DNA of 64,000 bases, from contig CACEJY010000005.1 in assembly GCA_902559985.1 (NCBI GenBank), forward strand, positions 1 through 64,000. Reading direction: 5' to 3'. The stretch's first letter is position 1. The number at the start of each line of letters is the position of its first letter. This document shows positions 1 to 64,000 of the stretch, piece by piece. The DNA comes from an uncultured SAR116 cluster alpha proteobacterium (GTDB lineage Bacteria > Pseudomonadota > Alphaproteobacteria > Puniceispirillales > Puniceispirillaceae). Made by a program: the position numbers and the translations under genes. The notes beneath the pieces were generated by a model, which saw only the letters and a program-made list of their open reading frames with translations, was not told the DNA's origin and did no database searches.

Positions 1-405
1 AGACAGAAAAAGAGCAATTCGATCAATAAAACTATTTGGTCGAATTGCCGCAGCCACACCAAGTGGCACTGATAGTAAAATCGCAAATGTTATGGCGCAA
101 ACGCCCAAAGTCATCGTTGTCGGCAAACGCTCACCAATTAGAGCGCTTACATCAGTTCTGAAATAATAGCTTTTTCCAAGATCACCAGCAGCTGCACGCT
201 GCAGCCAATCAAAATATTGGACTAAAATTGGACGGTCAAATCCGTATAACTGTCTGATAGCCTCAATGTCAGCATCAGATGCTGTTTCACCAGCCATCGC
301 AATCGCCGGATCACTGGACAGATATAAAAGCCCAAAACTAATGAAAGACACCGTTAGCGCCACCAGGGCTGCTAGGGCTAACCGCTTGAGCGTGTAATAT
401 AGCAT
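1..405 (-). CDS. ABC transporter permease, DppB/OppB type (partial, runs off the left edge)
   Basis: Own reverse translation from ATG at 405: MLYYTLKRLALAALVALTVSFISFGLLYLSSDPAIAMAGETASDADIEAIRQLYGFDRPILVQYFDWLQRAAAGDLGKSYYFR, the typical N-terminus of a dipeptide/nickel permease; adjacent to a family-5 binding protein. Confidence 0.85.
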   Translation of the reverse strand, partial: MLYYTLKRLALAALVALTVSFISFGLLYLSSDPAIAMAGETASDADIEAIRQLYGFDRPILVQYFDWLQRAAAGDLGKSYYFRTDVSALIGERLPTTMTLGVCAITFAILLSVPLGVAAAIRPNSFIDRIALFLS

Positions 406-475
406 TTTAGAATACCCATAAAATGAACATGCTAATCAGCTGCGCACCAGAGCGATGCGCAGCTGATTATTTTCT

Positions 476-2002
476 TTACATCCACTTTGCGGTGAAGAAG
501 CGCGGTATTTCATCAGGAGTTGGATTGAAATCAACATCCTTAGAAAAAGCGTACCAAGTGTTGTAAGACCACAACGGGAACATAAAAACTTCACCGGTGA
601 TTCTTGACAAGGCAGCTTTATAAGCGGCTTTTCTCACATTTGCATCAACAGATGTGTCACCTATTCCTAGCTGCTTTATTACTTCTGGATCCTTCGAATA
701 ATCATCCTTACCACCTGATTGAAAATGGCTCGTAATTGCTGAAACATCATTTATCGAGTAGGAGCCCCAAGTGCCAAAGTTAAATGGAGAACCACCGCTT
801 TGGACTTTATCCCTAAAAGCTGCATATTTCAGATATTCCAATTTAGCCTTGATACCCACAGCATTCAGGTTGTTAATCATTGCCTCAGCGTAGTCACGAT
901 TTCTATAGGCAAGGAATGGGATCTCAAATCCGTTCGGATAACCAGCGTCGGCAAGTAGCTTCTTAGCCTTTTCTGGGTTGTAGTCATAATTCGGAACATC
1001 TTGTGTGCAGCCGAACTGTGATGGAAAACAGAGTGAATTCACAACTATTGATTCGCCCTGCACGAGAGATTTAACAATACCCTCACGGTCAATAGAATGA
1101 GCAACGGCACGCCTAACCCGAACGTCATTCATTGGGTTTTTGCTGTGTCTACCCATCGCATCAAAGTTTAAATATCCAATACGCATGGTTGAAGAATTCT
1201 TGACGGTAAAAGCGCCTTGCGACTTAATTCGTTCCGCCTGGTCAGGCTTGACCTTCCAGATCCAATCAATACCACCTGAAAAAAGCTCAGCAAGTTGAGT
1301 ATTGCTCTCAGCAATGGTTCGGATCACGATGTTCCCAATGCTTGCTTGACCCTTTGGACTTGAGGCATGATAGCCATCATATTTTTTGAATTTATAGCGT
1401 TTGCCGGGTTCAACGCTCGTGACCTGGTACGGACCTGTGCCCACTGGCTTCAATGCCATTCCTTCAGGACCATTCTTGCTATAATAATCATTTGGATACA
1501 TCACAAGTGGACCTGATAAGAATTCAAGCGCTGCGGGAAATTCTTTTTTCAAATTCAGTTGGACCTTGTATTCGCCAAGCTTTTCAGCGTTGTTCCACCA
1601 ATTCACATTCCGTGCAGGCTTGGCGCCATTTGCCGGATCTCCAAGATAATTCAATGTGAACACAACATCATCGGCGTCAAACTTTTCACCATTGTGAAAC
1701 TTCACGCCTTTACGAAGGTCAAACTGAAGCGTTTTTGAGTCCACCCACTTGTACGCTGTAGCAAGGTTTGGCAAATACTCGTTAGTTTTTGGATCGCGAT
1801 ACAACAACCCATCCCAGACCATCCTTGAAATCACAATACCTTCCCGTGCTGTATTGTAATAGTTGTCAATTGACTCAAGCTCTCGATCAATTGCAACGTT
1901 CAATGTATCATTTGACTTGCCGGCATGCGCTGCGGTTGATACCCCCGCCGCGAGCAATGCGCCCACAAGTAGCTTTGAAAAATGCTTGTTCACAACCATC
2001 AA
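476..2002 (-). CDS. Extracellular solute-binding protein family 5 (dipeptide/oligopeptide ABC transporter)
   Basis: 508 aa ORF with signal peptide (LLVGALLAAGVSTAAHA) and SBP_bac_5 motifs (VRRAVAHSIDREGIV, YNPEKAKKLLADAGYPNG). Confidence 0.92.
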   Translation of the reverse strand: MMVVNKHFSKLLVGALLAAGVSTAAHAGKSNDTLNVAIDRELESIDNYYNTAREGIVISRMVWDGLLYRDPKTNEYLPNLATAYKWVDSKTLQFDLRKGVKFHNGEKFDADDVVFTLNYLGDPANGAKPARNVNWWNNAEKLGEYKVQLNLKKEFPAALEFLSGPLVMYPNDYYSKNGPEGMALKPVGTGPYQVTSVEPGKRYKFKKYDGYHASSPKGQASIGNIVIRTIAESNTQLAELFSGGIDWIWKVKPDQAERIKSQGAFTVKNSSTMRIGYLNFDAMGRHSKNPMNDVRVRRAVAHSIDREGIVKSLVQGESIVVNSLCFPSQFGCTQDVPNYDYNPEKAKKLLADAGYPNGFEIPFLAYRNRDYAEAMINNLNAVGIKAKLEYLKYAAFRDKVQSGGSPFNFGTWGSYSINDVSAITSHFQSGGKDDYSKDPEVIKQLGIGDTSVDANVRKAAYKAALSRITGEVFMFPLWSYNTWYAFSKDVDFNPTPDEIPRFFTAKWM

Positions 2003-2234
2003 ACTCTCCCTTCGAATACATGATTCGTATTTTTTTTACTTTTATAACTCACAATCTTAACCATACCTTTCGACGGGTGTCGAGGCTCAAAAACCGATTA
2101 ATAAAGTTACAGGCTTATAATTTATTTGAGAAGCTAGTGACCGCCGAACAGATTCAACCGTAATTTAGATTTTTGTTTTTGGTTGCATCATCGCTTTGCA
2201 GGCACCATAATTTCCAATTATATTCCTGCCTTCT

Positions 2235-3242
2235 GTGCTTTTCGATGGTTTGCCACACCTTGCCGCACAGGACAGAGCCTCGGATATCAATTTGACACCA
2301 AATACGAATAAAACAAAGACACCTTTTTTGAGACAGATTTCAAGCAAAGATAAAGCCTTGCAATCTGTATTCTGGATGCTTGTTTCATGCGTTGCACTAT
2401 CAGTTTTAGCTGGCCTTGGTCGTTTACTTGGGCAATATGAGGTCAATGCATTCCAAACAGTTTTTTGCCGTCTATTTTTTGCCTTTCTTGTTATGCTTCC
2501 AATGGTCATGCATCTGGGCTTTAAGAAAGTTGCAACTGTCCAGATTAAAATATATTTAATCAGAACCCTTTCCGGCATTGTGGCAATGTGGACATGGTTT
2601 TACGCAGTAACACTCATTCCGATCGGCGAGCAGACAGCGCTGAGCTTTCTGGCCCCACTGTTCACAACTGTTGGAGCTGCATTCTTGTTAAGAGAAACGG
2701 TGCGTGCGCGCCGGTGGGCAGCAATCATCATTGGTTTTATTGGCGCACTTATTATCATCCGGCCGGGCATTATTGAGGTTAGCATCGGGCACTGGATTTC
2801 TATATTATCCGCAATTGCAATGGGCTGTTCAGCATTGGCAATTAAAAAGCTGACAAGTCAGGACAATCCATTAATCATTGTCTTTATTTCTCACATTATA
2901 ATGATGCCCATGGCTCTTATACCGGCACTTTTGGTATGGGAGTGGCACGTCCCCGAGGTATGGTTTATCCTGATTGCCACCGGCCCTTTTGCAGTTATTG
3001 GTCATTTCACCCTCGCCAAAGCCTTTTCCCTTGCCGATGCGTCCTTCGTTGTGGGGGTTGATTATGCCCGATTGCCATTTGCCGTAATGTTTGGTTGGAT
3101 CCTCTTTGGTGAATTAACCGATATCTGGACATGGGTAGGAGCGAGCGTGATTTTTGTTTCTTCCTTCTATGTTATTCAAAGGGAAATGCGTGCCAAGAAA
3201 ACCGCCAATAAAAAACAAGCTTTGATAATCGAGAAGGGGTAA
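2235..3242 (+). CDS. EamA/DMT family transporter (true start may be internal)
   Basis: Multi-TM protein with two EamA repeats; C-terminus WTWVGASVIFVSSFYVIQRE. Confidence 0.88.
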   Translation: MLFDGLPHLAAQDRASDINLTPNTNKTKTPFLRQISSKDKALQSVFWMLVSCVALSVLAGLGRLLGQYEVNAFQTVFCRLFFAFLVMLPMVMHLGFKKVATVQIKIYLIRTLSGIVAMWTWFYAVTLIPIGEQTALSFLAPLFTTVGAAFLLRETVRARRWAAIIIGFIGALIIIRPGIIEVSIGHWISILSAIAMGCSALAIKKLTSQDNPLIIVFISHIIMMPMALIPALLVWEWHVPEVWFILIATGPFAVIGHFTLAKAFSLADASFVVGVDYARLPFAVMFGWILFGELTDIWTWVGASVIFVSSFYVIQREMRAKKTANKKQALIIEKG

Positions 3243-3246
3243 TACT

Positions 3247-4431
3247 ATGACACAGCCATTATCGAACAAGCTAACTCTGTTGGATTGGCTTGACACTCAA
3301 GAAGACAATATGGTGACCCTGCTTAGGGACCTTGTGAACATTGACAGCAACAGCTTTGACAAGGCTGGAGTTGATCGCGTTGCTGACCGTCTTGGCGAGT
3401 TCTTTGATGAACAGTCGATTCCATTTGAAACTATTCCAATTGAAACACATGGCGACGGTATGCGCGCGGTTGTGGCTGGCGGTAATGGCAATCGTCCTAT
3501 TTTGCTTTGCGGGCATCGCGATACAGTGTTTCCAACAGGCGAGGTTGAAAAACGGCCGTTTGAAGTGCGTGATGGTAAGGCCTACGGCCCTGGCGTCGCC
3601 GATATGAAACCTGGCCTTGTGATCAACGCATTCATTATGGCAGCATTTAACAAATTTGGCGGCCACCCGAATCCAATTGTTGGGCTATTTACCGGTGATG
3701 AGGAAATTGGTTCACCAACATCTCAAGATGTGATCATTGCCGAAGCGAAAAAAGCGCGCCTTGCTTTCAATAGTGAACCCGGGCGACCAAGTGGAAACAT
3801 TGTCACCAAGCGCAAAGGTGGAATTTTCTGTCATTGTGATATTTATGGTGTGGCGGCACATTCAGGGGGTTTTTTTGAAGAGGGACGCAGTGCAATTGAG
3901 GAACTTGCCCGAAAGATTCAAGCCCTTCATGCCCTTACCGATCTAGACCGCGGTATCACCCTGAATGTTGGGCTAGTTGCTGGTGGACAGTCAGTAAATA
4001 CCGTGGCAGCCGAAGCAAGCTGCGACATTGATATCCGTTATCGTGAGAGCGCTGATAGGGATAAGATTTTAGAGAAGGTTCATGAGATTTGTCAAAAAAC
4101 AAGTGTTGATGGCACAAGCTCGGTAATAGCAGTGCGGGGTGAGTTTCATCCGCTAAACCCATCAACCCAATCGAATGAATTATTCGAAGTTTACGCCAAA
4201 ATAGCGGCCACGCGCAATATCACCATCAAAGGTGAACATTCAGGCGGCTGTGCCGATAGCGGCTTTATCGCAGGTGTTGGGACGCCAGTTATTTGCGGAG
4301 TTGGACCAATTGGCGGCAATTACCATCGCGCCGATGAATGGATGCGAATTGACAGTCTAACCGAGAGGGCAAAGCTTATCGCCGAAACGATTTTAACCCT
4401 TACCAACCAGACCACAAAAACTGGCCTCTAG
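3247..4431 (+). CDS. M20 family metallopeptidase (carboxypeptidase G2/ArgE-DapE-like)
   Basis: GHRDTVFPTGE, GVADMKPG, TGDEEIGSP, NSEPGRPSG, HSGGCADSGF motifs. Confidence 0.9.
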   Translation: MTQPLSNKLTLLDWLDTQEDNMVTLLRDLVNIDSNSFDKAGVDRVADRLGEFFDEQSIPFETIPIETHGDGMRAVVAGGNGNRPILLCGHRDTVFPTGEVEKRPFEVRDGKAYGPGVADMKPGLVINAFIMAAFNKFGGHPNPIVGLFTGDEEIGSPTSQDVIIAEAKKARLAFNSEPGRPSGNIVTKRKGGIFCHCDIYGVAAHSGGFFEEGRSAIEELARKIQALHALTDLDRGITLNVGLVAGGQSVNTVAAEASCDIDIRYRESADRDKILEKVHEICQKTSVDGTSSVIAVRGEFHPLNPSTQSNELFEVYAKIAATRNITIKGEHSGGCADSGFIAGVGTPVICGVGPIGGNYHRADEWMRIDSLTERAKLIAETILTLTNQTTKTGL

Positions 4432-4483
4432 GAAATATACGTTTGTCCCTAGAAAATCTTCAACTCCGATTTTAGCACCCAAA

Positions 4484-6094
4484 CTAGTTCAATGCAGCCA
4501 TGCCATCTCCTGCCGGATCTGCACCACCGTCCAGTTTGCCATCAAGAAGCCGAATTGCATGGACAATCGGCGTGACATAGCTGGCAGCATAGCGTCTAGT
4601 CTCGTAGCCCTCTTTATTTAGTTCGCTCTCAACGCCGCGGAAAATTCGGTTGGTCAATTCAATAACGTTTGAAGTTGCACAAAACCTTGGAGCGGAAACA
4701 GCGTCCTGTGCGCTCATACTAAAATCAACCATATTCAAAATGGTCTGCAGTACGCCCATCGTGATGGTGGTCCCGCCGGGTGCACCAAGCGCCATGGCAG
4801 GCATACCATCCTTTGAGAGTATCGTTGGACACATGGCGGTAAAGCGCGCCTTACCTGGAGCAAGACTGCCGACACGCCCCGGGCGCGGATCAAACACCAT
4901 CATACAGTTATTGTACATGAATCCCAGCCCATCAGTTATCACGCCCGAAGATGACCCAAGCGAATGCGTAACATTAACAATGTTACCCGCCGAGTCTGCC
5001 ACCACAAGATGAGTTGTGTCCTTGCTTTCAGGGGCGCCAGCATTCATCCGAACAACATTTGCTTTGTGCCCGGCGCGGATTTTAGCTGCTGTTTCGACCG
5101 CTAGTTCCTTGCTTTTTAGACGTTCAAGCGGCACATCTACAAAATTGGGATCCCCCATATTTGAGTCCTTGTCGATGGTTGAATATTTCATCGCTTCAGA
5201 CACCGTTGCAATGTAGCGCGCGGAATTATGGCCCATCGCGGCAAGGTCAAATTGTTCAAGAATATTTAACATTTGCAGGATCATCAGCCCTCCACCAGGG
5301 AGCTGATTGGTGTCTACATCAAAACCGCGATAACTGCCCTTTAAAGGTGCAATCTTAGTCGGCGCACAATCAGCTAGATCATCCTTGGTCAGCAAGCCGC
5401 CATTAGCTTTCATGTCAGCCGCGATCTGATCAGCAACATCGCCATTGTAAAACACCCCAATCCCTTCATCCGCAATCCGCTGATAAAGACGCCCCATATC
5501 TGGGTTCCGGAGGGTTTCTCCAATATTCAAAAGTGTCCCATCATCATGTAGATAAATCTTGCGGGCAGAATCCAGTTCCTTGACCACAGCCACACGTTCA
5601 ATCCGGCCGGCCTGTGCAGGTTGCAACCAGAAAGCGTGGACCCTCGGTCTTACCTCAAATCCGTCCATGCAATAATCGATTGCTGGCCTCATTAATGTGC
5701 CAAGTGGCATTGTGCCATAAGTTTTAAGAGCTGTATCAAAGGCCTGCAAGGTCATTGGTGAGGTCATCGATTTATACCCAAATTCATTCAGCTGACCTTT
5801 GAGGACAAATCCAAAGCCATCGTCACATTCGCGTTCAATCAGATCTTCCCACATATTTGGCGTTGCAGCTTTCGGGGCTTTTCCATGAAAATCGAAAAAA
5901 CTATGCTCGCCCATTTCGCGCATAAAAATCTGCATTGAGCCAAAGCCCGCAATGCCGCACATTTGCGGATCAACAACCGTTTGTACCATGGCCGCCGCGA
6001 TCGCTGCATCCATCACATTACCACCAGCATTAAACACATTGAGACCCGCCTCAACCGCTTCAGGTTGGGGTGCTGAAATCATACACCGCGTCAT
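4484..6094 (-). CDS. Gamma-glutamyltransferase family protein
   Basis: AGGNVMDAAIAAAMVQTVVDPQMCGIAGFG near N-terminus; catalytic-Thr region KDTTHLVVADSAGNIVNVTHSLGSSSG; LAPGKARFTAMCPTI. No obvious signal peptide. Confidence 0.9.
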   Translation of the reverse strand: MTRCMISAPQPEAVEAGLNVFNAGGNVMDAAIAAAMVQTVVDPQMCGIAGFGSMQIFMREMGEHSFFDFHGKAPKAATPNMWEDLIERECDDGFGFVLKGQLNEFGYKSMTSPMTLQAFDTALKTYGTMPLGTLMRPAIDYCMDGFEVRPRVHAFWLQPAQAGRIERVAVVKELDSARKIYLHDDGTLLNIGETLRNPDMGRLYQRIADEGIGVFYNGDVADQIAADMKANGGLLTKDDLADCAPTKIAPLKGSYRGFDVDTNQLPGGGLMILQMLNILEQFDLAAMGHNSARYIATVSEAMKYSTIDKDSNMGDPNFVDVPLERLKSKELAVETAAKIRAGHKANVVRMNAGAPESKDTTHLVVADSAGNIVNVTHSLGSSSGVITDGLGFMYNNCMMVFDPRPGRVGSLAPGKARFTAMCPTILSKDGMPAMALGAPGGTTITMGVLQTILNMVDFSMSAQDAVSAPRFCATSNVIELTNRIFRGVESELNKEGYETRRYAASYVTPIVHAIRLLDGKLDGGADPAGDGMAALN

Positions 6095-6262
6095 TTATTC
6101 AACCCCTGTTTACTAATCTATGACTTACAACAACTAAACCATAGACCTATTTCAAACCAATTTACCAGAGTGCTTGATCGTCCTTTTGTGAAGTTAATTA
6201 CTTGTCCTTCGAATAATCATGGCGTTAGCATTAGAGTCAGATTTGGTTGTGAGGGGTTTAAA

Positions 6263-7402
6263 ATGGATATCACAAATCTGGATTTTGATGACGAGGCAAT
6301 GCTAGTCGGGTTGCAACGGTGGGTCGTCTGTGAGAGCCCAAGCTATGATCCGTGTGCGGTAAACAGAATGCAAGACCTGGCCGCACATGATCTTGCAGTC
6401 ATGGGAGCATCTATTGAACGGATTAACCCACATCATTCAGTTGGTGACTGTATTCGCGCTCGATTTCCCCATTCCAGTCCCGACCAACCCGGCCTACTAA
6501 TCCTCGGCCACATGGATACGGTTCACCCCCTTGGCACGCTCGAGCACTTGCCCGTCAAACGTGATGGTAATTTATGTTTTGGGCCGGGCATTTGCGATAT
6601 GAAAGGCGGCAATTATCTTGCACTTGAGGCTATCCGGCAGTTGAACAGGATCGGGGCTAAAACGCCACTACCCATCACAGTTCTCTTGACTTCTGATGAG
6701 GAAATTGGGTCGCCACATACAAGGCATTTAATCGAGGCAGAAGCAACCCGGGCAAAGGCCGTGCTCATCCCCGAACCTGCTCGGAAAGGCAATGGTGTTA
6801 CATCGGGCCGGTACGCGGTCGCGCGTTATAATGTTAGCACCTACGGCAAACCCAGCCATGCCGGTTTGCGCCTTTCTGAGGGCCGATCTGCGATTCGAAA
6901 AATGGCTTCACACATTATTGATATTGAAGCGATGACCAGTGATGATTGCACATTTTCAGTTGGTGTTATGAATTCTGGAAAATGGGTGAATTGTGTCTCA
7001 TCCGAGGCCACGGCCGAAGTGCTATCCATGTCCAAACGCCAGCAGGATCTTGATGATGGTATCAAAAAAATGTTGGCCTTTAATGATCCTGATGGTGATG
7101 TCATGACCAAAGTATCGGTGGGGCTTACTAGGCCCGTTTGGACCGCATCAGAAACAGGCTTAAAACTGGTTGATCTTGCCAAAAGACTCTCCACCCAGCT
7201 TGGCCAGCCCTTCCATCATGAAAGTTCCGGTGGCGGCAGCGACGGTAATTTCACCGGTGCAATGGGCGTTCCAACACTTGACGGACTTGGGGTTGCCGGT
7301 GACAAATATCACACGCTTGAAGAGCATATTAAAATTGATAGCCTATCAATGCGTGGCAAGATGATGGCTGGACTTTTGATGGGTATAAAGCACGACCTTT
7401 AA
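6263..7402 (+). CDS. M20 family metallopeptidase
   Basis: ORF opens at 6170; the family-like start is MDITNLDFDDEAM. GHMDTVHPLGT, GPGICDMKGG, TSDEEIGSP, ESSGGGSDGNF motifs. Confidence 0.88.
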   Translation: MDITNLDFDDEAMLVGLQRWVVCESPSYDPCAVNRMQDLAAHDLAVMGASIERINPHHSVGDCIRARFPHSSPDQPGLLILGHMDTVHPLGTLEHLPVKRDGNLCFGPGICDMKGGNYLALEAIRQLNRIGAKTPLPITVLLTSDEEIGSPHTRHLIEAEATRAKAVLIPEPARKGNGVTSGRYAVARYNVSTYGKPSHAGLRLSEGRSAIRKMASHIIDIEAMTSDDCTFSVGVMNSGKWVNCVSSEATAEVLSMSKRQQDLDDGIKKMLAFNDPDGDVMTKVSVGLTRPVWTASETGLKLVDLAKRLSTQLGQPFHHESSGGGSDGNFTGAMGVPTLDGLGVAGDKYHTLEEHIKIDSLSMRGKMMAGLLMGIKHDL

Positions 7403-7463
7403 CCAACATCCCGCAAACAAAAATTCCAAGACATTAGAATTCATAGGCTAATAGGAGATCCCT

Positions 7464-8234
7464 GTGACTGAAACAAAGTTATCCACCCACACTCTAGATA
7501 CCTTGTATCTGCGTGATAAAAATCTGGTTGACGAGGTTATGGGGCACATGACATTTACTGATGCGATGTTCTATCACATCATGGGAGTAACTCCCTCGCC
7601 AGGTCAACGCGCAGTTTTGGATGCAGTGCTCGTTACATTGATGGAACATGGTTTTACCCCAAGTGCTATTGCCGCGCGGATGACTTATCTATCGGCTCCT
7701 GAGGCCCTGCAATCAGCGGTTGCCGCAGGATTGTTGAATGTAGCCAGCCAGTTCATTGGCACAATGGAGAACGCTGCAAAGATTCTTGGAGAAATTGACG
7801 CCGACCCTGAAGGCAACGATGCTGCCTGCCGCCGCATTGTCCAGCAGCATCGCGAGCAGGGCCAGCATATGCCCGGCTTTGGCCATCATTTGCACCGCCC
7901 GGATGACCCGCGCACACCAAAATTATTTGCCATTGCAATGGCGCATGATGATATCGATAAAAAACCGATAGAAATGATTCAACGGCTTGGCAGCACAGTG
8001 GACCAAATTTATGACAAACATCTGACCATCAACGCCACTGGTGCCACCGCCGCGGTACTAATGGGGGCAGGGATACCAGTAGGGATCATGCGCGGCTTTG
8101 CGGTTATTTCACGCGCCGCCGGTCTTGTGGCACATGTCATGGAGGAGCAGGTCAGCCCAACTGGACGTCATATATGGGATCTTATTGATGGTAGCATTCC
8201 CTACACGGGTGAAGCGCTGAAAAAAAACAACTAA
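7464..8234 (+). CDS. Citrate-synthase-fold lyase, citryl-CoA lyase-like
   Basis: 256 aa; MTFTDAMFYHIMGVTPSPGQRAVLDAVLVTLMEHG and MPGFGHHLHRPDDPRTPKLF are typical of short citrate synthase/citryl-CoA lyase family proteins. Confidence 0.78.
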   Translation: MTETKLSTHTLDTLYLRDKNLVDEVMGHMTFTDAMFYHIMGVTPSPGQRAVLDAVLVTLMEHGFTPSAIAARMTYLSAPEALQSAVAAGLLNVASQFIGTMENAAKILGEIDADPEGNDAACRRIVQQHREQGQHMPGFGHHLHRPDDPRTPKLFAIAMAHDDIDKKPIEMIQRLGSTVDQIYDKHLTINATGATAAVLMGAGIPVGIMRGFAVISRAAGLVAHVMEEQVSPTGRHIWDLIDGSIPYTGEALKKNN

Positions 8235-9202
8235 ACACCTTCCAGAGCGTTCATATGCTGGCAAACGCTCTCACCAAGTGCATCCAGATCATAACCGCCC
8301 TCCAGCAGACTGATTAACCGCAATGCGCCAATATCATCGGCAGAATGAGTTGCGGCATCAATGATATCATTTGTCAGAATGCCAAAGTCTTCGCTGGCCA
8401 TTTGCAAACCACCAAGCGGATCTGCCTCATGCGCATCAAACCCTGCCGAAATAATGATCAGTTCTGGACGCGCTTCAACAACTGACGGCAGCAAGTGATC
8501 GCGCCAACCAGAGCGCACACCGGCCCCGCCGGTCCCATGGGCCAATGGTAAGTTAAAGATATTCTGGTAGGCGCCCATTTCATCATGCGCCCCCGTACCA
8601 GGGAAAAGTGGCATTTGATGAGATGAGGCGTAAAACAAACTGCCATCATTCCAAAAACAAGCCTGGGTACCGTTACCGTGGTGAACGTCAAAATCAACCA
8701 CCGCAACCCGGTTGATTCCCCATTTCTCCTGTGCATGGCGTGCCGCAATGGCCGCACTCGAAAACAGACAAAAACCCATTGCCTTTTCAGGTTCGGCATG
8801 ATGGCCGGGCGGTCGCATCAAACTAAAAGCGGTGCTCGCCTTGTCAGTCATGACCATATCAACCGCCACACAGGCACCACCAACTGCACGCAATGCGCAT
8901 TCATAACCCCGTTTGCTGGCCCATGTATCCGCATCTAGTGGTGCCGCCTCTTCCGAAGATCCAGCAACATCACACACCATGTCGATATATGATTCGCTAT
9001 GAATTAGTTTCAACTGATCACGTTTTGCAAGTGGTGCCGTAACACGCTGCCATGATTGATAGTCATCACCAATATGGTCTAATATCGCCGCATAGCGTTC
9101 GGGCCGTTCAGGGTGGCCAGGTGGCACATCATGCTTGGCTGATATTTCATGCGTAATCAAGGCAGGTATCATCACATTTTCCCTTTGATAGGCTGAGTTC
9201 AC
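8231..9202 (-). CDS. Histone deacetylase family protein (class II-like amidohydrolase)
   Basis: HPERPERYAAI, RPPGHHAEPEKAMGFCLF, VVDFDVHHGNGTQ, SAGFDAHEADPLGG motifs. Confidence 0.92.
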   Translation of the reverse strand: MNSAYQRENVMIPALITHEISAKHDVPPGHPERPERYAAILDHIGDDYQSWQRVTAPLAKRDQLKLIHSESYIDMVCDVAGSSEEAAPLDADTWASKRGYECALRAVGGACVAVDMVMTDKASTAFSLMRPPGHHAEPEKAMGFCLFSSAAIAARHAQEKWGINRVAVVDFDVHHGNGTQACFWNDGSLFYASSHQMPLFPGTGAHDEMGAYQNIFNLPLAHGTGGAGVRSGWRDHLLPSVVEARPELIIISAGFDAHEADPLGGLQMASEDFGILTNDIIDAATHSADDIGALRLISLLEGGYDLDALGESVCQHMNALEGV

Positions 9203-9372
9203 TTACACAATATAAGGAGGTAACTGCCACGTCCACTCTAAGGAAAAAAACAGTCGGGCACTAACAATTTCACACAACCCAAATGTTTGGCCTCAGATAT
9301 GAAATATTTTACATGGAGTGAAAGGGGAGGTTTCTGGGATGATTTTTCCAAGGCAAACCTTTCGAGGTGATT

Positions 9373-9417
9373 CTTGGGGTGTCTTTATCTTGAAAACCTA
9401 TGTAAAAGGCACCAAAT
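9373..9417 (+). promoter_or_regulatory. Candidate heat-shock (RpoH-type) promoter upstream of htpG
   Basis: CTTGGGG at 9373, CTTGAAA at 9389-9395 and CCTATGT at 9397-9403 about 50 nt before htpG; spacing is not ideal for either pair. Confidence 0.3.
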
Positions 9418-9448
9418 CATGAAAGAATCCAACATGAAGGAGCGACGT

Positions 9449-11311
9449 ATGAGCGACAAGACATTTAGCTTTGAAGCCGATACCGGAAAAATACTTGGTA
9501 TTGTAATCAATTCACTTTATTCGCAAAAAGAAATTTTTCTTCGCGAGCTTATATCGAACGCATCGGATGCTATAAACAAACGCAAATTTGATATTATTAC
9601 CTCCGGCAATGCCGCTGACACTTTCGAGGGAAAAATCAATATCGCAGTGGATAAGAAAAACAAAACCATTACGGTATCAGATAATGGCATCGGCCTTTCG
9701 TCCGATGAAATGGTTGAAACCCTAGGCACCATTGCAAGCTCAGGTACAAAGGCCTTCATAGAATCTACTAAAACGTCGGAAAATACGAAAGAGGTCAACG
9801 ACCAGTTGATTGGTCAATTTGGGGTAGGATTCTACTCGGCCTTTATGGTGGCAGAAAAGGTTGAAGTTCTGTCAAAAAAACATGGTGAAAAATCTGCCAG
9901 TCAATGGGCGAGTGATGGACAAAGCGGCTACAGCATTACCGATGCCGAACGCGCTGAAACAGGCACCTCTATCATTCTTTACCTGCGTAAAGAAGCTAAG
10001 GAATATCTGGAACAAGAGCGCATTACACATCTAGTTAAAAAATACTCGGATCACATTGCACAGCCTATCTTCTTTGAAGGTAAAAAAGATGAAGCCGAGC
10101 AGCTGAATACATCAGCCGCACTTTGGACTCGCCCAGCCAAAGATATTTCCAAAGACGAATATAACTCATTCTATCATGGAGTAGCGTCGGCATATGACAC
10201 ACCGTTCGCCACCCTTCACAATAAGACCGAAGGGTCAGTTGAATTTACCAATTTGTTGTTTGTCCCCTCAATTGCCCCATTCGATCTTTATGACCCAGAG
10301 CGCAAATCGAAATTACACCTATACGTAAATCGCGTGTTTATCACAGATGATTACGAGGGCTTGGTGCCAAAATGGCTACGATTTTTACGTGGTATAATTG
10401 ATACACCGGACGTGGATCTGAATGTCAGTCGTGAAATGCTCCAGCAGAATCCTGCTGTTGCAAAGATCAACAAAGCTTTAGTCAAGCGTGTTTTAGGGGA
10501 ATTTAAAAAGGGGTTGGAAAAAAGGCGCGATGAATATGCCACTTTCTGGAATGGTCTTGGCAAGGTGATTAAAGAGGGGCTTTATGAAGATCAAGCCAAT
10601 AGCGAGAAGATTCTAGGGGTTTGTCTTTTTCAATCGTCCAAAAACGAAAAGCTAGTCACACTTCAAGAGTATCTTGATGGGTTCACCAAAAATCAGAAAG
10701 TGATATACTACCTATCATCCGATGATGCCGACCGAGCACGCCGTAGTCCACATCTCGAGTCTTTTCAGGCTAAAGGCATCGATGTGCTGCTCTTGACTGA
10801 CCCAATAGATGACTTCTGGTTATCGAACATCAAGCAGTTTTCCGGAAAAGACTTCCAATCAATAACCCGTGGCGAAGTTGATATTTCTGATGTTGGAGAC
10901 AGCTCAGCTGAGAGCGAAGTCTCAGAAGAGGTTCTGTCCGATAAGTTTATGGCCAAAGTCAAACATGTACTTGAAAGCAATGTCGCCTCCGTGCGTAGCT
11001 CCTCAACTTTAGAAACAAGTGTTGCCCGTCTGGTTGCCGATGAAAACGGAATGGATGCGCAAATGGAACGGATGATGCGAATGCAAAATCCTGATTTCAA
11101 AGGCATGCCAAAAGTTCTGGAAGTAAACGCAAAACATCCGCTCATTAAATCGCTGAATGCTAAATTGGAAACCGGGGAGTTTGACGGGTCTGATGATTAC
11201 GCCAAATTGATTTTTGATAGCGCCCTTGTTGCAGAGGGTGAGGTCATTATTGATCCACGTGAATTTACTCAGCGCCTTACCGATATCATGCAAAAGGCAT
11301 TGGAAAAATAG
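9449..11311 (+). CDS. htpG: Molecular chaperone HtpG (Hsp90)
   Basis: FSFEADTGKILGIVINSLYSQKEIFLRELISNASDA, DNGIGLSSDEM, IGQFGVGFYSAFMVAEKV. Start at 9449 (MSDKTFSF) preferred over 9374. Confidence 0.97.
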   Translation: MSDKTFSFEADTGKILGIVINSLYSQKEIFLRELISNASDAINKRKFDIITSGNAADTFEGKINIAVDKKNKTITVSDNGIGLSSDEMVETLGTIASSGTKAFIESTKTSENTKEVNDQLIGQFGVGFYSAFMVAEKVEVLSKKHGEKSASQWASDGQSGYSITDAERAETGTSIILYLRKEAKEYLEQERITHLVKKYSDHIAQPIFFEGKKDEAEQLNTSAALWTRPAKDISKDEYNSFYHGVASAYDTPFATLHNKTEGSVEFTNLLFVPSIAPFDLYDPERKSKLHLYVNRVFITDDYEGLVPKWLRFLRGIIDTPDVDLNVSREMLQQNPAVAKINKALVKRVLGEFKKGLEKRRDEYATFWNGLGKVIKEGLYEDQANSEKILGVCLFQSSKNEKLVTLQEYLDGFTKNQKVIYYLSSDDADRARRSPHLESFQAKGIDVLLLTDPIDDFWLSNIKQFSGKDFQSITRGEVDISDVGDSSAESEVSEEVLSDKFMAKVKHVLESNVASVRSSSTLETSVARLVADENGMDAQMERMMRMQNPDFKGMPKVLEVNAKHPLIKSLNAKLETGEFDGSDDYAKLIFDSALVAEGEVIIDPREFTQRLTDIMQKALEK

Positions 11312-11371
11312 AGTGTATGAATAATACCTACAATCGGCTCGTCTTCCTTCGACGGGCCGGTTCTAGACAGT

Positions 11372-12148
11372 CTACATCTGCCGTAGGTCAAGCCTGCCAA
11401 TTATTTTACCAATCCAGCTTTTCACCTCAATTCGGACCGGCATAACCTGACTCTCGAGTGGACGAGCAAAAAATACCTTAACCCGCCCGTTTTGATCCTT
11501 GTTTGACCGCCATTTTGACCTAATTCGGTGACCACCAATCGGATCAAATTTAACGTCGCAGACCATCGCACTGCCTGTGAAAACACCCGGCCTATCCTGT
11601 TCAAGAACGATCTTGCCAATTTTTTCAAAATATATCCGGCTTCGACGTCTACCATCATAGATTTCATAACTGGATGTGCAGTCACCAGTTTTTTCAATCT
11701 GGTTTAACAAACGCAAAACCGCACTATAGGGATCAAGCACGTTGACTTTCATCTGGTCATCAAGCGGGTGAACTTCGGTTAAGTCCAGCTCAGGCAAACG
11801 GGTTTCACTGACAACGCTATTAGTATCGTCCCAGATAACATTACTATTAACAACTTCTCTTCCAGATATACGTTCCATTAATAATGTTTTTGGAGCCCAT
11901 CCAGTGTCTTTGCGAACTAGTTCAGCAATTGAACGGCTTTTGAAGCCTCGAAAAAAGGCAATAACCCCCTTGCTCGCAACATGCGCAGAAATGCGAGCAT
12001 CATTCTTACCAAATTCATAATCAAGCTGGCTTTTCGCGAGCGATATGTTACCCCAGCTGACGTTATAAACAAGTGTTGTTGGCTTATAAGATGCTGACAC
12101 ATCGCCAACTACAAAAAAAATTAAAAACGTTGCAACCAATTGCCACAT
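11372..12148 (-). CDS. DUF3108-like exported protein
   Basis: 258 aa with signal peptide; LVYNVSWGNISLAKSQLDYEF and GRRRSRIYFEKIG resemble DUF3108 proteins. Confidence 0.65.
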   Translation of the reverse strand: MWQLVATFLIFFVVGDVSASYKPTTLVYNVSWGNISLAKSQLDYEFGKNDARISAHVASKGVIAFFRGFKSRSIAELVRKDTGWAPKTLLMERISGREVVNSNVIWDDTNSVVSETRLPELDLTEVHPLDDQMKVNVLDPYSAVLRLLNQIEKTGDCTSSYEIYDGRRRSRIYFEKIGKIVLEQDRPGVFTGSAMVCDVKFDPIGGHRIRSKWRSNKDQNGRVKVFFARPLESQVMPVRIEVKSWIGKIIGRLDLRQM

Positions 12149-12330
12149 AAATGAAAACTCCTGACGACCAAGTTCATGTTAAACCTGATTAGAACACTCT
12201 GCCAGCTAACAAATTGTCACTACCTCGCATTAAATAATGTTAGTGATCACAGCATGTAAACATGACTTGAAATTGAGAAAAGAGCTATTGTACATATCAG
12301 TTCAAACGGCCCAAAGCTGAGAGGATAAAT

Positions 12331-12546
12331 ATGGCAAAATCTAAACCGGATGATCGCGAGTCTATTATTCGCAAATTCCAAAAAATCCATGGTGGCAATT
12401 TTGATTATTCACAGGTTGATTACATAAATCACACAACGAAAGTAACAATCATTTGCCGACACCATGGGCCCTTTGAACAGCAACCCCGTCTTCATCTTCG
12501 CGGGAGCACAGGGTGCAGACAGTGTATTGCTGAACGCGGAAAGTAG
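12331..12546 (+). CDS. Orphan single-module zinc-finger protein of the 'HG-x-YDYS ... HG-x-F-x-Q' repeat family
   Basis: 71 aa: IHGGNFDYSQVDYINHTTKVTIICRHHGPFEQQPRLHLRGSTGCRQC; upstream purine-rich GAGAGGA RBS. Confidence 0.75.
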   Translation: MAKSKPDDRESIIRKFQKIHGGNFDYSQVDYINHTTKVTIICRHHGPFEQQPRLHLRGSTGCRQCIAERGK

Positions 12547-12629
12547 GCGTGGCTCCGAAGCTAGTTCAAGATCATTCAAAACATCAGGCCAATGCGCTTT
12601 AATTCGACAATATCGTTACATATACCGAG

Positions 12630-13334
12630 TTAGTGAATATCTCTCGATTGTCCCATGGCAACATTAAGTTTTTCAATGTTGAAACCAGCCGATTTTACAG
12701 AGTCCAATATTATCCCCTCGCGCCGCGTAATCAGCTCAATTGCATCCGGGATTTTTGTTATCACATCTGCTGGCACCATAACCGCGCCATGTTGATCAGC
12801 GTGAACAATATCATTCGTCTGGACAGTTAGTCCATATATCGTGACCTGACAACCAATATCGACAAGGTGCACAAATGCATGACTTGGCCCTACTTTGCCA
12901 CCAATTAAATTAAAGTCACGTGCACTATCAGGCACATCTCGGAATGATCCGTTTGTTACCGCCCCAACAGCGCCAAGACCCTTATGAATATTCGTTTGCA
13001 CCTCACCCCAAAACGCACCAATGCCCGGCTCAGGGTCAATGTCCTGAATAACCGCAATTTTGGGTCCAGGCGCTTTTGCCACATATTCGTAATACGCAGA
13101 GCGCTTATTCGCCATTTCTGCATCGCTCTTTCCAGATGGCAATGCGGCACGAATGGTTGCGGTGCGAGCAAAACCACAGACAGGCGGCAGGTTTGGATCA
13201 AGGCTGAAGAGATGTTTTGTTGTAAACCCATATCCACGCCGTTCTGGACAAACAAGTTCCAACGCATTGCATATGGTGGGCGTGTCCCATTTTGTTAGCG
13301 TTGCAAGATCAGCTTCATTGACACTGAAATCCAT
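12630..13334 (-). CDS. RraA family protein (aldolase/dimethylmenaquinone methyltransferase-like)
   Basis: GAVTNGSFRDVPD, NDIVHADQHGAVMVPAD motifs. Confidence 0.85.
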   Translation of the reverse strand: MDFSVNEADLATLTKWDTPTICNALELVCPERRGYGFTTKHLFSLDPNLPPVCGFARTATIRAALPSGKSDAEMANKRSAYYEYVAKAPGPKIAVIQDIDPEPGIGAFWGEVQTNIHKGLGAVGAVTNGSFRDVPDSARDFNLIGGKVGPSHAFVHLVDIGCQVTIYGLTVQTNDIVHADQHGAVMVPADVITKIPDAIELITRREGIILDSVKSAGFNIEKLNVAMGQSRDIH

Positions 13335-13560
13335 TTTACACCCCTTCTACAAGAAAAATTCTGGAACCGAGCATAACCGAGGGTTTCAGAGATGGGCAAT
13401 GGATAAAAATTTGTGATAAATCCTAGAAAAGAAATAAGAGTTACTTCAATAAAAACACGCGCGCGGCAAGTTGTTGGATAAACAATAATGAATGATAGGA
13501 AGATCATCATAGGGATTGCCGTGTAGCCATGCTATACGGGGGTAAGATCTAAACCTTGGG

Positions 13561-13800
13561 ATGATAGTTATGTTCGGCAAATTTATTATTTTCGCCATTC
13601 TCGCTGTATCTTTGTATGCACTTTTTATCAGGTTAAAAATGCGCATTAACGGTTCACCTATCAAAGAAAAAACACAACTTGAGAAACATCCCAAAAAACG
13701 GTTTTTTGGTAATGATATTGGGTTAAGTAAGATCCACCTTATTATCAGTTTTCTGGCTGCCCTTTATCTTATTTGGGCAGTAATAACTCTTTATAGATAG
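13561..13800 (+). CDS. Small predicted membrane protein
   Basis: 79 aa ORF with two hydrophobic segments; no recognised family; lies in an otherwise empty interval. Confidence 0.4.
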   Translation: MIVMFGKFIIFAILAVSLYALFIRLKMRINGSPIKEKTQLEKHPKKRFFGNDIGLSKIHLIISFLAALYLIWAVITLYR

Positions 13801-13885
13801 CCGTACCCATTCTGACTAAAAGTCCTTGAAATTGACCACTGTATTATCTTTGACCTTAGCCCTTTAAAGGATTAGCTTCGCAAAT

Positions 13886-14860
13886 ATGGTGTCATCAAAA
13901 ACAACCACTATAGCACCCTCGGGACAAGTTTTAAACTGGCTAATACTGTTGATGCTCGGCGTGATCTGGGGGGCAAGTTTCTTAGGAGTTGAGCTCGCTC
14001 TCACCGGCTTTGGGCCGATAACTTTGGCAGCCGGCCGGGTTGGCGCAGCGGCAGTCATTCTGGTGACGATTACAATAGTCTATGGCGATGGGTTTCCAAG
14101 GTTTCAAAGCAAGACAGATAGGCGAATCTGGCTACATTGTCTGGGTATGGCGCTTTTTACTAACGCTATTCCTTTCTGTCTTCTATCGTGGGGGCAGCAA
14201 ATTGTAACATCGAGTTTTGCAGGCATCAGCATGGCGGTTGTTCCACTTTTTGTATTGCCATTGAGCCACTTTCTCGTTCCGGGTGAAGCCATGAGCCGGA
14301 TTAAAACCATTGGATTTTTATTCGGTTTTGGTGGGGTAGTCCTACTTATTGGCGGCGACAAAATTCTAGCCGATGCTCCAACATCACCCCTTATGCTAAC
14401 TGCGCAAATGGCCTGTGTCACAGCCAGCTGCTGCTATGCAATTGGCAGTATCATTACTCGTCTATGCCCAACGATTAGTGCACTCTCCTTTGCCGCGACA
14501 GGGTTATTGATTGGCGGGGCAATATTAATACCGACAGCGCTTATTTTTGAGGGTGTTCCGAGAAATATAGATTTTGGTATAGCTCTCTTTGGCCTTACTT
14601 TTTTGGCAGTATTTCCAACAGCGGTGGCCACAATTCTTTTGACCATACTTGTGCGCCGCGCTGGCCCACCTTTTTTATCTCTTGTCAATTATCAGGTGCC
14701 GGTGTGGGCGGTTATTATTGGAGCAGTTATTCTGAACGAGACCCTTCCTGGCCACTTCTTGATGGCATTAGCCGTCATTCTAGCAGGATTATTCATCTCA
14801 CAACTAGGATGGCGCCGCGTCAACACAAAGCGCAACTTACCGAAAACATCCAATAGATAG
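13886..14860 (+). CDS. EamA/DMT family transporter
   Basis: 10-TM-like ORF, VIWGASFLGVELALTGFGPITLAAGR. Confidence 0.88.
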   Translation: MVSSKTTTIAPSGQVLNWLILLMLGVIWGASFLGVELALTGFGPITLAAGRVGAAAVILVTITIVYGDGFPRFQSKTDRRIWLHCLGMALFTNAIPFCLLSWGQQIVTSSFAGISMAVVPLFVLPLSHFLVPGEAMSRIKTIGFLFGFGGVVLLIGGDKILADAPTSPLMLTAQMACVTASCCYAIGSIITRLCPTISALSFAATGLLIGGAILIPTALIFEGVPRNIDFGIALFGLTFLAVFPTAVATILLTILVRRAGPPFLSLVNYQVPVWAVIIGAVILNETLPGHFLMALAVILAGLFISQLGWRRVNTKRNLPKTSNR

Positions 14861-14881
14861 ACTTAATATAAAAAGCTTGAC

Positions 14882-15671
14882 CTAGTGCCCAAGGATCTGA
14901 CTTAAGAAAAGCTTCGTGCGGTCAGATTGGGGGTTATTAAAAAAGGCTTCAGGCTCATTCTGCTCAATGATTTGGCCTTCATCCATAAAGATAACGCGGT
15001 CAGCCACCTTTCGGGCAAAGCCCATTTCATGCGTCACACAAATCATTGTCATGCCGTCCTCTGCAAGCTCAACCATTGTGTCAAGGACCTCTTTGATCAT
15101 CTCAGGATCCAGAGCAGAGGTTGGCTCGTCGAACAGCATCAATTGTGGCTGCATGCAAAGTGCGCGCGCAATTGCCACACGCTGCTGCTGCCCCCCCCGA
15201 CAATTGACCGGGGTATTTCAGTGCTTGCTCCGGAATCTTAACTCGCGTCAAAAAATGCATCGCAATTTCTTCTGCCTCTGCACGTGGGGTCTTTCGCACC
15301 CAAATGGGCGCCAACATACAGTTTTCAAGAATTGATAGGTGTGGAAAAAGGTTAAAATGCTGAAAAACCATTCCGACTTCACGGCGAATTTCATCAATGT
15401 TTTTTACATCATTATTTAACTCAATGCCGTGAACGTTTATGTCTCCATCCTGGTGTTTTTCCAGCCGGTTTAGACACCTGATAAGTGTCGACTTGCCAGA
15501 ACCCGATGGTCCACATATGACAATACGCTCACCTTTTACTACCCTCAGATTTATGTCCCGAAGAACGTGAAACTGACCAAACCATTTGTTCACATGCTCC
15601 ATAGAGACAACAATTGTCTCATCAGACGAGTTTTTTTTATTTTTTTTCCTGGCAACTGATGTTTTTACCAT
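14882..15671 (-). pseudogene. aapP: Amino-acid ABC transporter ATP-binding protein (AapP-like), frameshifted at a G8 tract
   Basis: N-part ORF 15102..15671 (Walker A GPSGSGKSTLIRCLN) and C-part ORF 14882..15178 ([26 protein letters not shown]) join at C8 (15191-15198); [15 protein letters not shown] is restored if one G is removed. Confidence 0.88.
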
Positions 15672-15704
15672 TTAACTAGCTCCCAACTCTGACAAATGGC
15701 GTTA

Positions 15705-17123
15705 TTAGTGGCCACGGTCTAGTTTACGTTCGATGTACATGGAGTATCGTGACATTCCGAAACAAAACACAAAGAAGATTAATGCCACCACAAGATAGCC
15801 TGTTGACGCTTGTACAGGCGTTGACCAAGCAGCATCAGCAATAGTTGACTGTGTTGCTCCTAGCAAATCAAAAAGGCCCACAATGCTTACCAATGATGTG
15901 TCTTTAAATACGCTTATGATTGTGTTGACTATACCTGGCAAAACGCGAGTAAGCGCTTGCGGTAAGATGATCAGGCGCATCGATTGCCAATAAGACAAAC
16001 CGACCGCATCTGCACCTTCATATTGACCCTTGTCAATAGCCTGCAGCCCTCCTCTTATCACCTCAGCCATATAAGCAGACTGCCACAGCGTGACACCAAT
16101 CAACGCCCTTAATAAAGAGTCAAAATTTACACCTTCAGGCATAAATAGTGGTATCATCACTGACGCCATAAACAGTACAGTTATGAGGGGAACCCCTCTC
16201 CAAAACTCTATAAATATTATCGATAGTGTTCGCGCAACAGGCAAATTTGAGCGGCGGCCAAGAGCCAGCAAGATACCCAACGGCAGAGACACAACAATGG
16301 CGGTAGTCGCCACCACTAAAGTGATTAAAAGGCCGCCCCAATCCCGCGTGTCTACTTTTGACAAATCAAAATCTAAACCAACGCTGACAAGTGCTGCAGC
16401 AAAAAAGATGAAAAACCAGCCCGCAACACCCGCCACCTTGGACAAATCTAAAAGAGGGCCTGTTATCCACCCCATTTTTCCAGCACGGCCAAAAGAAATC
16501 AGTGCGAGCCCAAGAATAGTATTCACTCCAACGCTGAATTGTGACAAACCAAAACCGCCACCAGTTAACATAACTGTGGCAAATATTGGATAAATTGTGA
16601 GAAGGACAGCCCCAACAAATTTGCGATAGGGCAACCAGTCAATCATAACCCAACCTAAAAGAATTGCCCCTAGAAGATAGGTTGAGTTGACACGCCAAAG
16701 TGACTCATTCGGATAAGCTCCGTATAAGATAAATTTCGTTTTGGCTATGATGTATGGCCAACATGCGCCATGCCAACCATTTGGAAGTTTGCCTCCCTGC
16801 TCAACAGTCCAACAAACTTGGCGCTTTTGTTCCTCAGGGTCCTGCCAAACGGCAGAAAAGATTGCAAAGTCCAAAAGTCCATAAACTTGGCCAACAAAAA
16901 TATACGCCACAAATGCTGTGAATATCGCCATTAAAATTGACTTCACCGCAGCACCCAAGGTTGAATAATCAAGCATGCTGGCAAACATATTTTCATATAG
17001 CCAACCAGCAGGGCCCGCGCTTGTGATAGGCGGCGGCAGTATTGGCGCATCCTCTTTGCGAATAAATGCAGTTTCATTATTAGTGGCGGCGTGACGCTGC
17101 TTTCTAGTTCCGTTTGAAACCAT
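15705..17123 (-). CDS. aapM: General L-amino-acid ABC transporter permease (AapM-like)
   Basis: 472 aa permease with large N-terminal extension; EFWRGVPLITVLFMASVMIPLF, EVIRGGLQAIDKGQYEGADAVGLSYWQ. Confidence 0.88.
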   Translation of the reverse strand: MVSNGTRKQRHAATNNETAFIRKEDAPILPPPITSAGPAGWLYENMFASMLDYSTLGAAVKSILMAIFTAFVAYIFVGQVYGLLDFAIFSAVWQDPEEQKRQVCWTVEQGGKLPNGWHGACWPYIIAKTKFILYGAYPNESLWRVNSTYLLGAILLGWVMIDWLPYRKFVGAVLLTIYPIFATVMLTGGGFGLSQFSVGVNTILGLALISFGRAGKMGWITGPLLDLSKVAGVAGWFFIFFAAALVSVGLDFDLSKVDTRDWGGLLITLVVATTAIVVSLPLGILLALGRRSNLPVARTLSIIFIEFWRGVPLITVLFMASVMIPLFMPEGVNFDSLLRALIGVTLWQSAYMAEVIRGGLQAIDKGQYEGADAVGLSYWQSMRLIILPQALTRVLPGIVNTIISVFKDTSLVSIVGLFDLLGATQSTIADAAWSTPVQASTGYLVVALIFFVFCFGMSRYSMYIERKLDRGH

Positions 17124-17124
17124 T

Positions 17125-18342
17125 CTAACGCTCCACCAACTTTACACGACTATTATACCAATTCATAAAAGCGGCCGTGATTAACGAAACAGTCAGATAA
17201 ACCATCATCATCATAAAAATCATTTCGATTTCTTTACCAACTTGATTTAATGCGGTGCCAGCAAAAACCGACACTAGTTCGGGGTAAGCGATAGCAACCG
17301 CTAAAGATGAGTTTTTTGTAATGTTCAAATATTGTGATGTGAGTGGTGGAATTATCACGCGCATCGCCTGAGGAATAACAACTAGTCGTAGCGTGAAATT
17401 CGGACGAATTCCCAATGCCGACGCCGCTTCAGTTTGGCCTTTACTAACCGCAAGAATACCAGCCCTTACAATCTCAGCAATAAAAGCAGCGGTATAAAGG
17501 GATAAGGCAAGCCAAACAGCTATCAACTCAGGAACTAATATCATCCCAGAACCTGCTTGGTATCCACGTCTCAGCATTGGGCCAGTATCTTTAAACTCTG
17601 GTAAATTCCAACCAAGCGGGCTATTTGTGGCTAAGAAAGTTATCAATGGTATGACAATTATGAGAGCTGTACCAATTAGAAAAACGGGAGTGATTTTACC
17701 GGTCCGCGCCTGAACTCGCTTAGCGTACCGGCTGACACCAAACGTAAGTAATACTGCAAGAGTAAAGGCAATGACTGAATAAACAAAACCCTCTTGAGGT
17801 AGTGGAGCCGGTAAATACAACCCTGTGATATTCATCCCAATCAGATCAGGTATGATTTCTAATTTATTTCTTTTACCGGGTAGTGCTCTAAGCACCGCAA
17901 AATACCAAAAAAACAACTGCAAGAGTATCGGTATATTTCTTAACATCTCTATGTAAGTGGTTGCAAAAGCCCTGAACACGATATTGTTTGAGAGTCGCAT
18001 TATTCCTAATGTGAAACCAATGACTGTTGCCGCAACGATACCAAGTACTGCCACCAATAACGTGTTGGCTATTCCAATGAAGTACACATCCAAATAAGTG
18101 GAAGTGCCTACCTTATAATCGAATAACCAAGTGCCAAACGTTTGACTAATCTGAAATCCTGCAGTGCCGCTTAGAAAAGCAAAGCCAAGTGACTTACCCT
18201 GGTTTCTGAGGTTAGTAAGGGTGTTATCAGTCAGCCAAAAAAAGAAAAAAACAAGTGCTGCAATCAGAACAACTTGGAAAAAGACACCGCGCACATTGGC
18301 ATCATTCACAAATTTCGTCAATGTGTTGGATTTCCAGTTCAT
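17125..18342 (-). CDS. aapQ: General L-amino-acid ABC transporter permease (AapQ-like)
   Basis: EMLRNIPILLQLFFWYFAVLRALP, EIVRAGILAVSKGQTEAASALGI; operon position. Confidence 0.88.
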   Translation of the reverse strand: MNWKSNTLTKFVNDANVRGVFFQVVLIAALVFFFFWLTDNTLTNLRNQGKSLGFAFLSGTAGFQISQTFGTWLFDYKVGTSTYLDVYFIGIANTLLVAVLGIVAATVIGFTLGIMRLSNNIVFRAFATTYIEMLRNIPILLQLFFWYFAVLRALPGKRNKLEIIPDLIGMNITGLYLPAPLPQEGFVYSVIAFTLAVLLTFGVSRYAKRVQARTGKITPVFLIGTALIIVIPLITFLATNSPLGWNLPEFKDTGPMLRRGYQAGSGMILVPELIAVWLALSLYTAAFIAEIVRAGILAVSKGQTEAASALGIRPNFTLRLVVIPQAMRVIIPPLTSQYLNITKNSSLAVAIAYPELVSVFAGTALNQVGKEIEMIFMMMMVYLTVSLITAAFMNWYNSRVKLVER

Positions 18343-18380
18343 ATTTGATCGCTCAAATCTAACTTATTCGTAAATTGAAA

Positions 18381-18412
18381 TGCGCCCAGTCTCTGATGGG
18401 AAACTGGGCGCA
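18381..18412 (-). promoter_or_regulatory. Intercistronic hairpin between aapJ and aapQ
   Basis: Perfect 10-bp inverted repeat TGCGCCCAGT...ACTGGGCGCA with 12-nt loop; no T-run on the minus strand that would make it a strong terminator. Confidence 0.6.
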
Positions 18413-18426
18413 AATCTACTCAGTAA

Positions 18427-19521
18427 TTAACGGATCGGCGCGGCATAAAGAATGCCACCATCATTCCAAAGAGCATTCACACCACGGTCAAGCTTAAGCG
18501 GTGTGTTAGGTCCAACGTTTGCTTCATAGCTTTCGCCGTAATTGCCAACAGCTTTTATAGCATTCAATGCCCAATCATTTGAAAGCCCAAGCTCGTCACC
18601 AAACTTACCCTCTTTTCCAAGAAGCCTCAAGAGCGCTGGGTCCTTAGAAGAGCTCGCCTTGCCGGCAGCATTAGCTTTGGTTACACCCATTTCTTCAGCG
18701 TTAATGAGTGCCCGTAATGTCCATCTCACCACATTAAACCATTGATCATCTCCCTGCCGAACCACTGGTCCAAGGGGCTCTTTTGAGATGATCTCTGGAA
18801 GGACCATGTGATCGTCAGGCTTTGTCAGTTTTGTTCGCTGCGCTGCAAGGCCGGACCTGTCAGTTGTGTATACGTCACAACGACCTGAGTCATAGGCAGC
18901 AACAACTTCATCGGCTTTTTCAAACGCTACCAAATTGAACTTCATATTATTTGAGCGGAAATAATCTGTAATGTTCAATTCTGTAGTTGTGCCTGTGTTA
19001 GTACAAATATTTGCGCCATCCAACTCAACCGCTGATTTAACCCCCAAGGATTTTGGAACCATCATACCTTGACCATCATAATAATTGACACCAGCGAAGT
19101 TTAGTCCAAGCTGAGTGTCTCGGGTCATTGTCCAAGTGGTGTTACGTGACAAGATATCGACCTCTCCAGAGCTCAACGCTGTGAAGCGTTGTTTGGCTGA
19201 CAATGGAGAAAACTTTACCTTGTCACCACTACCAAACACTGCGGCGGCAACAGCGCGGCAAAGGTCTACGTCAATACCTGCCCATTTACCACTGTCATCA
19301 GCATTCGAAAATCCTGGCAATCCCTGCGAGACGCCACATTGGACAAAACCTTTTGCCCTTACAGCGTCGAGTGTAGAGGTTTGCTTTGCCTCAACGGTCT
19401 TTTCAACAATTTTTTCTACTTCAACGACTTCTTTATTTCCCTTACCAATAAAAAAGCCAGCGCCAGCTCCAATTACTAGAGCTGCGACTGCGATCATTTT
19501 ACTATCCATAAATTCCTCCAA
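18427..19521 (-). CDS. aapJ: General L-amino-acid-binding periplasmic protein (AapJ-like)
   Basis: VRAKGFVQCGVSQGLPGFSNADDSGKWAGIDVDLCRAVAAAVFG, NTTWTMTRDTQLGLNFAGVNYYDGQGMMV. Confidence 0.92.
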   Translation of the reverse strand: MEEFMDSKMIAVAALVIGAGAGFFIGKGNKEVVEVEKIVEKTVEAKQTSTLDAVRAKGFVQCGVSQGLPGFSNADDSGKWAGIDVDLCRAVAAAVFGSGDKVKFSPLSAKQRFTALSSGEVDILSRNTTWTMTRDTQLGLNFAGVNYYDGQGMMVPKSLGVKSAVELDGANICTNTGTTTELNITDYFRSNNMKFNLVAFEKADEVVAAYDSGRCDVYTTDRSGLAAQRTKLTKPDDHMVLPEIISKEPLGPVVRQGDDQWFNVVRWTLRALINAEEMGVTKANAAGKASSSKDPALLRLLGKEGKFGDELGLSNDWALNAIKAVGNYGESYEANVGPNTPLKLDRGVNALWNDGGILYAAPIR

Positions 19522-19714
19522 GCTTCAAAATCACTATTTCGTTGTCGACTCCTATACCGGAACACCGTTAACTTAGCAACGCAATAGCGACATGTTGCAA
19601 AAAGAGTTAAAGCGCCAATCAGTTTTAGGGCAAATTTGTCATTAGCGGCTACCCATCCCCGCGTTATACCAAAATCATTCTAATTTCCAGATTTAGGGAA
19701 AATATTGATTCCGG

Positions 19715-20623
19715 ATGTTCAACTATTTCCACAAAATTCGTCATACAAAACCATCACTGTTTGGAGTGTTGATCGCTCTTTTTGGCGTGCTCGTTCTCAC
19801 ACCTGATACGCTGGCAATACGGCTTTCAGAACTCGATCGATGGCCCCTTATGGGTTGGCGTGGCATCCTAATGGGAACCATTTTATTGTTGGGGTGGAGA
19901 TTATTCTTTTCACAAAACCCGTCAAGCGAGTGGCGCAGCCTCAGAAGCTGGCCGGGGCTAGTTGTAATCATTGCGTTTAGCATGAATTCAGTCACCTTCA
20001 CTATTGGGATTGTTGAAACATCCGCAACTGTCGTTTTAACATCTGTTGCCACAATGCCGGTCTTTGCGGCCATCCTCTCATTTTTTATGCTTGGCGAACG
20101 CCAAGGCTGGAGTGGATGGCTAACAATTGCGGCTGCGATGGGTGGAGTTGGCATGGTCGTTTTGGATGGCAATAATGCGATCAATGTCCCAGATGGCTCT
20201 GTAGTCGTTGGCGCTGTCTTTGGCGTTCTGACAGCAATTGGACTTGCTCTCACATTCACAATGGTTCGGAAACATCGTAACCTTGCCATCGTTCCCGCCG
20301 CAGCTTTAGGAGCATTAATCAGTGGTATAATTGGCTTTAGCCTCAGCGACATCAGCGGCATTATCAACGGACCGCTATTGCCTATTTTAATCATGGGCGT
20401 AGTCATTTTACCCTTATCATTCGCGTGTCTGGCTGTTGCTCCGCGATATACCAGTTCAGCCGTTGTGAGCCTTCTGATGCTGCTGGAAATGGTTCTTGGC
20501 CCTTTTTGGGTCTGGGTCGGTATTGGCGAGAGGCCCACATCAACAATGATTATTGGTGCAGCAATTGTATTTGTCACGCTGACGCTTCACATCCTACGCA
20601 CCCATTGGCCACCCCAGAATTGA
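19715..20623 (+). CDS. EamA/DMT family transporter
   Basis: Multi-TM ORF with EamA-type repeat layout. Confidence 0.82.
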   Translation: MFNYFHKIRHTKPSLFGVLIALFGVLVLTPDTLAIRLSELDRWPLMGWRGILMGTILLLGWRLFFSQNPSSEWRSLRSWPGLVVIIAFSMNSVTFTIGIVETSATVVLTSVATMPVFAAILSFFMLGERQGWSGWLTIAAAMGGVGMVVLDGNNAINVPDGSVVVGAVFGVLTAIGLALTFTMVRKHRNLAIVPAAALGALISGIIGFSLSDISGIINGPLLPILIMGVVILPLSFACLAVAPRYTSSAVVSLLMLLEMVLGPFWVWVGIGERPTSTMIIGAAIVFVTLTLHILRTHWPPQN

Positions 20624-20639
20624 AGTACAGGACCCATAA

Positions 20640-21134
20640 TTAACTTTCGTCAGCCAAACCAGAGAGTGATGACACCCGCCATTTTTTGTCAGGAGCGCTT
20701 GGCTCACTTAAAAAGTTTACTCCCAAAATGCCCTTAATGGCGCAATACTCATCCTTTTCAGATGAGTCTCCACTTACACCTACAGCACCAATTACTGTTC
20801 CATCAGCCTGCAACACCAGAACACCCCCCGGAACCGGTACAAACTGGCCATCAGCAACGTTTGCAAGGGCAGCTTGAAAGCTAGGCCGTGTTGCCAACCG
20901 ATCACGGATTAGGCGGCTGGACATCCCCATTCCAAGGGCACCCCAGGCTTTACCGCGGGCAATATCAAATCGCATCAACCCAGAACCATCCTCTGACTGG
21001 CTGGCAATAATTTTTCCCGATACATCAATCACAACAACAGTAAGGGGAAGCATTTTTTCAGCCCGCCCCGCCGCTAATGCAATCGATACAATTCTTAACG
21101 CAATATCAAGCCCAAGGCTTGTTTGCAGTCTCAT
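20640..21134 (-). CDS. GlcG/HbpS (DUF336) family heme-binding-like protein
   Basis: From internal Met at 21134: MRLQTSLGLDIALRIVSIALAAGRAEKMLPLTVVVIDVSGKIIASQSEDGSGLMRFDIARGKAWGALGMGMSSR, VPGGVLVLQADGTVIGAVGVSG. Confidence 0.82.
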   Translation of the reverse strand: MRLQTSLGLDIALRIVSIALAAGRAEKMLPLTVVVIDVSGKIIASQSEDGSGLMRFDIARGKAWGALGMGMSSRLIRDRLATRPSFQAALANVADGQFVPVPGGVLVLQADGTVIGAVGVSGDSSEKDEYCAIKGILGVNFLSEPSAPDKKWRVSSLSGLADES

Positions 21135-21186
21135 TATCAAATCCTTTGCACCAAAAAAACAAAACCTTGATCCAAAGCTTCCAGAC

Positions 21187-21798
21187 CTAGTTTTTGGGTG
21201 GTAAACTGCTCTGATAGCCGGGAACAACAGCGGCAAAATCATCCAGCCAGCCCGCAAGACTAGGTGAGTGGTCTCGCCAATTCACCTGCTGGCGAAAGTC
21301 CAGGTAATCGAGCACACAAGCAAGGCCAATTTCTCCCACATTGGGCATAGTACCACTTCGATAGCTTGGAGTGGTTGCCACGACTCCTTTTAATCCACGA
21401 ATGATCTTGTCTCGCTGGCGTGCAACATAGGTATCAACATATTTATCTTCTGGGCGCATGCGGGTTTCGTATACAACAAGCACTGCCGCATCGAGGATAC
21501 CGTCAGTTAGCGCAGCAAGCTTCAATACATCAAAACGGGCTGTGCCTCCCACTGGAATAATCTTGCCGCCACCAGCCTTAGTATCAAGATATTCCATGAT
21601 CACACGACTGTCGTAAAGCGTTGAGCCGTTGTCCTCAAGCGCTGGTATTTTGCCGAGCGGGTTCACATCACAAATACCGGACGCAGGATCGAGAGTATTA
21701 ATGGTAATTTCCGCCAATTCATCGTAGAGGCCGAGAACATGTGCCGCGATCTTGACCTTTCGGCCAAATGGAGAAGACGGACTAGTAAAAAATTTCAT
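21187..21798 (-). CDS. Glutathione S-transferase family protein
   Basis: MKFFTSPSSPFGRKVKIAAHVLGL, NPLGKIPALEDNGSTLYDSRVIMEYLD. Confidence 0.88.
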   Translation of the reverse strand: MKFFTSPSSPFGRKVKIAAHVLGLYDELAEITINTLDPASGICDVNPLGKIPALEDNGSTLYDSRVIMEYLDTKAGGGKIIPVGGTARFDVLKLAALTDGILDAAVLVVYETRMRPEDKYVDTYVARQRDKIIRGLKGVVATTPSYRSGTMPNVGEIGLACVLDYLDFRQQVNWRDHSPSLAGWLDDFAAVVPGYQSSLPPKN

Positions 21799-21894
21799 TT
21801 GCTGGTCTCCGGGTCATTAGAATAATAAAAATTGGACAAAGACACACTTCCTAATGCAGCGTCAAATTTTGGGATTTTAAAAACATGCCTCCCT

Positions 21895-23247
21895 TCACTT
21901 TTTTTTTACGGTCAGCTTACCAAGCCCGTGGTTGTTGAGTTTTTCCATAAGCCAGCCACCAATCCCAAGTAATTTGTCATCGCATTCGGGCCTACCAATC
22001 AGTTGAACGCCTATTGGCATGTTGTTTGTTGAGACAAGCGCTGGTATCGACAGGCAAGGAAAGCCGCACAAACTCCATATGGTAGAACAAACAGGATTTC
22101 CAGTATATCCATCGCTTAGTAATGGTGCCTCGCCTAGGGAAGACGGCGCGAGAATCGCATCAATTTCACCAAAAAAATTTTGAAAATAAGAAATAGCGGC
22201 TTCTTTTTCAGTGAGGGATTGATGGTAATCTTTTAAATCAATTTTTGATCCCATATCTAAAGTATCACGTAATTGAGGACTCAGCAGCCTGGGAGATTTC
22301 TGTCTTACATTTGACAGATTTCTGGCTATCTCAAAGTGATGAATTACTCTCTGCGATTTTAAAAAAGCCTCCAAAACAGTCGGCTTGCCATCCTTTTTAA
22401 TAACACATCCATCTAACGCAGATATGACTTTGTCCATGCCTTCAAGACAATCTTTACTAATTCCCTTGAAATAAGGCATTTCAAACCATAATAATTTTGG
22501 CGTCTTGTTAGGTCTGCTGCAGACACCATCAAGCATGTTCGGTCGCGGCCGACAAAAGGAGTTGGCATCGTTTGGATCATATTCAGATATGATGTCAGAA
22601 ATTAACCCTACATCCTCATAATAGCGGGAGAAAACACCAACCTGATCCAGTGTTTCTGACGTTTGTAATACTCCAGATCGAGGCACCATGCCCGAGGAAG
22701 GTTTGAAACCAAAAACACCACAGAAGGATGCGGGACGAATTACTGATCCATTCGTTTGTGTTCCGATGGCCACCGGCACATGTCCTGCTGACACAGCGGC
22801 CGCAGAGCCGGAGGAAGACCCACCCGGACTGTATTCCATATTGTTTGGATTACGCGTTTCTGACGGATCCATAAAAGCAAACGGGGTCGTAACTGTTTTC
22901 CCCAATATTACCGCGCCAGCCTCTCTTAATTTCGATACGATTGTTGCGTCTTGGCTCGGCTGATGCCCCTTAAATGCCAAACTACCAAATTCAGTCGGCA
23001 TATCAGCGGTGTCGATAATGTCTTTGAGCCCAATCGGAACACCATGAAGTGGCCCTAAAGCTCGCCCACTGTCTCGTATCTCATCCAATAGTTTTGCAGA
23101 GGTTATTGCGCCTGCAGCGTCGATGTATGCCCATGCTTTCAGCTGATTATCAGTTTTCTCAATCAAGTCCAATGCGCCTTCAACAAGGTTTTCAGCGTTT
23201 GTTTCCCCTCGCCGAACCATATCTGCCATTTGCAATGCTGAGGTCAT
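21895..23247 (-). CDS. Amidase (amidase signature family)
   Basis: GPLHGVPIGLKDIIDTADMPTEFGS, SPGGSSSGSAAAVSAGHVPVAIGTQTNGSVIRPASFCGVFGFKPS. Confidence 0.92.
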   Translation of the reverse strand: MTSALQMADMVRRGETNAENLVEGALDLIEKTDNQLKAWAYIDAAGAITSAKLLDEIRDSGRALGPLHGVPIGLKDIIDTADMPTEFGSLAFKGHQPSQDATIVSKLREAGAVILGKTVTTPFAFMDPSETRNPNNMEYSPGGSSSGSAAAVSAGHVPVAIGTQTNGSVIRPASFCGVFGFKPSSGMVPRSGVLQTSETLDQVGVFSRYYEDVGLISDIISEYDPNDANSFCRPRPNMLDGVCSRPNKTPKLLWFEMPYFKGISKDCLEGMDKVISALDGCVIKKDGKPTVLEAFLKSQRVIHHFEIARNLSNVRQKSPRLLSPQLRDTLDMGSKIDLKDYHQSLTEKEAAISYFQNFFGEIDAILAPSSLGEAPLLSDGYTGNPVCSTIWSLCGFPCLSIPALVSTNNMPIGVQLIGRPECDDKLLGIGGWLMEKLNNHGLGKLTVKKK

Positions 23248-23306
23248 CGACTTTCTCGTTTGTTTAGGCTAAATATTGTCCACATTGGTGCTCAATAATA
23301 GCATAA

Positions 23307-24674
23307 TTAAATAAAAAAGCGCGAGACCTGAAATGGACTCGGGTCTATTGGTGGTGGTGAATCATTGATCAGTGATGAGAGCAGCAGGGCCGACCCTGGC
23401 GCCATTGATAGCCCAATATGATGATGACCAAAATTAAACCAAAGCCCTTTGTGGCGTGGAGCGGCACCAATCATTGGCAGAGAGTCAACAAGTGTTGGTC
23501 TCCTTCCCATCCATGGCTTATTTTCAACTTGAGAACCGAGCTGCAAAGCCTCACTCGCGAGCGATGCGGATTTGCTAATCTGCTCGAAATTTGGTGGCGC
23601 ATCGCGATCAGTCAATTCGACGCCCGATGTCACCCTAAGCCCCTGCAGCATCGGGGCAACTGAAAAGCCGCCCTCGACATCAAGAATAGGGCGACTGAGG
23701 TTTGGTTTCGTAAAACTTTTATTCTGATTATCGCCACCGCCTGGGTCTGCCGTATTGGTCCGAGAAGAAACCCCCGTGTCAGGCGTTTGGGACTTAAAGT
23801 GAAGATGGTATCCTCGTTCCCATGCCATCGGAATATCATATCCAAGCCAGCCAGCAATTTCGGCAGACCAGGCGCCGGCCGCCAGCACCACATTTTCACT
23901 TTGATGCACCCCATTCTCGCATCGCACTTGCCAGCCACTATCATCATGTGAGAGACCAATGACACTTGTCCGTTCCACAGCACCTCCCGAAGCAACAAAC
24001 ATGGCCAAGTATGCATCGGTTAAATCAGCGGGACTGAAGACTGAGCAGGTTTCATCCATCAGAACGCCTTTGTAGTAGATGGGGGCTAGGCTGGGCTCAA
24101 TCTGTCGGATTTGCTCTCGATCAAAGACAGTGAATTTCACCCCAACATCTCGCATAACGCTCATTTCTTTATTATATCTGGCAAAAGATTCTTTACTACG
24201 AAACAACTTGAACCAACCGCCACCTTGACGCAGCAAATGACCAACATCGGCATCCTTGATCCATTTTTTATGCTGATCCAGTGATAAAACCAACAATGAA
24301 CGCAGCGACACAGCGGCGTGGCGTGCATTTGATGGGCGGCAATGTGACAGAAACCTCATCACCCAGCCGATCCTTCTGAGAACAAAAAGTGGATTGTAAC
24401 GTAGCCCGTTGGACCGGTTGAGTAGCAGGCGAGGTAACGCCTTCAAAAGGCCCGGATTATTTAACACATAAACCGACGAATCTGATAGTACGCCAGCGTT
24501 TCCATAAGAAGTTTCACGGCCAGGCTCTTTGCGATCAATTAAACGAACTTTGTGGCCATCAAGTTGCAATTTTAAAGCTGCCGCAACGCCAACTATGCCA
24601 CCGCCAATCACAGTAATCGATTTTTTTATCTTAGCAGGCTGATTGGTCATATTTGAGGTTTCCCTAATTTTCAC
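23307..24674 (-). CDS. FAD-dependent oxidoreductase (DadA-like D-amino-acid dehydrogenase)
   Basis: ITVIGGGIVGVAAALKLQLDGHKVRLIDRKEPGRETSYGNAGVLS; C-terminal MGRRPTLVDSLPMIGAAPRHKGLWFNFGHHHIGLSMAPGSALLLSSLI. Confidence 0.9.
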   Translation of the reverse strand: MKIRETSNMTNQPAKIKKSITVIGGGIVGVAAALKLQLDGHKVRLIDRKEPGRETSYGNAGVLSDSSVYVLNNPGLLKALPRLLLNRSNGLRYNPLFVLRRIGWVMRFLSHCRPSNARHAAVSLRSLLVLSLDQHKKWIKDADVGHLLRQGGGWFKLFRSKESFARYNKEMSVMRDVGVKFTVFDREQIRQIEPSLAPIYYKGVLMDETCSVFSPADLTDAYLAMFVASGGAVERTSVIGLSHDDSGWQVRCENGVHQSENVVLAAGAWSAEIAGWLGYDIPMAWERGYHLHFKSQTPDTGVSSRTNTADPGGGDNQNKSFTKPNLSRPILDVEGGFSVAPMLQGLRVTSGVELTDRDAPPNFEQISKSASLASEALQLGSQVENKPWMGRRPTLVDSLPMIGAAPRHKGLWFNFGHHHIGLSMAPGSALLLSSLINDSPPPIDPSPFQVSRFFI

Positions 24675-24702
24675 TGCTCAATGTTTTCAATTATAATAAC
24701 CA

Positions 24703-26058
24703 TTAAAAGATCATTATGTTGATAAAGCTCAATGCAATGCCACCAACCAGTGCATAGGAAAATGCCGCGAACAAATTTACACCTAAAACCAAATCGCGCG
24801 AGCGCACCCGAAATAAACTCGCTCCCATGATAACTGAAAGTGAGGCAACAGAACTCATCGTGCCCGCTCCCCACCCAATTAGATGCGCCTGCATCAGTAA
24901 GGCGGGGTGAACATCGGCATGACCACTACTGAAGACTGCCAAAAACACAGTACTGCTAATTACAGGATGAACTCCAAAAATTGATGCGAGCATCATCCCA
25001 AAAGGAGTTGCAATCAACGCAAACCAACCCGGAATAGTGCCGTCATATAAACTGCTGAAAAGTGTGGCAAATGCGCCCGTACGAGTGGCAAAATATCCAA
25101 TAAGCATTGCCATACTTATTATCAAAATATCATCAGCAATCGTTCTCATATTGGTTGCAGTTTCACCAATGATAAGTTTAATTTGCTCAGGATAACGGAT
25201 AAACTGCACCGCTACTAGGATTGGCATCATTACGACCACTGCCGAAAGCGCAGTAAAATCAAAAACAAATGCGGACAAAAGCACGACCCCCAATACGATC
25301 AAGAGCCTTAATAAAATGGGCCTCAGACAGGAAAATGTCAGCCTGAGTTGTGCGAAGGAAAAGGACCGATTAAAAATCGGAAGCGAAACCGCTGCAAACA
25401 GAGTAGTAGTGACGCCACCAATGGCAATTGCCGTCCATGAGTCCTGTTTACCAACAAAGCCTTGTCCAATCGCAAAGGCAATAAAAAAAGGCGACCACGC
25501 CGCCGCTGTAACCATGCCACGGAGAGCAGCCTCAGCGGCAATCTTGCGGCGCGCCTTGCTGGCATTTTTTGGCACAGCTGCCGAAAGTAGAGCAAGCGCA
25601 CCCGTGTTCATGACCCCGCCAAAAACATTCGCTGCCAAATGGAACCCCCCTGATGTCGCAGAGGCAGGTAATTGAGCTAACGCATCCTGTGTGCGATGAA
25701 CAGACGGCATAAGCGATGCAGTTGCCCTCACCAAGGCCATTGTTGGTAAAAGCGCCGTAAAAATTAGCACGTAACGGCCACCCTCTAGCCACTCATTCCT
25801 ATCGGGAAAATGATCAAGAAGCGCCCAGCAAACAAAAATTAACAATGCTAAAATAAGTATTGAGTCATGCCGTAAGCGGCTGACTGTTAGAATTGTGAAG
25901 CCGACGAAAGCAAATACCCCCACATTTATTACACCGATATTTGAAAAATTAATAGATTGAGCATTGGTCGATGGGGTGCCACTAACAACCTGCACCAGTG
26001 CTGCAATCCATGCGATACACAGAAAGGTGAGACGAATGTTGCTGATTGAGATAGTCAT
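24703..26058 (-). CDS. Polytopic membrane protein, ion-transporter-superfamily-like
   Basis: 451 aa with about 12 hydrophobic segments; family not firmly recognised. Confidence 0.55.
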   Translation of the reverse strand: MTISISNIRLTFLCIAWIAALVQVVSGTPSTNAQSINFSNIGVINVGVFAFVGFTILTVSRLRHDSILILALLIFVCWALLDHFPDRNEWLEGGRYVLIFTALLPTMALVRATASLMPSVHRTQDALAQLPASATSGGFHLAANVFGGVMNTGALALLSAAVPKNASKARRKIAAEAALRGMVTAAAWSPFFIAFAIGQGFVGKQDSWTAIAIGGVTTTLFAAVSLPIFNRSFSFAQLRLTFSCLRPILLRLLIVLGVVLLSAFVFDFTALSAVVVMMPILVAVQFIRYPEQIKLIIGETATNMRTIADDILIISMAMLIGYFATRTGAFATLFSSLYDGTIPGWFALIATPFGMMLASIFGVHPVISSTVFLAVFSSGHADVHPALLMQAHLIGWGAGTMSSVASLSVIMGASLFRVRSRDLVLGVNLFAAFSYALVGGIALSFINIMIF

Positions 26059-26111
26059 TTTATCATTAGTCTGTTCATCTAATTACGAGACGCGCTTGGT
26101 TTAAGAAAGGC

Positions 26112-28007
26112 TCATTGTAAAAGAGCTTTTTGCGCGGTATCAAGCGCTTCTTCTGCGATCAGCCAGTCTTGTTCAGCGTCAATAATAGCGGCCTCAATCT
26201 TGGCAAGTTTGATCGAGAACTCGGCAATTTTCCGAGAGTTTTTTCTATCGTAAAATCCAGGCTTGGCCATTTCAACTTCGGTCTGTTTCTTTTCAATAGC
26301 CAGCATCCCTAATGCCTTTTCTGCGCTCTTAACCTTGGCTCGTAATTGGCTTAAATTCTGACGGTGCTCAAATCCTGAAGATCGCGATTTGGCGTCCGAG
26401 CTCATCGATTTAGATTTTTTACGCTGGCCAGCTGCTCGATCAATCGCCGGCCCAGCTAATAATTGCCGCTGATAATCAGCCATATCTCCGTCAAATGGCG
26501 TAACCAAACCATCCTGAACAATCCATAATTGATCAGCCACAGTTTCGACGAGATGGGAGTCATGGCTGACCAAGATTACCGTCCCCTCATAAGCATTCAA
26601 CGCATGGACTAGTGCCTCACGGCTCTCAATATCCAAATGGTTTGTTGGCTCATCAAAAATTAGAATGTGCGGTGCATCAATGGTAGCCATGGCCATCAAC
26701 AAGCGGGCCTTTTGTCCACCTGACAGGCGCTCAACCGGATTATCAACAATATTAGCATCAAACCCTGCGCCGCCAAGCCGAGCCCGCAACTGGGTTGGCA
26801 ATTCTTTTGGTCGCAGCCGCTCCATGTGCTGATAAGGGCTCTCCCCAGCGACAAGTTCATCCAATTGGTGTTGGGCAAAAAAACCAATTCGCAATTTGTT
26901 GGATTTCACAATTTTTCCTGATAGAGGTTGGAGTCGGCCGGCAAATAGCTTTGATAAGGTTGATTTGCCCTCGCCATTAGCCCCCAAAAGGGCAATTCTG
27001 TCATCAGTATCGAGGCGCAAATCTAGGTTGCGCAAAACTGGTTTCTTATCATATCCAACAGCCACGTTCTCAAGGACCATTAACGGCGGTGGTAATTCTT
27101 GAGGGGTCGGGAAGCGGAAAGGGGCTACAGCCTGTTCAGACAAGGCAAGAATAGGCTGCATCTTTTCCAACTGCTTTAAACGTGACTGTGCCTGGCGTGC
27201 CTTTGACGCTTTATAACGAAATCGGTTAACAAAAGATTGAATATGTTTGCGCTGCAATTCTTGCTTGAGCGCCATTGATTGTTGCTGTTCCAGCTTCATC
27301 CGGCGCTCAGTGTCAAACTGGTCATAGCTGCCCTTATAATAGGCGAATTTAAAATTGGTCAAATGCAGGATACCGGTCACTGACCGATTTAATAATTGTC
27401 GATCGTGGGAAATTACCAGAGCTGTATGCCGATATTTGGCCAAAAACGCCTCAAGCCAAACCACACCCTCCAGGTCGAGATAGTTAGTGGGCTCATCGAG
27501 CAACAGCAAGTCGGGCTGGGAAAACAAGACCGCAGCAAGGGCCACACGCATCCGCCAGCCGCCTGAAAATTCATGACAAGCCCTAGCTTGAGCTAAGTTG
27601 TTAAAACCAAGTCCAGATAGAATTGAAGCTGCTCTTGACTCGGCTGAATAGGCATCAATATCGGCAAGACGTGTGTGAATATCAGCAATGCGGTCCGGTT
27701 CGGTTGCGGTTTCAGCTTGGGCCATCAAATAACTTCGCTCAATATCGGCAGTCAGCACTGTATCTAAGAGACTGACGTTGTTGGCAGGGGCTTCTTGATC
27801 AACCCCACCGACACGGAAGTGCGATGGATAATCAATCTCACCTGAGTCGGCTCCCCATTCGCCTCGAATTAGGCGAAACAAGGACGTTTTACCGGTGCCA
27901 TTTCGCCCAACAATACCAACCTTGTGTCCGGTAGGAATAACCGCACAGGCGTTTTCAAAAAGTAGTTTACCTTCAATGGAAAAAGATAAATTTTGAAGTT
28001 TTAACAT
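26112..28007 (-). CDS. ABC-F family ATP-binding protein
   Basis: Two ABC cassettes (GRNGTGKTSLFRLI, GANGEGKSTLSKLF; two LSGG/FSGG signatures), no TM region, C-terminal coiled coil. Confidence 0.93.
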   Translation of the reverse strand: MLKLQNLSFSIEGKLLFENACAVIPTGHKVGIVGRNGTGKTSLFRLIRGEWGADSGEIDYPSHFRVGGVDQEAPANNVSLLDTVLTADIERSYLMAQAETATEPDRIADIHTRLADIDAYSAESRAASILSGLGFNNLAQARACHEFSGGWRMRVALAAVLFSQPDLLLLDEPTNYLDLEGVVWLEAFLAKYRHTALVISHDRQLLNRSVTGILHLTNFKFAYYKGSYDQFDTERRMKLEQQQSMALKQELQRKHIQSFVNRFRYKASKARQAQSRLKQLEKMQPILALSEQAVAPFRFPTPQELPPPLMVLENVAVGYDKKPVLRNLDLRLDTDDRIALLGANGEGKSTLSKLFAGRLQPLSGKIVKSNKLRIGFFAQHQLDELVAGESPYQHMERLRPKELPTQLRARLGGAGFDANIVDNPVERLSGGQKARLLMAMATIDAPHILIFDEPTNHLDIESREALVHALNAYEGTVILVSHDSHLVETVADQLWIVQDGLVTPFDGDMADYQRQLLAGPAIDRAAGQRKKSKSMSSDAKSRSSGFEHRQNLSQLRAKVKSAEKALGMLAIEKKQTEVEMAKPGFYDRKNSRKIAEFSIKLAKIEAAIIDAEQDWLIAEEALDTAQKALLQ

Positions 28008-28072
28008 GGATAAGACCGATGACTCGCTGCCAGCCATTTGTCAGAGAAATGCCGCGCGATTGTGAAAAAAAT

Positions 28073-29020
28073 TTAACCTGTGAGAGCCAGCCCATTAATG
28101 TCCTCCCAATAGGGAGACTTGCCATAAAGCCCAGCGATAAAATCGACAAATACACGAGTGCGTTTTGGCAATATGGTCGTTTTAGGATATACAACGAAAA
28201 TATCGAACCCACTCCACTGGTAGGCAGGAAACAGCGGCTTCAACAAGCCCCTATTTATAGCCTCGTAATGCAAAAATGTGGGTAACGAGACCATTCCCAA
28301 GCCGGCAATTGCGAGATCCCGCAGCACATCACCATTATTTGCGGACATGCGCGGGGTAATATGCAGGCTGCCAGATTTACCATCTGGCCCTGTGTAAGAC
28401 CAATCATGCTGGCTTCGGTCATTCCCGTAGGCTAGGGCTGGCATATTCACCAAATCATCAGGATGATTCAATTGTGGCCATTGTGCAATTAATCCTGGAG
28501 CGGCAGTTGGCACGACACTAACTGACGAAATCTTTTTAGCAATGAGGCTAGAGTCCGTAAGGTTCCCGATACGGATAGCAACATCAAAACCTTCAGCAAT
28601 CATATCAACGCGCTTGTCACTCAAGTCCATCTCGATATGAATTTCTGGGTGTGTATGCATGAATTGCGCCATCGCCGTCGACATATGGGCAATGCCAAAA
28701 GAGAGAGGTGCACTAACGCGCAAGACACCGCTGAGAGCTCCTCCAGCATTTTGTACTTCTTGCTCCGCATCCTCTAGCGTTACTAAAATACTTTTTGCCC
28801 GTTCATAAAATTGCTGGCCCGTTTCGTTCAAAAAAAGACGCCGGGTAGAGCGCTGGATCAAGGCTGCGCCAAGCCTTAATTCAAGATCACGCAAGCGCCG
28901 ACTCACAGCAGAAACCGCAATTCCCATTCGATCAGCAGCCTGTGTCAAGCTACCTGTCTCAACGATAAGCACAAATGCACGCAATTCTTCAATCTGGCTC
29001 ATGAATAAACCATAGCGCAT
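28073..29020 (-). CDS. LysR family transcriptional regulator
   Basis: ELRAFVLIVETGSLTQAADRMGIAVSAVSRRLRDLELRLGAALIQRSTRRLFLNETG. Confidence 0.93.
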   Translation of the reverse strand: MRYGLFMSQIEELRAFVLIVETGSLTQAADRMGIAVSAVSRRLRDLELRLGAALIQRSTRRLFLNETGQQFYERAKSILVTLEDAEQEVQNAGGALSGVLRVSAPLSFGIAHMSTAMAQFMHTHPEIHIEMDLSDKRVDMIAEGFDVAIRIGNLTDSSLIAKKISSVSVVPTAAPGLIAQWPQLNHPDDLVNMPALAYGNDRSQHDWSYTGPDGKSGSLHITPRMSANNGDVLRDLAIAGLGMVSLPTFLHYEAINRGLLKPLFPAYQWSGFDIFVVYPKTTILPKRTRVFVDFIAGLYGKSPYWEDINGLALTG

Positions 29021-29181
29021 TTTTCCATAAATTAGAAATATATTTTTCTGAAATAGCTCTTTATTTCCACTGCGTAGAAGAATAAAACAACGACGCTGTG
29101 GGAGACCTCCCCCCTCCCACGGCCATTATTTTTTGCATACTTTACTTTAAGAAAAGTGTGCGGGGCATTAGGGTCCATAAT

Positions 29182-29817
29182 ATGAATGAAGATCAGCTAG
29201 TTATTTTGCGCGTAGACTCCAGCATGCGACAGGTGGGATCAGTGAGCCGTCACCTTGCCGACGCGGCGATGGCTAATCTTCACGCGGGTCTCCCCGGTGC
29301 GGAAATAGTGTTGCGTGACTTAAAAGCGGGTGTTGGGCATGTTAACAGCGCTTGGCGCGAGGCCAGCCTGGAAGCAGCGGGATCTCGCTCATCGGAAGAT
29401 CGTGCAATTTTAGCTCAGTCAGATGCTCTTCGAGCGGAGGTTGAGCGGGCTCACATAATCGTGTTTGCAGTGCCAATATATAATTTTAGCATTCCTGCCG
29501 CTCTGAAAGCGTGGGTTGATATGGTTTGTCGCAACAATGTTGATGGAGCGACTGCATTATCAATGCCAAAGCCAACATACCCTAAACAGGCTGTCGTAGT
29601 CCTAACCTCTAACCATACCAAGGCTGGAGCCAGCGATGAATTCGCCACAAAATTTTTAAGGCATATTCTTACTTTTCTCGGCTGCTCTGACATCAACATT
29701 GTTGATGCGACTGGTCTTGCTGTAGACAAAAACGGAATACTCGCCGCAGCCCATGAAAAAATCCAGTCTATATGCCAAAACGTTGCTTCACAAAACATCT
29801 CGGCCGCCGCAGAATGA
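29182..29817 (+). CDS. FMN-dependent NADH-azoreductase-like flavodoxin-fold protein
   Basis: ILRVDSSMRQVGSVSRHLADAAM, AHIIVFAVPIYNFSIPAALKAWVDMVCR; start at 29182 preferred. Confidence 0.82.
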   Translation: MNEDQLVILRVDSSMRQVGSVSRHLADAAMANLHAGLPGAEIVLRDLKAGVGHVNSAWREASLEAAGSRSSEDRAILAQSDALRAEVERAHIIVFAVPIYNFSIPAALKAWVDMVCRNNVDGATALSMPKPTYPKQAVVVLTSNHTKAGASDEFATKFLRHILTFLGCSDINIVDATGLAVDKNGILAAAHEKIQSICQNVASQNISAAAE

Positions 29818-29930
29818 ACACCTCTCATTGGCACCGACACACCTGCGCGTAGTCGAAGTACACTACCCCCTCTGGGAGAAGAACTCCTGGCTTTTTCCAG
29901 GCATCATTGCGACTGACATGAGGATAGCGT

Positions 29931-30605
29931 GTGCGCGAAGCATTGATTGAGGCAAGTTGGAAAAAAAAACTTGCAAAGGAATTTTCAGCCGAATATATGG
30001 CGAACTTGAGCCTATTTTTGCGTAGTGAAAAAGCTGCTGGCAAGTTGATCTATCCGGCCGGTGGTGATATTTTTACTGCCTTCAAATTAACCCCCTTTGA
30101 CAAGGTCAAAGTGGTAATTCTGGGCCAGGACCCCTATCACGGACCAAACCAAGCACACGGGCTAAGCTTTTCAGTTCGCCGTGGCATTGCCCCGCCTCCG
30201 TCATTGCAAAACATCTATAAAGAAATGAGCAGCGATCTTGGAACGCATCCACCTGCTCATGGCAATCTTGAAACTTGGGCAAAGCAAGGTGTTTTAATGC
30301 TTAATAGTGTTCTGACGGTTGAGCACGGAAAGGCTGGTGCGCATGTTGGAAAAGGATGGGAACGCTTCACGGATGCAGTAATTAACCAATTGAACAGCGC
30401 GCGCAATAATCTTGTATTTGTTCTTTGGGGACGAAAAGCCCAACAAAAAGGATCTAGAGTTGACCCACACCGACATAAGATCATAATGTCAGCGCATCCA
30501 TCGCCATTATCAGCCCACAGTGGTTTTTTTGGCAGTAAGCCGTTTTCTAAAGCCAATAATTATTTGGCAAACCACAACATCTCGCCGATTAACTGGTCTT
30601 TGTAA
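29931..30605 (+). CDS. ung: Uracil-DNA glycosylase
   Basis: VVILGQDPYHGPNQAHGLSFSV, LMLNSVLTVEHGKAGAHVGKGWE, SAHPSPLSAHSGFFGSKPFSKAN. Confidence 0.96.
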   Translation: MREALIEASWKKKLAKEFSAEYMANLSLFLRSEKAAGKLIYPAGGDIFTAFKLTPFDKVKVVILGQDPYHGPNQAHGLSFSVRRGIAPPPSLQNIYKEMSSDLGTHPPAHGNLETWAKQGVLMLNSVLTVEHGKAGAHVGKGWERFTDAVINQLNSARNNLVFVLWGRKAQQKGSRVDPHRHKIIMSAHPSPLSAHSGFFGSKPFSKANNYLANHNISPINWSL

Positions 30606-30783
30606 AAAAAGCATTAAAGCCCAAAAGGCTGCCAACATTTGATAGGTCCAAACCTTCCTATCATCCATACTTTAACTTAAAGATTGAAACATATCTCCAG
30701 ATCGTCCTCTGCCCCCTGTTTTTGGAGCCATGAAACTACAAGCCAAAACTTAGTTCTATTGACGAAAAAGGTCAGATAATTTC

Positions 30784-31659
30784 ATGCAAGATAATCCGCG
30801 CCTTGGCATAACGCTGATGATTGCCACAACAATTGTTTTTGCCGCTCAGGACGGCCTTTCACGCTATCTAGCGGAAAGTTATAACGTGATTACTGTGGTT
30901 ACTATTCGGTACATTTTTTTCATGTGTTTTGTGCTAGCCTTTAGTGCTAACCAGCAAGGCGGTATCAGGGCCGTTGCACACACTACGCAATTGCCACTTC
31001 AAATTGGACGGGGATTAGTGCTCGTTGCCCAGATATGTGTTGCTATCTCCAGCTTTACCCTGGTTGGCCTAGTTCATTTTCACGCAGTATTTGCCAGCTA
31101 TCCGCTGATGATTATGGCGCTTTCAGTCCCTATTTTGGGGGAGGCGGTGGGTTGGCGGCGATGGATTGCTGTTCTGATAGGATTTTCTGGCGTGTTGTTA
31201 ATTTTACGTCCAGGATCATCTATGTTTAGCAGTGCCAGCATCATGCCAGTGCTAGCCGCCCTCATGATGGCATCATATGGTCTAATGACCCGGTTTGCCG
31301 CGCGCAATGATTCGGCCCAAACTAGCTTTTTCTGGACTGCCATTGCTGGCGGTGTTGCGATGATGTTTATCGGCCCCTTTTTCTGGCGCCCGCCTATTGG
31401 CACAGATTGGATTTGGATGAGCTTATTATGCCTTAGCGGCACTGGCGGACATTATCTCTTGATTAAGGCACTTGACGCCACAAAAGCATCAACCATCCAG
31501 CCATTTACTTATTTGCAGCTGGTTTTTGCATCTACAATTGGAATTCTGTTTTTTGCAGATGAACTTGACCCGATGCTTATTGTTGGAAGCGCTGTCATTG
31601 TTGGATCAGGATTATTCGCATTGCATCGATCACGCCAAGCCAAATTAAACCAATCGTAA
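30784..31659 (+). CDS. EamA/DMT family transporter
   Basis: Two EamA repeats, multi-TM. Confidence 0.88.
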   Translation: MQDNPRLGITLMIATTIVFAAQDGLSRYLAESYNVITVVTIRYIFFMCFVLAFSANQQGGIRAVAHTTQLPLQIGRGLVLVAQICVAISSFTLVGLVHFHAVFASYPLMIMALSVPILGEAVGWRRWIAVLIGFSGVLLILRPGSSMFSSASIMPVLAALMMASYGLMTRFAARNDSAQTSFFWTAIAGGVAMMFIGPFFWRPPIGTDWIWMSLLCLSGTGGHYLLIKALDATKASTIQPFTYLQLVFASTIGILFFADELDPMLIVGSAVIVGSGLFALHRSRQAKLNQS

Positions 31660-31661
31660 AA

Positions 31662-32162
31662 CTATCCTGATTGACCTGCTAGCCGCGGCGCAGAAACAGA
31701 AATAGTCATCCAACAATCTTTAAATTGGCCCGTCGCAACCTTTTGCACAATCCATGAAAAATACACGATTTCGCCTTTCGCAGTTTCCATGAGCACATCA
31801 AATTGCCTTCTGATCTCATTATTACTTGTCTTGCCTTTTGATGACCCCAAGCTATTCCGAATCTCATGTGATTTATGATTTAACAATACGGAATAACCTG
31901 GACCTTTTAACATCTGGGCGAAGCGAGGAAACGGACCGGTCACATTACGATTTTTGGGATGCGCAAAACTCCATGTCTGGCGAATTCCAAAATCCGTCTC
32001 AACAAGATTGTTATTCTTAAGCCCCATAAGCTGGATAGCAACAACCTCGGCAGGAGCTATGGACGGATCCGGCCTCACAAGATCATCTGCATATGCCACG
32101 GCGCAAGCCACCCACCCTATCAAAGCTAGAATCCCTACTCGCAAATATCGACTGTTCTTCAT
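31662..32162 (-). CDS. Exported DUF4864-like protein
   Basis: Signal peptide then DPSIAPAEVVAIQLMGLKNNN...GIRQTWSFAHPKNRNVTGPFPRFAQML. Confidence 0.65.
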   Translation of the reverse strand: MKNSRYLRVGILALIGWVACAVAYADDLVRPDPSIAPAEVVAIQLMGLKNNNLVETDFGIRQTWSFAHPKNRNVTGPFPRFAQMLKGPGYSVLLNHKSHEIRNSLGSSKGKTSNNEIRRQFDVLMETAKGEIVYFSWIVQKVATGQFKDCWMTISVSAPRLAGQSG

Positions 32163-32282
32163 TTCCTAGTCCAATCTAAACCCTTATTATTGCAACCATA
32201 GACATGGTAACTTATCTCTAACCAAACAACTGCGACATGACGCCTCAATTTGTTACAGTCGACACCAAGGATGGAAACGCTG

Positions 32283-33017
32283 ATGCATATTGTCATTCAA
32301 GGAGCCGGGCGCGGCCTTGGGCTTGCCTTTGCACATCACGCTCTCCGCGCTGGTGCCACAAACCTATATCTCACCGCCCGCAATCCACAAGATTGCGAAG
32401 GCTTTCGTCAGCTACAACCATCAGAACGCGTCCAATGGTTTAACTTGGATTTTTTGAGCTCAGATCAAATCGCCACCACCGGCGAGGGCATCCTTGCTGC
32501 CGCTCCACATATTGACCGTATTATTATAACGGCTGGCATTTTGCATGACGGAGAAATTCAGCCAGAAAAACGGGTTGGAGCGTTAGAAGCAGAGGCGATG
32601 CTGCATCTTTATCAGATCAATGCAATGGGGCCTGTGCTGTTTCTTAAATCCTTATGGCCTGCACTGCGCCGTGCTCACCCAATAACCGCGGCCAGCCTAT
32701 CAGCCCGCGTTGGCTCAATTTCCGATAACCGACTTGGGGGCTGGTATAGTTACCGGGCCAGCAAGGCGGCGTTAAATCAATATATGCGCACCCTCTCTAT
32801 CGAGTTAGCACGCTATAATGATCAGGCAAAAATTGTGACATTGCACCCAGGCACGGTTGAAACCGATCTATCGCAGCCATACCGTTCGCAGGTTGCGAAG
32901 GGACAATTGAAAAGCGCGGCTGAAAGCGCTGCCCAGCTATGGGCTGTTTTGGACCGCTTATCAGCAGCGGATAGTGGCGGCTTTTTTGCTTATGATGGAA
33001 AACCTATCAACTTCTAA
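32283..33017 (+). CDS. SDR family oxidoreductase (C-factor-like)
   Basis: HIVIQGAGRGLGLAFAHHALRAG, ITAGILHDGEIQPEKR, YSYRASKAALNQYMRTLSIEL. Confidence 0.85.
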   Translation: MHIVIQGAGRGLGLAFAHHALRAGATNLYLTARNPQDCEGFRQLQPSERVQWFNLDFLSSDQIATTGEGILAAAPHIDRIIITAGILHDGEIQPEKRVGALEAEAMLHLYQINAMGPVLFLKSLWPALRRAHPITAASLSARVGSISDNRLGGWYSYRASKAALNQYMRTLSIELARYNDQAKIVTLHPGTVETDLSQPYRSQVAKGQLKSAAESAAQLWAVLDRLSAADSGGFFAYDGKPINF

Positions 33018-33613
33018 CTGCGCCTTTCCAAACCCGAAGGCTTTTCCTGAACAGGTCCATCATTCGTAATCCTGCCTCTCAAAGTTAGAGGTAATTGTGC
33101 CATCATGAACAGCGCGCTGGCAGGAGCCGCAACGAAGGTTTTGAACGCCACCCAACCAGCATCACTCGCATTGCGCCAGACAAGCTCATTTGCAATAGCA
33201 AGACATAAGAAAAACACCCCCCAACGACGGCTAAGCAGGAACCATGTTGGCGGTGTGAGCTGGAATTGTGTGCCAAAAAATTCGCGCATCATGGCCTTCC
33301 TTACGAGCAATCCTCCCAGCAGGACAGACGCAAAAAGTCCATTAAAAATTGTTGGTTGAATTTTTATAAAAATGGTGGCGTTAAAATAGAGAGCGGCAAA
33401 CGTCAATCCGGCCGACATGACGATTGAAAATAGCGCAAATCTGGCAAGCCGGCCTGTTTTGATCCAGTTCACTCCCATAACCATCACGCCAAGCATCACA
33501 GAAACCATCGCCGCAGCAAACAGGCCATATAGTTCAAACACCACAAAAAAACCGGCAAGGGGCATAATTTCCAGAAAAAACGACAAAAGCTTCATGGGCG
33601 GATAGGATGCCAT
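33014..33613 (-). CDS. Septation protein A / YciB (IspZ family) inner-membrane protein
   Basis: FFLEIMPLAGFFVVFELYGLFAA, LNATIF-like FNATIFIKIQPTIFNGLFASVLLGGLL, RWGVFFLCLAIANELVWRN. Confidence 0.85.
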   Translation of the reverse strand: MASYPPMKLLSFFLEIMPLAGFFVVFELYGLFAAAMVSVMLGVMVMGVNWIKTGRLARFALFSIVMSAGLTFAALYFNATIFIKIQPTIFNGLFASVLLGGLLVRKAMMREFFGTQFQLTPPTWFLLSRRWGVFFLCLAIANELVWRNASDAGWVAFKTFVAAPASALFMMAQLPLTLRGRITNDGPVQEKPSGLERRS

Positions 33614-33628
33614 TTGCCAAAAATTTCC

Positions 33629-34279
33629 CTACTGCGATACCCATTGGTCAAGATTAAGCGGGCCAATCGTGGCGGCTGCTTTGCCGCGTAAAAAAACAAT
33701 TGTGACCGAGCCAATTTCTACACCAAATTTGCTTACATAAGCCCGATTGATAGCAACATCCTCACTCTGCCGATAGATCCAATCATCAAAGTGAACCTCT
33801 AATTCTCGTCCGTTCATCGTAAGAGCCACATCATAGCTCCAGTTCAAACCATTACCCGAAACGCGCCCATTGGCCCGCCCCTCGACATCGCTGGCCTGTC
33901 CCTCATAGCGGACTGTGCCATCATCACCGGTATCAAGCTTATCAATGGTCCAGATACGCTGAGCCTTTTCGCCATCTTCATAAAGAAATTGTTCGTCGAG
34001 AACTAATCGATTGCCGCTAACGGTGCCCTGCAAATTGACCCGGAACTGACGTCGCAAATTGCCAAACCGATCTTCAAAAATACCATAAGCGACACTGTGG
34101 CCCTCAAAAAACTGTTCCAGAGCAAGGGTTGGTCTCCGTTCTGCAAGATGTGTTATATCTCTTTTAGCGCAGGCAGAGAGCCCAGAAAACAATGTAACCA
34201 GAACACCCACCGCAAGCAATAATCTTAATAATCCTCCACCTAATACTGCTCCTACTGTTGGTCTTTGTCTGCGCCTCAT
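33629..34279 (-). CDS. DUF3833-like lipoprotein/exported protein
   Basis: LEQFFEGHSVAYGIFEDRFGNLRRQFRVNLQGTVSGNRLVLDEQFLYEDGEKAQRIW; lipobox-like LFSGLSAC. Confidence 0.75.
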   Translation of the reverse strand: MRRRQRPTVGAVLGGGLLRLLLAVGVLVTLFSGLSACAKRDITHLAERRPTLALEQFFEGHSVAYGIFEDRFGNLRRQFRVNLQGTVSGNRLVLDEQFLYEDGEKAQRIWTIDKLDTGDDGTVRYEGQASDVEGRANGRVSGNGLNWSYDVALTMNGRELEVHFDDWIYRQSEDVAINRAYVSKFGVEIGSVTIVFLRGKAAATIGPLNLDQWVSQ

Positions 34280-34378
34280 CTTAATACCCCGCCACCTTAT
34301 CTATTTTTCAATCATTTCAACTTAATTAAAAACTATATTTGTTACAATTGCCTAACCGGTCAGTGTCAGCATCACTGT

Positions 34379-35902
34379 TCAGACTAACTCGTTCAAAAAC
34401 CGATCGGCATCTATCGTGAAAGACGCCTGTTTTTGGGCGCTCATCCGGTCATATGTCCGGTAAATCATCCCAAGTCGAGGATTACCACCAATTTTCTGGC
34501 GATTTCGAGCCAGAAAATTCCAATACAAATAGTTGAACGGGCAGGCATCTTGACCTGCTTTTTCTGCCACCTTGTAGCGACAACCTTTACAATAATCCGA
34601 CATGCGGTTGATATAGGCGCCCCCTGCCGCATAAGGCTTACTGGCTAAAAACCCACCATCGGCAAATAATGCCATGCCCGACACATTGGGCAGCACAACC
34701 CATTCATATGCATCGGCGTAAACAATCAAAAACCATTCATTCACCTCTTTAGGCGACAAACCGGCAAGGAGCGCGAAATTCCCCAATACCATGAGTCGTT
34801 GAATGTGGTGTGCATAAGATAGCGCATCAGTTTGCTGAATAGATTGGGCAAGGCATTTCATATCAGTTTTGCCACTCCAGAAGAAATCTGGCAGGGGCCG
34901 AGTAGCGTCTAGGAAGTTCGCCATCGCATAGGATGGCATTTTTAGCCAATAAAGGCCGCGTACAAATTCGCGCCAACCAAGAATTTGCCGGATAAATCCC
35001 TCTACCGCATTCAGTGGTGCAGCTCCATTGCGATAGGCAGATTCGGCAGCCGCAATCACCTCAAGTGGTTCCAGCATACCCGCATTAAGATAAATACCAA
35101 TATGGCTGTGGTACATCCACGGCTCATCAGTAATCATGGCATCTTGATAGGTACCAAACTGTGGAAGCTTCTCAGTGATGAATCTGTTTAAGACCCTAAG
35201 AGCTTGATCACGAGTAACTGCAAAATCAAATCCTTCAAGCTTGCCGAAGTGGTCAGCGCACTTTGTCTGAACAAGGTCCAAAACTTCGGTTGTGATAACG
35301 TCTGGGCTGAAATGGCTTGGGGGTGGGATATTTAATCCAGCTTTTGGCGGCTGCCGGTTATCAGCATCGTAATTCCACTTGCCGCCAATGGGCACATCGC
35401 CCTCCATCAGAATATTATAACGACGCCGCATTTCACGGTAAAAAAACTCCATCCGCAGGGATTTGCGACCATCAGCCCAAATCGCAAATTCATCAAGGCT
35501 GCATAGAAACCGGTTATCTGGCAGGATTACAACGGGCAGATTGAACTGTTTTTGCCAGCCAGCCATGTCTTCTGCCAGCCGATACTCACCGGGCGCGGTT
35601 ACAACAATGCGATCAGGGCCAAAAACATCAATGGCAGCTGCAACTTCGTCCGCAAGGCTGCCCGCATTCTCGGGATCATCAAGCTGCCTGTAGGAAACAT
35701 TTAATCCCTTATCTTTAAGCGCTTGGGCAAAATGACGCATTGCCGAGAACAGAAAGACAATCTTACGCTTGTGATGTTTGACGTAGGTAACTTCAGCCAT
35801 TACCTCGGCCATAAGCACAATATCCTTTACAGGATCAATATCCCGCAATGTTGGCAGATTGAAACTCAGCTGGTCCCCAAGAATAAGCCGAAGCGTTTTC
35901 AT
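34379..35902 (-). CDS. Cryptochrome/photolyase-related protein of the iron-sulfur (6-4)-type bacterial group
   Basis: LRLILGDQLSFNLPTLRDIDP N-terminus; C-terminal CKGCRYKVAEKAGQDACPFNYLYWNFL plus MKCLAQSIQQTDALSYAHHIQRLM, consistent with a 4Fe-4S site. Confidence 0.9.
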   Translation of the reverse strand: MKTLRLILGDQLSFNLPTLRDIDPVKDIVLMAEVMAEVTYVKHHKRKIVFLFSAMRHFAQALKDKGLNVSYRQLDDPENAGSLADEVAAAIDVFGPDRIVVTAPGEYRLAEDMAGWQKQFNLPVVILPDNRFLCSLDEFAIWADGRKSLRMEFFYREMRRRYNILMEGDVPIGGKWNYDADNRQPPKAGLNIPPPSHFSPDVITTEVLDLVQTKCADHFGKLEGFDFAVTRDQALRVLNRFITEKLPQFGTYQDAMITDEPWMYHSHIGIYLNAGMLEPLEVIAAAESAYRNGAAPLNAVEGFIRQILGWREFVRGLYWLKMPSYAMANFLDATRPLPDFFWSGKTDMKCLAQSIQQTDALSYAHHIQRLMVLGNFALLAGLSPKEVNEWFLIVYADAYEWVVLPNVSGMALFADGGFLASKPYAAGGAYINRMSDYCKGCRYKVAEKAGQDACPFNYLYWNFLARNRQKIGGNPRLGMIYRTYDRMSAQKQASFTIDADRFLNELV

Positions 35903-37371
35903 GATCCGTTACGTAACGCCGAAAAAGCTGCCAATGCTGCCTCACGCGATGCCTTTACATCAATGACAGGATTTGGATAAGTTTCCCCAAGTCGTACTCC
36001 AGCCTTTGCCAATATATCGCTTGGCGCCTCCCAAGGCTTGCATAGATAGGTGTCGGGAAGATTGGCAAGCTCGGGAACATAACGCCGGATATAATCACCC
36101 CCGGCATCAAATTTTTCGCCTTGGGTAATTGGGTTGAAAATGCGAAAGTAAGGAGCTGCATCCGCACCGCAACCAGCAATCCACTGCCAGCCAGCACTGT
36201 TATTTGCCAGGTCAGCGTCAACTAGGCAATCCCAAAACCATGATTCACCGTGATGCCAGTGCAAACGCAGATTTTTTACTAGAAACGATCCAACAATCAT
36301 CCTCACACGGTTATGCATATAGCCAGTTTGCCGCAACTCGCGCATGCCAGCGTCAACAATTGGGTAGCCGGTTTGTCCCTGTTGCCAGCAATTTAGAAGT
36401 ACCGGATCATCACACCAGTCAAAGCTATCAAACCGCTGGTTTAGGTTTTTGCTGGGCAGTTCAGGAAAGTGATATAGGAGGGAGTAAGAAAATTCACGCC
36501 AGCCAAGTTCAGACAAAAAATGGTCGCAATCATCATCGTGACCAAAACCCGCATCCATCCGGTCCTTGGCGGCGTACCAAACGCTATTGGGCGAAATTTC
36601 ACCCCAATGCAAATAAGCAGATAGGCGTGATACATTTCGCTTGGCTGGAAAATTACGGTCATTCTTATAGCCATGAAGCCCATCGTTGAGAAAGGCATGT
36701 AGCCGGTCATGAGCTGCCATTTCGCCAATGCACCAAGTTGCGGCAAGCCCATCTTTCCAATCGTGTTTGGGCAATAATGCTAGCTTGATAATAGCTCTTG
36801 CACCCTCAATATGGTTATCCAATTCCGCAATATTTAAACGAGGCGGAACCGGCAATGGGGGACGTGGCGGTGCCGCTGCAAGACAGCCACGCCGATAAAA
36901 AGGAGTAAAAACCTTATAGGGCGTTCCATCCTTTTTTAGCACCTCCCAAGGCTCCCACAAGAGCGATCCATTGTGGCTTTGAGCCTTGAGCCCTTGGTCC
37001 GCGCATTGCGCCTTGATCCTGGCATCACGCGTGATACGCCACGGCTCGTATGCTCGATTCCAGTGAATGGCATTGGCTGAAATAGCCACAGCGAGCTCGG
37101 GAAGGATTTCGGTAGGATCACCGGCCATCACTACTAACTTGCCACCGAGGGCCTGGTCTAGCGCGATCAAAGAATGATGCAGCCACCAACGACTTGCCTC
37201 ACCCATACGGTGATTGCCTGAGTGGATGTCATCAAGAATATAAACTGGTAGCACCGCGCCAGCTGACGCCGCTGCCGATAACGCCGGATTATCGGCAAGC
37301 CTTAAGTCCTGACGAAACCAGTGAATATGAATTGGACCTGACATCGCCATCCCGAAATTAACAAACAACAA
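35899..37371 (-). CDS. phrB: Deoxyribodipyrimidine photolyase (class I CPD type)
   Basis: IHWFRQDLRLADNPALSAAA, LGWREFSYSLLYHFPELP, GWQWIAGCGADAAPYFRIFNPITQGEKFDAGGDYIRRYVPEL. Confidence 0.93.
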   Translation of the reverse strand: MLFVNFGMAMSGPIHIHWFRQDLRLADNPALSAAASAGAVLPVYILDDIHSGNHRMGEASRWWLHHSLIALDQALGGKLVVMAGDPTEILPELAVAISANAIHWNRAYEPWRITRDARIKAQCADQGLKAQSHNGSLLWEPWEVLKKDGTPYKVFTPFYRRGCLAAAPPRPPLPVPPRLNIAELDNHIEGARAIIKLALLPKHDWKDGLAATWCIGEMAAHDRLHAFLNDGLHGYKNDRNFPAKRNVSRLSAYLHWGEISPNSVWYAAKDRMDAGFGHDDDCDHFLSELGWREFSYSLLYHFPELPSKNLNQRFDSFDWCDDPVLLNCWQQGQTGYPIVDAGMRELRQTGYMHNRVRMIVGSFLVKNLRLHWHHGESWFWDCLVDADLANNSAGWQWIAGCGADAAPYFRIFNPITQGEKFDAGGDYIRRYVPELANLPDTYLCKPWEAPSDILAKAGVRLGETYPNPVIDVKASREAALAAFSALRNGS

Positions 37372-37482
37372 ACTTTAACGTGTGGAGCAGATATGGGTCC
37401 TGTCCCAAACAAAAACAAGGCAGCTTGTTAATACGAAATTAGTCATTTGCTTCAAGTCGTCAGAACGAAGGGCCCAATGCGA

Positions 37483-39108
37483 CTAACCTTTGTCTAAAAT
37501 CCGCTGACGAAGGGCAAACTTCTGCACTTTTCCGGTCGAGGTTTTTGGAATTGGCTCAAAGCGAAATTCACTTGGCACCTTGAAGCCAGCCAGGTTTTGC
37601 CGGCACCATTCGCGCAATTCATCACTAGTCGTGTTTTTCCCATTAACACACTCGATGAAGGCGCATGGTGTTTCGCCCCATTTTTCATGTGGCATAGCCA
37701 CGACGGCAACCGCGTCCACCACGGGATGTTTATAAAGCGCGTCCTCTACCTCGATGGATGAAATATTTTCACCACCCGAGATGATGATGTCTTTGGATCT
37801 GTCTTTCAACTGGATATAGCCATCGGGGTGTACAACACCAAGATCACCTGAATGAAACCAACCCCCAGCGAACGCACGTTCGGTCGAGGCAGCATTTTTA
37901 AAATAGCCCTTCATGACGACATTACCGCGCATCACAACCTCACCAATGCTGGCTCCATCACGTGGAACCGGTACCAAGCTTTGCGGATCAACGACATCAA
38001 GCCCTTCTAGTGCTAGGTAGCGAACCCCCTGCCGAGCTTTTAAGGCAGCCTGTTCTCCATTATCCAACGTATCCCAGTTTGGATCCCAGTCATTGACCAC
38101 TGATGGACCGTAAGTTTCAGTCAAACCATAAAGATGCGTGACGTTAAATCCAGCATCCTTCATCGCTGCCAATACCGCTTCGGGGGGTGGGGCAGCGGCG
38201 GTGAAAAACTCAACCTCATAATCCAGCTTTGCGTCTTCAGGCTTGCCTGATACTACCATCGACATCACGATTGGTGCCCCGCACATATGGCTAACACGGT
38301 GTTCCAGAATCGCTTCCCAAATATCGTCGGCGCGCACATCACGAAGGCAAACGTGCGTACCGGAAAGGGCCGAAATCGTCCAAGGAAAGCACCAACCATT
38401 GCAATGAAACATTGGTAAAGTCCAAAGATAGATAGCCTGTTTTTTCATCGAGGCGGTGAGGGCATTTCCTTGTGCCAGCAAGTAGGCACCACGGTGATGA
38501 TACACCACGCCTTTAGGATCACCAGTTGTGCCCGATGTGTAATTGATTGAGATTGCATCCCATTCATTGGCTGGCATTTTCCAAAGAAAATCGGCATCGC
38601 CATCAGCTATAAAGGCTTCATATTCGGTCTCATCGTAGGCTGATTTCGGCCCATCATATTCCGCATCATCGTATACAATCAGGCGCGGAGTGCCCTCAGC
38701 CATTTCCAATGCTTCGCGCATGCGCGGCAATAGCGCAACATCCGCGATCACAATTTTGGCTTCTGCATGATCCAATTGGAATGCAATAGTAGCCGCATCA
38801 AGCCGCGTATTCAACGAATGCAGAACCGCCCCCGCCATTGGTACTCCGTAATGCGCCTCGATCATGGCTGGCGTATTTAACAGCATCACAGACACTGTGT
38901 CACCTGGCCCCAGACCAGCACGATCGAGCACACTGGCAAATTGGCAGCACCGCGCATAGAGACCCGCATAATCACGCCGCAATTTACCATGAATAATGGC
39001 CGTATGTTTTGGGAAAACAAGGGCTGCGCGTTCCAAAAATGTCAGCGGCGTCAGAGGCTGATAATTGGCTGGATTTTGGTCAAGTCCAATATCATATGGA
39101 TTAGTCAT
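37483..39108 (-). CDS. AMP-binding acyl-CoA synthetase
   Basis: INYTSGTTGDPKGVVYHHRGAYL, HLYGLTETYGPSV, WFHSGDLGVVHPDGYIQLKDRSKDIIISGGENISSIEVE. Confidence 0.94.
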   Translation of the reverse strand: MTNPYDIGLDQNPANYQPLTPLTFLERAALVFPKHTAIIHGKLRRDYAGLYARCCQFASVLDRAGLGPGDTVSVMLLNTPAMIEAHYGVPMAGAVLHSLNTRLDAATIAFQLDHAEAKIVIADVALLPRMREALEMAEGTPRLIVYDDAEYDGPKSAYDETEYEAFIADGDADFLWKMPANEWDAISINYTSGTTGDPKGVVYHHRGAYLLAQGNALTASMKKQAIYLWTLPMFHCNGWCFPWTISALSGTHVCLRDVRADDIWEAILEHRVSHMCGAPIVMSMVVSGKPEDAKLDYEVEFFTAAAPPPEAVLAAMKDAGFNVTHLYGLTETYGPSVVNDWDPNWDTLDNGEQAALKARQGVRYLALEGLDVVDPQSLVPVPRDGASIGEVVMRGNVVMKGYFKNAASTERAFAGGWFHSGDLGVVHPDGYIQLKDRSKDIIISGGENISSIEVEDALYKHPVVDAVAVVAMPHEKWGETPCAFIECVNGKNTTSDELREWCRQNLAGFKVPSEFRFEPIPKTSTGKVQKFALRQRILDKG

Positions 39109-39139
39109 TCGTATTTACCCCCTAAAAAAGTCCTTCACT

Positions 39140-39925
39140 TTACCATTTCGGGTCGCGCTTTTCGATAAAGGCATTAATTCCTTCAGCCGCATCACGATGC
39201 AGCATGTTTTCAACCATCACCCGCGCTGCATAATCATAAGCATCAGCAACTGATAATTCTCGCTGCGCGTAAAAGGCAGCCTTACCGGTTGCCAGTGTAA
39301 CAGCTGATTTACTGGCAATCTTTTTCGCAACATTGGTCACATGATTTTCCAGTTCAGCCGAGACAATCACTGCATTCAATAGCCCAATATCCGCGGCACG
39401 CTCGGCGCTCATCATGTCACCCGTCAAAAGCATCTCCATCGCATGTTTGGCCGCAACGTTGCGCGACAACGCCACCATTGGCGTTGAACAGAATAGGCCT
39501 ATATGAACTCCTGGTGTGCTGAATTTTGCGCTTGGTGATGCAAAGGCAAGATCACAGCTCGCAACAAGCTGGCAGCCCGCTGCTGTTGCCGTTGCGGTTA
39601 CTTCAGCAATCACCGGTTTTGGCGTCTGAAGAATGGCTTGCATCACCGATGAACAACGGGTCATAATCTTCGTAAAGTAGGCCTTGCCCTTATCATCATT
39701 GGCTCGGCCTGCGGTAAGTTCCTTCAAATCATGGCCAGCACAAAACGCCGGGCCATTTGCCGCAATTATGACAGCACGCACGCTGGCATCATCACTTGCC
39801 AATTGAATAGCATCCCACAAATGATCAAGCATGGCTTCAGACAAAGCGTTGCGCCGTGCCGGATCATTTAGCGTCAACCGCAAAATACCGTGCGGCTCGT
39901 GCGTTATTTGCAACAAATCAGCCAT
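39140..39925 (-). CDS. Enoyl-CoA hydratase/isomerase family protein
   Basis: LTLNDPARRNALSEAM, AANGPAFCAGHDLKEL, PKPVIAEVTATATAAGCQLVASCDLAFAS. Confidence 0.92.
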   Translation of the reverse strand: MADLLQITHEPHGILRLTLNDPARRNALSEAMLDHLWDAIQLASDDASVRAVIIAANGPAFCAGHDLKELTAGRANDDKGKAYFTKIMTRCSSVMQAILQTPKPVIAEVTATATAAGCQLVASCDLAFASPSAKFSTPGVHIGLFCSTPMVALSRNVAAKHAMEMLLTGDMMSAERAADIGLLNAVIVSAELENHVTNVAKKIASKSAVTLATGKAAFYAQRELSVADAYDYAARVMVENMLHRDAAEGINAFIEKRDPKW

Positions 39926-40027
39926 GCGATTTTTCCGAACATTATTTGCGATACTTTAGTTAACAACATTCAACTCAAAAATTGTAGGAAAGACAACTAT
40001 GAATCCTTTTGGCAGTTTCCCCCGCTA

Positions 40028-40801
40028 CTAGCTTGTATCAAGACGCCGCTCAAGCCAGCGCACTCCAGCTGAGACAATTAAAATCACCACCAGATATTCA
40101 AGGACAAGAATAGTATAGATTTCCAATGGCCGATATTCAGTAACGACAAGTTCATTCGCTCGGCGGGTAAGTTCCTGCATTCCAATCACTGACACTAGGG
40201 AAGACATTTTCAGCATGTAGACTAGCTGATTGCCAAGAGCCGGTAAAATACGCTTTATCGCCTGCGGCAAGATCACATACCGCATAGTATTGCGGTAATT
40301 CAGCGAGATTGATTGCGCCGCTTCATATTGCCCACGATCAATCGACTGAATGCCAGCCCGAAAAATTTCAGCCTGAAATGCACTATCAGATATGGCCAAA
40401 GCCAGCACACCCGCCCAGAACACCGAAATCGAAATGCCAGCGACTTGTGGCAGCCCATAATAAACCCACAAAATTAGCACCAGAATAGGAATGGCTCGCA
40501 CGAGTTCAACAAAAACGCGGTTAATCGTCTTTGGCGTACGCCGCGCCGAAAGGCCTGGCAAGGCTACAATCAGGCCAAGACATATTGAAATGGAAATTGC
40601 AGTCACTGACAAAGCCATTGTGTAGTAGAGCCCATCAATCAGAAATGCCAGGTTTTGTCTGCCAGTCTCGGTCGCTGGACTCACAACATACCAACCCCAG
40701 TTATCGGCGCAGCCACCAAGCAACAAAAGGCTGAAAAGCGCCGCGAGGCGAAGCCAGAATGACAACTGGAAAAGACAGGGTTTTATCAAATTCATCTGCA
40801 C
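40028..40801 (-). CDS. Polar amino-acid ABC transporter permease
   Basis: VELVRAIPILVLILWVYYGLPQ, EIFRAGIQSIDRGQYEAAQSISL. Confidence 0.92.
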   Translation of the reverse strand: MQMNLIKPCLFQLSFWLRLAALFSLLLLGGCADNWGWYVVSPATETGRQNLAFLIDGLYYTMALSVTAISISICLGLIVALPGLSARRTPKTINRVFVELVRAIPILVLILWVYYGLPQVAGISISVFWAGVLALAISDSAFQAEIFRAGIQSIDRGQYEAAQSISLNYRNTMRYVILPQAIKRILPALGNQLVYMLKMSSLVSVIGMQELTRRANELVVTEYRPLEIYTILVLEYLVVILIVSAGVRWLERRLDTS

Positions 40802-40814
40802 AGCTGCACCGCCT

Positions 40815-41567
40815 TTAATGTCTTAGAATTTGACTAAGGAATAATTTACAACGATCACTTTTTGGCGCGGTAAAGAATGTTTTTGGAGGCCCGGTCTCAA
40901 CAATCTTCCCGTGATCCATGAACAACATCATATCGGCAACCTGACGCGCAAAGCCCATTTCATGAGTTACACAAATCATTGTCATGCCGCTATCTGCCAG
41001 TTCTTCGATCACATCCAGCACCTCGGCAATCATTTCAGGATCAAGCGCTGATGTTGGTTCATCGAACAACATAATCTTCGGCATCATACAGAGTGCACGG
41101 GCAATCGCTACCCGCTGTTGTTGACCACCCGATAGCTGAGCTGGGTATTTATCAAGCTGTTCTGGAATGCGGACCCGTTCAAGATATTGCATAGCAAGAT
41201 CGCGAGCTTCGGACTCGGGAAGTTGGCGAGCCCGCACCGGCCCAAGCATCAGATTTTCTAAAATTGTCAAATGAGGAAATAGGTTAAATTGTTGGAACAC
41301 CATACCGACGTTATTGCGTAGAACGTCTTGGCCTGCCGGACTGCCATCAACAATTTTGCCATCGATAAAGATTTTACCTTTTTCATGAATTTCGAGACGG
41401 TTGATACACCGAATTAGAGTTGATTTTCCTGAGCCAGATGGACCACAAATAACCAGCTTTTGGCCCAGTTCTATGTCAAGCGACACCGAGTCAAGCGCGC
41501 AAAACTGACCGAAATGTTTTGAAACACTTTGTATCTGAATAAATGGCTTGTCAGAGGATCTAGTCAT
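40815..41567 (-). CDS. Amino-acid ABC transporter ATP-binding protein
   Basis: [53 protein letters not shown]; intact paralogue of the aapP reading. Confidence 0.95.
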   Translation of the reverse strand: MTRSSDKPFIQIQSVSKHFGQFCALDSVSLDIELGQKLVICGPSGSGKSTLIRCINRLEIHEKGKIFIDGKIVDGSPAGQDVLRNNVGMVFQQFNLFPHLTILENLMLGPVRARQLPESEARDLAMQYLERVRIPEQLDKYPAQLSGGQQQRVAIARALCMMPKIMLFDEPTSALDPEMIAEVLDVIEELADSGMTMICVTHEMGFARQVADMMLFMDHGKIVETGPPKTFFTAPKSDRCKLFLSQILRH

Positions 41568-41608
41568 ATTGGCGTTTACCTATTGTATTAATATTCCTCG
41601 GACAGGGC

Positions 41609-41693
41609 AGCGTTAGGCGATGATCACAAAAGTGATCTGTGTAAGCGGCGCCCTAACGCTCTTGTTCTTAGCCGATTCCTCTGTCAGCGGCTA
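41609..41693. promoter_or_regulatory. Nested inverted repeats / candidate structured leader between divergent ABC genes
   Basis: AGCGTTAGG (41609-41617) with CCTAACGCT (41652-41660), enclosing GATCAC-AAAA-GTGATC (41622-41637); followed by TAGCCG (41669-41674)/CGGCTA (41688-41693). Confidence 0.5.
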
Positions 41694-41817
41694 GCCCCGA
41701 ATCAGACATATGCATGAAACCTGCTTCAAACCTTGCATTGCAGCGCCAATCGCCTATCATTAACTCAGAATTGTAAAATAAACACCCATAACAAAACAAA
41801 GTAGTCCAAGGAGACTT

Positions 41818-42609
41818 TTGATGCGCTTCATGAAAATGATAACCACCCTTTTTACCTTTGCCACTGCAACCGCAACCATGGCCGTACCATCTTACGCTGC
41901 GAGCGTTCTGAGTGAAATCCTGTCCGGCGGTGTGCTAAAAGTTGGCACAACCGGGGACTGGAACCCAATGACGATGAAGGACCCTGCCAATAATAGCTAC
42001 ACCGGATACGACATCGATGTGATGACTGCGCTTGCAAAGGACCTAGGGGTTAAAGTTGAATTTGTACCGACTGACTGGAAAACGCTGGTCAGTGGTGTAA
42101 CCTCTGGCAAATATCACATGACTGGTTCAGCCTCAATTTCACCAAGCCGTGCGAAAGCTGCTGGTTATTCAAACAGCTATTTTTCCCTGGCAACGGTGCC
42201 GCTGACACTGAAGAAGAATTCGGACAAATATACCGATTGGAGTGATTTGAACAAAGCATCTGTAACTGTTGCCGCCACCCTTGGCACAACACAAGAAAAA
42301 CAGGTTAAACAGTTCTTCCCAAATGCAAAATATAAAATTGTTGAGGCTCCAGCCCGTGATTTTCAAGAAGTGCTTGCGGGGCGCGCCGATGCTCATATCA
42401 CATCAAATGTCGAGGCCTATAAGCTAGTCGCAAAATACCCGCAAATGATGGTGGTTCCAGTATCAGCTCCAAAGGCGCCAACCCCAATTGCAATGCTGTT
42501 GCCACAGGGTGATCAGGTATGGATCAATTATGTTAATACGTGGATTGCCCTTAAAACCGAGCGTGGATTTTTTGACGAGCTTGGGCGAAAATGGCAGCTA
42601 TCTAATTAA
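41818..42609 (+). CDS. Amino-acid ABC transporter substrate-binding protein (family 3)
   Basis: ILSGGVLKVGTTGDWNPMTMKDPANNSYTGYDIDVMTALAKDLGVKVEFVPTDWKTLVSGVTSGKYHM. Confidence 0.93.
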   Translation: MMRFMKMITTLFTFATATATMAVPSYAASVLSEILSGGVLKVGTTGDWNPMTMKDPANNSYTGYDIDVMTALAKDLGVKVEFVPTDWKTLVSGVTSGKYHMTGSASISPSRAKAAGYSNSYFSLATVPLTLKKNSDKYTDWSDLNKASVTVAATLGTTQEKQVKQFFPNAKYKIVEAPARDFQEVLAGRADAHITSNVEAYKLVAKYPQMMVVPVSAPKAPTPIAMLLPQGDQVWINYVNTWIALKTERGFFDELGRKWQLSN

Positions 42610-42632
42610 TAGCTTACATATCAATTGCTGCG

Positions 42633-42663
42633 AAAGAGAGGCACAGTTGGCCTCTCTTTTTTT
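42633..42663 (+). terminator. Rho-independent terminator after the binding-protein gene
   Basis: AAAGAGAGGC-ACAGTTG-GCCTCTCTTT (10-bp stem, 7-nt loop) with T-run. Confidence 0.85.
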
Positions 42664-42696
42664 GGCTGATTTCATACTCGATGGAGATGCGGCGCA

Positions 42697-43350
42697 ATGC
42701 TTTTCTTATATGATCTAGCGGTCAGCAGCTACGGCTGCAAAACGCGTATTCTACTTCGTCATAAGGGACTTGAATGGACTACTCTTTCCCCACCCGATGG
42801 TTATGGCAGTTCAGCCTATTGCAAAATTGTGCCATCCGGCACCATTCCAGCTCTGGTGCATAATGGCTTTACTCTAGCCGAGTCTGACGCGATTGCCGAA
42901 TATATAAATGATCTCAACCCTCAGCCGGCAATGCTGCCAGAAGACATCCAAAAACGCGCTATCGCGCGTGCCCTGTCTCGCTTTCACGACACTCGTATAG
43001 AGCCTGTACTGCGAGCGTATTTTGCGCAGGTGGCTCCGGCTAGTCGCAGTGCTGACTTCATCGCCCAAAATGCCAAATTGTTGCAAAAGCGCTTTGATCA
43101 GTTTAACCAGATGGTTGTGCCATCCCCACTTTTAATGGGAAACCAACTTAGCCTTGCTGATTGTGGTTTTGCACCCAGCTTTGCCATTTTGCGCTGTTTG
43201 CAGACTTTGCTTGGCTTTGATTTTGTGTTACCGGACCGATTGAGGGCCTATGAGACTGCGCTGGTTGCTCACCCATCAGTTTGCAACGAGTATGATGATT
43301 ATGTGGCCATATTAGAAAAATGGGCGGCGGCTAAATGCAGTGAGACGTAA
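42697..43350 (+). CDS. Glutathione S-transferase family protein
   Basis: MLFLYDLAVSSYGCKTRILLRHKGLEW, VPSGTIPALVHNGFTLAESDAIAEYIND. Confidence 0.87.
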   Translation: MLFLYDLAVSSYGCKTRILLRHKGLEWTTLSPPDGYGSSAYCKIVPSGTIPALVHNGFTLAESDAIAEYINDLNPQPAMLPEDIQKRAIARALSRFHDTRIEPVLRAYFAQVAPASRSADFIAQNAKLLQKRFDQFNQMVVPSPLLMGNQLSLADCGFAPSFAILRCLQTLLGFDFVLPDRLRAYETALVAHPSVCNEYDDYVAILEKWAAAKCSET

Positions 43351-43470
43351 TCCCGCGGCAATCCCCATTGACCTAAATTTTGTTTCAGGCCTAATCTCAA
43401 CATCAACCCGCATTCAAGTCCGGTACCGAAAAGCCCATATGACGCTTGTTAGAATCGGAATTGGTAATAC

Positions 43471-44391
43471 ATGACACTATCATCGTCCTTTCAAAATCTT
43501 AAGCCTCAGATGCGCGCAACAATCCTTATGATTGTGGCTTTGTTTATGTTTGCTTGCATGAGTGTTTTTATTCGTCTCTCCACTAACAGCCTGCCAGTTG
43601 TAGAGGTAGTTTTTTTCAGAAATGCGCTTGCGGTCATGTTACTAATGCCGTTAATCATGCATACCGGTTGGTCTAGCCTGCGCATGAATAAGCCAAATTT
43701 ATTTTTCTTAAGAGCACTAATCAATGTAGGCGGCATGTTTGCCGGCTTTACCGCGTTGACCTTGATACCCCTAGCCCAAGTGACAGCGCTCAGCTTTACA
43801 GGACCGTTGTTCGTAACCATTGGTGCGGTTCTGTTCCTTGGAGAGGTCATTCGCGCACGCCGTATTGCCGGAATTGTCGTTGGTTTTTTCGGCACGCTTA
43901 TCATTCTACAACCGGGTTTTACCGAAATTTCATTTGGCGCAATGTTGGCCCTTGCTAGCACCCTCTCGATTGCCATGGCTTCACTGATTGTAAAAAAGCT
44001 GACAGCCACCGAAACACCCGAGGCAATCGTAACATGGATGGTTGTCATGCAATCACCGCTAGCCTTGATACCAGCAATCAGCGTTTGGCAATGGCCAACG
44101 CTCGAGGCTTGGGTCTATTTGTGGGCGATGGCATTGACTGCAACGATTGCACATCTATGTTTTACCCGCGCATTTCGGCTTGTTGATATTACCGCCCTGC
44201 AACCACTGGAATTTATCAAATTACCGTTTACAGTTTTTCTGGCGTGGATCGTTTTTGCAGAATGGCCCGGCTTGTGGACCTGGGTTGGAGGGACAGTGAT
44301 TTTTGCCTCAACCGTTTATATCACTCAACGAGAAACAAAAGCGAAAAAATCGATACGCCCCAATGCCGGCCTTCGTGAGACAAAGTTGTAG
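43471..44391 (+). CDS. EamA/DMT family transporter
   Basis: Close in layout and C-terminus (WTWVGGTVIFASTVYITQRETKAKK) to the 2235-3242 protein. Confidence 0.9.
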   Translation: MTLSSSFQNLKPQMRATILMIVALFMFACMSVFIRLSTNSLPVVEVVFFRNALAVMLLMPLIMHTGWSSLRMNKPNLFFLRALINVGGMFAGFTALTLIPLAQVTALSFTGPLFVTIGAVLFLGEVIRARRIAGIVVGFFGTLIILQPGFTEISFGAMLALASTLSIAMASLIVKKLTATETPEAIVTWMVVMQSPLALIPAISVWQWPTLEAWVYLWAMALTATIAHLCFTRAFRLVDITALQPLEFIKLPFTVFLAWIVFAEWPGLWTWVGGTVIFASTVYITQRETKAKKSIRPNAGLRETKL

Positions 44392-44408
44392 TACATTCAG
44401 ATAAATAA

Positions 44409-45449
44409 CTACGATTTAACCGCCCAGAAAAGTGGAAATCCACAATCAAAAATTGTCAACTCACCGTCAGGGGTAGCTCGACTTTTGGGGTAAATTACAG
44501 GCTCACTTTGTTTTACAAGAGTTACCCGCTCCTTGTTGATTGGTAATTGATAAAAGGCCGGCCCATGCAATGATGTGAAGCCCTCCAGGCGATCAAGTGC
44601 ACTTTCCCCTTCAAATATATGGGCAAGACATGACATTGTGTTTGGCGACGTGTATATGCCCGCACAGCCACACGCCATGAGTTTTGCTGTGTCTAAATGC
44701 GGAGCACTATCCGTGCCAAGGAAAAAACTTTGATCACCAGATACTGCTGCTCTGACAAGGGCACGACGATGGCTCTCTCGCTTGGCTACTGGGAGACAAT
44801 AATAATGCGGCCTGATCCCACCCGCAAGAATATGATTACGATTAATAAATAAATGGTGCGTCGTGATTGTAGCGGCAATTGTTTTGCCACCGTTTTTGAC
44901 ATAATCAACACCATCACTAGTGGTCACATGCTCCAGCACGACTCGTAATTCTGGGATGCGGCGACGCAATGGGTCAAGAACTGTCTCTATAAAGACCAAC
45001 TCCCGATCAAAAATATCAACTTTCGGGTCGGTCACCTCGCCATGTACACAAAGCGGAAGCCCAATGCTAGCCATCATTTCAAGGACTGGCATAACCTTTT
45101 CCAGGTCGCGCACACCTGATGCTGAATTTGTGGTTGCCCCCGCCGGATATAACTTGACCGCATGAACAAGCCCTCGCTTTGCCGCGTCAGCCACGTCATG
45201 AAGTTGAGTGGTTTCGGTCAGGTATAGTGTCATCAGCGGGGTAAAATGATGTTCGGGGTTAAGACAGGACAGAATGCGATCACGATAAGCCGCTGCATCA
45301 GCACCGGTCACGACTGGTGGAATCAAATTTGGCATAATAATCGCCCGGCCAAAGTGGCGAGAGGTATCATCTATTACCGCTGCAAGCATTTTTCCATCAC
45401 GGAGGTGCAGATGCCAATCATCTGGGCGGCAAATAGATAATTGTTTCAT
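44409..45449 (-). CDS. pyrC: Dihydroorotase (PyrC, E. coli type)
   Basis: [56 protein letters not shown]. Confidence 0.95.
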
Positions 45450-45847
45450 ACCATCCCCCTTTAAATTTTCTAAAGAAAGGCTTATCGACCACTCTAATTA
45501 AATCACTCTCCTGAAATCACCAATATTTGTCCGAAAAAAATCTGTGACAAACGTATCAGGCATTGGCAATTCCAGTCACTAGATCTACTTTTAACAAGGT
45601 TCCCGTTTTTTCACCCAAGAGTTTTTTTACAGGTGACAATTTCTTTGGCACAAAAATAAACAGAAAAGCTTTTCCATTTTTCAACGCGTATTCGCCGCTA
45701 ATGTAAACAAAATATCTGGCAAAACACAGCGAAAACCAATTAAATTTTCGGCATTAATAATGTCTAAAAATATGGTATGTAATACATACAATTTTCGCCG
45801 AGCCAAAGCCTACCAAAACCCCGATATTCTTGGGTTTACACTATGAC

Positions 45848-45862
45848 TTATAGCCGCTATAA
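45848..45862. repeat. 15-nt palindrome TTATAGC-C-GCTATAA upstream of hppA
   Basis: Perfect 7-bp arms with 1-nt centre; about 70 nt before the hppA start. Confidence 0.6.
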
Positions 45863-45932
45863 ACGCGACGGTTTTGCGCCTCTCTTTTTTTACCGAGTAT
45901 AGCGCTTTTTTTCAAAATAAGAGGATATCTTT

Positions 45933-47942
45933 ATGCTTACAAACGCAATCCTGCCAATAACCTTTGGTGCATTGGGTATGGTCGCTGCCTTTATGATCTA
46001 CGCCAACATTGTAAAGACACCATCCGGCGAAGGCAGAGTAAAAGAAATTGCCGACGAAATTCATCTTGGTGCCATGGTTTTCATGGCCAGCGAGTACAAA
46101 CGTCTAGCAATCTTTTGTCTTATATGTATTGTGGCGCTATATGCTAGCCTTGGAGCTGACACCGCAATAGCCTTTACCCTCGGTGCACTTTGTTCTGGCA
46201 CTGCCGGCTATATTGGCATGTACTCGGCAACAAAAGCCAATGTAAGGACGGCAGTTGCAGCCAACACAAAAGGAGCAGCAGCAGCCCTTAACGTAGCTTT
46301 TTTTGGCGGGTCAATCATGGGATTGACTGTGGCTTCAATGGGCTTGCTTGGTATTGGATTACTATATCATTTCATGGGCGGAACGGCGCACGGTATTGAA
46401 GCTATTGAAGGCTTTGCAATGGGTGGATCGTCCGTTGCGTTATTTAGCCGCGTCGGTGGAGGCATTTTTACTAAAAGCGCGGACGTAGGCGCCGACCTTG
46501 TTGGCAAGGTTGAAGCTGGTATTCCCGAAGACGATCCTCGCAACCCTGCCGTCATTGCTGACAATGTTGGTGACAACGTTGGAGATGTTGCCGGTATGGG
46601 TTCAGATATTTTTGAGTCGTATTGTGGCGCAATGATTGCGTCTATTGCGCTTGCAGCGTCGATGTCCTTGGAAAATATTGCCAAACTAGGGGGTGATCAG
46701 ACCGTTCTTCAGTTTATGCCTTTGGCATTAGCATCGCTTGGCTTGGTCTGCTCACTTATTGGCATCTTTGCGGTCAAACTATTTTCTAGTAAAAGCGCAG
46801 ATGTTGCCCTGAGGTTTGGTACAATTGGTTCTGCAGTTATCTTCATCATTGCGGCTTATTTCCTGATCCAATCAATGGGAGCATCGAATGGTATTTGGGT
46901 TGCCGTTTTGGTTGGGGCTATTGGAGGTATCGTTGTCGGTCTCGTCACAGAATATTATACAGGCGGTGCACCAGTACGCAAGATAGCAAAGGATGGTGAA
47001 ACAGGTCCTGCGACAGTAATGATCTCAGGCTTGGCCACAGGCATGCAATCAGTCGCAATACCCGTGTTAACGATAGCAGCAATTATCTACTGTGCGAATG
47101 AGGCTGCAGGATTGTATGGTGTTGGTTTAGCAGCTGTTGGCATGTTATCAACCGTTGGTATTACAATGGCTATTGATGCTTACGGCCCAGTCGCAGACAA
47201 TGCCGGCGGTATTGCAGAAATGGCTAACATGGGTAGCGAAACACGGGAAATCACTGACTCATTGGACGAAGTTGGAAACTCCACTGCAGCCATTGGTAAA
47301 GGCTTTGCCATTAGCGCGGCCGCCCTTGCCGCACTCGCTCTCATTAGTGCTTACATCGCGAAAATCAGTAATGGAAACCCTGACTTTGTTCTAGCAATCA
47401 ACGACCCAATGGTTCTTTGTGGGATGTTTATTGGTGGTATATTCCCCTTTCTTGTCAGCGCAATGACAATGACAGCAGTTGGCGATGCGGCGTTTGACAT
47501 GATTGTTGAAGTGCGCCGCCAATTCAAAGAAATCCCAGGTCTCCTTGAGGGCATAGCCAAGCCAGATACTGCACGTTGTGTTGACATCGCAACTCGCGCC
47601 GCACTTCGTAAGATGATTTTACCAGGCTCAATGGCTGTGTTGGCACCAGTTGTAATAGGTTTTGGTCTCGGGCCAAACGCGCTCGGCGGAATGTTGGCTG
47701 GCGCATTAGTTTGCTGTGTGATGATGGCATTAATGATGGCAAATGCTGGTGGTGCTTGGGACAATGCAAAAAAATATGTGGAAAAAGGTAACCTTGGCGG
47801 GAAAGGCTCAGATGTCCACAAGGCGGCTGTCGTTGGCGATACGGTTGGCGACCCGCTCAAAGACACTTCAGGCCCATCTATGAATATTTTGATCAACGTT
47901 ATGGCTATAGTCAGTCTCGTAATCGCGCCACTGTTGATTTAG
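45933..47942 (+). CDS. hppA: Membrane-bound (ion-translocating) pyrophosphatase
   Basis: [92 protein letters not shown]. Confidence 0.96.
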
Positions 47943-47965
47943 AAATGCTGGTCCAATAATTGGTT

Positions 47966-47997
47966 AAGTCAGCTCTGGCAGCAGAGCTGACTTTTTT
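47966..47997 (+). terminator. Rho-independent terminator after hppA
   Basis: AAGTCAGCTCTG-GCAG-CAGAGCTGACTT (12-bp perfect stem, 4-nt loop) with T-run. Confidence 0.92.
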
Positions 47998-48269
47998 CTG
48001 GCTGAAAATTGAAATATTTGACCAGGCAAAAGTCTTCAATAATCACCCTCAGCGCGGCCCGTAATTTGGCTGTTTTTTTGTTATGAACAAAATCAAGGCA
48101 ATGATTCTTCAAACAGTGTCTGTGCTGCATAGGCCAGCTTCGCTGACACCGCTCCACTTGGACGACCACAAAACCTTGGGAATTTGAGGCATCAGTAATT
48201 TAAAAACGGTACTCTAATTTGCCAGCTGCAATTTATTCAACAGCACGAACATGGACAGTTAACTCCGTG

Positions 48270-49202
48270 CTAGCTTGAGATACTCAATTGCTCGTCACCA
48301 TAATAGAGAGTAACGACGTGTTTAGCTTCAGCGAAGAATAACCAACGCTCAACGAATATTCCTATTATGTAAAAAATGGTAGCCATACTTAGTATGCCCG
48401 CTGATGATCCACCAAAAATAACGCAGACGATTGGAAGCAACGCTCCAAAAAAAATTGAAATATATCGCAATTTGATGGCGTGACGTCTCGCAACAACGAA
48501 GCCCATCTCTTTTTGTAAGTAATTTTCTGAGGTGTGTGGTGGCATTAGTGAACGGACCTTTCCGATCGTTCCTAAGCCTGTTGCTGTCTCTATATTGCTG
48601 GCTGACCCCCTGTTGTCCAAAGCCCACCACCAGGCATATTTCAGAGTCCATGCTCCAACAAGAAAAGTAAGCGTAATTTCTTTGAGCATTTGAGGAGTGG
48701 GTTGACCAAATAAAGCCAGCATCGTTAGGGATGCAACTGATCCACCACATGCAGAGAACATCAAATAGCAAACGGGCGTCAATGGATGATGCCAGCAAGC
48801 AACAGTCTTCAGGGATCCGTAAATCATCGAAGTTGCGTAGACTGTTGCTACGATCATTAACAGTATCAGAATGCCACACCATAATGGTGGTGGTCCAAAA
48901 AAGAGGGTGAATAAAAACCAGCAGGCCAGTGAAGCAAGGACAAGCACTGCTAATACGCCTTCTCTTGACAACCAACTAGAACGCCATTGGCTCAATGCTC
49001 TCCACGCACGTTCGGGATGGCCCAGGTGTAATGTCGAGCTAAGTAAGCCGGCGCCTATCAATCCAAAGACGGCAAAACTTGCAATTAACAAATGTGAAAA
49101 GAGGCTGAGATCTAGAAGTCCTAAAACAATTAATCCGGCAAGCCCTAATCCCAGCCCAGATATCGATGTAAAGAAAATGATTGACCACGCGGGATGCATC
49201 AA
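48270..49202 (-). CDS. soeC: DmsC/SoeC-like membrane anchor subunit
   Basis: HPAWSIIFFTSISGLGLGLAGLI, STLHLGHPERAWRALSQWRSSWLSREGVLAVLVL typical of the DmsC family. Confidence 0.8.
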   Translation of the reverse strand: MMHPAWSIIFFTSISGLGLGLAGLIVLGLLDLSLFSHLLIASFAVFGLIGAGLLSSTLHLGHPERAWRALSQWRSSWLSREGVLAVLVLASLACWFLFTLFFGPPPLWCGILILLMIVATVYATSMIYGSLKTVACWHHPLTPVCYLMFSACGGSVASLTMLALFGQPTPQMLKEITLTFLVGAWTLKYAWWWALDNRGSASNIETATGLGTIGKVRSLMPPHTSENYLQKEMGFVVARRHAIKLRYISIFFGALLPIVCVIFGGSSAGILSMATIFYIIGIFVERWLFFAEAKHVVTLYYGDEQLSISS

Positions 49203-49203
49203 T

Positions 49204-49947
49204 TCATCCTAACTTTTCGAGAGTACTGTCCATCCACCGCCAAAAGCCTTTTGGCGTGGCGGCATCGGCCATTGCGAGTAATGATACCGACTCATCATTT
49301 GATTGTCGTCGGGGCCTCGGCGGCAAGTACTTATTTACTGGTTTTGTCCCCTGCTCTGGCAACAGATCGTAACCGCCACGTTCTGCTACCATAATACTCA
49401 CATCAGAATTTGGATCTCCAAAATCGCCAAAATGTCTGGCGCTCGTTGGGCAAGTTCTTACGCATGCTGGCACTCTATCTTCCTCAGGAAGATTTTCATT
49501 ATAAATGCGGTCAACACAAAGCGTGCATTTTTTCATAACACCTTCCGCCGGATCCATTTCTCGGGCCCCGTAAGGACACGACCAAGCACATAAACCACAC
49601 CCAATACACCAGTCCTCATTGACCAAAACAATTCCGTCTTCCGCGCGTTTGAAGGAGGCTCCAGTTGGGCAAGCCGTGACACAGGGAGCATCTTCACAGT
49701 GCAGGCAGGACTTTGGGAAATGCACGGTTTTTGCGTCTTCACCCACCCCAGCTTCAAACGCGTGCACCCTATTTAGCCAGGAGCCGCTTGGCTGGGCGCC
49801 ATACGCGCTTTCATCGCTTAACGGGGCACCATACCCAGACGTATTCCATTCTTTACAATTTACAACGCAAGCTTGACAGCCAACGCAGATATCAAGGTCA
49901 ATCACCAAGCCAAGTTTTATTGCAGAGGGTTCTGGTAAACTTGTCAT
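49204..49947 (-). CDS. soeB: 4Fe-4S ferredoxin subunit, SoeB/DmsB-like
   Basis: LDICVGCQACVVNCKEWN, CLHCEDAPCVTACPTGA, CIGCGLCAWSCPYGA, KCTLCVDRI; start MTSLPEP at 49947. Confidence 0.85.
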   Translation of the reverse strand: MTSLPEPSAIKLGLVIDLDICVGCQACVVNCKEWNTSGYGAPLSDESAYGAQPSGSWLNRVHAFEAGVGEDAKTVHFPKSCLHCEDAPCVTACPTGASFKRAEDGIVLVNEDWCIGCGLCAWSCPYGAREMDPAEGVMKKCTLCVDRIYNENLPEEDRVPACVRTCPTSARHFGDFGDPNSDVSIMVAERGGYDLLPEQGTKPVNKYLPPRPRRQSNDESVSLLAMADAATPKGFWRWMDSTLEKLG

Positions 49948-49949
49948 TA

Positions 49950-52835
49950 TTACTTTCCCCGCCACACTTTTTTATCTTTAACGGTCCACTGTAATCCATA
50001 TCTGAGGGTCTTGACCGGTTCACTATCAACAGCATGCATTCGCGGTAGAGCTGGGAACTGGGGGGATGCCACCGCTGGCTCGTTGGGGTTCGCTTTCTCT
50101 ATTTTGACTTTTAAATCAAACCAAGCAGCCTGACCCGTTATTGGGTCTGAATTCGACCATCTTTGTCCATCAGCTTGCGCCGGTAAAAGTTCTTTAATTA
50201 GATGGTTCATAAGAAATCCTTTTTTAGCTTCAGGCGCATCTTCTTCAAGTTGCCAAGCGCCCTTTCGCTTACCAATAGCATTCCATGTCCATATCGTTTT
50301 TTCATTCAGGCCCGCCATTATCGCTACAGGAACACGTATTTTGCCATGGTGAGATGTGACCCAAATCCAATCGCCATCCGAAAGACCATGATCATCCGCA
50401 AGCCCTTGAGGAATAAACATTGGGTTGTGACCATGGATTTGCCTCAGCCAGGGATTTTGTGAACCCCACGAGTGGTACATTGCCATTGGCCGCTGAGTGA
50501 GCGCGTGTATGGGGTATTCCTCGTCAGAAACTGCTTCGCCCTCAAACGGCGCATACCAAGTCGGCAAAGGGGTAAAGCAAGTTTTTATACGGGACCGCAA
50601 ATGTTCAGGTGGTTGGATGTTTCCGTGCCCTTCCGCGGCTAGGTGAAATTTTTGCAGCGTCTCACTATAAATCTGAAAAGCGTATGGCTGAGCTGTGTCA
50701 TAGATACCCATTTCAACGGCAAATTCTTGGTATGCCATATTCGCCATTTTATAGTATCTACCTTCCTCTGGAATATCTTTGTGCCAAAACGCTCCATTGG
50801 CTTTGTATGCTTCAATTTGCCCAGGATTAGGTTCACCGCGACCTGATTTTTCACCGTTCCCTCTAAACCCAGCGAGCGGGCCAATACCCGGCTCACGTTC
50901 ATGATTTATTATATAATCTTCGTAATCTGCATACTTGGGCGAACCGTCCTCATCGACCATACCAGGCAATCCCAGTCTAGCGCCCAAATCAATTAAGACT
51001 GACTGGAACCCTCTCACGTCTCGGTCCGGCGGGAACACCGGCCATCTAATAGCGTCGGCTACTGCGTCTGCCTCGCAAATTGGTCTATCCAATAATGAGA
51101 TTGCATCGTGACGCTCAAGATATGTTGTATCAGGAAGTATTAGATCTGCGTATGCTACCATTTCAGATGAATATGCGTCAGAGTAGATTAACTTGGGAAT
51201 TTTATACTCACCTGTATCTGAATTTTTTTCAGTTAACATCTCCATCACACCGCGTGTATTCATCGAGGAATTCCACGCCATGTTGGCCATGTACATAAAA
51301 AGCACGTCAACGTGATATGGATCGCCAGCGACGGCATTCGAAATAACCATGTGCATCAGGCCATGCGCCGCCATAGGCGCATCCCAGCTATAGGCCTTAT
51401 CAATTCTCTGAGGCTCTCCCTCAGAATTTATGAGCAGGTCATCAGGTCCTAAAACATAGCCGAGTGGCGCTCCTGTAAGTGGCTTGCCGGCTTGGACTTG
51501 ATCTGGCTTTCCCGCTGGCTTTGGGTGTGCCTCGGGTGGCTTTGGATATGGGGGCTTAAAACGCCAACCACCAGGTACCTCTATTGATCCAAGCATGAGT
51601 TGAAGAACGTGAAGCGCACGGCAGGTCTGAAAGCCATTTGAATGAGCCGAAATACCGCGCATAGAATGCATGGAAACGGGGCGGCCAACCATGGTCTCAT
51701 GTTTTTCGCCCTTCCAGTCGGTCCATGGCTGGTTGATAACAACCTCTTTAGCAAAGGCGGCATCAGCCAAGTCTGCGGCAAATTGGCGAATACGGGCTGC
51801 GGAAATACCAACTGTACTCGCCACAGTATCTGGGGAGTAAGCATCAACCATATAGGTTTCCGTCATCAACATAAAGACCGGGGTTGCCACACCACCCGAG
51901 CTCAGGGGAACCTCACCATGCATGGCGGCACTTACATTTTTTGTTTTGCACGAAATCACAGCACCAGTGAGGCGGTCTATAACCTGGGGTTCCCCATCAG
52001 CGCCCCTGAGAAACAAACCTTCATCAGCGGCACCCGGATTACGGATAACAAGCCAAGGTGCATTTGTGTACCGTCGGAGGTAATCAACATCAATATTGCC
52101 CGACCTCATTAATTCACGGATCAATGACATGATGAGTAGCCCATCAGTTCCTGGCGTTATACCATACCAATCATCCGAAATTGCCGCATAACCAGTTTGC
52201 ACTGGATTAACTGAGACCACTCTCTTCCCGCGCCCCTTCACTTTTCCCAAGCCTATTTTTATTGGGTTAGAGTCGTGGTCCTCAGCAACACCGAATAGGA
52301 CAAACATTTCTGTTAGATCCCAATCAGGCGCACCAAACTCCCAAAAAGCTCCGCCAATAGTATAAATACCACCGGCGGCCATGTTGACTGAACAGAAACC
52401 ACCATGCGCCGCAAAATTTGGCGTGCCAAATTGCTGTGCCCACCAACTCGTGAGAGCCTGAGACTGGTCACGCCCAGTAAAAAAAGCAAGCTTTTTGGGA
52501 TCTTTTTCACGGACAGGGGCAAGCCAATCAGTGGCTATGGTTAGAGCCTCATCCCAGCTTATTGGTTCGAATTCACCTGACCCCCTCGGCCCTACACGCT
52601 TCATTGGTTGCTTTAAACGAGCTGGGGAGTAATGTTGCATTATCCCGGCTGAACCTTTGGCGCATAAAACCCCCTTATTTATAGGATGGTCTCTGTTTCC
52701 CTCTATGTACCTTATTTTGTCGTCTCGAACATGGACATTGATTCCGCACCGGCAAGCGCACATGTAGCAGGTTGTTTGCCTTATTTCATCTGAAACCTCC
52801 GGAGACGTTTCAACATGCGGTTCCGATGCCATCAC
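49950..52835 (-). CDS. soeA: Molybdopterin oxidoreductase catalytic subunit, SoeA-like sulfite dehydrogenase
   Basis: TTCYMCACRCGINVHVRDDKIRYIEGNRDHPINKGVLCAKG (N-terminal FeS plus Mo-bisMGD type), no Tat signal; operon with soeBC-like genes. Confidence 0.8.
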   Translation of the reverse strand: MMASEPHVETSPEVSDEIRQTTCYMCACRCGINVHVRDDKIRYIEGNRDHPINKGVLCAKGSAGIMQHYSPARLKQPMKRVGPRGSGEFEPISWDEALTIATDWLAPVREKDPKKLAFFTGRDQSQALTSWWAQQFGTPNFAAHGGFCSVNMAAGGIYTIGGAFWEFGAPDWDLTEMFVLFGVAEDHDSNPIKIGLGKVKGRGKRVVSVNPVQTGYAAISDDWYGITPGTDGLLIMSLIRELMRSGNIDVDYLRRYTNAPWLVIRNPGAADEGLFLRGADGEPQVIDRLTGAVISCKTKNVSAAMHGEVPLSSGGVATPVFMLMTETYMVDAYSPDTVASTVGISAARIRQFAADLADAAFAKEVVINQPWTDWKGEKHETMVGRPVSMHSMRGISAHSNGFQTCRALHVLQLMLGSIEVPGGWRFKPPYPKPPEAHPKPAGKPDQVQAGKPLTGAPLGYVLGPDDLLINSEGEPQRIDKAYSWDAPMAAHGLMHMVISNAVAGDPYHVDVLFMYMANMAWNSSMNTRGVMEMLTEKNSDTGEYKIPKLIYSDAYSSEMVAYADLILPDTTYLERHDAISLLDRPICEADAVADAIRWPVFPPDRDVRGFQSVLIDLGARLGLPGMVDEDGSPKYADYEDYIINHEREPGIGPLAGFRGNGEKSGRGEPNPGQIEAYKANGAFWHKDIPEEGRYYKMANMAYQEFAVEMGIYDTAQPYAFQIYSETLQKFHLAAEGHGNIQPPEHLRSRIKTCFTPLPTWYAPFEGEAVSDEEYPIHALTQRPMAMYHSWGSQNPWLRQIHGHNPMFIPQGLADDHGLSDGDWIWVTSHHGKIRVPVAIMAGLNEKTIWTWNAIGKRKGAWQLEEDAPEAKKGFLMNHLIKELLPAQADGQRWSNSDPITGQAAWFDLKVKIEKANPNEPAVASPQFPALPRMHAVDSEPVKTLRYGLQWTVKDKKVWRGK

Positions 52836-52977
52836 ACATTCCTAAATCATCAAATACGGCTGGGCTCCAACGCGCATTACTTTTTGTTTAAATCTCAAAT
52901 CTTACATTACAGTCCAAGAATTGATTATTCCAACTTATTATATTTGTGATTTCAATCGATTTAGGTTATATAAAAGT

Positions 52978-53871
52978 ATGACATTAGCTCAACTAAGAAT
53001 TTTTATCGCAGTTGCCGAGCTTGGTAATGTTACCAAGGCCTCAAAGGAACTCGGCATTTCTCAGTCTGCGGCCTCAGCAGCAATTGCAACTATCGAAGAC
53101 ATATATCAAGTCAAACTTTTTGATAGAGTTGGTCGTTCAGTCTTTCTCTCAGATTTAGGTAGGCGTTTTTTGCCTGAAGCACAAGGCGCCATTGCAAGCG
53201 CCAAGAACGCAACAAAAATGTTACGTATGCTCAGCGAAAAGACGTCTGGCAGCCTCCAAATTGCAGCAAGTCAAACGATCGCCAGCTACTGGCTCCCACG
53301 GAGACTTGCAGCGTTCAACAATCGTAATCCAGCCGTTGCAATAAATGTAACGATGTCGAATACGCGCGGTGTTGAGACCGCGGTTTTGGAGGGCAAAGCT
53401 GATATTGGCTTCGTTGAAGGTAAGGTAAATGCCAACGGCTTACGCCTTTTAAAAGTAGATCAAGACCAACCTATACTAGTGGTGTCACCCAAAAAATGGC
53501 CGATTGTTCGACCATCTATCAGGGAGGGTAATATTGGTAACTTACCTTGGATTGTCCGTGAAAAAGGCTCTGGCACTCGACGTGTTCTTGAAGATTTGAT
53601 TGTCCAAAATAATCTCAACTGGGACAACCTTGATATAATTCTGGAACTACCCAGTAATGAAGCAGTTAGAGAGGCAGTAATTGCCGGATCTGGCGTCACA
53701 TTGATTTCTCGGCAGGTTGTAAACTTATCAATTGAGAGCGGATTACTTAGATCTGTAGCGATGGACTTACCACCGAGAAGCTACACCATGTTATTACGAA
53801 AGAAACGAGCGCTCAACAATGCAGAAAAGGCATTCACAACCATGATTAACGAAAATGTAATGATTTCATAA
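52978..53871 (+). CDS. LysR family transcriptional regulator (CysL/CbbR-like), divergent from soeABC
   Basis: MTLAQLRIFIAVAELGNVTKASKELGISQSAASAAIATIEDIYQVKLFDRVGRSVFLSDLGRRFL. Confidence 0.92.
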   Translation: MTLAQLRIFIAVAELGNVTKASKELGISQSAASAAIATIEDIYQVKLFDRVGRSVFLSDLGRRFLPEAQGAIASAKNATKMLRMLSEKTSGSLQIAASQTIASYWLPRRLAAFNNRNPAVAINVTMSNTRGVETAVLEGKADIGFVEGKVNANGLRLLKVDQDQPILVVSPKKWPIVRPSIREGNIGNLPWIVREKGSGTRRVLEDLIVQNNLNWDNLDIILELPSNEAVREAVIAGSGVTLISRQVVNLSIESGLLRSVAMDLPPRSYTMLLRKKRALNNAEKAFTTMINENVMIS

Positions 53872-53911
53872 GAGCGACATTAAAATTATATAAGGGTACT
53901 CACTGCGGGGG

Positions 53912-54337
53912 CTACAAAAGGAAAAAAACAAAAGGAGCAATGACAGCAAAAGCTCCTGATACTAACGCAGTCACCGCAAAAAACTCATTGTGTGACCGCC
54001 ACATGAAAGCCGCAGAAAAAAAGATGGCCGGCCCAACGCTCAATACACCAAAGGCTATGCCTGCCACTGTAATAGCCTCGCCTGAATTCAAGATTGCCAG
54101 ATAAGTTAGAGCGTCGGGAGAATTTTGAAGCACAGACCCGGCCCACACAGCCTCTACCGAACGTCCCTCAAAGACTGCGTTCAGCAGGTAATCAACCGGG
54201 ATTGTTTGGTCAACTTCCAGAAAACTTTTTATAGTTCCAAATAAAACAACCAACGCCGAAACGCATGTACACCAATATATAATTTCACCATAAACAACAC
54301 CAGATATTGGGATTGGTGGCTTTTTTTGCTTACTCAT
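53912..54337 (-). CDS. Small membrane protein, DUF1634-like by size, topology and position next to TauE
   Basis: 141 aa with several TM segments; LNSGEAITVAGIAFGVLSVGPAIFFSAAF; directly downstream of a TauE/SafE gene. Confidence 0.5.
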   Translation of the reverse strand: MSKQKKPPIPISGVVYGEIIYWCTCVSALVVLFGTIKSFLEVDQTIPVDYLLNAVFEGRSVEAVWAGSVLQNSPDALTYLAILNSGEAITVAGIAFGVLSVGPAIFFSAAFMWRSHNEFFAVTALVSGAFAVIAPFVFFLL

Positions 54338-54347
54338 GTCCTAACCT

Positions 54348-55352
54348 TCATATAAAAGGAATTGAAATATTAAAAAGCCCTTCAACGCCACGGCTCAAAA
54401 GTTTGAGGCTGGTCAGAAAAAGCATAACTATCAAAAGCTTTCGTACAAACGCCGCTTTTATACCAGATAAAACGTGAGCGCCAACAATTCCGCCGATTAT
54501 TTGCCCAAGCATCCACGGTGCGGCCACTACGCCAATTAAAGCGCCAACATTGATATATGGCCATATAGCCGCAGAATTTCCCATGGCTAGCAAAACGCCA
54601 CTTGTCGCTGCTGAAACCTTTAACGGCACACTCATAACAAGGTTAAGAACAGGAACAACGGCCCATCCCCCGCCCAAGCCAAAAAAGCCACCAGTAAATC
54701 CAACAGCAAACAATAACAACACCGCTATCTTGACGTTGTGAACAGTATATTTTACCGGCTTTTGGAGTGTGTCTTCCCAATACATATGACGCAGCTTAAG
54801 TTTAGTGGCAAGCTTACTTCGTTCCACATGTTCAGGATATTCAGTAGAAGCACCCCCAACGATAAATACTAATGCAATTGCTGCCAACAAAAGTCCCAAA
54901 GCTATACGGACAATTGAGTCACCAGTCTCACCCAAATGTTGAGACAAACTCACCGCGGCCATTGACCCAACAAACCCACCGACCAAAATTGGCAATGCGC
55001 CCAGGAATACTAGCTTGATATCTGCTAGACCCTTTCGCATAAAGGGGCCCGATGCAACTAACCCGCTAAACATTGCCACAACAAGACCAGTGGATCTTAT
55101 TATAAGGGTATCCACCGACGTAAAAGCTAGCATCAACGGCGTAAATATTACACCGCCTCCAACACCCGCAATTACAGATATGATCGCTACAAAAAAACTT
55201 AATAAAAAAGAGATGAATATTATGTCGACACCGGTGAACCCAAAAAGCCCATCTAACGCAGCCGAAGCTACAAACAATTCAAGAAATATGTAACAACCAA
55301 TGGTACATAAAATTAACAGTTGAAGTTCGGGTAGACGTTTTGAGATCATCAT
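54348..55352 (-). CDS. TauE/SafE family sulfite/sulfonate exporter
   Basis: SVIAGVGGGVIFTPLMLAFTSVDTLIIRSTGLV, GFTGGFFGLGGGWAVVPVLNLVMSVPLKVSAATSGVLL. Confidence 0.9.
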   Translation of the reverse strand: MMISKRLPELQLLILCTIGCYIFLELFVASAALDGLFGFTGVDIIFISFLLSFFVAIISVIAGVGGGVIFTPLMLAFTSVDTLIIRSTGLVVAMFSGLVASGPFMRKGLADIKLVFLGALPILVGGFVGSMAAVSLSQHLGETGDSIVRIALGLLLAAIALVFIVGGASTEYPEHVERSKLATKLKLRHMYWEDTLQKPVKYTVHNVKIAVLLLFAVGFTGGFFGLGGGWAVVPVLNLVMSVPLKVSAATSGVLLAMGNSAAIWPYINVGALIGVVAAPWMLGQIIGGIVGAHVLSGIKAAFVRKLLIVMLFLTSLKLLSRGVEGLFNISIPFI

Positions 55353-55460
55353 GTAAGTTGTACCAGGTAATTTGTTATTTTCGCTTGTGGCGTAAAGTTG
55401 TGTTGCGCGACAGAGAGCCTAGGGTAACCGTACCAACGCACCGATTTTGAATTGCGGTGT

Positions 55461-56354
55461 TCACTGAAGAAAGCTTTCTTCATTGGGGAGGTTGTTAATT
55501 CTGCAACAGGCCGTAACCGTATTCGCCAACAAACAGGCAATAGTCATGGGGCCAACACCACCGGGGACAGGAGTTATGGCGCCTGCAACAGCTGCGCAAC
55601 TCTCATACTCGGCGTCACCAACCAATTTCGTTTTTCCATTATCCAAGCTTATACGGTTGATACCAACATCAATAACAGTCGCTCCCGGTTTAATCCAATC
55701 ACCAGGCACCATCTCAGGTCGGCCAACGGCCGCCACAACAATATCAGCGTTGCGCACAACATCTGGCAGATCCACCGTTCGTGAATGAGCGATGGTCACC
55801 GTACAACTTTCGTTTAAGAGCAATTGCGCCATCGGCTTTCCAACAATGTTTGAACGACCGACAACAACAACATTTTTCCCTGATAATGAACCATGATAAT
55901 CACGCAACATTAGTAGGCACCCTAGTGGTGTGCATGGAACCATTGATTTCTGGCTCGTAGCCAAAAGTCCAACGTTTGAAATGTGAAAGCCATCAACATC
56001 TTTCTCTGGGAGAATACGGTTTATAACTAAGGTTTCATCTAGGTGACTCGGTAACGGTAATTGCACCAAAATGCCATGGACCGCCGGGTCAGAATTTAGC
56101 TCGTCGATCAAAGCCAACAACGCCTCTTCTGTGGTGTCTGGATCCAATTTATGTTCAATTGAATTCATGCCAACCTCAAGAGTTTGCTTACCCTTAGACC
56201 TTACATAAACCTGTGATGCGGGGTCTTCCCCCACCAAAACGACGGCAAGGCCCGGGGTGATGTTATGAGCGTTTTTCAGATCAGCAACCTTAGAGGCGAC
56301 CTTCTCTCTAACAGTGGCAGCAAAGGCTTTACCGTCAATTATATTTGCTGACAT
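55461..56354 (-). CDS. folD: Bifunctional methylene-THF dehydrogenase/cyclohydrolase
   Basis: [83 protein letters not shown]. Confidence 0.96.
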
Positions 56355-56434
56355 CTTCTATTGCACCCTTTCATCTCGGCAAGATTCACTCGTCCACCTA
56401 AGAACAAGCCCCAATTTACATTAACGGTTGGCCT

Positions 56435-58105
56435 CTAAAACAAACCCTCAATTTCACCATTGTCATTTATGCAAATAGTCTCTGCAGCCGGATGCCGTGG
56501 CAAACCGGGCATTGTCATGATTTCACCACAAACGGCAACAATGAAGCCTGCGCCCGCGCTAATCCTTACTTCGCGGACTGGTATAACGTGTCCGGTCGGT
56601 GCTCCACGAAGGTTCGGATCAGTTGAAAAACTATACTGTGTCTTCGCCATACAGACCGGCAAATGGCCATAACCTTGAGCCTCCCAATCTTTCAACTGAT
56701 CAAGGATTTTTTTATCCATTACCGCCTCATCAGCCCGATAGATATTCTTGCAAATATTCTGAATCTTATCCGCAAGAGGCATTTCATCTGGATAAATTGG
56801 TGAGAAATTAGCTTCACCCGCATCAGCAACCTCGGCCACTCTTTTCGCCAAATTTTCAGAACCAGCAGACCCATCAGCCCAGTGCTTTGAGACAATTGCC
56901 TCTGCACCCATTTCACTGCAATAATTTTGTACGGCCTGAACCTCAGCGTCGGTGTCTTTAACAAAGTGGTTAATTGCAACTAGTACAGGCACGCCAAATG
57001 ATCTCAAGTTTTCTATGTGTCGGCCAAGATTTGGGCAACCAGCTTTAACAGCCGCAACATTTTCGTTGTTCAAATCATTTTTTGCGACGCCGCCATTCAT
57101 CTTCATCGCACGCACTGTGGCGACTAGAACAACAGCCGATGGAGACAAAGCCGCCTTTCGGCATTTGATGTTTAGGAACTTTTCCGCTCCTAAATCCGCT
57201 CCAAAACCTGCCTCTGTCACAACATAATCCGCGAGCTTTAACGCTGTTTTAGTGGCAATCACAGAGTTGCAGCCATGAGCAATATTGGCAAAAGGACCAC
57301 CGTGAACGAATGCAGGATTATTTTCAAGGGTTTGCAACAGATTAGGCTGAATTGCATCTTTCAATAACACAGTCATCGCGCCATCAGCCTTTATATCACG
57401 GCAGAAGACGGGGGACCGGTCACGACGATATGCGACAATCATATCACCAAGGCGCTTTTGCAAGTCAGCAAGATCTTCTGCCAAACACAATATTGCCATG
57501 ACCTCAGACGCCACAGTGATGTCAAAACCAGCCTCACGCGGGAATCCATTAGAGACACCACCGAGTGAAGCGGTAATTTGGCGCAGCGCTCGATCATTCA
57601 TATCGACAACCCTCCGCCAAACGACGCGACGAGTGTCAATATCTAGCTCATTGCCCCCAATATATATGATTATCAATCATTGCAGAAAGCAGAGAATGTG
57701 CCGATGTGATAGCATGAAAATCGCCAGTGAAATGCAAATTCATCTCTTCCATTGGCACAATCTGGGCATATCCACCTCCGGCAGCCCCCCCCCCTTCATG
57801 CCAAAATTTGGCCCGAGAGAAGCCTCGCGGATACAAATCATTGCCTTCTTGCCGATGCGGTTTAAGCCGTCGCCAAGGCCGACAGTTGTTGTCGTCTTAC
57901 CCTCGCCAGCTGGTGTTGGGTTGATCGCCGTAACTAATATTAGTTTACCATCCGCATTTTTCTTTACAGAGTTTATAAAATTCTGACTTATCTTGGCTTT
58001 GTCATGGCCGAAGGGCACTAACTCCGATGACGGGATGCCCAGAACATCGCCAATTTCAAAAATTGGTTTTTTCTGCGCCGCGCGTGCAATTTCAATGTCA
58101 CTCAT
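56435..58105 (-). pseudogene. fhs: Formate-tetrahydrofolate ligase, interrupted by two homopolymer frameshifts
   Basis: N-part (57740..58144 [28 protein letters not shown]), middle part in another frame (57648..57836 [49 protein letters not shown]), C-part (56435..57676 [29 protein letters not shown]). Confidence 0.93.
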
Positions 58106-58380
58106 AAAATTCTCCCCGAAAATTTGATGCCAATACACCCTCACCCTCGGCAGGGACAGGCTGCTAATTTGCCCCTAAGAAATTGGGCTATTTTGAAAAT
58201 ATAGGCAGGTCGGATAAATACTCACTACGTATAAAAATCTTAGAAAATCACTGTTTATTGATGTCCGTTCCTTGTTTTAAGCTCTTACCACAACAAGTCA
58301 TCACCTTGGATGGTGGCGTTTTTCATAGCCACATTCGGGCTAATAGCACCGCCACCCAGGGTAAAATTTATCGCCGGCAA

Positions 58381-59268
58381 TCACCCAAGCTCATCGAGCT
58401 TACGCTCCCACTTCATATCTTTGGCGAACTTACGCAGCTCATCCTCAGGCATTTTTATCGTGTTTTCGGGACCAGGGTAATTCCTAGTTTTTACGTCATC
58501 CATGTACCGGGTGATTACATCTTCCATTATAGGGATCAAATCTGTGTATATGCGAGAGTGCTTCGGCACGTGCTCCTCCCACAAATGGAATAGGTCCGAG
58601 GAGATGATGTGGACACCATCGGCACAATTGCCAGCACCCAAGCTAATTACCGGGACTGGGAGAATTTCAGCCAAATATTCGGCAACTTCTGATGTTGTGA
58701 CCTCACAGAGTATTGAAAAACAACCAGCATCATACATCGCTTTAGCGTCGTCGATTAATTCTTTCGCGCGTTCTGCTGTTTTACCTTGGGCAATAAAACC
58801 ACCTAACTGGGGCATTCGCATTGGTGTTATGCCAATATGGCCCTGAACAGGTATTCCAGCACTGACAATTGCTTCAATAGCCGGAACATGGTGGCGATTG
58901 CCTTCACATTTCATCACTTCAGCATTCGCTTCGTGAACGAAACGACCAGCATTTTCGACAGCCTGCTCTTTGGAGACGTGAAAACTCCAATACGGCATAT
59001 CAACCATTCTTAACCCATACTGAGATCCGCGATCAATCGCTTTAGACATCATCATAACTTCATCAAAGCTCACAGCCGTTGTGCTTTGGTGTCCAAACAA
59101 GATCATTCCGCCTGTGTCTGAAACACATAAAATGTCCATACCCAAACGATCGGCAATAACCGCAGTTCGGTAATCATAAGCTGCTAACTGAGTTATCGGC
59201 TCACCGGCCGCCATCTTCTTTTGTAGCGTTTTAAAAGTAACTTTTCTTCTTGGCTTGGTGTCACTCAT
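58381..59268 (-). CDS. Divergent PanB-like (ketopantoate hydroxymethyltransferase family) protein
   Basis: TAYDYRTAVIADRLGMDILCVSDTGGMILFGHQSTTAVSFDEV, GIPVQGHIGITPMRMPQLGGFIAQGKT; active-site D/D/K/E/E appear kept while flanking motifs differ. Confidence 0.85.
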   Translation of the reverse strand: MSDTKPRRKVTFKTLQKKMAAGEPITQLAAYDYRTAVIADRLGMDILCVSDTGGMILFGHQSTTAVSFDEVMMMSKAIDRGSQYGLRMVDMPYWSFHVSKEQAVENAGRFVHEANAEVMKCEGNRHHVPAIEAIVSAGIPVQGHIGITPMRMPQLGGFIAQGKTAERAKELIDDAKAMYDAGCFSILCEVTTSEVAEYLAEILPVPVISLGAGNCADGVHIISSDLFHLWEEHVPKHSRIYTDLIPIMEDVITRYMDDVKTRNYPGPENTIKMPEDELRKFAKDMKWERKLDELG

Positions 59269-59437
59269 TTTTTCCTCCCACTAATTTAATATAATAGTTT
59301 GCAATTTGAACAGCATAACTGCAATTTTTTTATAACTGTCCTCATTAAGTATCATAATAACTTTGAAATAAAATCTCTCTTGGCTATTAGCTCTATCGTG
59401 GCGCCTATTTTCTTATGGCCCATCCAAGCCCCCTCGC

Positions 59438-60181
59438 CTACACAAAAATTAAGTTTATCAACATATAAATGCCAGATCCAAGCAGCAAAAAAGCAACTAG
59501 GTTCCTGATCTTGTCAACTGGCAAACGCTCTGAGGCTTTCGCACCAAGAAATGTCCCCAAAACCAGACCTGGTGATAAAAGAGCCACAATTTCCCACCGA
59601 ATTATTCCTGACCATTGATTCCCAATAGTTGCAAATACAGCAATAGGTATCTGGATAGCCTGCGACAAACCAATTACTGCGAGCAATGGCATCGACAAAA
59701 AAGTTAATATTGGAACTAAAACCAACGGCCCACCGGTCCCACTTAGCACAGACAAGCACGCAGTTAAAAAGCCAACGAAGAACAAACTCACGTTTGACGG
59801 AGTTGATTGGCTTTCAAGGCGCTTAGCCTTCAAATTAGCAATCTGTCTGTATGCTGCAAAGATTAGAACGATAGCAATAAACAGTTTTAGGGTGTCGGCA
59901 TTAACTTTGGCGAGCGTGTGTGTACCCACCAACGCCCCTGGAATCGCTCCGATTGTTAAATAAATTAGTTGGAGCCAGTCGATCTCACCCCGCTTTGCAT
60001 AAGCAAATGTGCCAATCAACCCAGAAAAAATAAAAGATGACACAGCTGCTGCAATACTAATATGAATGCCATAGCCCGCACCGTACACAAGGAGTGGCAC
60101 CAATACCACACCACCAATCCCCGCAGCTCCTATTAAAGCACCCGAGAAAAGACCGCACACAAAAACGAAAATGAACGACAC
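59438..60181 (-). CDS. TauE/SafE family exporter (second copy)
   Basis: FSGALIGAAGIGGVVLVPLLVYGAGYGIHISIAAAVSSFIFSGLIGTFAYAKRGEIDW, LSVLSGTGGPLVLVPILT. Confidence 0.9.
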   Translation of the reverse strand: MSFIFVFVCGLFSGALIGAAGIGGVVLVPLLVYGAGYGIHISIAAAVSSFIFSGLIGTFAYAKRGEIDWLQLIYLTIGAIPGALVGTHTLAKVNADTLKLFIAIVLIFAAYRQIANLKAKRLESQSTPSNVSLFFVGFLTACLSVLSGTGGPLVLVPILTFLSMPLLAVIGLSQAIQIPIAVFATIGNQWSGIIRWEIVALLSPGLVLGTFLGAKASERLPVDKIRNLVAFLLLGSGIYMLINLIFV

Positions 60182-60359
60182 GGCTACCCCAAATAATCAC
60201 TAAAAAACACGGTATTATTAACTCGGAGAATTCAAACATAGGTGATAATGTGTTATATTCCTATGGGTTTTAAAAGCTAAGAGCCCTATTTTCGTGAATA
60301 AACGCATCAAAGCTATTTTTGTTTGCTAAAATCAAAAGATAGACGTGAGAGGCAATAGG

Positions 60360-61304
60360 ATGTTTCTGAAACAACTTGAATATCTTATCGCTGTTATTGA
60401 AGAAGACCATTTTGGAAGGGCTGCTGCCCGTTGCAACGTTAAACAGCCCAGCCTATCAAATGGTATAAAGCAACTGGAATTTGAATTAGGCGTTACCTTA
60501 TTTAAGAGAGGACGCGGCCAACGCTTGTATGGAATTACAGAAGAGGGAGAGCGTGTTGCGTATTGGGCCCGCTTGATCTTGGCCAACTGCACTGCAATGC
60601 GTGACAATATAGCAGAAATGCAGGACAGCTTGAGTGGAACTATCCGCCTTGGTGCAATTCCTTCAATGTCCCCAGTCCTGCCTATTATTTTACAACGCAT
60701 AAGAAAAGCATACCCGCTCGTGTCCGTCGACGTAAGATTTGTTGGAAATAACGAAATGAAAACCAGTTTGGACAATTATTCGATTGATTGTGCCATAACT
60801 TATATAGACCAATCCGATGAAATGCCCTGGTGCGAGGCCTTACCAGTTTTTGAGGAAACTTGGAGCTTATTGGTACCAGACTCTTTTAAATTTGAGAATA
60901 TGAATGACATTACATGGGCAGAAGCAGCAGAGCTGCCACTAGCCTTGTTACGAAAATCAATGTACGAGCGTTCAGTAATCGATCAAACATTTACGGCTGC
61001 GGGGACTAGTGTTGTGCCAAAAATTGAGTCGGAATCAATCCTGCATTTGATGTTTCAGACTCAGTTTACAGAACTTTGTACGGTCATTCCGTCACATTAT
61101 ACGAGAATGCCCGGCCTCTACACGGGAACTAAGGCACTTTTGCTAAAAGACCCGATAATACGAAAAGGCATAGGGCTATTCTGGGTTAAAACTGAAACAA
61201 CTATTCCAATCACAAAAATCACTGAAGAGGTTGGGCGTGCGCTTGCGAAGAACAGTGAACTGCAAAATTTTCTTTATCATAAATCAACTACATCAGCAGG
61301 CTAA
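60360..61304 (+). CDS. LysR family transcriptional regulator
   Basis: MFLKQLEYLIAVIEEDHFGRAAARCNVKQPSLSNGIKQLEFELGVTLFKRGRG. Confidence 0.93.
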   Translation: MFLKQLEYLIAVIEEDHFGRAAARCNVKQPSLSNGIKQLEFELGVTLFKRGRGQRLYGITEEGERVAYWARLILANCTAMRDNIAEMQDSLSGTIRLGAIPSMSPVLPIILQRIRKAYPLVSVDVRFVGNNEMKTSLDNYSIDCAITYIDQSDEMPWCEALPVFEETWSLLVPDSFKFENMNDITWAEAAELPLALLRKSMYERSVIDQTFTAAGTSVVPKIESESILHLMFQTQFTELCTVIPSHYTRMPGLYTGTKALLLKDPIIRKGIGLFWVKTETTIPITKITEEVGRALAKNSELQNFLYHKSTTSAG

Positions 61305-61340
61305 CACCCAGTCACCGTCACAGTCACAGTCATGACAAAT

Positions 61341-61376
61341 ATAAAGGGCAAACATAGCAATATGTTTGCCCTTTAT
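61341..61376. terminator. Bidirectional terminator-like hairpin between convergent genes
   Basis: ATAAAGGGCAAACATA-GCAA-TATGTTTGCCCTTTAT: perfect 16-bp stem with 4-nt loop. Confidence 0.85.
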
Positions 61377-61397
61377 TAATCCATACATTTTTAGCTG

Positions 61398-62486
61398 TTA
61401 CTCAGCAGCAATCACATCGTCAGTTGCCAAACCAAGAGGATTAGCCGGCGAAACCCCGAGGAATTTACCCCAGGCTTCATAATAGTGCCTCATACCTACT
61501 TCGTCATGTATCGTTGAGTTTTCATGCCGCCCATGCAAGATGTTACGAACTTCTGTTCCCTCTCGCATAGTAGTCCCTTGGCCAGCAACACCAATCAAAT
61601 CCTCATGGAGGTTGCGCCCAAATGGTCCCCAAATAGAATTGTGGTGTTTTATACGCGTCTGACGCTCTTTCGGGGTATCTTGTTTAAGCCCATAGCCCCT
61701 GAATTCAATAAGTACCTTGTTTGGCCCCAGCGGGGTGACAATGTCGCTTCTGTATGCACTGCCGCGAAGGTTAAAATTATATCCTGGGAACAGGTCTACC
61801 ATATACCACTGGTTTGGTGGTAAATTGGGGAATGATAACTCCCCACGATCTTCGAACCCATCATATTCTTCGTAGTTCACTGTAAAGCTACTTACATTTA
61901 CGTGGCCATTATCAAACGGGATGTTTTTTCTGGCAAAGTACTCATCATTGAACCCAGAAACTCGATTAAAATAATGCATGAAATCGTGATAGAACTCACT
62001 ATTTGTGTCATGCCATAACTTGTAATTCGTGTCGATAACTGCCTTATGGTAGTGAAACACTTCCATATCTTCAGCATCAATGGCATCTGCAATACAGTCA
62101 AACGCTCCACACGTCCACTCTTCAACGCTTTGGGTTGGGTTTGGATCAAGAGTTGTCCATACCATACCGCCGTGTTTCACCTCACTGCAGAGTTCTCTTA
62201 ATCCAGCGGTGTCAAGTCCGTTACCGGCCGTCCGATCAATTGAAGGGCAAAGAAATACCTTGACATTACCCTTGGTATTTACAGCCACCACGTTTTGGTG
62301 AGCAATTTGCATCGAACGGTAGTCCCCATCATTGGACATTTCGCTGAAGTGGCACATTGGGACCCACACTTTTGCGAAAATATGCTCAATTTCCTGTTCG
62401 TAGATGCTATGATTGTTATAGCACTCGCTTGAAATGTGTTCAATCTTTGGAACTTTTAACCAATTTTTGTGGTTTCTTGGTGGCAT
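61398..62486 (-). CDS. Rieske-oxygenase alpha-subunit-like protein lacking the [2Fe-2S] ligand motifs
   Basis: Catalytic-domain motif NYKLWHDTNSEFYHDFMHYFNR and LHEDLIGVAGQG retained; no CXH or CX2H anywhere in the ORF. Start MPPRNHKNW at 62486. Confidence 0.85.
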   Translation of the reverse strand: MPPRNHKNWLKVPKIEHISSECYNNHSIYEQEIEHIFAKVWVPMCHFSEMSNDGDYRSMQIAHQNVVAVNTKGNVKVFLCPSIDRTAGNGLDTAGLRELCSEVKHGGMVWTTLDPNPTQSVEEWTCGAFDCIADAIDAEDMEVFHYHKAVIDTNYKLWHDTNSEFYHDFMHYFNRVSGFNDEYFARKNIPFDNGHVNVSSFTVNYEEYDGFEDRGELSFPNLPPNQWYMVDLFPGYNFNLRGSAYRSDIVTPLGPNKVLIEFRGYGLKQDTPKERQTRIKHHNSIWGPFGRNLHEDLIGVAGQGTTMREGTEVRNILHGRHENSTIHDEVGMRHYYEAWGKFLGVSPANPLGLATDDVIAAE

Positions 62487-62687
62487 TTCGCACTCCCATC
62501 GCAATTAGTTCTTTTACCGTTCTGTGCATTTTGCGGCTCGAATGGCAATATATGCATTAAGTGTTCCATTTTGATACTACCGATGTCAACGAAGATCTTC
62601 GAAAACATAAATAATCGGCTAATAGCCGAAATCTAATTTTATTAAAAATTTTCGCCTGCCGGCATAAGTTTGTCTCCCTACCGAACA

Positions 62688-63533
62688 TTATTTCGAATGA
62701 TTGGCCTCGATAAACTTACCAACAAGATTTTCAACAAGCTCGACGTCAGGCAGGGTTTCATGAACAATAGACTTTAATGACAATAACGTTCCAGGGTCAT
62801 AATCCAGAAGGTGAGTTTTGGACCCACTTTGCTTTTTACTGCCTTTGACAAAGAAAAACGGTGCCGGGCGTAAATGATCACCTAGGCACATTCCGATTAG
62901 TGGCAATTTGACTGTCTCGTTGTCTACGACAATATTGAGAACCAAAGAAAATGACTCCGGTTCTAAGGTTATCCATTGTCGACACTTTGTAAATTGAGGC
63001 TGCTGAGCAATAGCATTAGATACGCTCCGTAATATTTCGTTTGCTCTCAACACGCAAACATTCAAAGCATTAAGTTCTCGTTTGTAAGCCGAGGCGTTGT
63101 GGTCTTCGGTATCCCCCATTAGCATGTAAGGTGAGGAAAAAGGTAGGTCAGTGGAAAATTTTGATTGGTCGCGGTCTCTGTGCAGTAATTCAACTAGATA
63201 CCATGCCTCTGCAAATGCGGGCGTTCGATCATCCAGCCAAAAACTGTGAGGCACCTTTTGACCACCTTCACAAAAATACAATTCCAAATCGGGAAAATTA
63301 AGGCCGATTTGAAGATCCCCATCAAAAGATCTCGTTCTAAAATTGCCCGAAGCTTTGTGCCAGAATAAGCTTAAGTGCCCATTATCCGGCGTCGAGTCCA
63401 AGAAACTATTCGTTCCCCGAGCCATCCAGAATAACGCGTTATGCGCTTCAATTCTGGCTTGCCTAAAATGGTTGGTGTCAAAAATATTTATAGGTGGCCA
63501 TTGACTTGAATCGTTCAATAAATTCTCTCTCAA
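62688..63533 (-). CDS. Hypothetical protein, no recognised family, in the Rieske-like operon
   Basis: 281 aa ORF co-directional between the oxygenase-like gene and the Rieske ferredoxin. Confidence 0.7.
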   Translation of the reverse strand: MRENLLNDSSQWPPINIFDTNHFRQARIEAHNALFWMARGTNSFLDSTPDNGHLSLFWHKASGNFRTRSFDGDLQIGLNFPDLELYFCEGGQKVPHSFWLDDRTPAFAEAWYLVELLHRDRDQSKFSTDLPFSSPYMLMGDTEDHNASAYKRELNALNVCVLRANEILRSVSNAIAQQPQFTKCRQWITLEPESFSLVLNIVVDNETVKLPLIGMCLGDHLRPAPFFFVKGSKKQSGSKTHLLDYDPGTLLSLKSIVHETLPDVELVENLVGKFIEANHSK

Positions 63534-63688
63534 TCAGTACCATCAGATTTTGGCTGAAGTGTTCAGCGCACTCCCAAAATGCCGACATCATTTCAGTAAA
63601 CAAATTTATAAATCATTTTGGTTGACCTTGCGAAACTATCTCGGTTGCCGTGAAACTCGGTCAAAATATTCCTTATAATCGTGTTGGC

Positions 63689-64000
63689 CTACCACTCGTC
63701 ATCGTCATCGTCATCAAAAAAAGTGTTCTCATCAATATCTTCATCTTCGTCAAAATTGTATTCAAGTTGTTCAGTAACATAAACCATGATGTTGCTACCC
63801 TCGACTTTTACGTCGTAGGTTTTGAGCGGAAGCTCTGCCTCGTCCTGCAACTCTAACGTCTCTAAGTCCCACGACCATAGATGCTTGGTGCACGTTAGCT
63901 TGCATCCCATTACTAGGCCAGACTCTTCCAATGGTTCCTCCAGATGAGGACAAACTGGAGGTATAGCAACAAAACCTCTTTTATGGTGGGCAACAGCAAT
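63689..64000 (-). CDS. Rieske [2Fe-2S] ferredoxin with acidic C-terminal tail (5' end off window)
   Basis: Reading frame upstream of the listed ORF extends to the window edge: IAVAHHKRGFVAIPPVCPHLEEPLEESGLVMGCKLTCTKHLWSWDLETLELQ...; CPH-X17-CTKH motif; tail FDEDEDIDENTFFDDDDDDEW. Confidence 0.88.
   Translation of the reverse strand: MAVAHHKRGFVAIPPVCPHLEEPLEESGLVMGCKLTCTKHLWSWDLETLELQDEAELPLKTYDVKVEGSNIMVYVTEQLEYNFDEDEDIDENTFFDDDDDDEW

Follow-up and report, generated by a model that had tools for sequence, protein, structure and literature searches.

The window, a stretch of 64,000 nucleotides, comes from a draft genome of the SAR116 type with a size of 1.7 Mb and a completeness of 73%. It lies on contig C5 and stops 1,120 bases short of the contig end at position 65,120. 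Near its edge lie three genes, encoding an oxygenase-like protein (here called α'), a 281-amino-acid (aa) protein and a Rieske ferredoxin (Table 1). The gap between the oxygenase gene and the 281-aa gene is 183 to 201 nt, according to the choice of start, and that between the 281-aa gene and the ferredoxin gene is 155 nt. The original prediction, which placed a Rieske-less oxygenase subunit and a ferredoxin with a full CPH-X17-CTKHLW motif among three minus-strand genes, was correct in these respects; the whole ferredoxin measures 132 aa, its gene starting at 64087 outside the window. It had also assigned the three genes to one transcription unit. This is plausible for the window but does not apply throughout: G015, a genome in one contig (2,753,527 bp), has formate dehydrogenase genes inserted between the ferredoxin and 281-aa genes, and in G025 the oxygenase gene is about 12 to 15 kb away from the remaining cluster genes. 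A conserved three-gene order is likewise usual in relatives but broken in these two genomes. Farther along the window, the formate-tetrahydrofolate ligase occupies two frames, compared with a single frame of 555 to 568 aa in relatives, which reflects either a frameshift or an assembly error. A VanA-type Rieske oxygenase on contig C4 was set aside as a complete enzyme of a different kind.

Table 1. Features of the locus in and just beyond the window.
Feature	Position	Strand	Remark
Formate-tetrahydrofolate ligase, two frames	56435-58144	-	413 and 134 aa
PanB-like protein	58381..59268	-	Conserved with msm clusters
TauE/SafE sulfite exporter family protein	59438..60181	-	Conserved with the cluster
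LysR-type regulator	60345..61304	+	Adjoins α' in the SAR116 loci read
α', putative Rieske-less, mononuclear-iron half of a split methanesulfonate monooxygenase (MSMO)	61398..62486	-	362 aa, ATG at 62486
Asp296 codon, predicted carboxylate iron ligand (NLHEDLIG)	61599..61601	-	Profile alignment to 7vju/7q04
His171 codon, predicted mononuclear iron ligand	61974..61976	-	Profile alignment to terephthalate dioxygenase 7vju/7q04
His167 codon, predicted mononuclear iron ligand	61986..61988	-	Profile alignment to terephthalate dioxygenase 7vju/7q04
Glu164 codon, predicted bridging carboxylate	61995..61997	-	Asp205 position of naphthalene dioxygenase
Rieske remnant in α', residues 54-105	62172..62327	-	Alignments; identities in text
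281-aa msm-associated protein, TTG start	62688..63533	-	Confident single-chain model
Rieske ferredoxin, MsmC type, poly-acidic tail	63689..64000, on to 64087 past the window	-	Motif
β subunit, 173 aa	64140-64661, past the window		SnoaL_4, weak Ring_hydroxyl_B
Reductase part of the fusion	64745 to contig end 65120, past the window		Reductase_C, 75 bits

For α', we preferred the ATG start (MPPRN...), which is common to all orthologues; the listed TTG at 62504 gives 6 additional residues. In a family search, the protein matched Ring_hydroxyl_A above the cut-off (28.9 bits) and gave no match to the Rieske models. Its AlphaFold model (pLDDT 84, pTM 0.85) was assigned by Foldseek to the Rieske α-subunit fold, with 7c8z as the best match (E value of 1.3e-19, TM score of 0.71), and alignments revealed that both Cys-His loops of the Rieske domain had been deleted together with the approximately 45 residues between them. 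Orthologues that are 84 to 97% identical were found in 11 other SAR116-type genomes, and α' is therefore not a product of chance; with the window's own genome counted, it is present in 12 of the 61 genomes of the family. This set of 12 does not include the protein of locus L080, which is an ordinary MsmA, the large MSMO subunit. The two Cys and two His ligands of the Rieske [2Fe-2S] cluster are found in none of the 12 proteins, and the 2-His-1-carboxylate iron site with its bridging carboxylate is kept in all of them. The median pairwise identity of the host orthologues amounts to 73% in the Rieske remnant versus 93% in the catalytic part. The notion that α' is a pseudogene was dropped because the ligands are invariant.

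The original prediction had pointed to the region past position 64,000 as the place to search for a reductase, a β subunit or a transporter, and both a β subunit and part of a reductase, its last 124 residues only, were found before the contig end. The window's own Rieske half is cut off by this end, and we inferred it from relatives whose α' is 96 to 97% identical. Each of the 11 relatives with α' contains a second, weaker match in a roughly 800-residue frame, which in most cases is a few kilobases away and in G014 is on another contig than α'. This protein, here called the fusion, starts with a Rieske domain (PF00355, 63 bits) bearing the motif CPH-X26-CMFH, which is of the MsmA type (CXH-X26-CXXH), continues with a decayed catalytic domain that falls below the Pfam cut-off, and carries in its C-terminal half a complete putidaredoxin-reductase-like FAD/NAD part (Pyr_redox_2 and Reductase_C). 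It had been considered that a complete alpha subunit just outside the window could make α' a degenerate paralogue; in relatives an alpha-type protein does lie there, but its iron site is broken. In G028 (L040, 17140-17200), the fusion is represented by two adjoining frames of 330 and 465 aa with a 4-base overlap (ATGA), and the break, which separates the catalytic remnant from the segment running into the reductase, is due to either gene fission or error. The neighbourhood of one-chain MsmA genes also holds stand-alone reductases (L097, 6793, plus strand; L103, 13729, minus strand), which share 55 to 56% identity with the fused one and likely represent the pre-fusion state.

A scan of the named genomes yielded 80 MsmA-type loci, and the alignment compared 65 one-chain MsmA proteins, 15 fusions and the 12 α'. 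All 65 one-chain proteins keep the four Rieske ligands as well as Glu164, His167, His171 and Asp296 (α' numbering), and their median identities are 77% in the Rieske and 73% in the catalytic domain. The fusions have all four Rieske ligands with the X26 spacer (15/15); in every one of them the helix of the iron site has been either deleted or rewritten, and NLHEDLIG is missing. Glu164, retained in all α' and in all 136 full-length viral copies described below, occurs in 0 of the 15 fusions. Selective constraint on the fusion matches this pattern of ligand loss, the median pairwise identity being 91% in the Rieske domain, 41% in the catalytic remnant and 75.5% in the reductase. Hence the two metal sites do not reside on a single large subunit here, being divided between two proteins, each of which is about 45 to 55% identical to one-chain MsmA. 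α' and the fusion are reciprocally degenerate, and each has stayed conserved in the part on which function would still depend. The two also occur together: all fusion genomes found have α' as well (the 11 SAR116-type relatives and those of L051, L054 and L067), and α' is absent from 21 genomes with one-chain MsmA.

Relatives of α' are also encoded by phages. In HMO-2011, a phage infecting SAR116, α' is 74% identical to that of the window, has an intact iron site and lacks the Rieske domain. A scan of IMG/VR revealed at least 599 viral stretches with relatives of α', and a second scan, which started from the Rieske-bearing fusion and included a Rieske-motif pattern, returned α'-like genes only. 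Among the matches listed, none of the 144 viral loci read had a Rieske motif in the gene, and the stretches read of these loci contained no β, ferredoxin or reductase genes. All four iron-site residues are present in 136 of 136 full-length viral copies; 7 viral genes are cut short. The viral Rieske remnant is 38.5% identical versus 90% for the catalytic part, and the median dN/dS of viral α' is 0.068 (304 pairs). In 7 viral loci (e.g., L188, 4532-5011), the start of α' is overlapped by an AprB-like (APS reductase β) gene, named from the sequence itself and not by family search; such a phage operon would couple the production of sulfite to its oxidation.

The ferredoxin, present in every split cluster read, corresponds to the usual MsmC that msm operons encode. 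The original prediction of a split Rieske oxygenase that takes its electron from the cluster of another protein was upheld, but the ferredoxin lost its assigned place as the substitute for the missing cluster, as the fusion carries an MsmA-type Rieske domain and would be the obvious electron donor for α'. At their end, MsmC ferredoxins carry an acidic tail that is conserved (DDMDDDDFF-like; L003, 3689-3760, and relatives) and is stretched to a poly-Asp run in split systems. The 281-aa protein matched nothing in Pfam or NCBIfam, and gave chance hits only in a sequence search against the PDB; its model is confident, but no solved fold was similar to it at an E value of ≤0.001. It is conserved in split loci; its relatives, 27 to 36% identical, are located close to 14 of the 66 one-chain msm loci and were found by profile search in 12 of 385 alphaproteobacterial genomes, and the gene is in none of the 144 viral loci in the stretches read. 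Since it accompanies ordinary msm loci and occurs in no viral locus read, the protein is not specific to the split, and it looks like an msm accessory rather than the new coupling subunit that had been envisaged.

In relatives, the usual gene order is ABC transporter (divergent), fusion, β subunit, ferredoxin, 281-aa protein and α', followed by LysR (opposite), TauE, PanB and formate-tetrahydrofolate ligase. The transporter is an NMT1-type ABC system of the msmEFGH type, and the MsmE-like binding protein shares about 50 to 75% identity with its counterparts in one-chain msm loci. MsmB and MsmC partners together with an msmEFGH-type transporter are present beside the split enzyme, and no stand-alone MsmD was seen in the split cluster. 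This gene content matches the setting of published msm regions, of which that of Filomicrobium also holds TauE and PanB-like genes (PMC4433239). The PanB-like protein is a second copy, the other PanB being encoded on contig C21. Because msm clusters of many unrelated bacteria are accompanied by PanB-like genes, this protein may transfer C1 units during methanesulfonate use instead of serving pantothenate synthesis.

Our preferred reading, to which we assign a probability of roughly 80%, is that α' and the fusion constitute a split MSMO in which the fusion would pass electrons in trans to the iron of α' across a subunit interface. Electrons from NADH would enter the FAD reductase domain of the fusion, proceed, probably via the MsmC ferredoxin, to its Rieske cluster and then pass between the subunits to the mononuclear iron of α', Glu164 serving as the bridge; α' would bind methanesulfonate and O2 and release formaldehyde and sulfite. 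In solved structures of ordinary Rieske trimers, the two metal centres of neighbouring subunits are close enough for an electron to pass between them across the interface (PMC8752792), and a Rieske-only chain and an iron-only chain could therefore complete one active unit. As strict alternation of two kinds of subunit is impossible in a trimer, the assembly would have to differ and may be a 2:1 complex, a trimer of dimers or a larger ring. Methanesulfonate is the predicted substrate because of the X26 signature, the 26-residue spacer being the published signature of MsmA (PMC4433239), and because of the neighbouring transporter, sulfite exporter and C1 genes (compare Filomicrobium). SAR116 bacteria of the ocean probably use the split enzyme to break down methanesulfonate. 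A point against this reading is that the reductase belongs to the Pyr_redox_2/Reductase_C class and not to the plant-ferredoxin/FNR class of one-chain msm operons, the type of the latter being assigned by sequence motif.

The complete Rieske motif of the ferredoxin, its conserved acidic tail and its constant presence in the cluster would also suit a scheme in which MsmC docks on α' and feeds it the electron directly, the fusion being merely its reductase. We consider this scheme quite unlikely: one-chain MsmA is partnered by the same ferredoxin, which there has a tail of this kind as well, a fusion Rieske domain that is 91% identical would be senseless for a mere reductase anchor, and no ferredoxin was seen in α'-bearing phages in the stretches read. 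Loss of a whole cofactor site could instead mark α' as a degenerate paralogue or a regulatory pseudoenzyme, leaving the chemistry to the fusion. Such a division of labour is highly improbable given that the iron ligands, which no host α' and none of the 136 full-length viral copies has lost, are found in 0/15 fusions and that the viral dN/dS has a median of 0.068.

It is further conceivable that the proposed mechanism of the split enzyme is right but that it acts on a different small sulfonate or on some other substrate that releases C1 units; the reductase class is unlike MsmD, the assignment of methanesulfonate draws on synteny, and several sulfonates are thought to be used by SAR116 (PMC12262181). 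Yet the X26 signature, the MsmE-like binding protein, TauE, PanB and the C1 genes all fit methanesulfonate, and a different substrate appears unlikely to us. Draft bins from metagenomes and genomes of single cells make up many of the sources, and Rieske-less and iron-less forms could arise in them as artefacts of assembly or gene calling. However, the same state recurs in the one-contig 2.75-Mb genome G015, in the isolate phage HMO-2011 and on many independent contigs, by which this explanation is already refuted.

As for the origin of the split MSMO, a tree including one-chain MsmA placed the host α' as one clade (100/99) nested in viral α', and a topology holding the main viral group together, a group picked after a quick tree, was disfavoured (AU p = 0.019). 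This nesting of the SAR116 proteins inside those of phages hints at a phage origin. The virB copies (L206, L211 and L231) fall inside gammaproteobacterial one-chain MsmA with a support of 99, and the Rieske site was therefore probably lost more than once; the surroundings of L206 are T4-like, with PhoH, gp32-like and tape-measure genes. The clade of fusions joins one-chain MsmA of Hyphomicrobiaceae/SAR116 and α' lies nearer to those of Rhodospirillales, placements that are tentative in view of the long branches. As the halves thus attach, tentatively, to different lineages, an origin by local tandem duplication was rejected.

A possible history, which we regard as somewhat less probable than its contrary, is that phages repeatedly took host msmA and dropped the Rieske domain, that one such copy entered SAR116-type bacteria, and that the host MsmA then lost its iron site and was fused to a reductase. 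The Rieske domain could be dispensable to a phage subunit that sits in a host oxygenase ring and borrows the cluster of its neighbour, and a host MsmA relieved of catalysis could lose its iron site and acquire the reductase, giving rise to an obligate two-part enzyme. In a related oxygenase operon of another alphaproteobacterial family (f33), there are two tandem α genes, of which one is complete and the second has a decayed or deleted Rieske domain and an intact iron site (L271, 7100-9327; L272, 7261-9674; L270, 6308-8649). This tandem pair is possibly an independent half-way intermediate.

Among known enzymes, the two-chain chlorophyllide a oxygenase (MpCAO) of Micromonas comes closest as a precedent. 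Each MpCAO chain reportedly keeps one of the two sites, and we know of no phage copies of this enzyme. The split MSMO resembles MpCAO in kind, with two homologous chains of one metal site each, a likeness from which we claim no common descent. MpCAO of Micromonas pusilla is likewise a two-polypeptide Rieske oxygenase and is discussed as a heterodimer or a trimer of dimers (PMC9615114, citing Kunugi et al. 2013), but it is eukaryotic, acts on another substrate in another lineage and has no reductase fusion. With MsmABCD of Methylosulfonomonas, Filomicrobium and Methylobacterium, the split system shares the X26 signature, the β subunit, the ferredoxin, the ABC transporter and the TauE/PanB neighbourhood; in contrast, its two metal sites are on two proteins and the reductase joined to its Rieske half is of a different class. 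The ordinary α3β3 oxygenases (naphthalene and terephthalate dioxygenases, NagGH) have the fold of α', the bridging carboxylate and the cross-interface electron transfer in common with the proposed enzyme, whereas they hold both centres in one chain.

Parts of this picture have been noticed before. Henriques and De Marco reported in 2015 that Puniceispirillum marinum has two MsmA annotations, with the motif in one of them, and that Rieske-less 'MsmA' occurs in metagenomes, viromes and HMO-2011, which was left uninterpreted (PMC4433239). The 'MsmA' of phage HMO-2011 has been described as the MSMO α subunit, and a review speculated that the first step of methanesulfonate oxidation is due to the phage gene (PMC4928673). 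This protein is likewise an α', and on the present reading it would be the catalytic half only and dependent on the host. In a literature search that covered few subscription papers, we found no description of the reciprocal halves, of the reductase fusion or of the host dependence of the phage gene.

If true, the split MSMO would represent a natural dissection of a Rieske oxygenase, in which one protein delivers the electrons and the other does the chemistry. The halves could be separately loaded, mutated or swapped, which would provide a clean test of electron transfer across subunits. The split reading would explain the MsmA without Rieske ligands that was seen in 2015 in marine data and phages. 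Moreover, a widespread marine phage gene that is counted as MSMO should be inactive alone and would work through the enzyme of its host.
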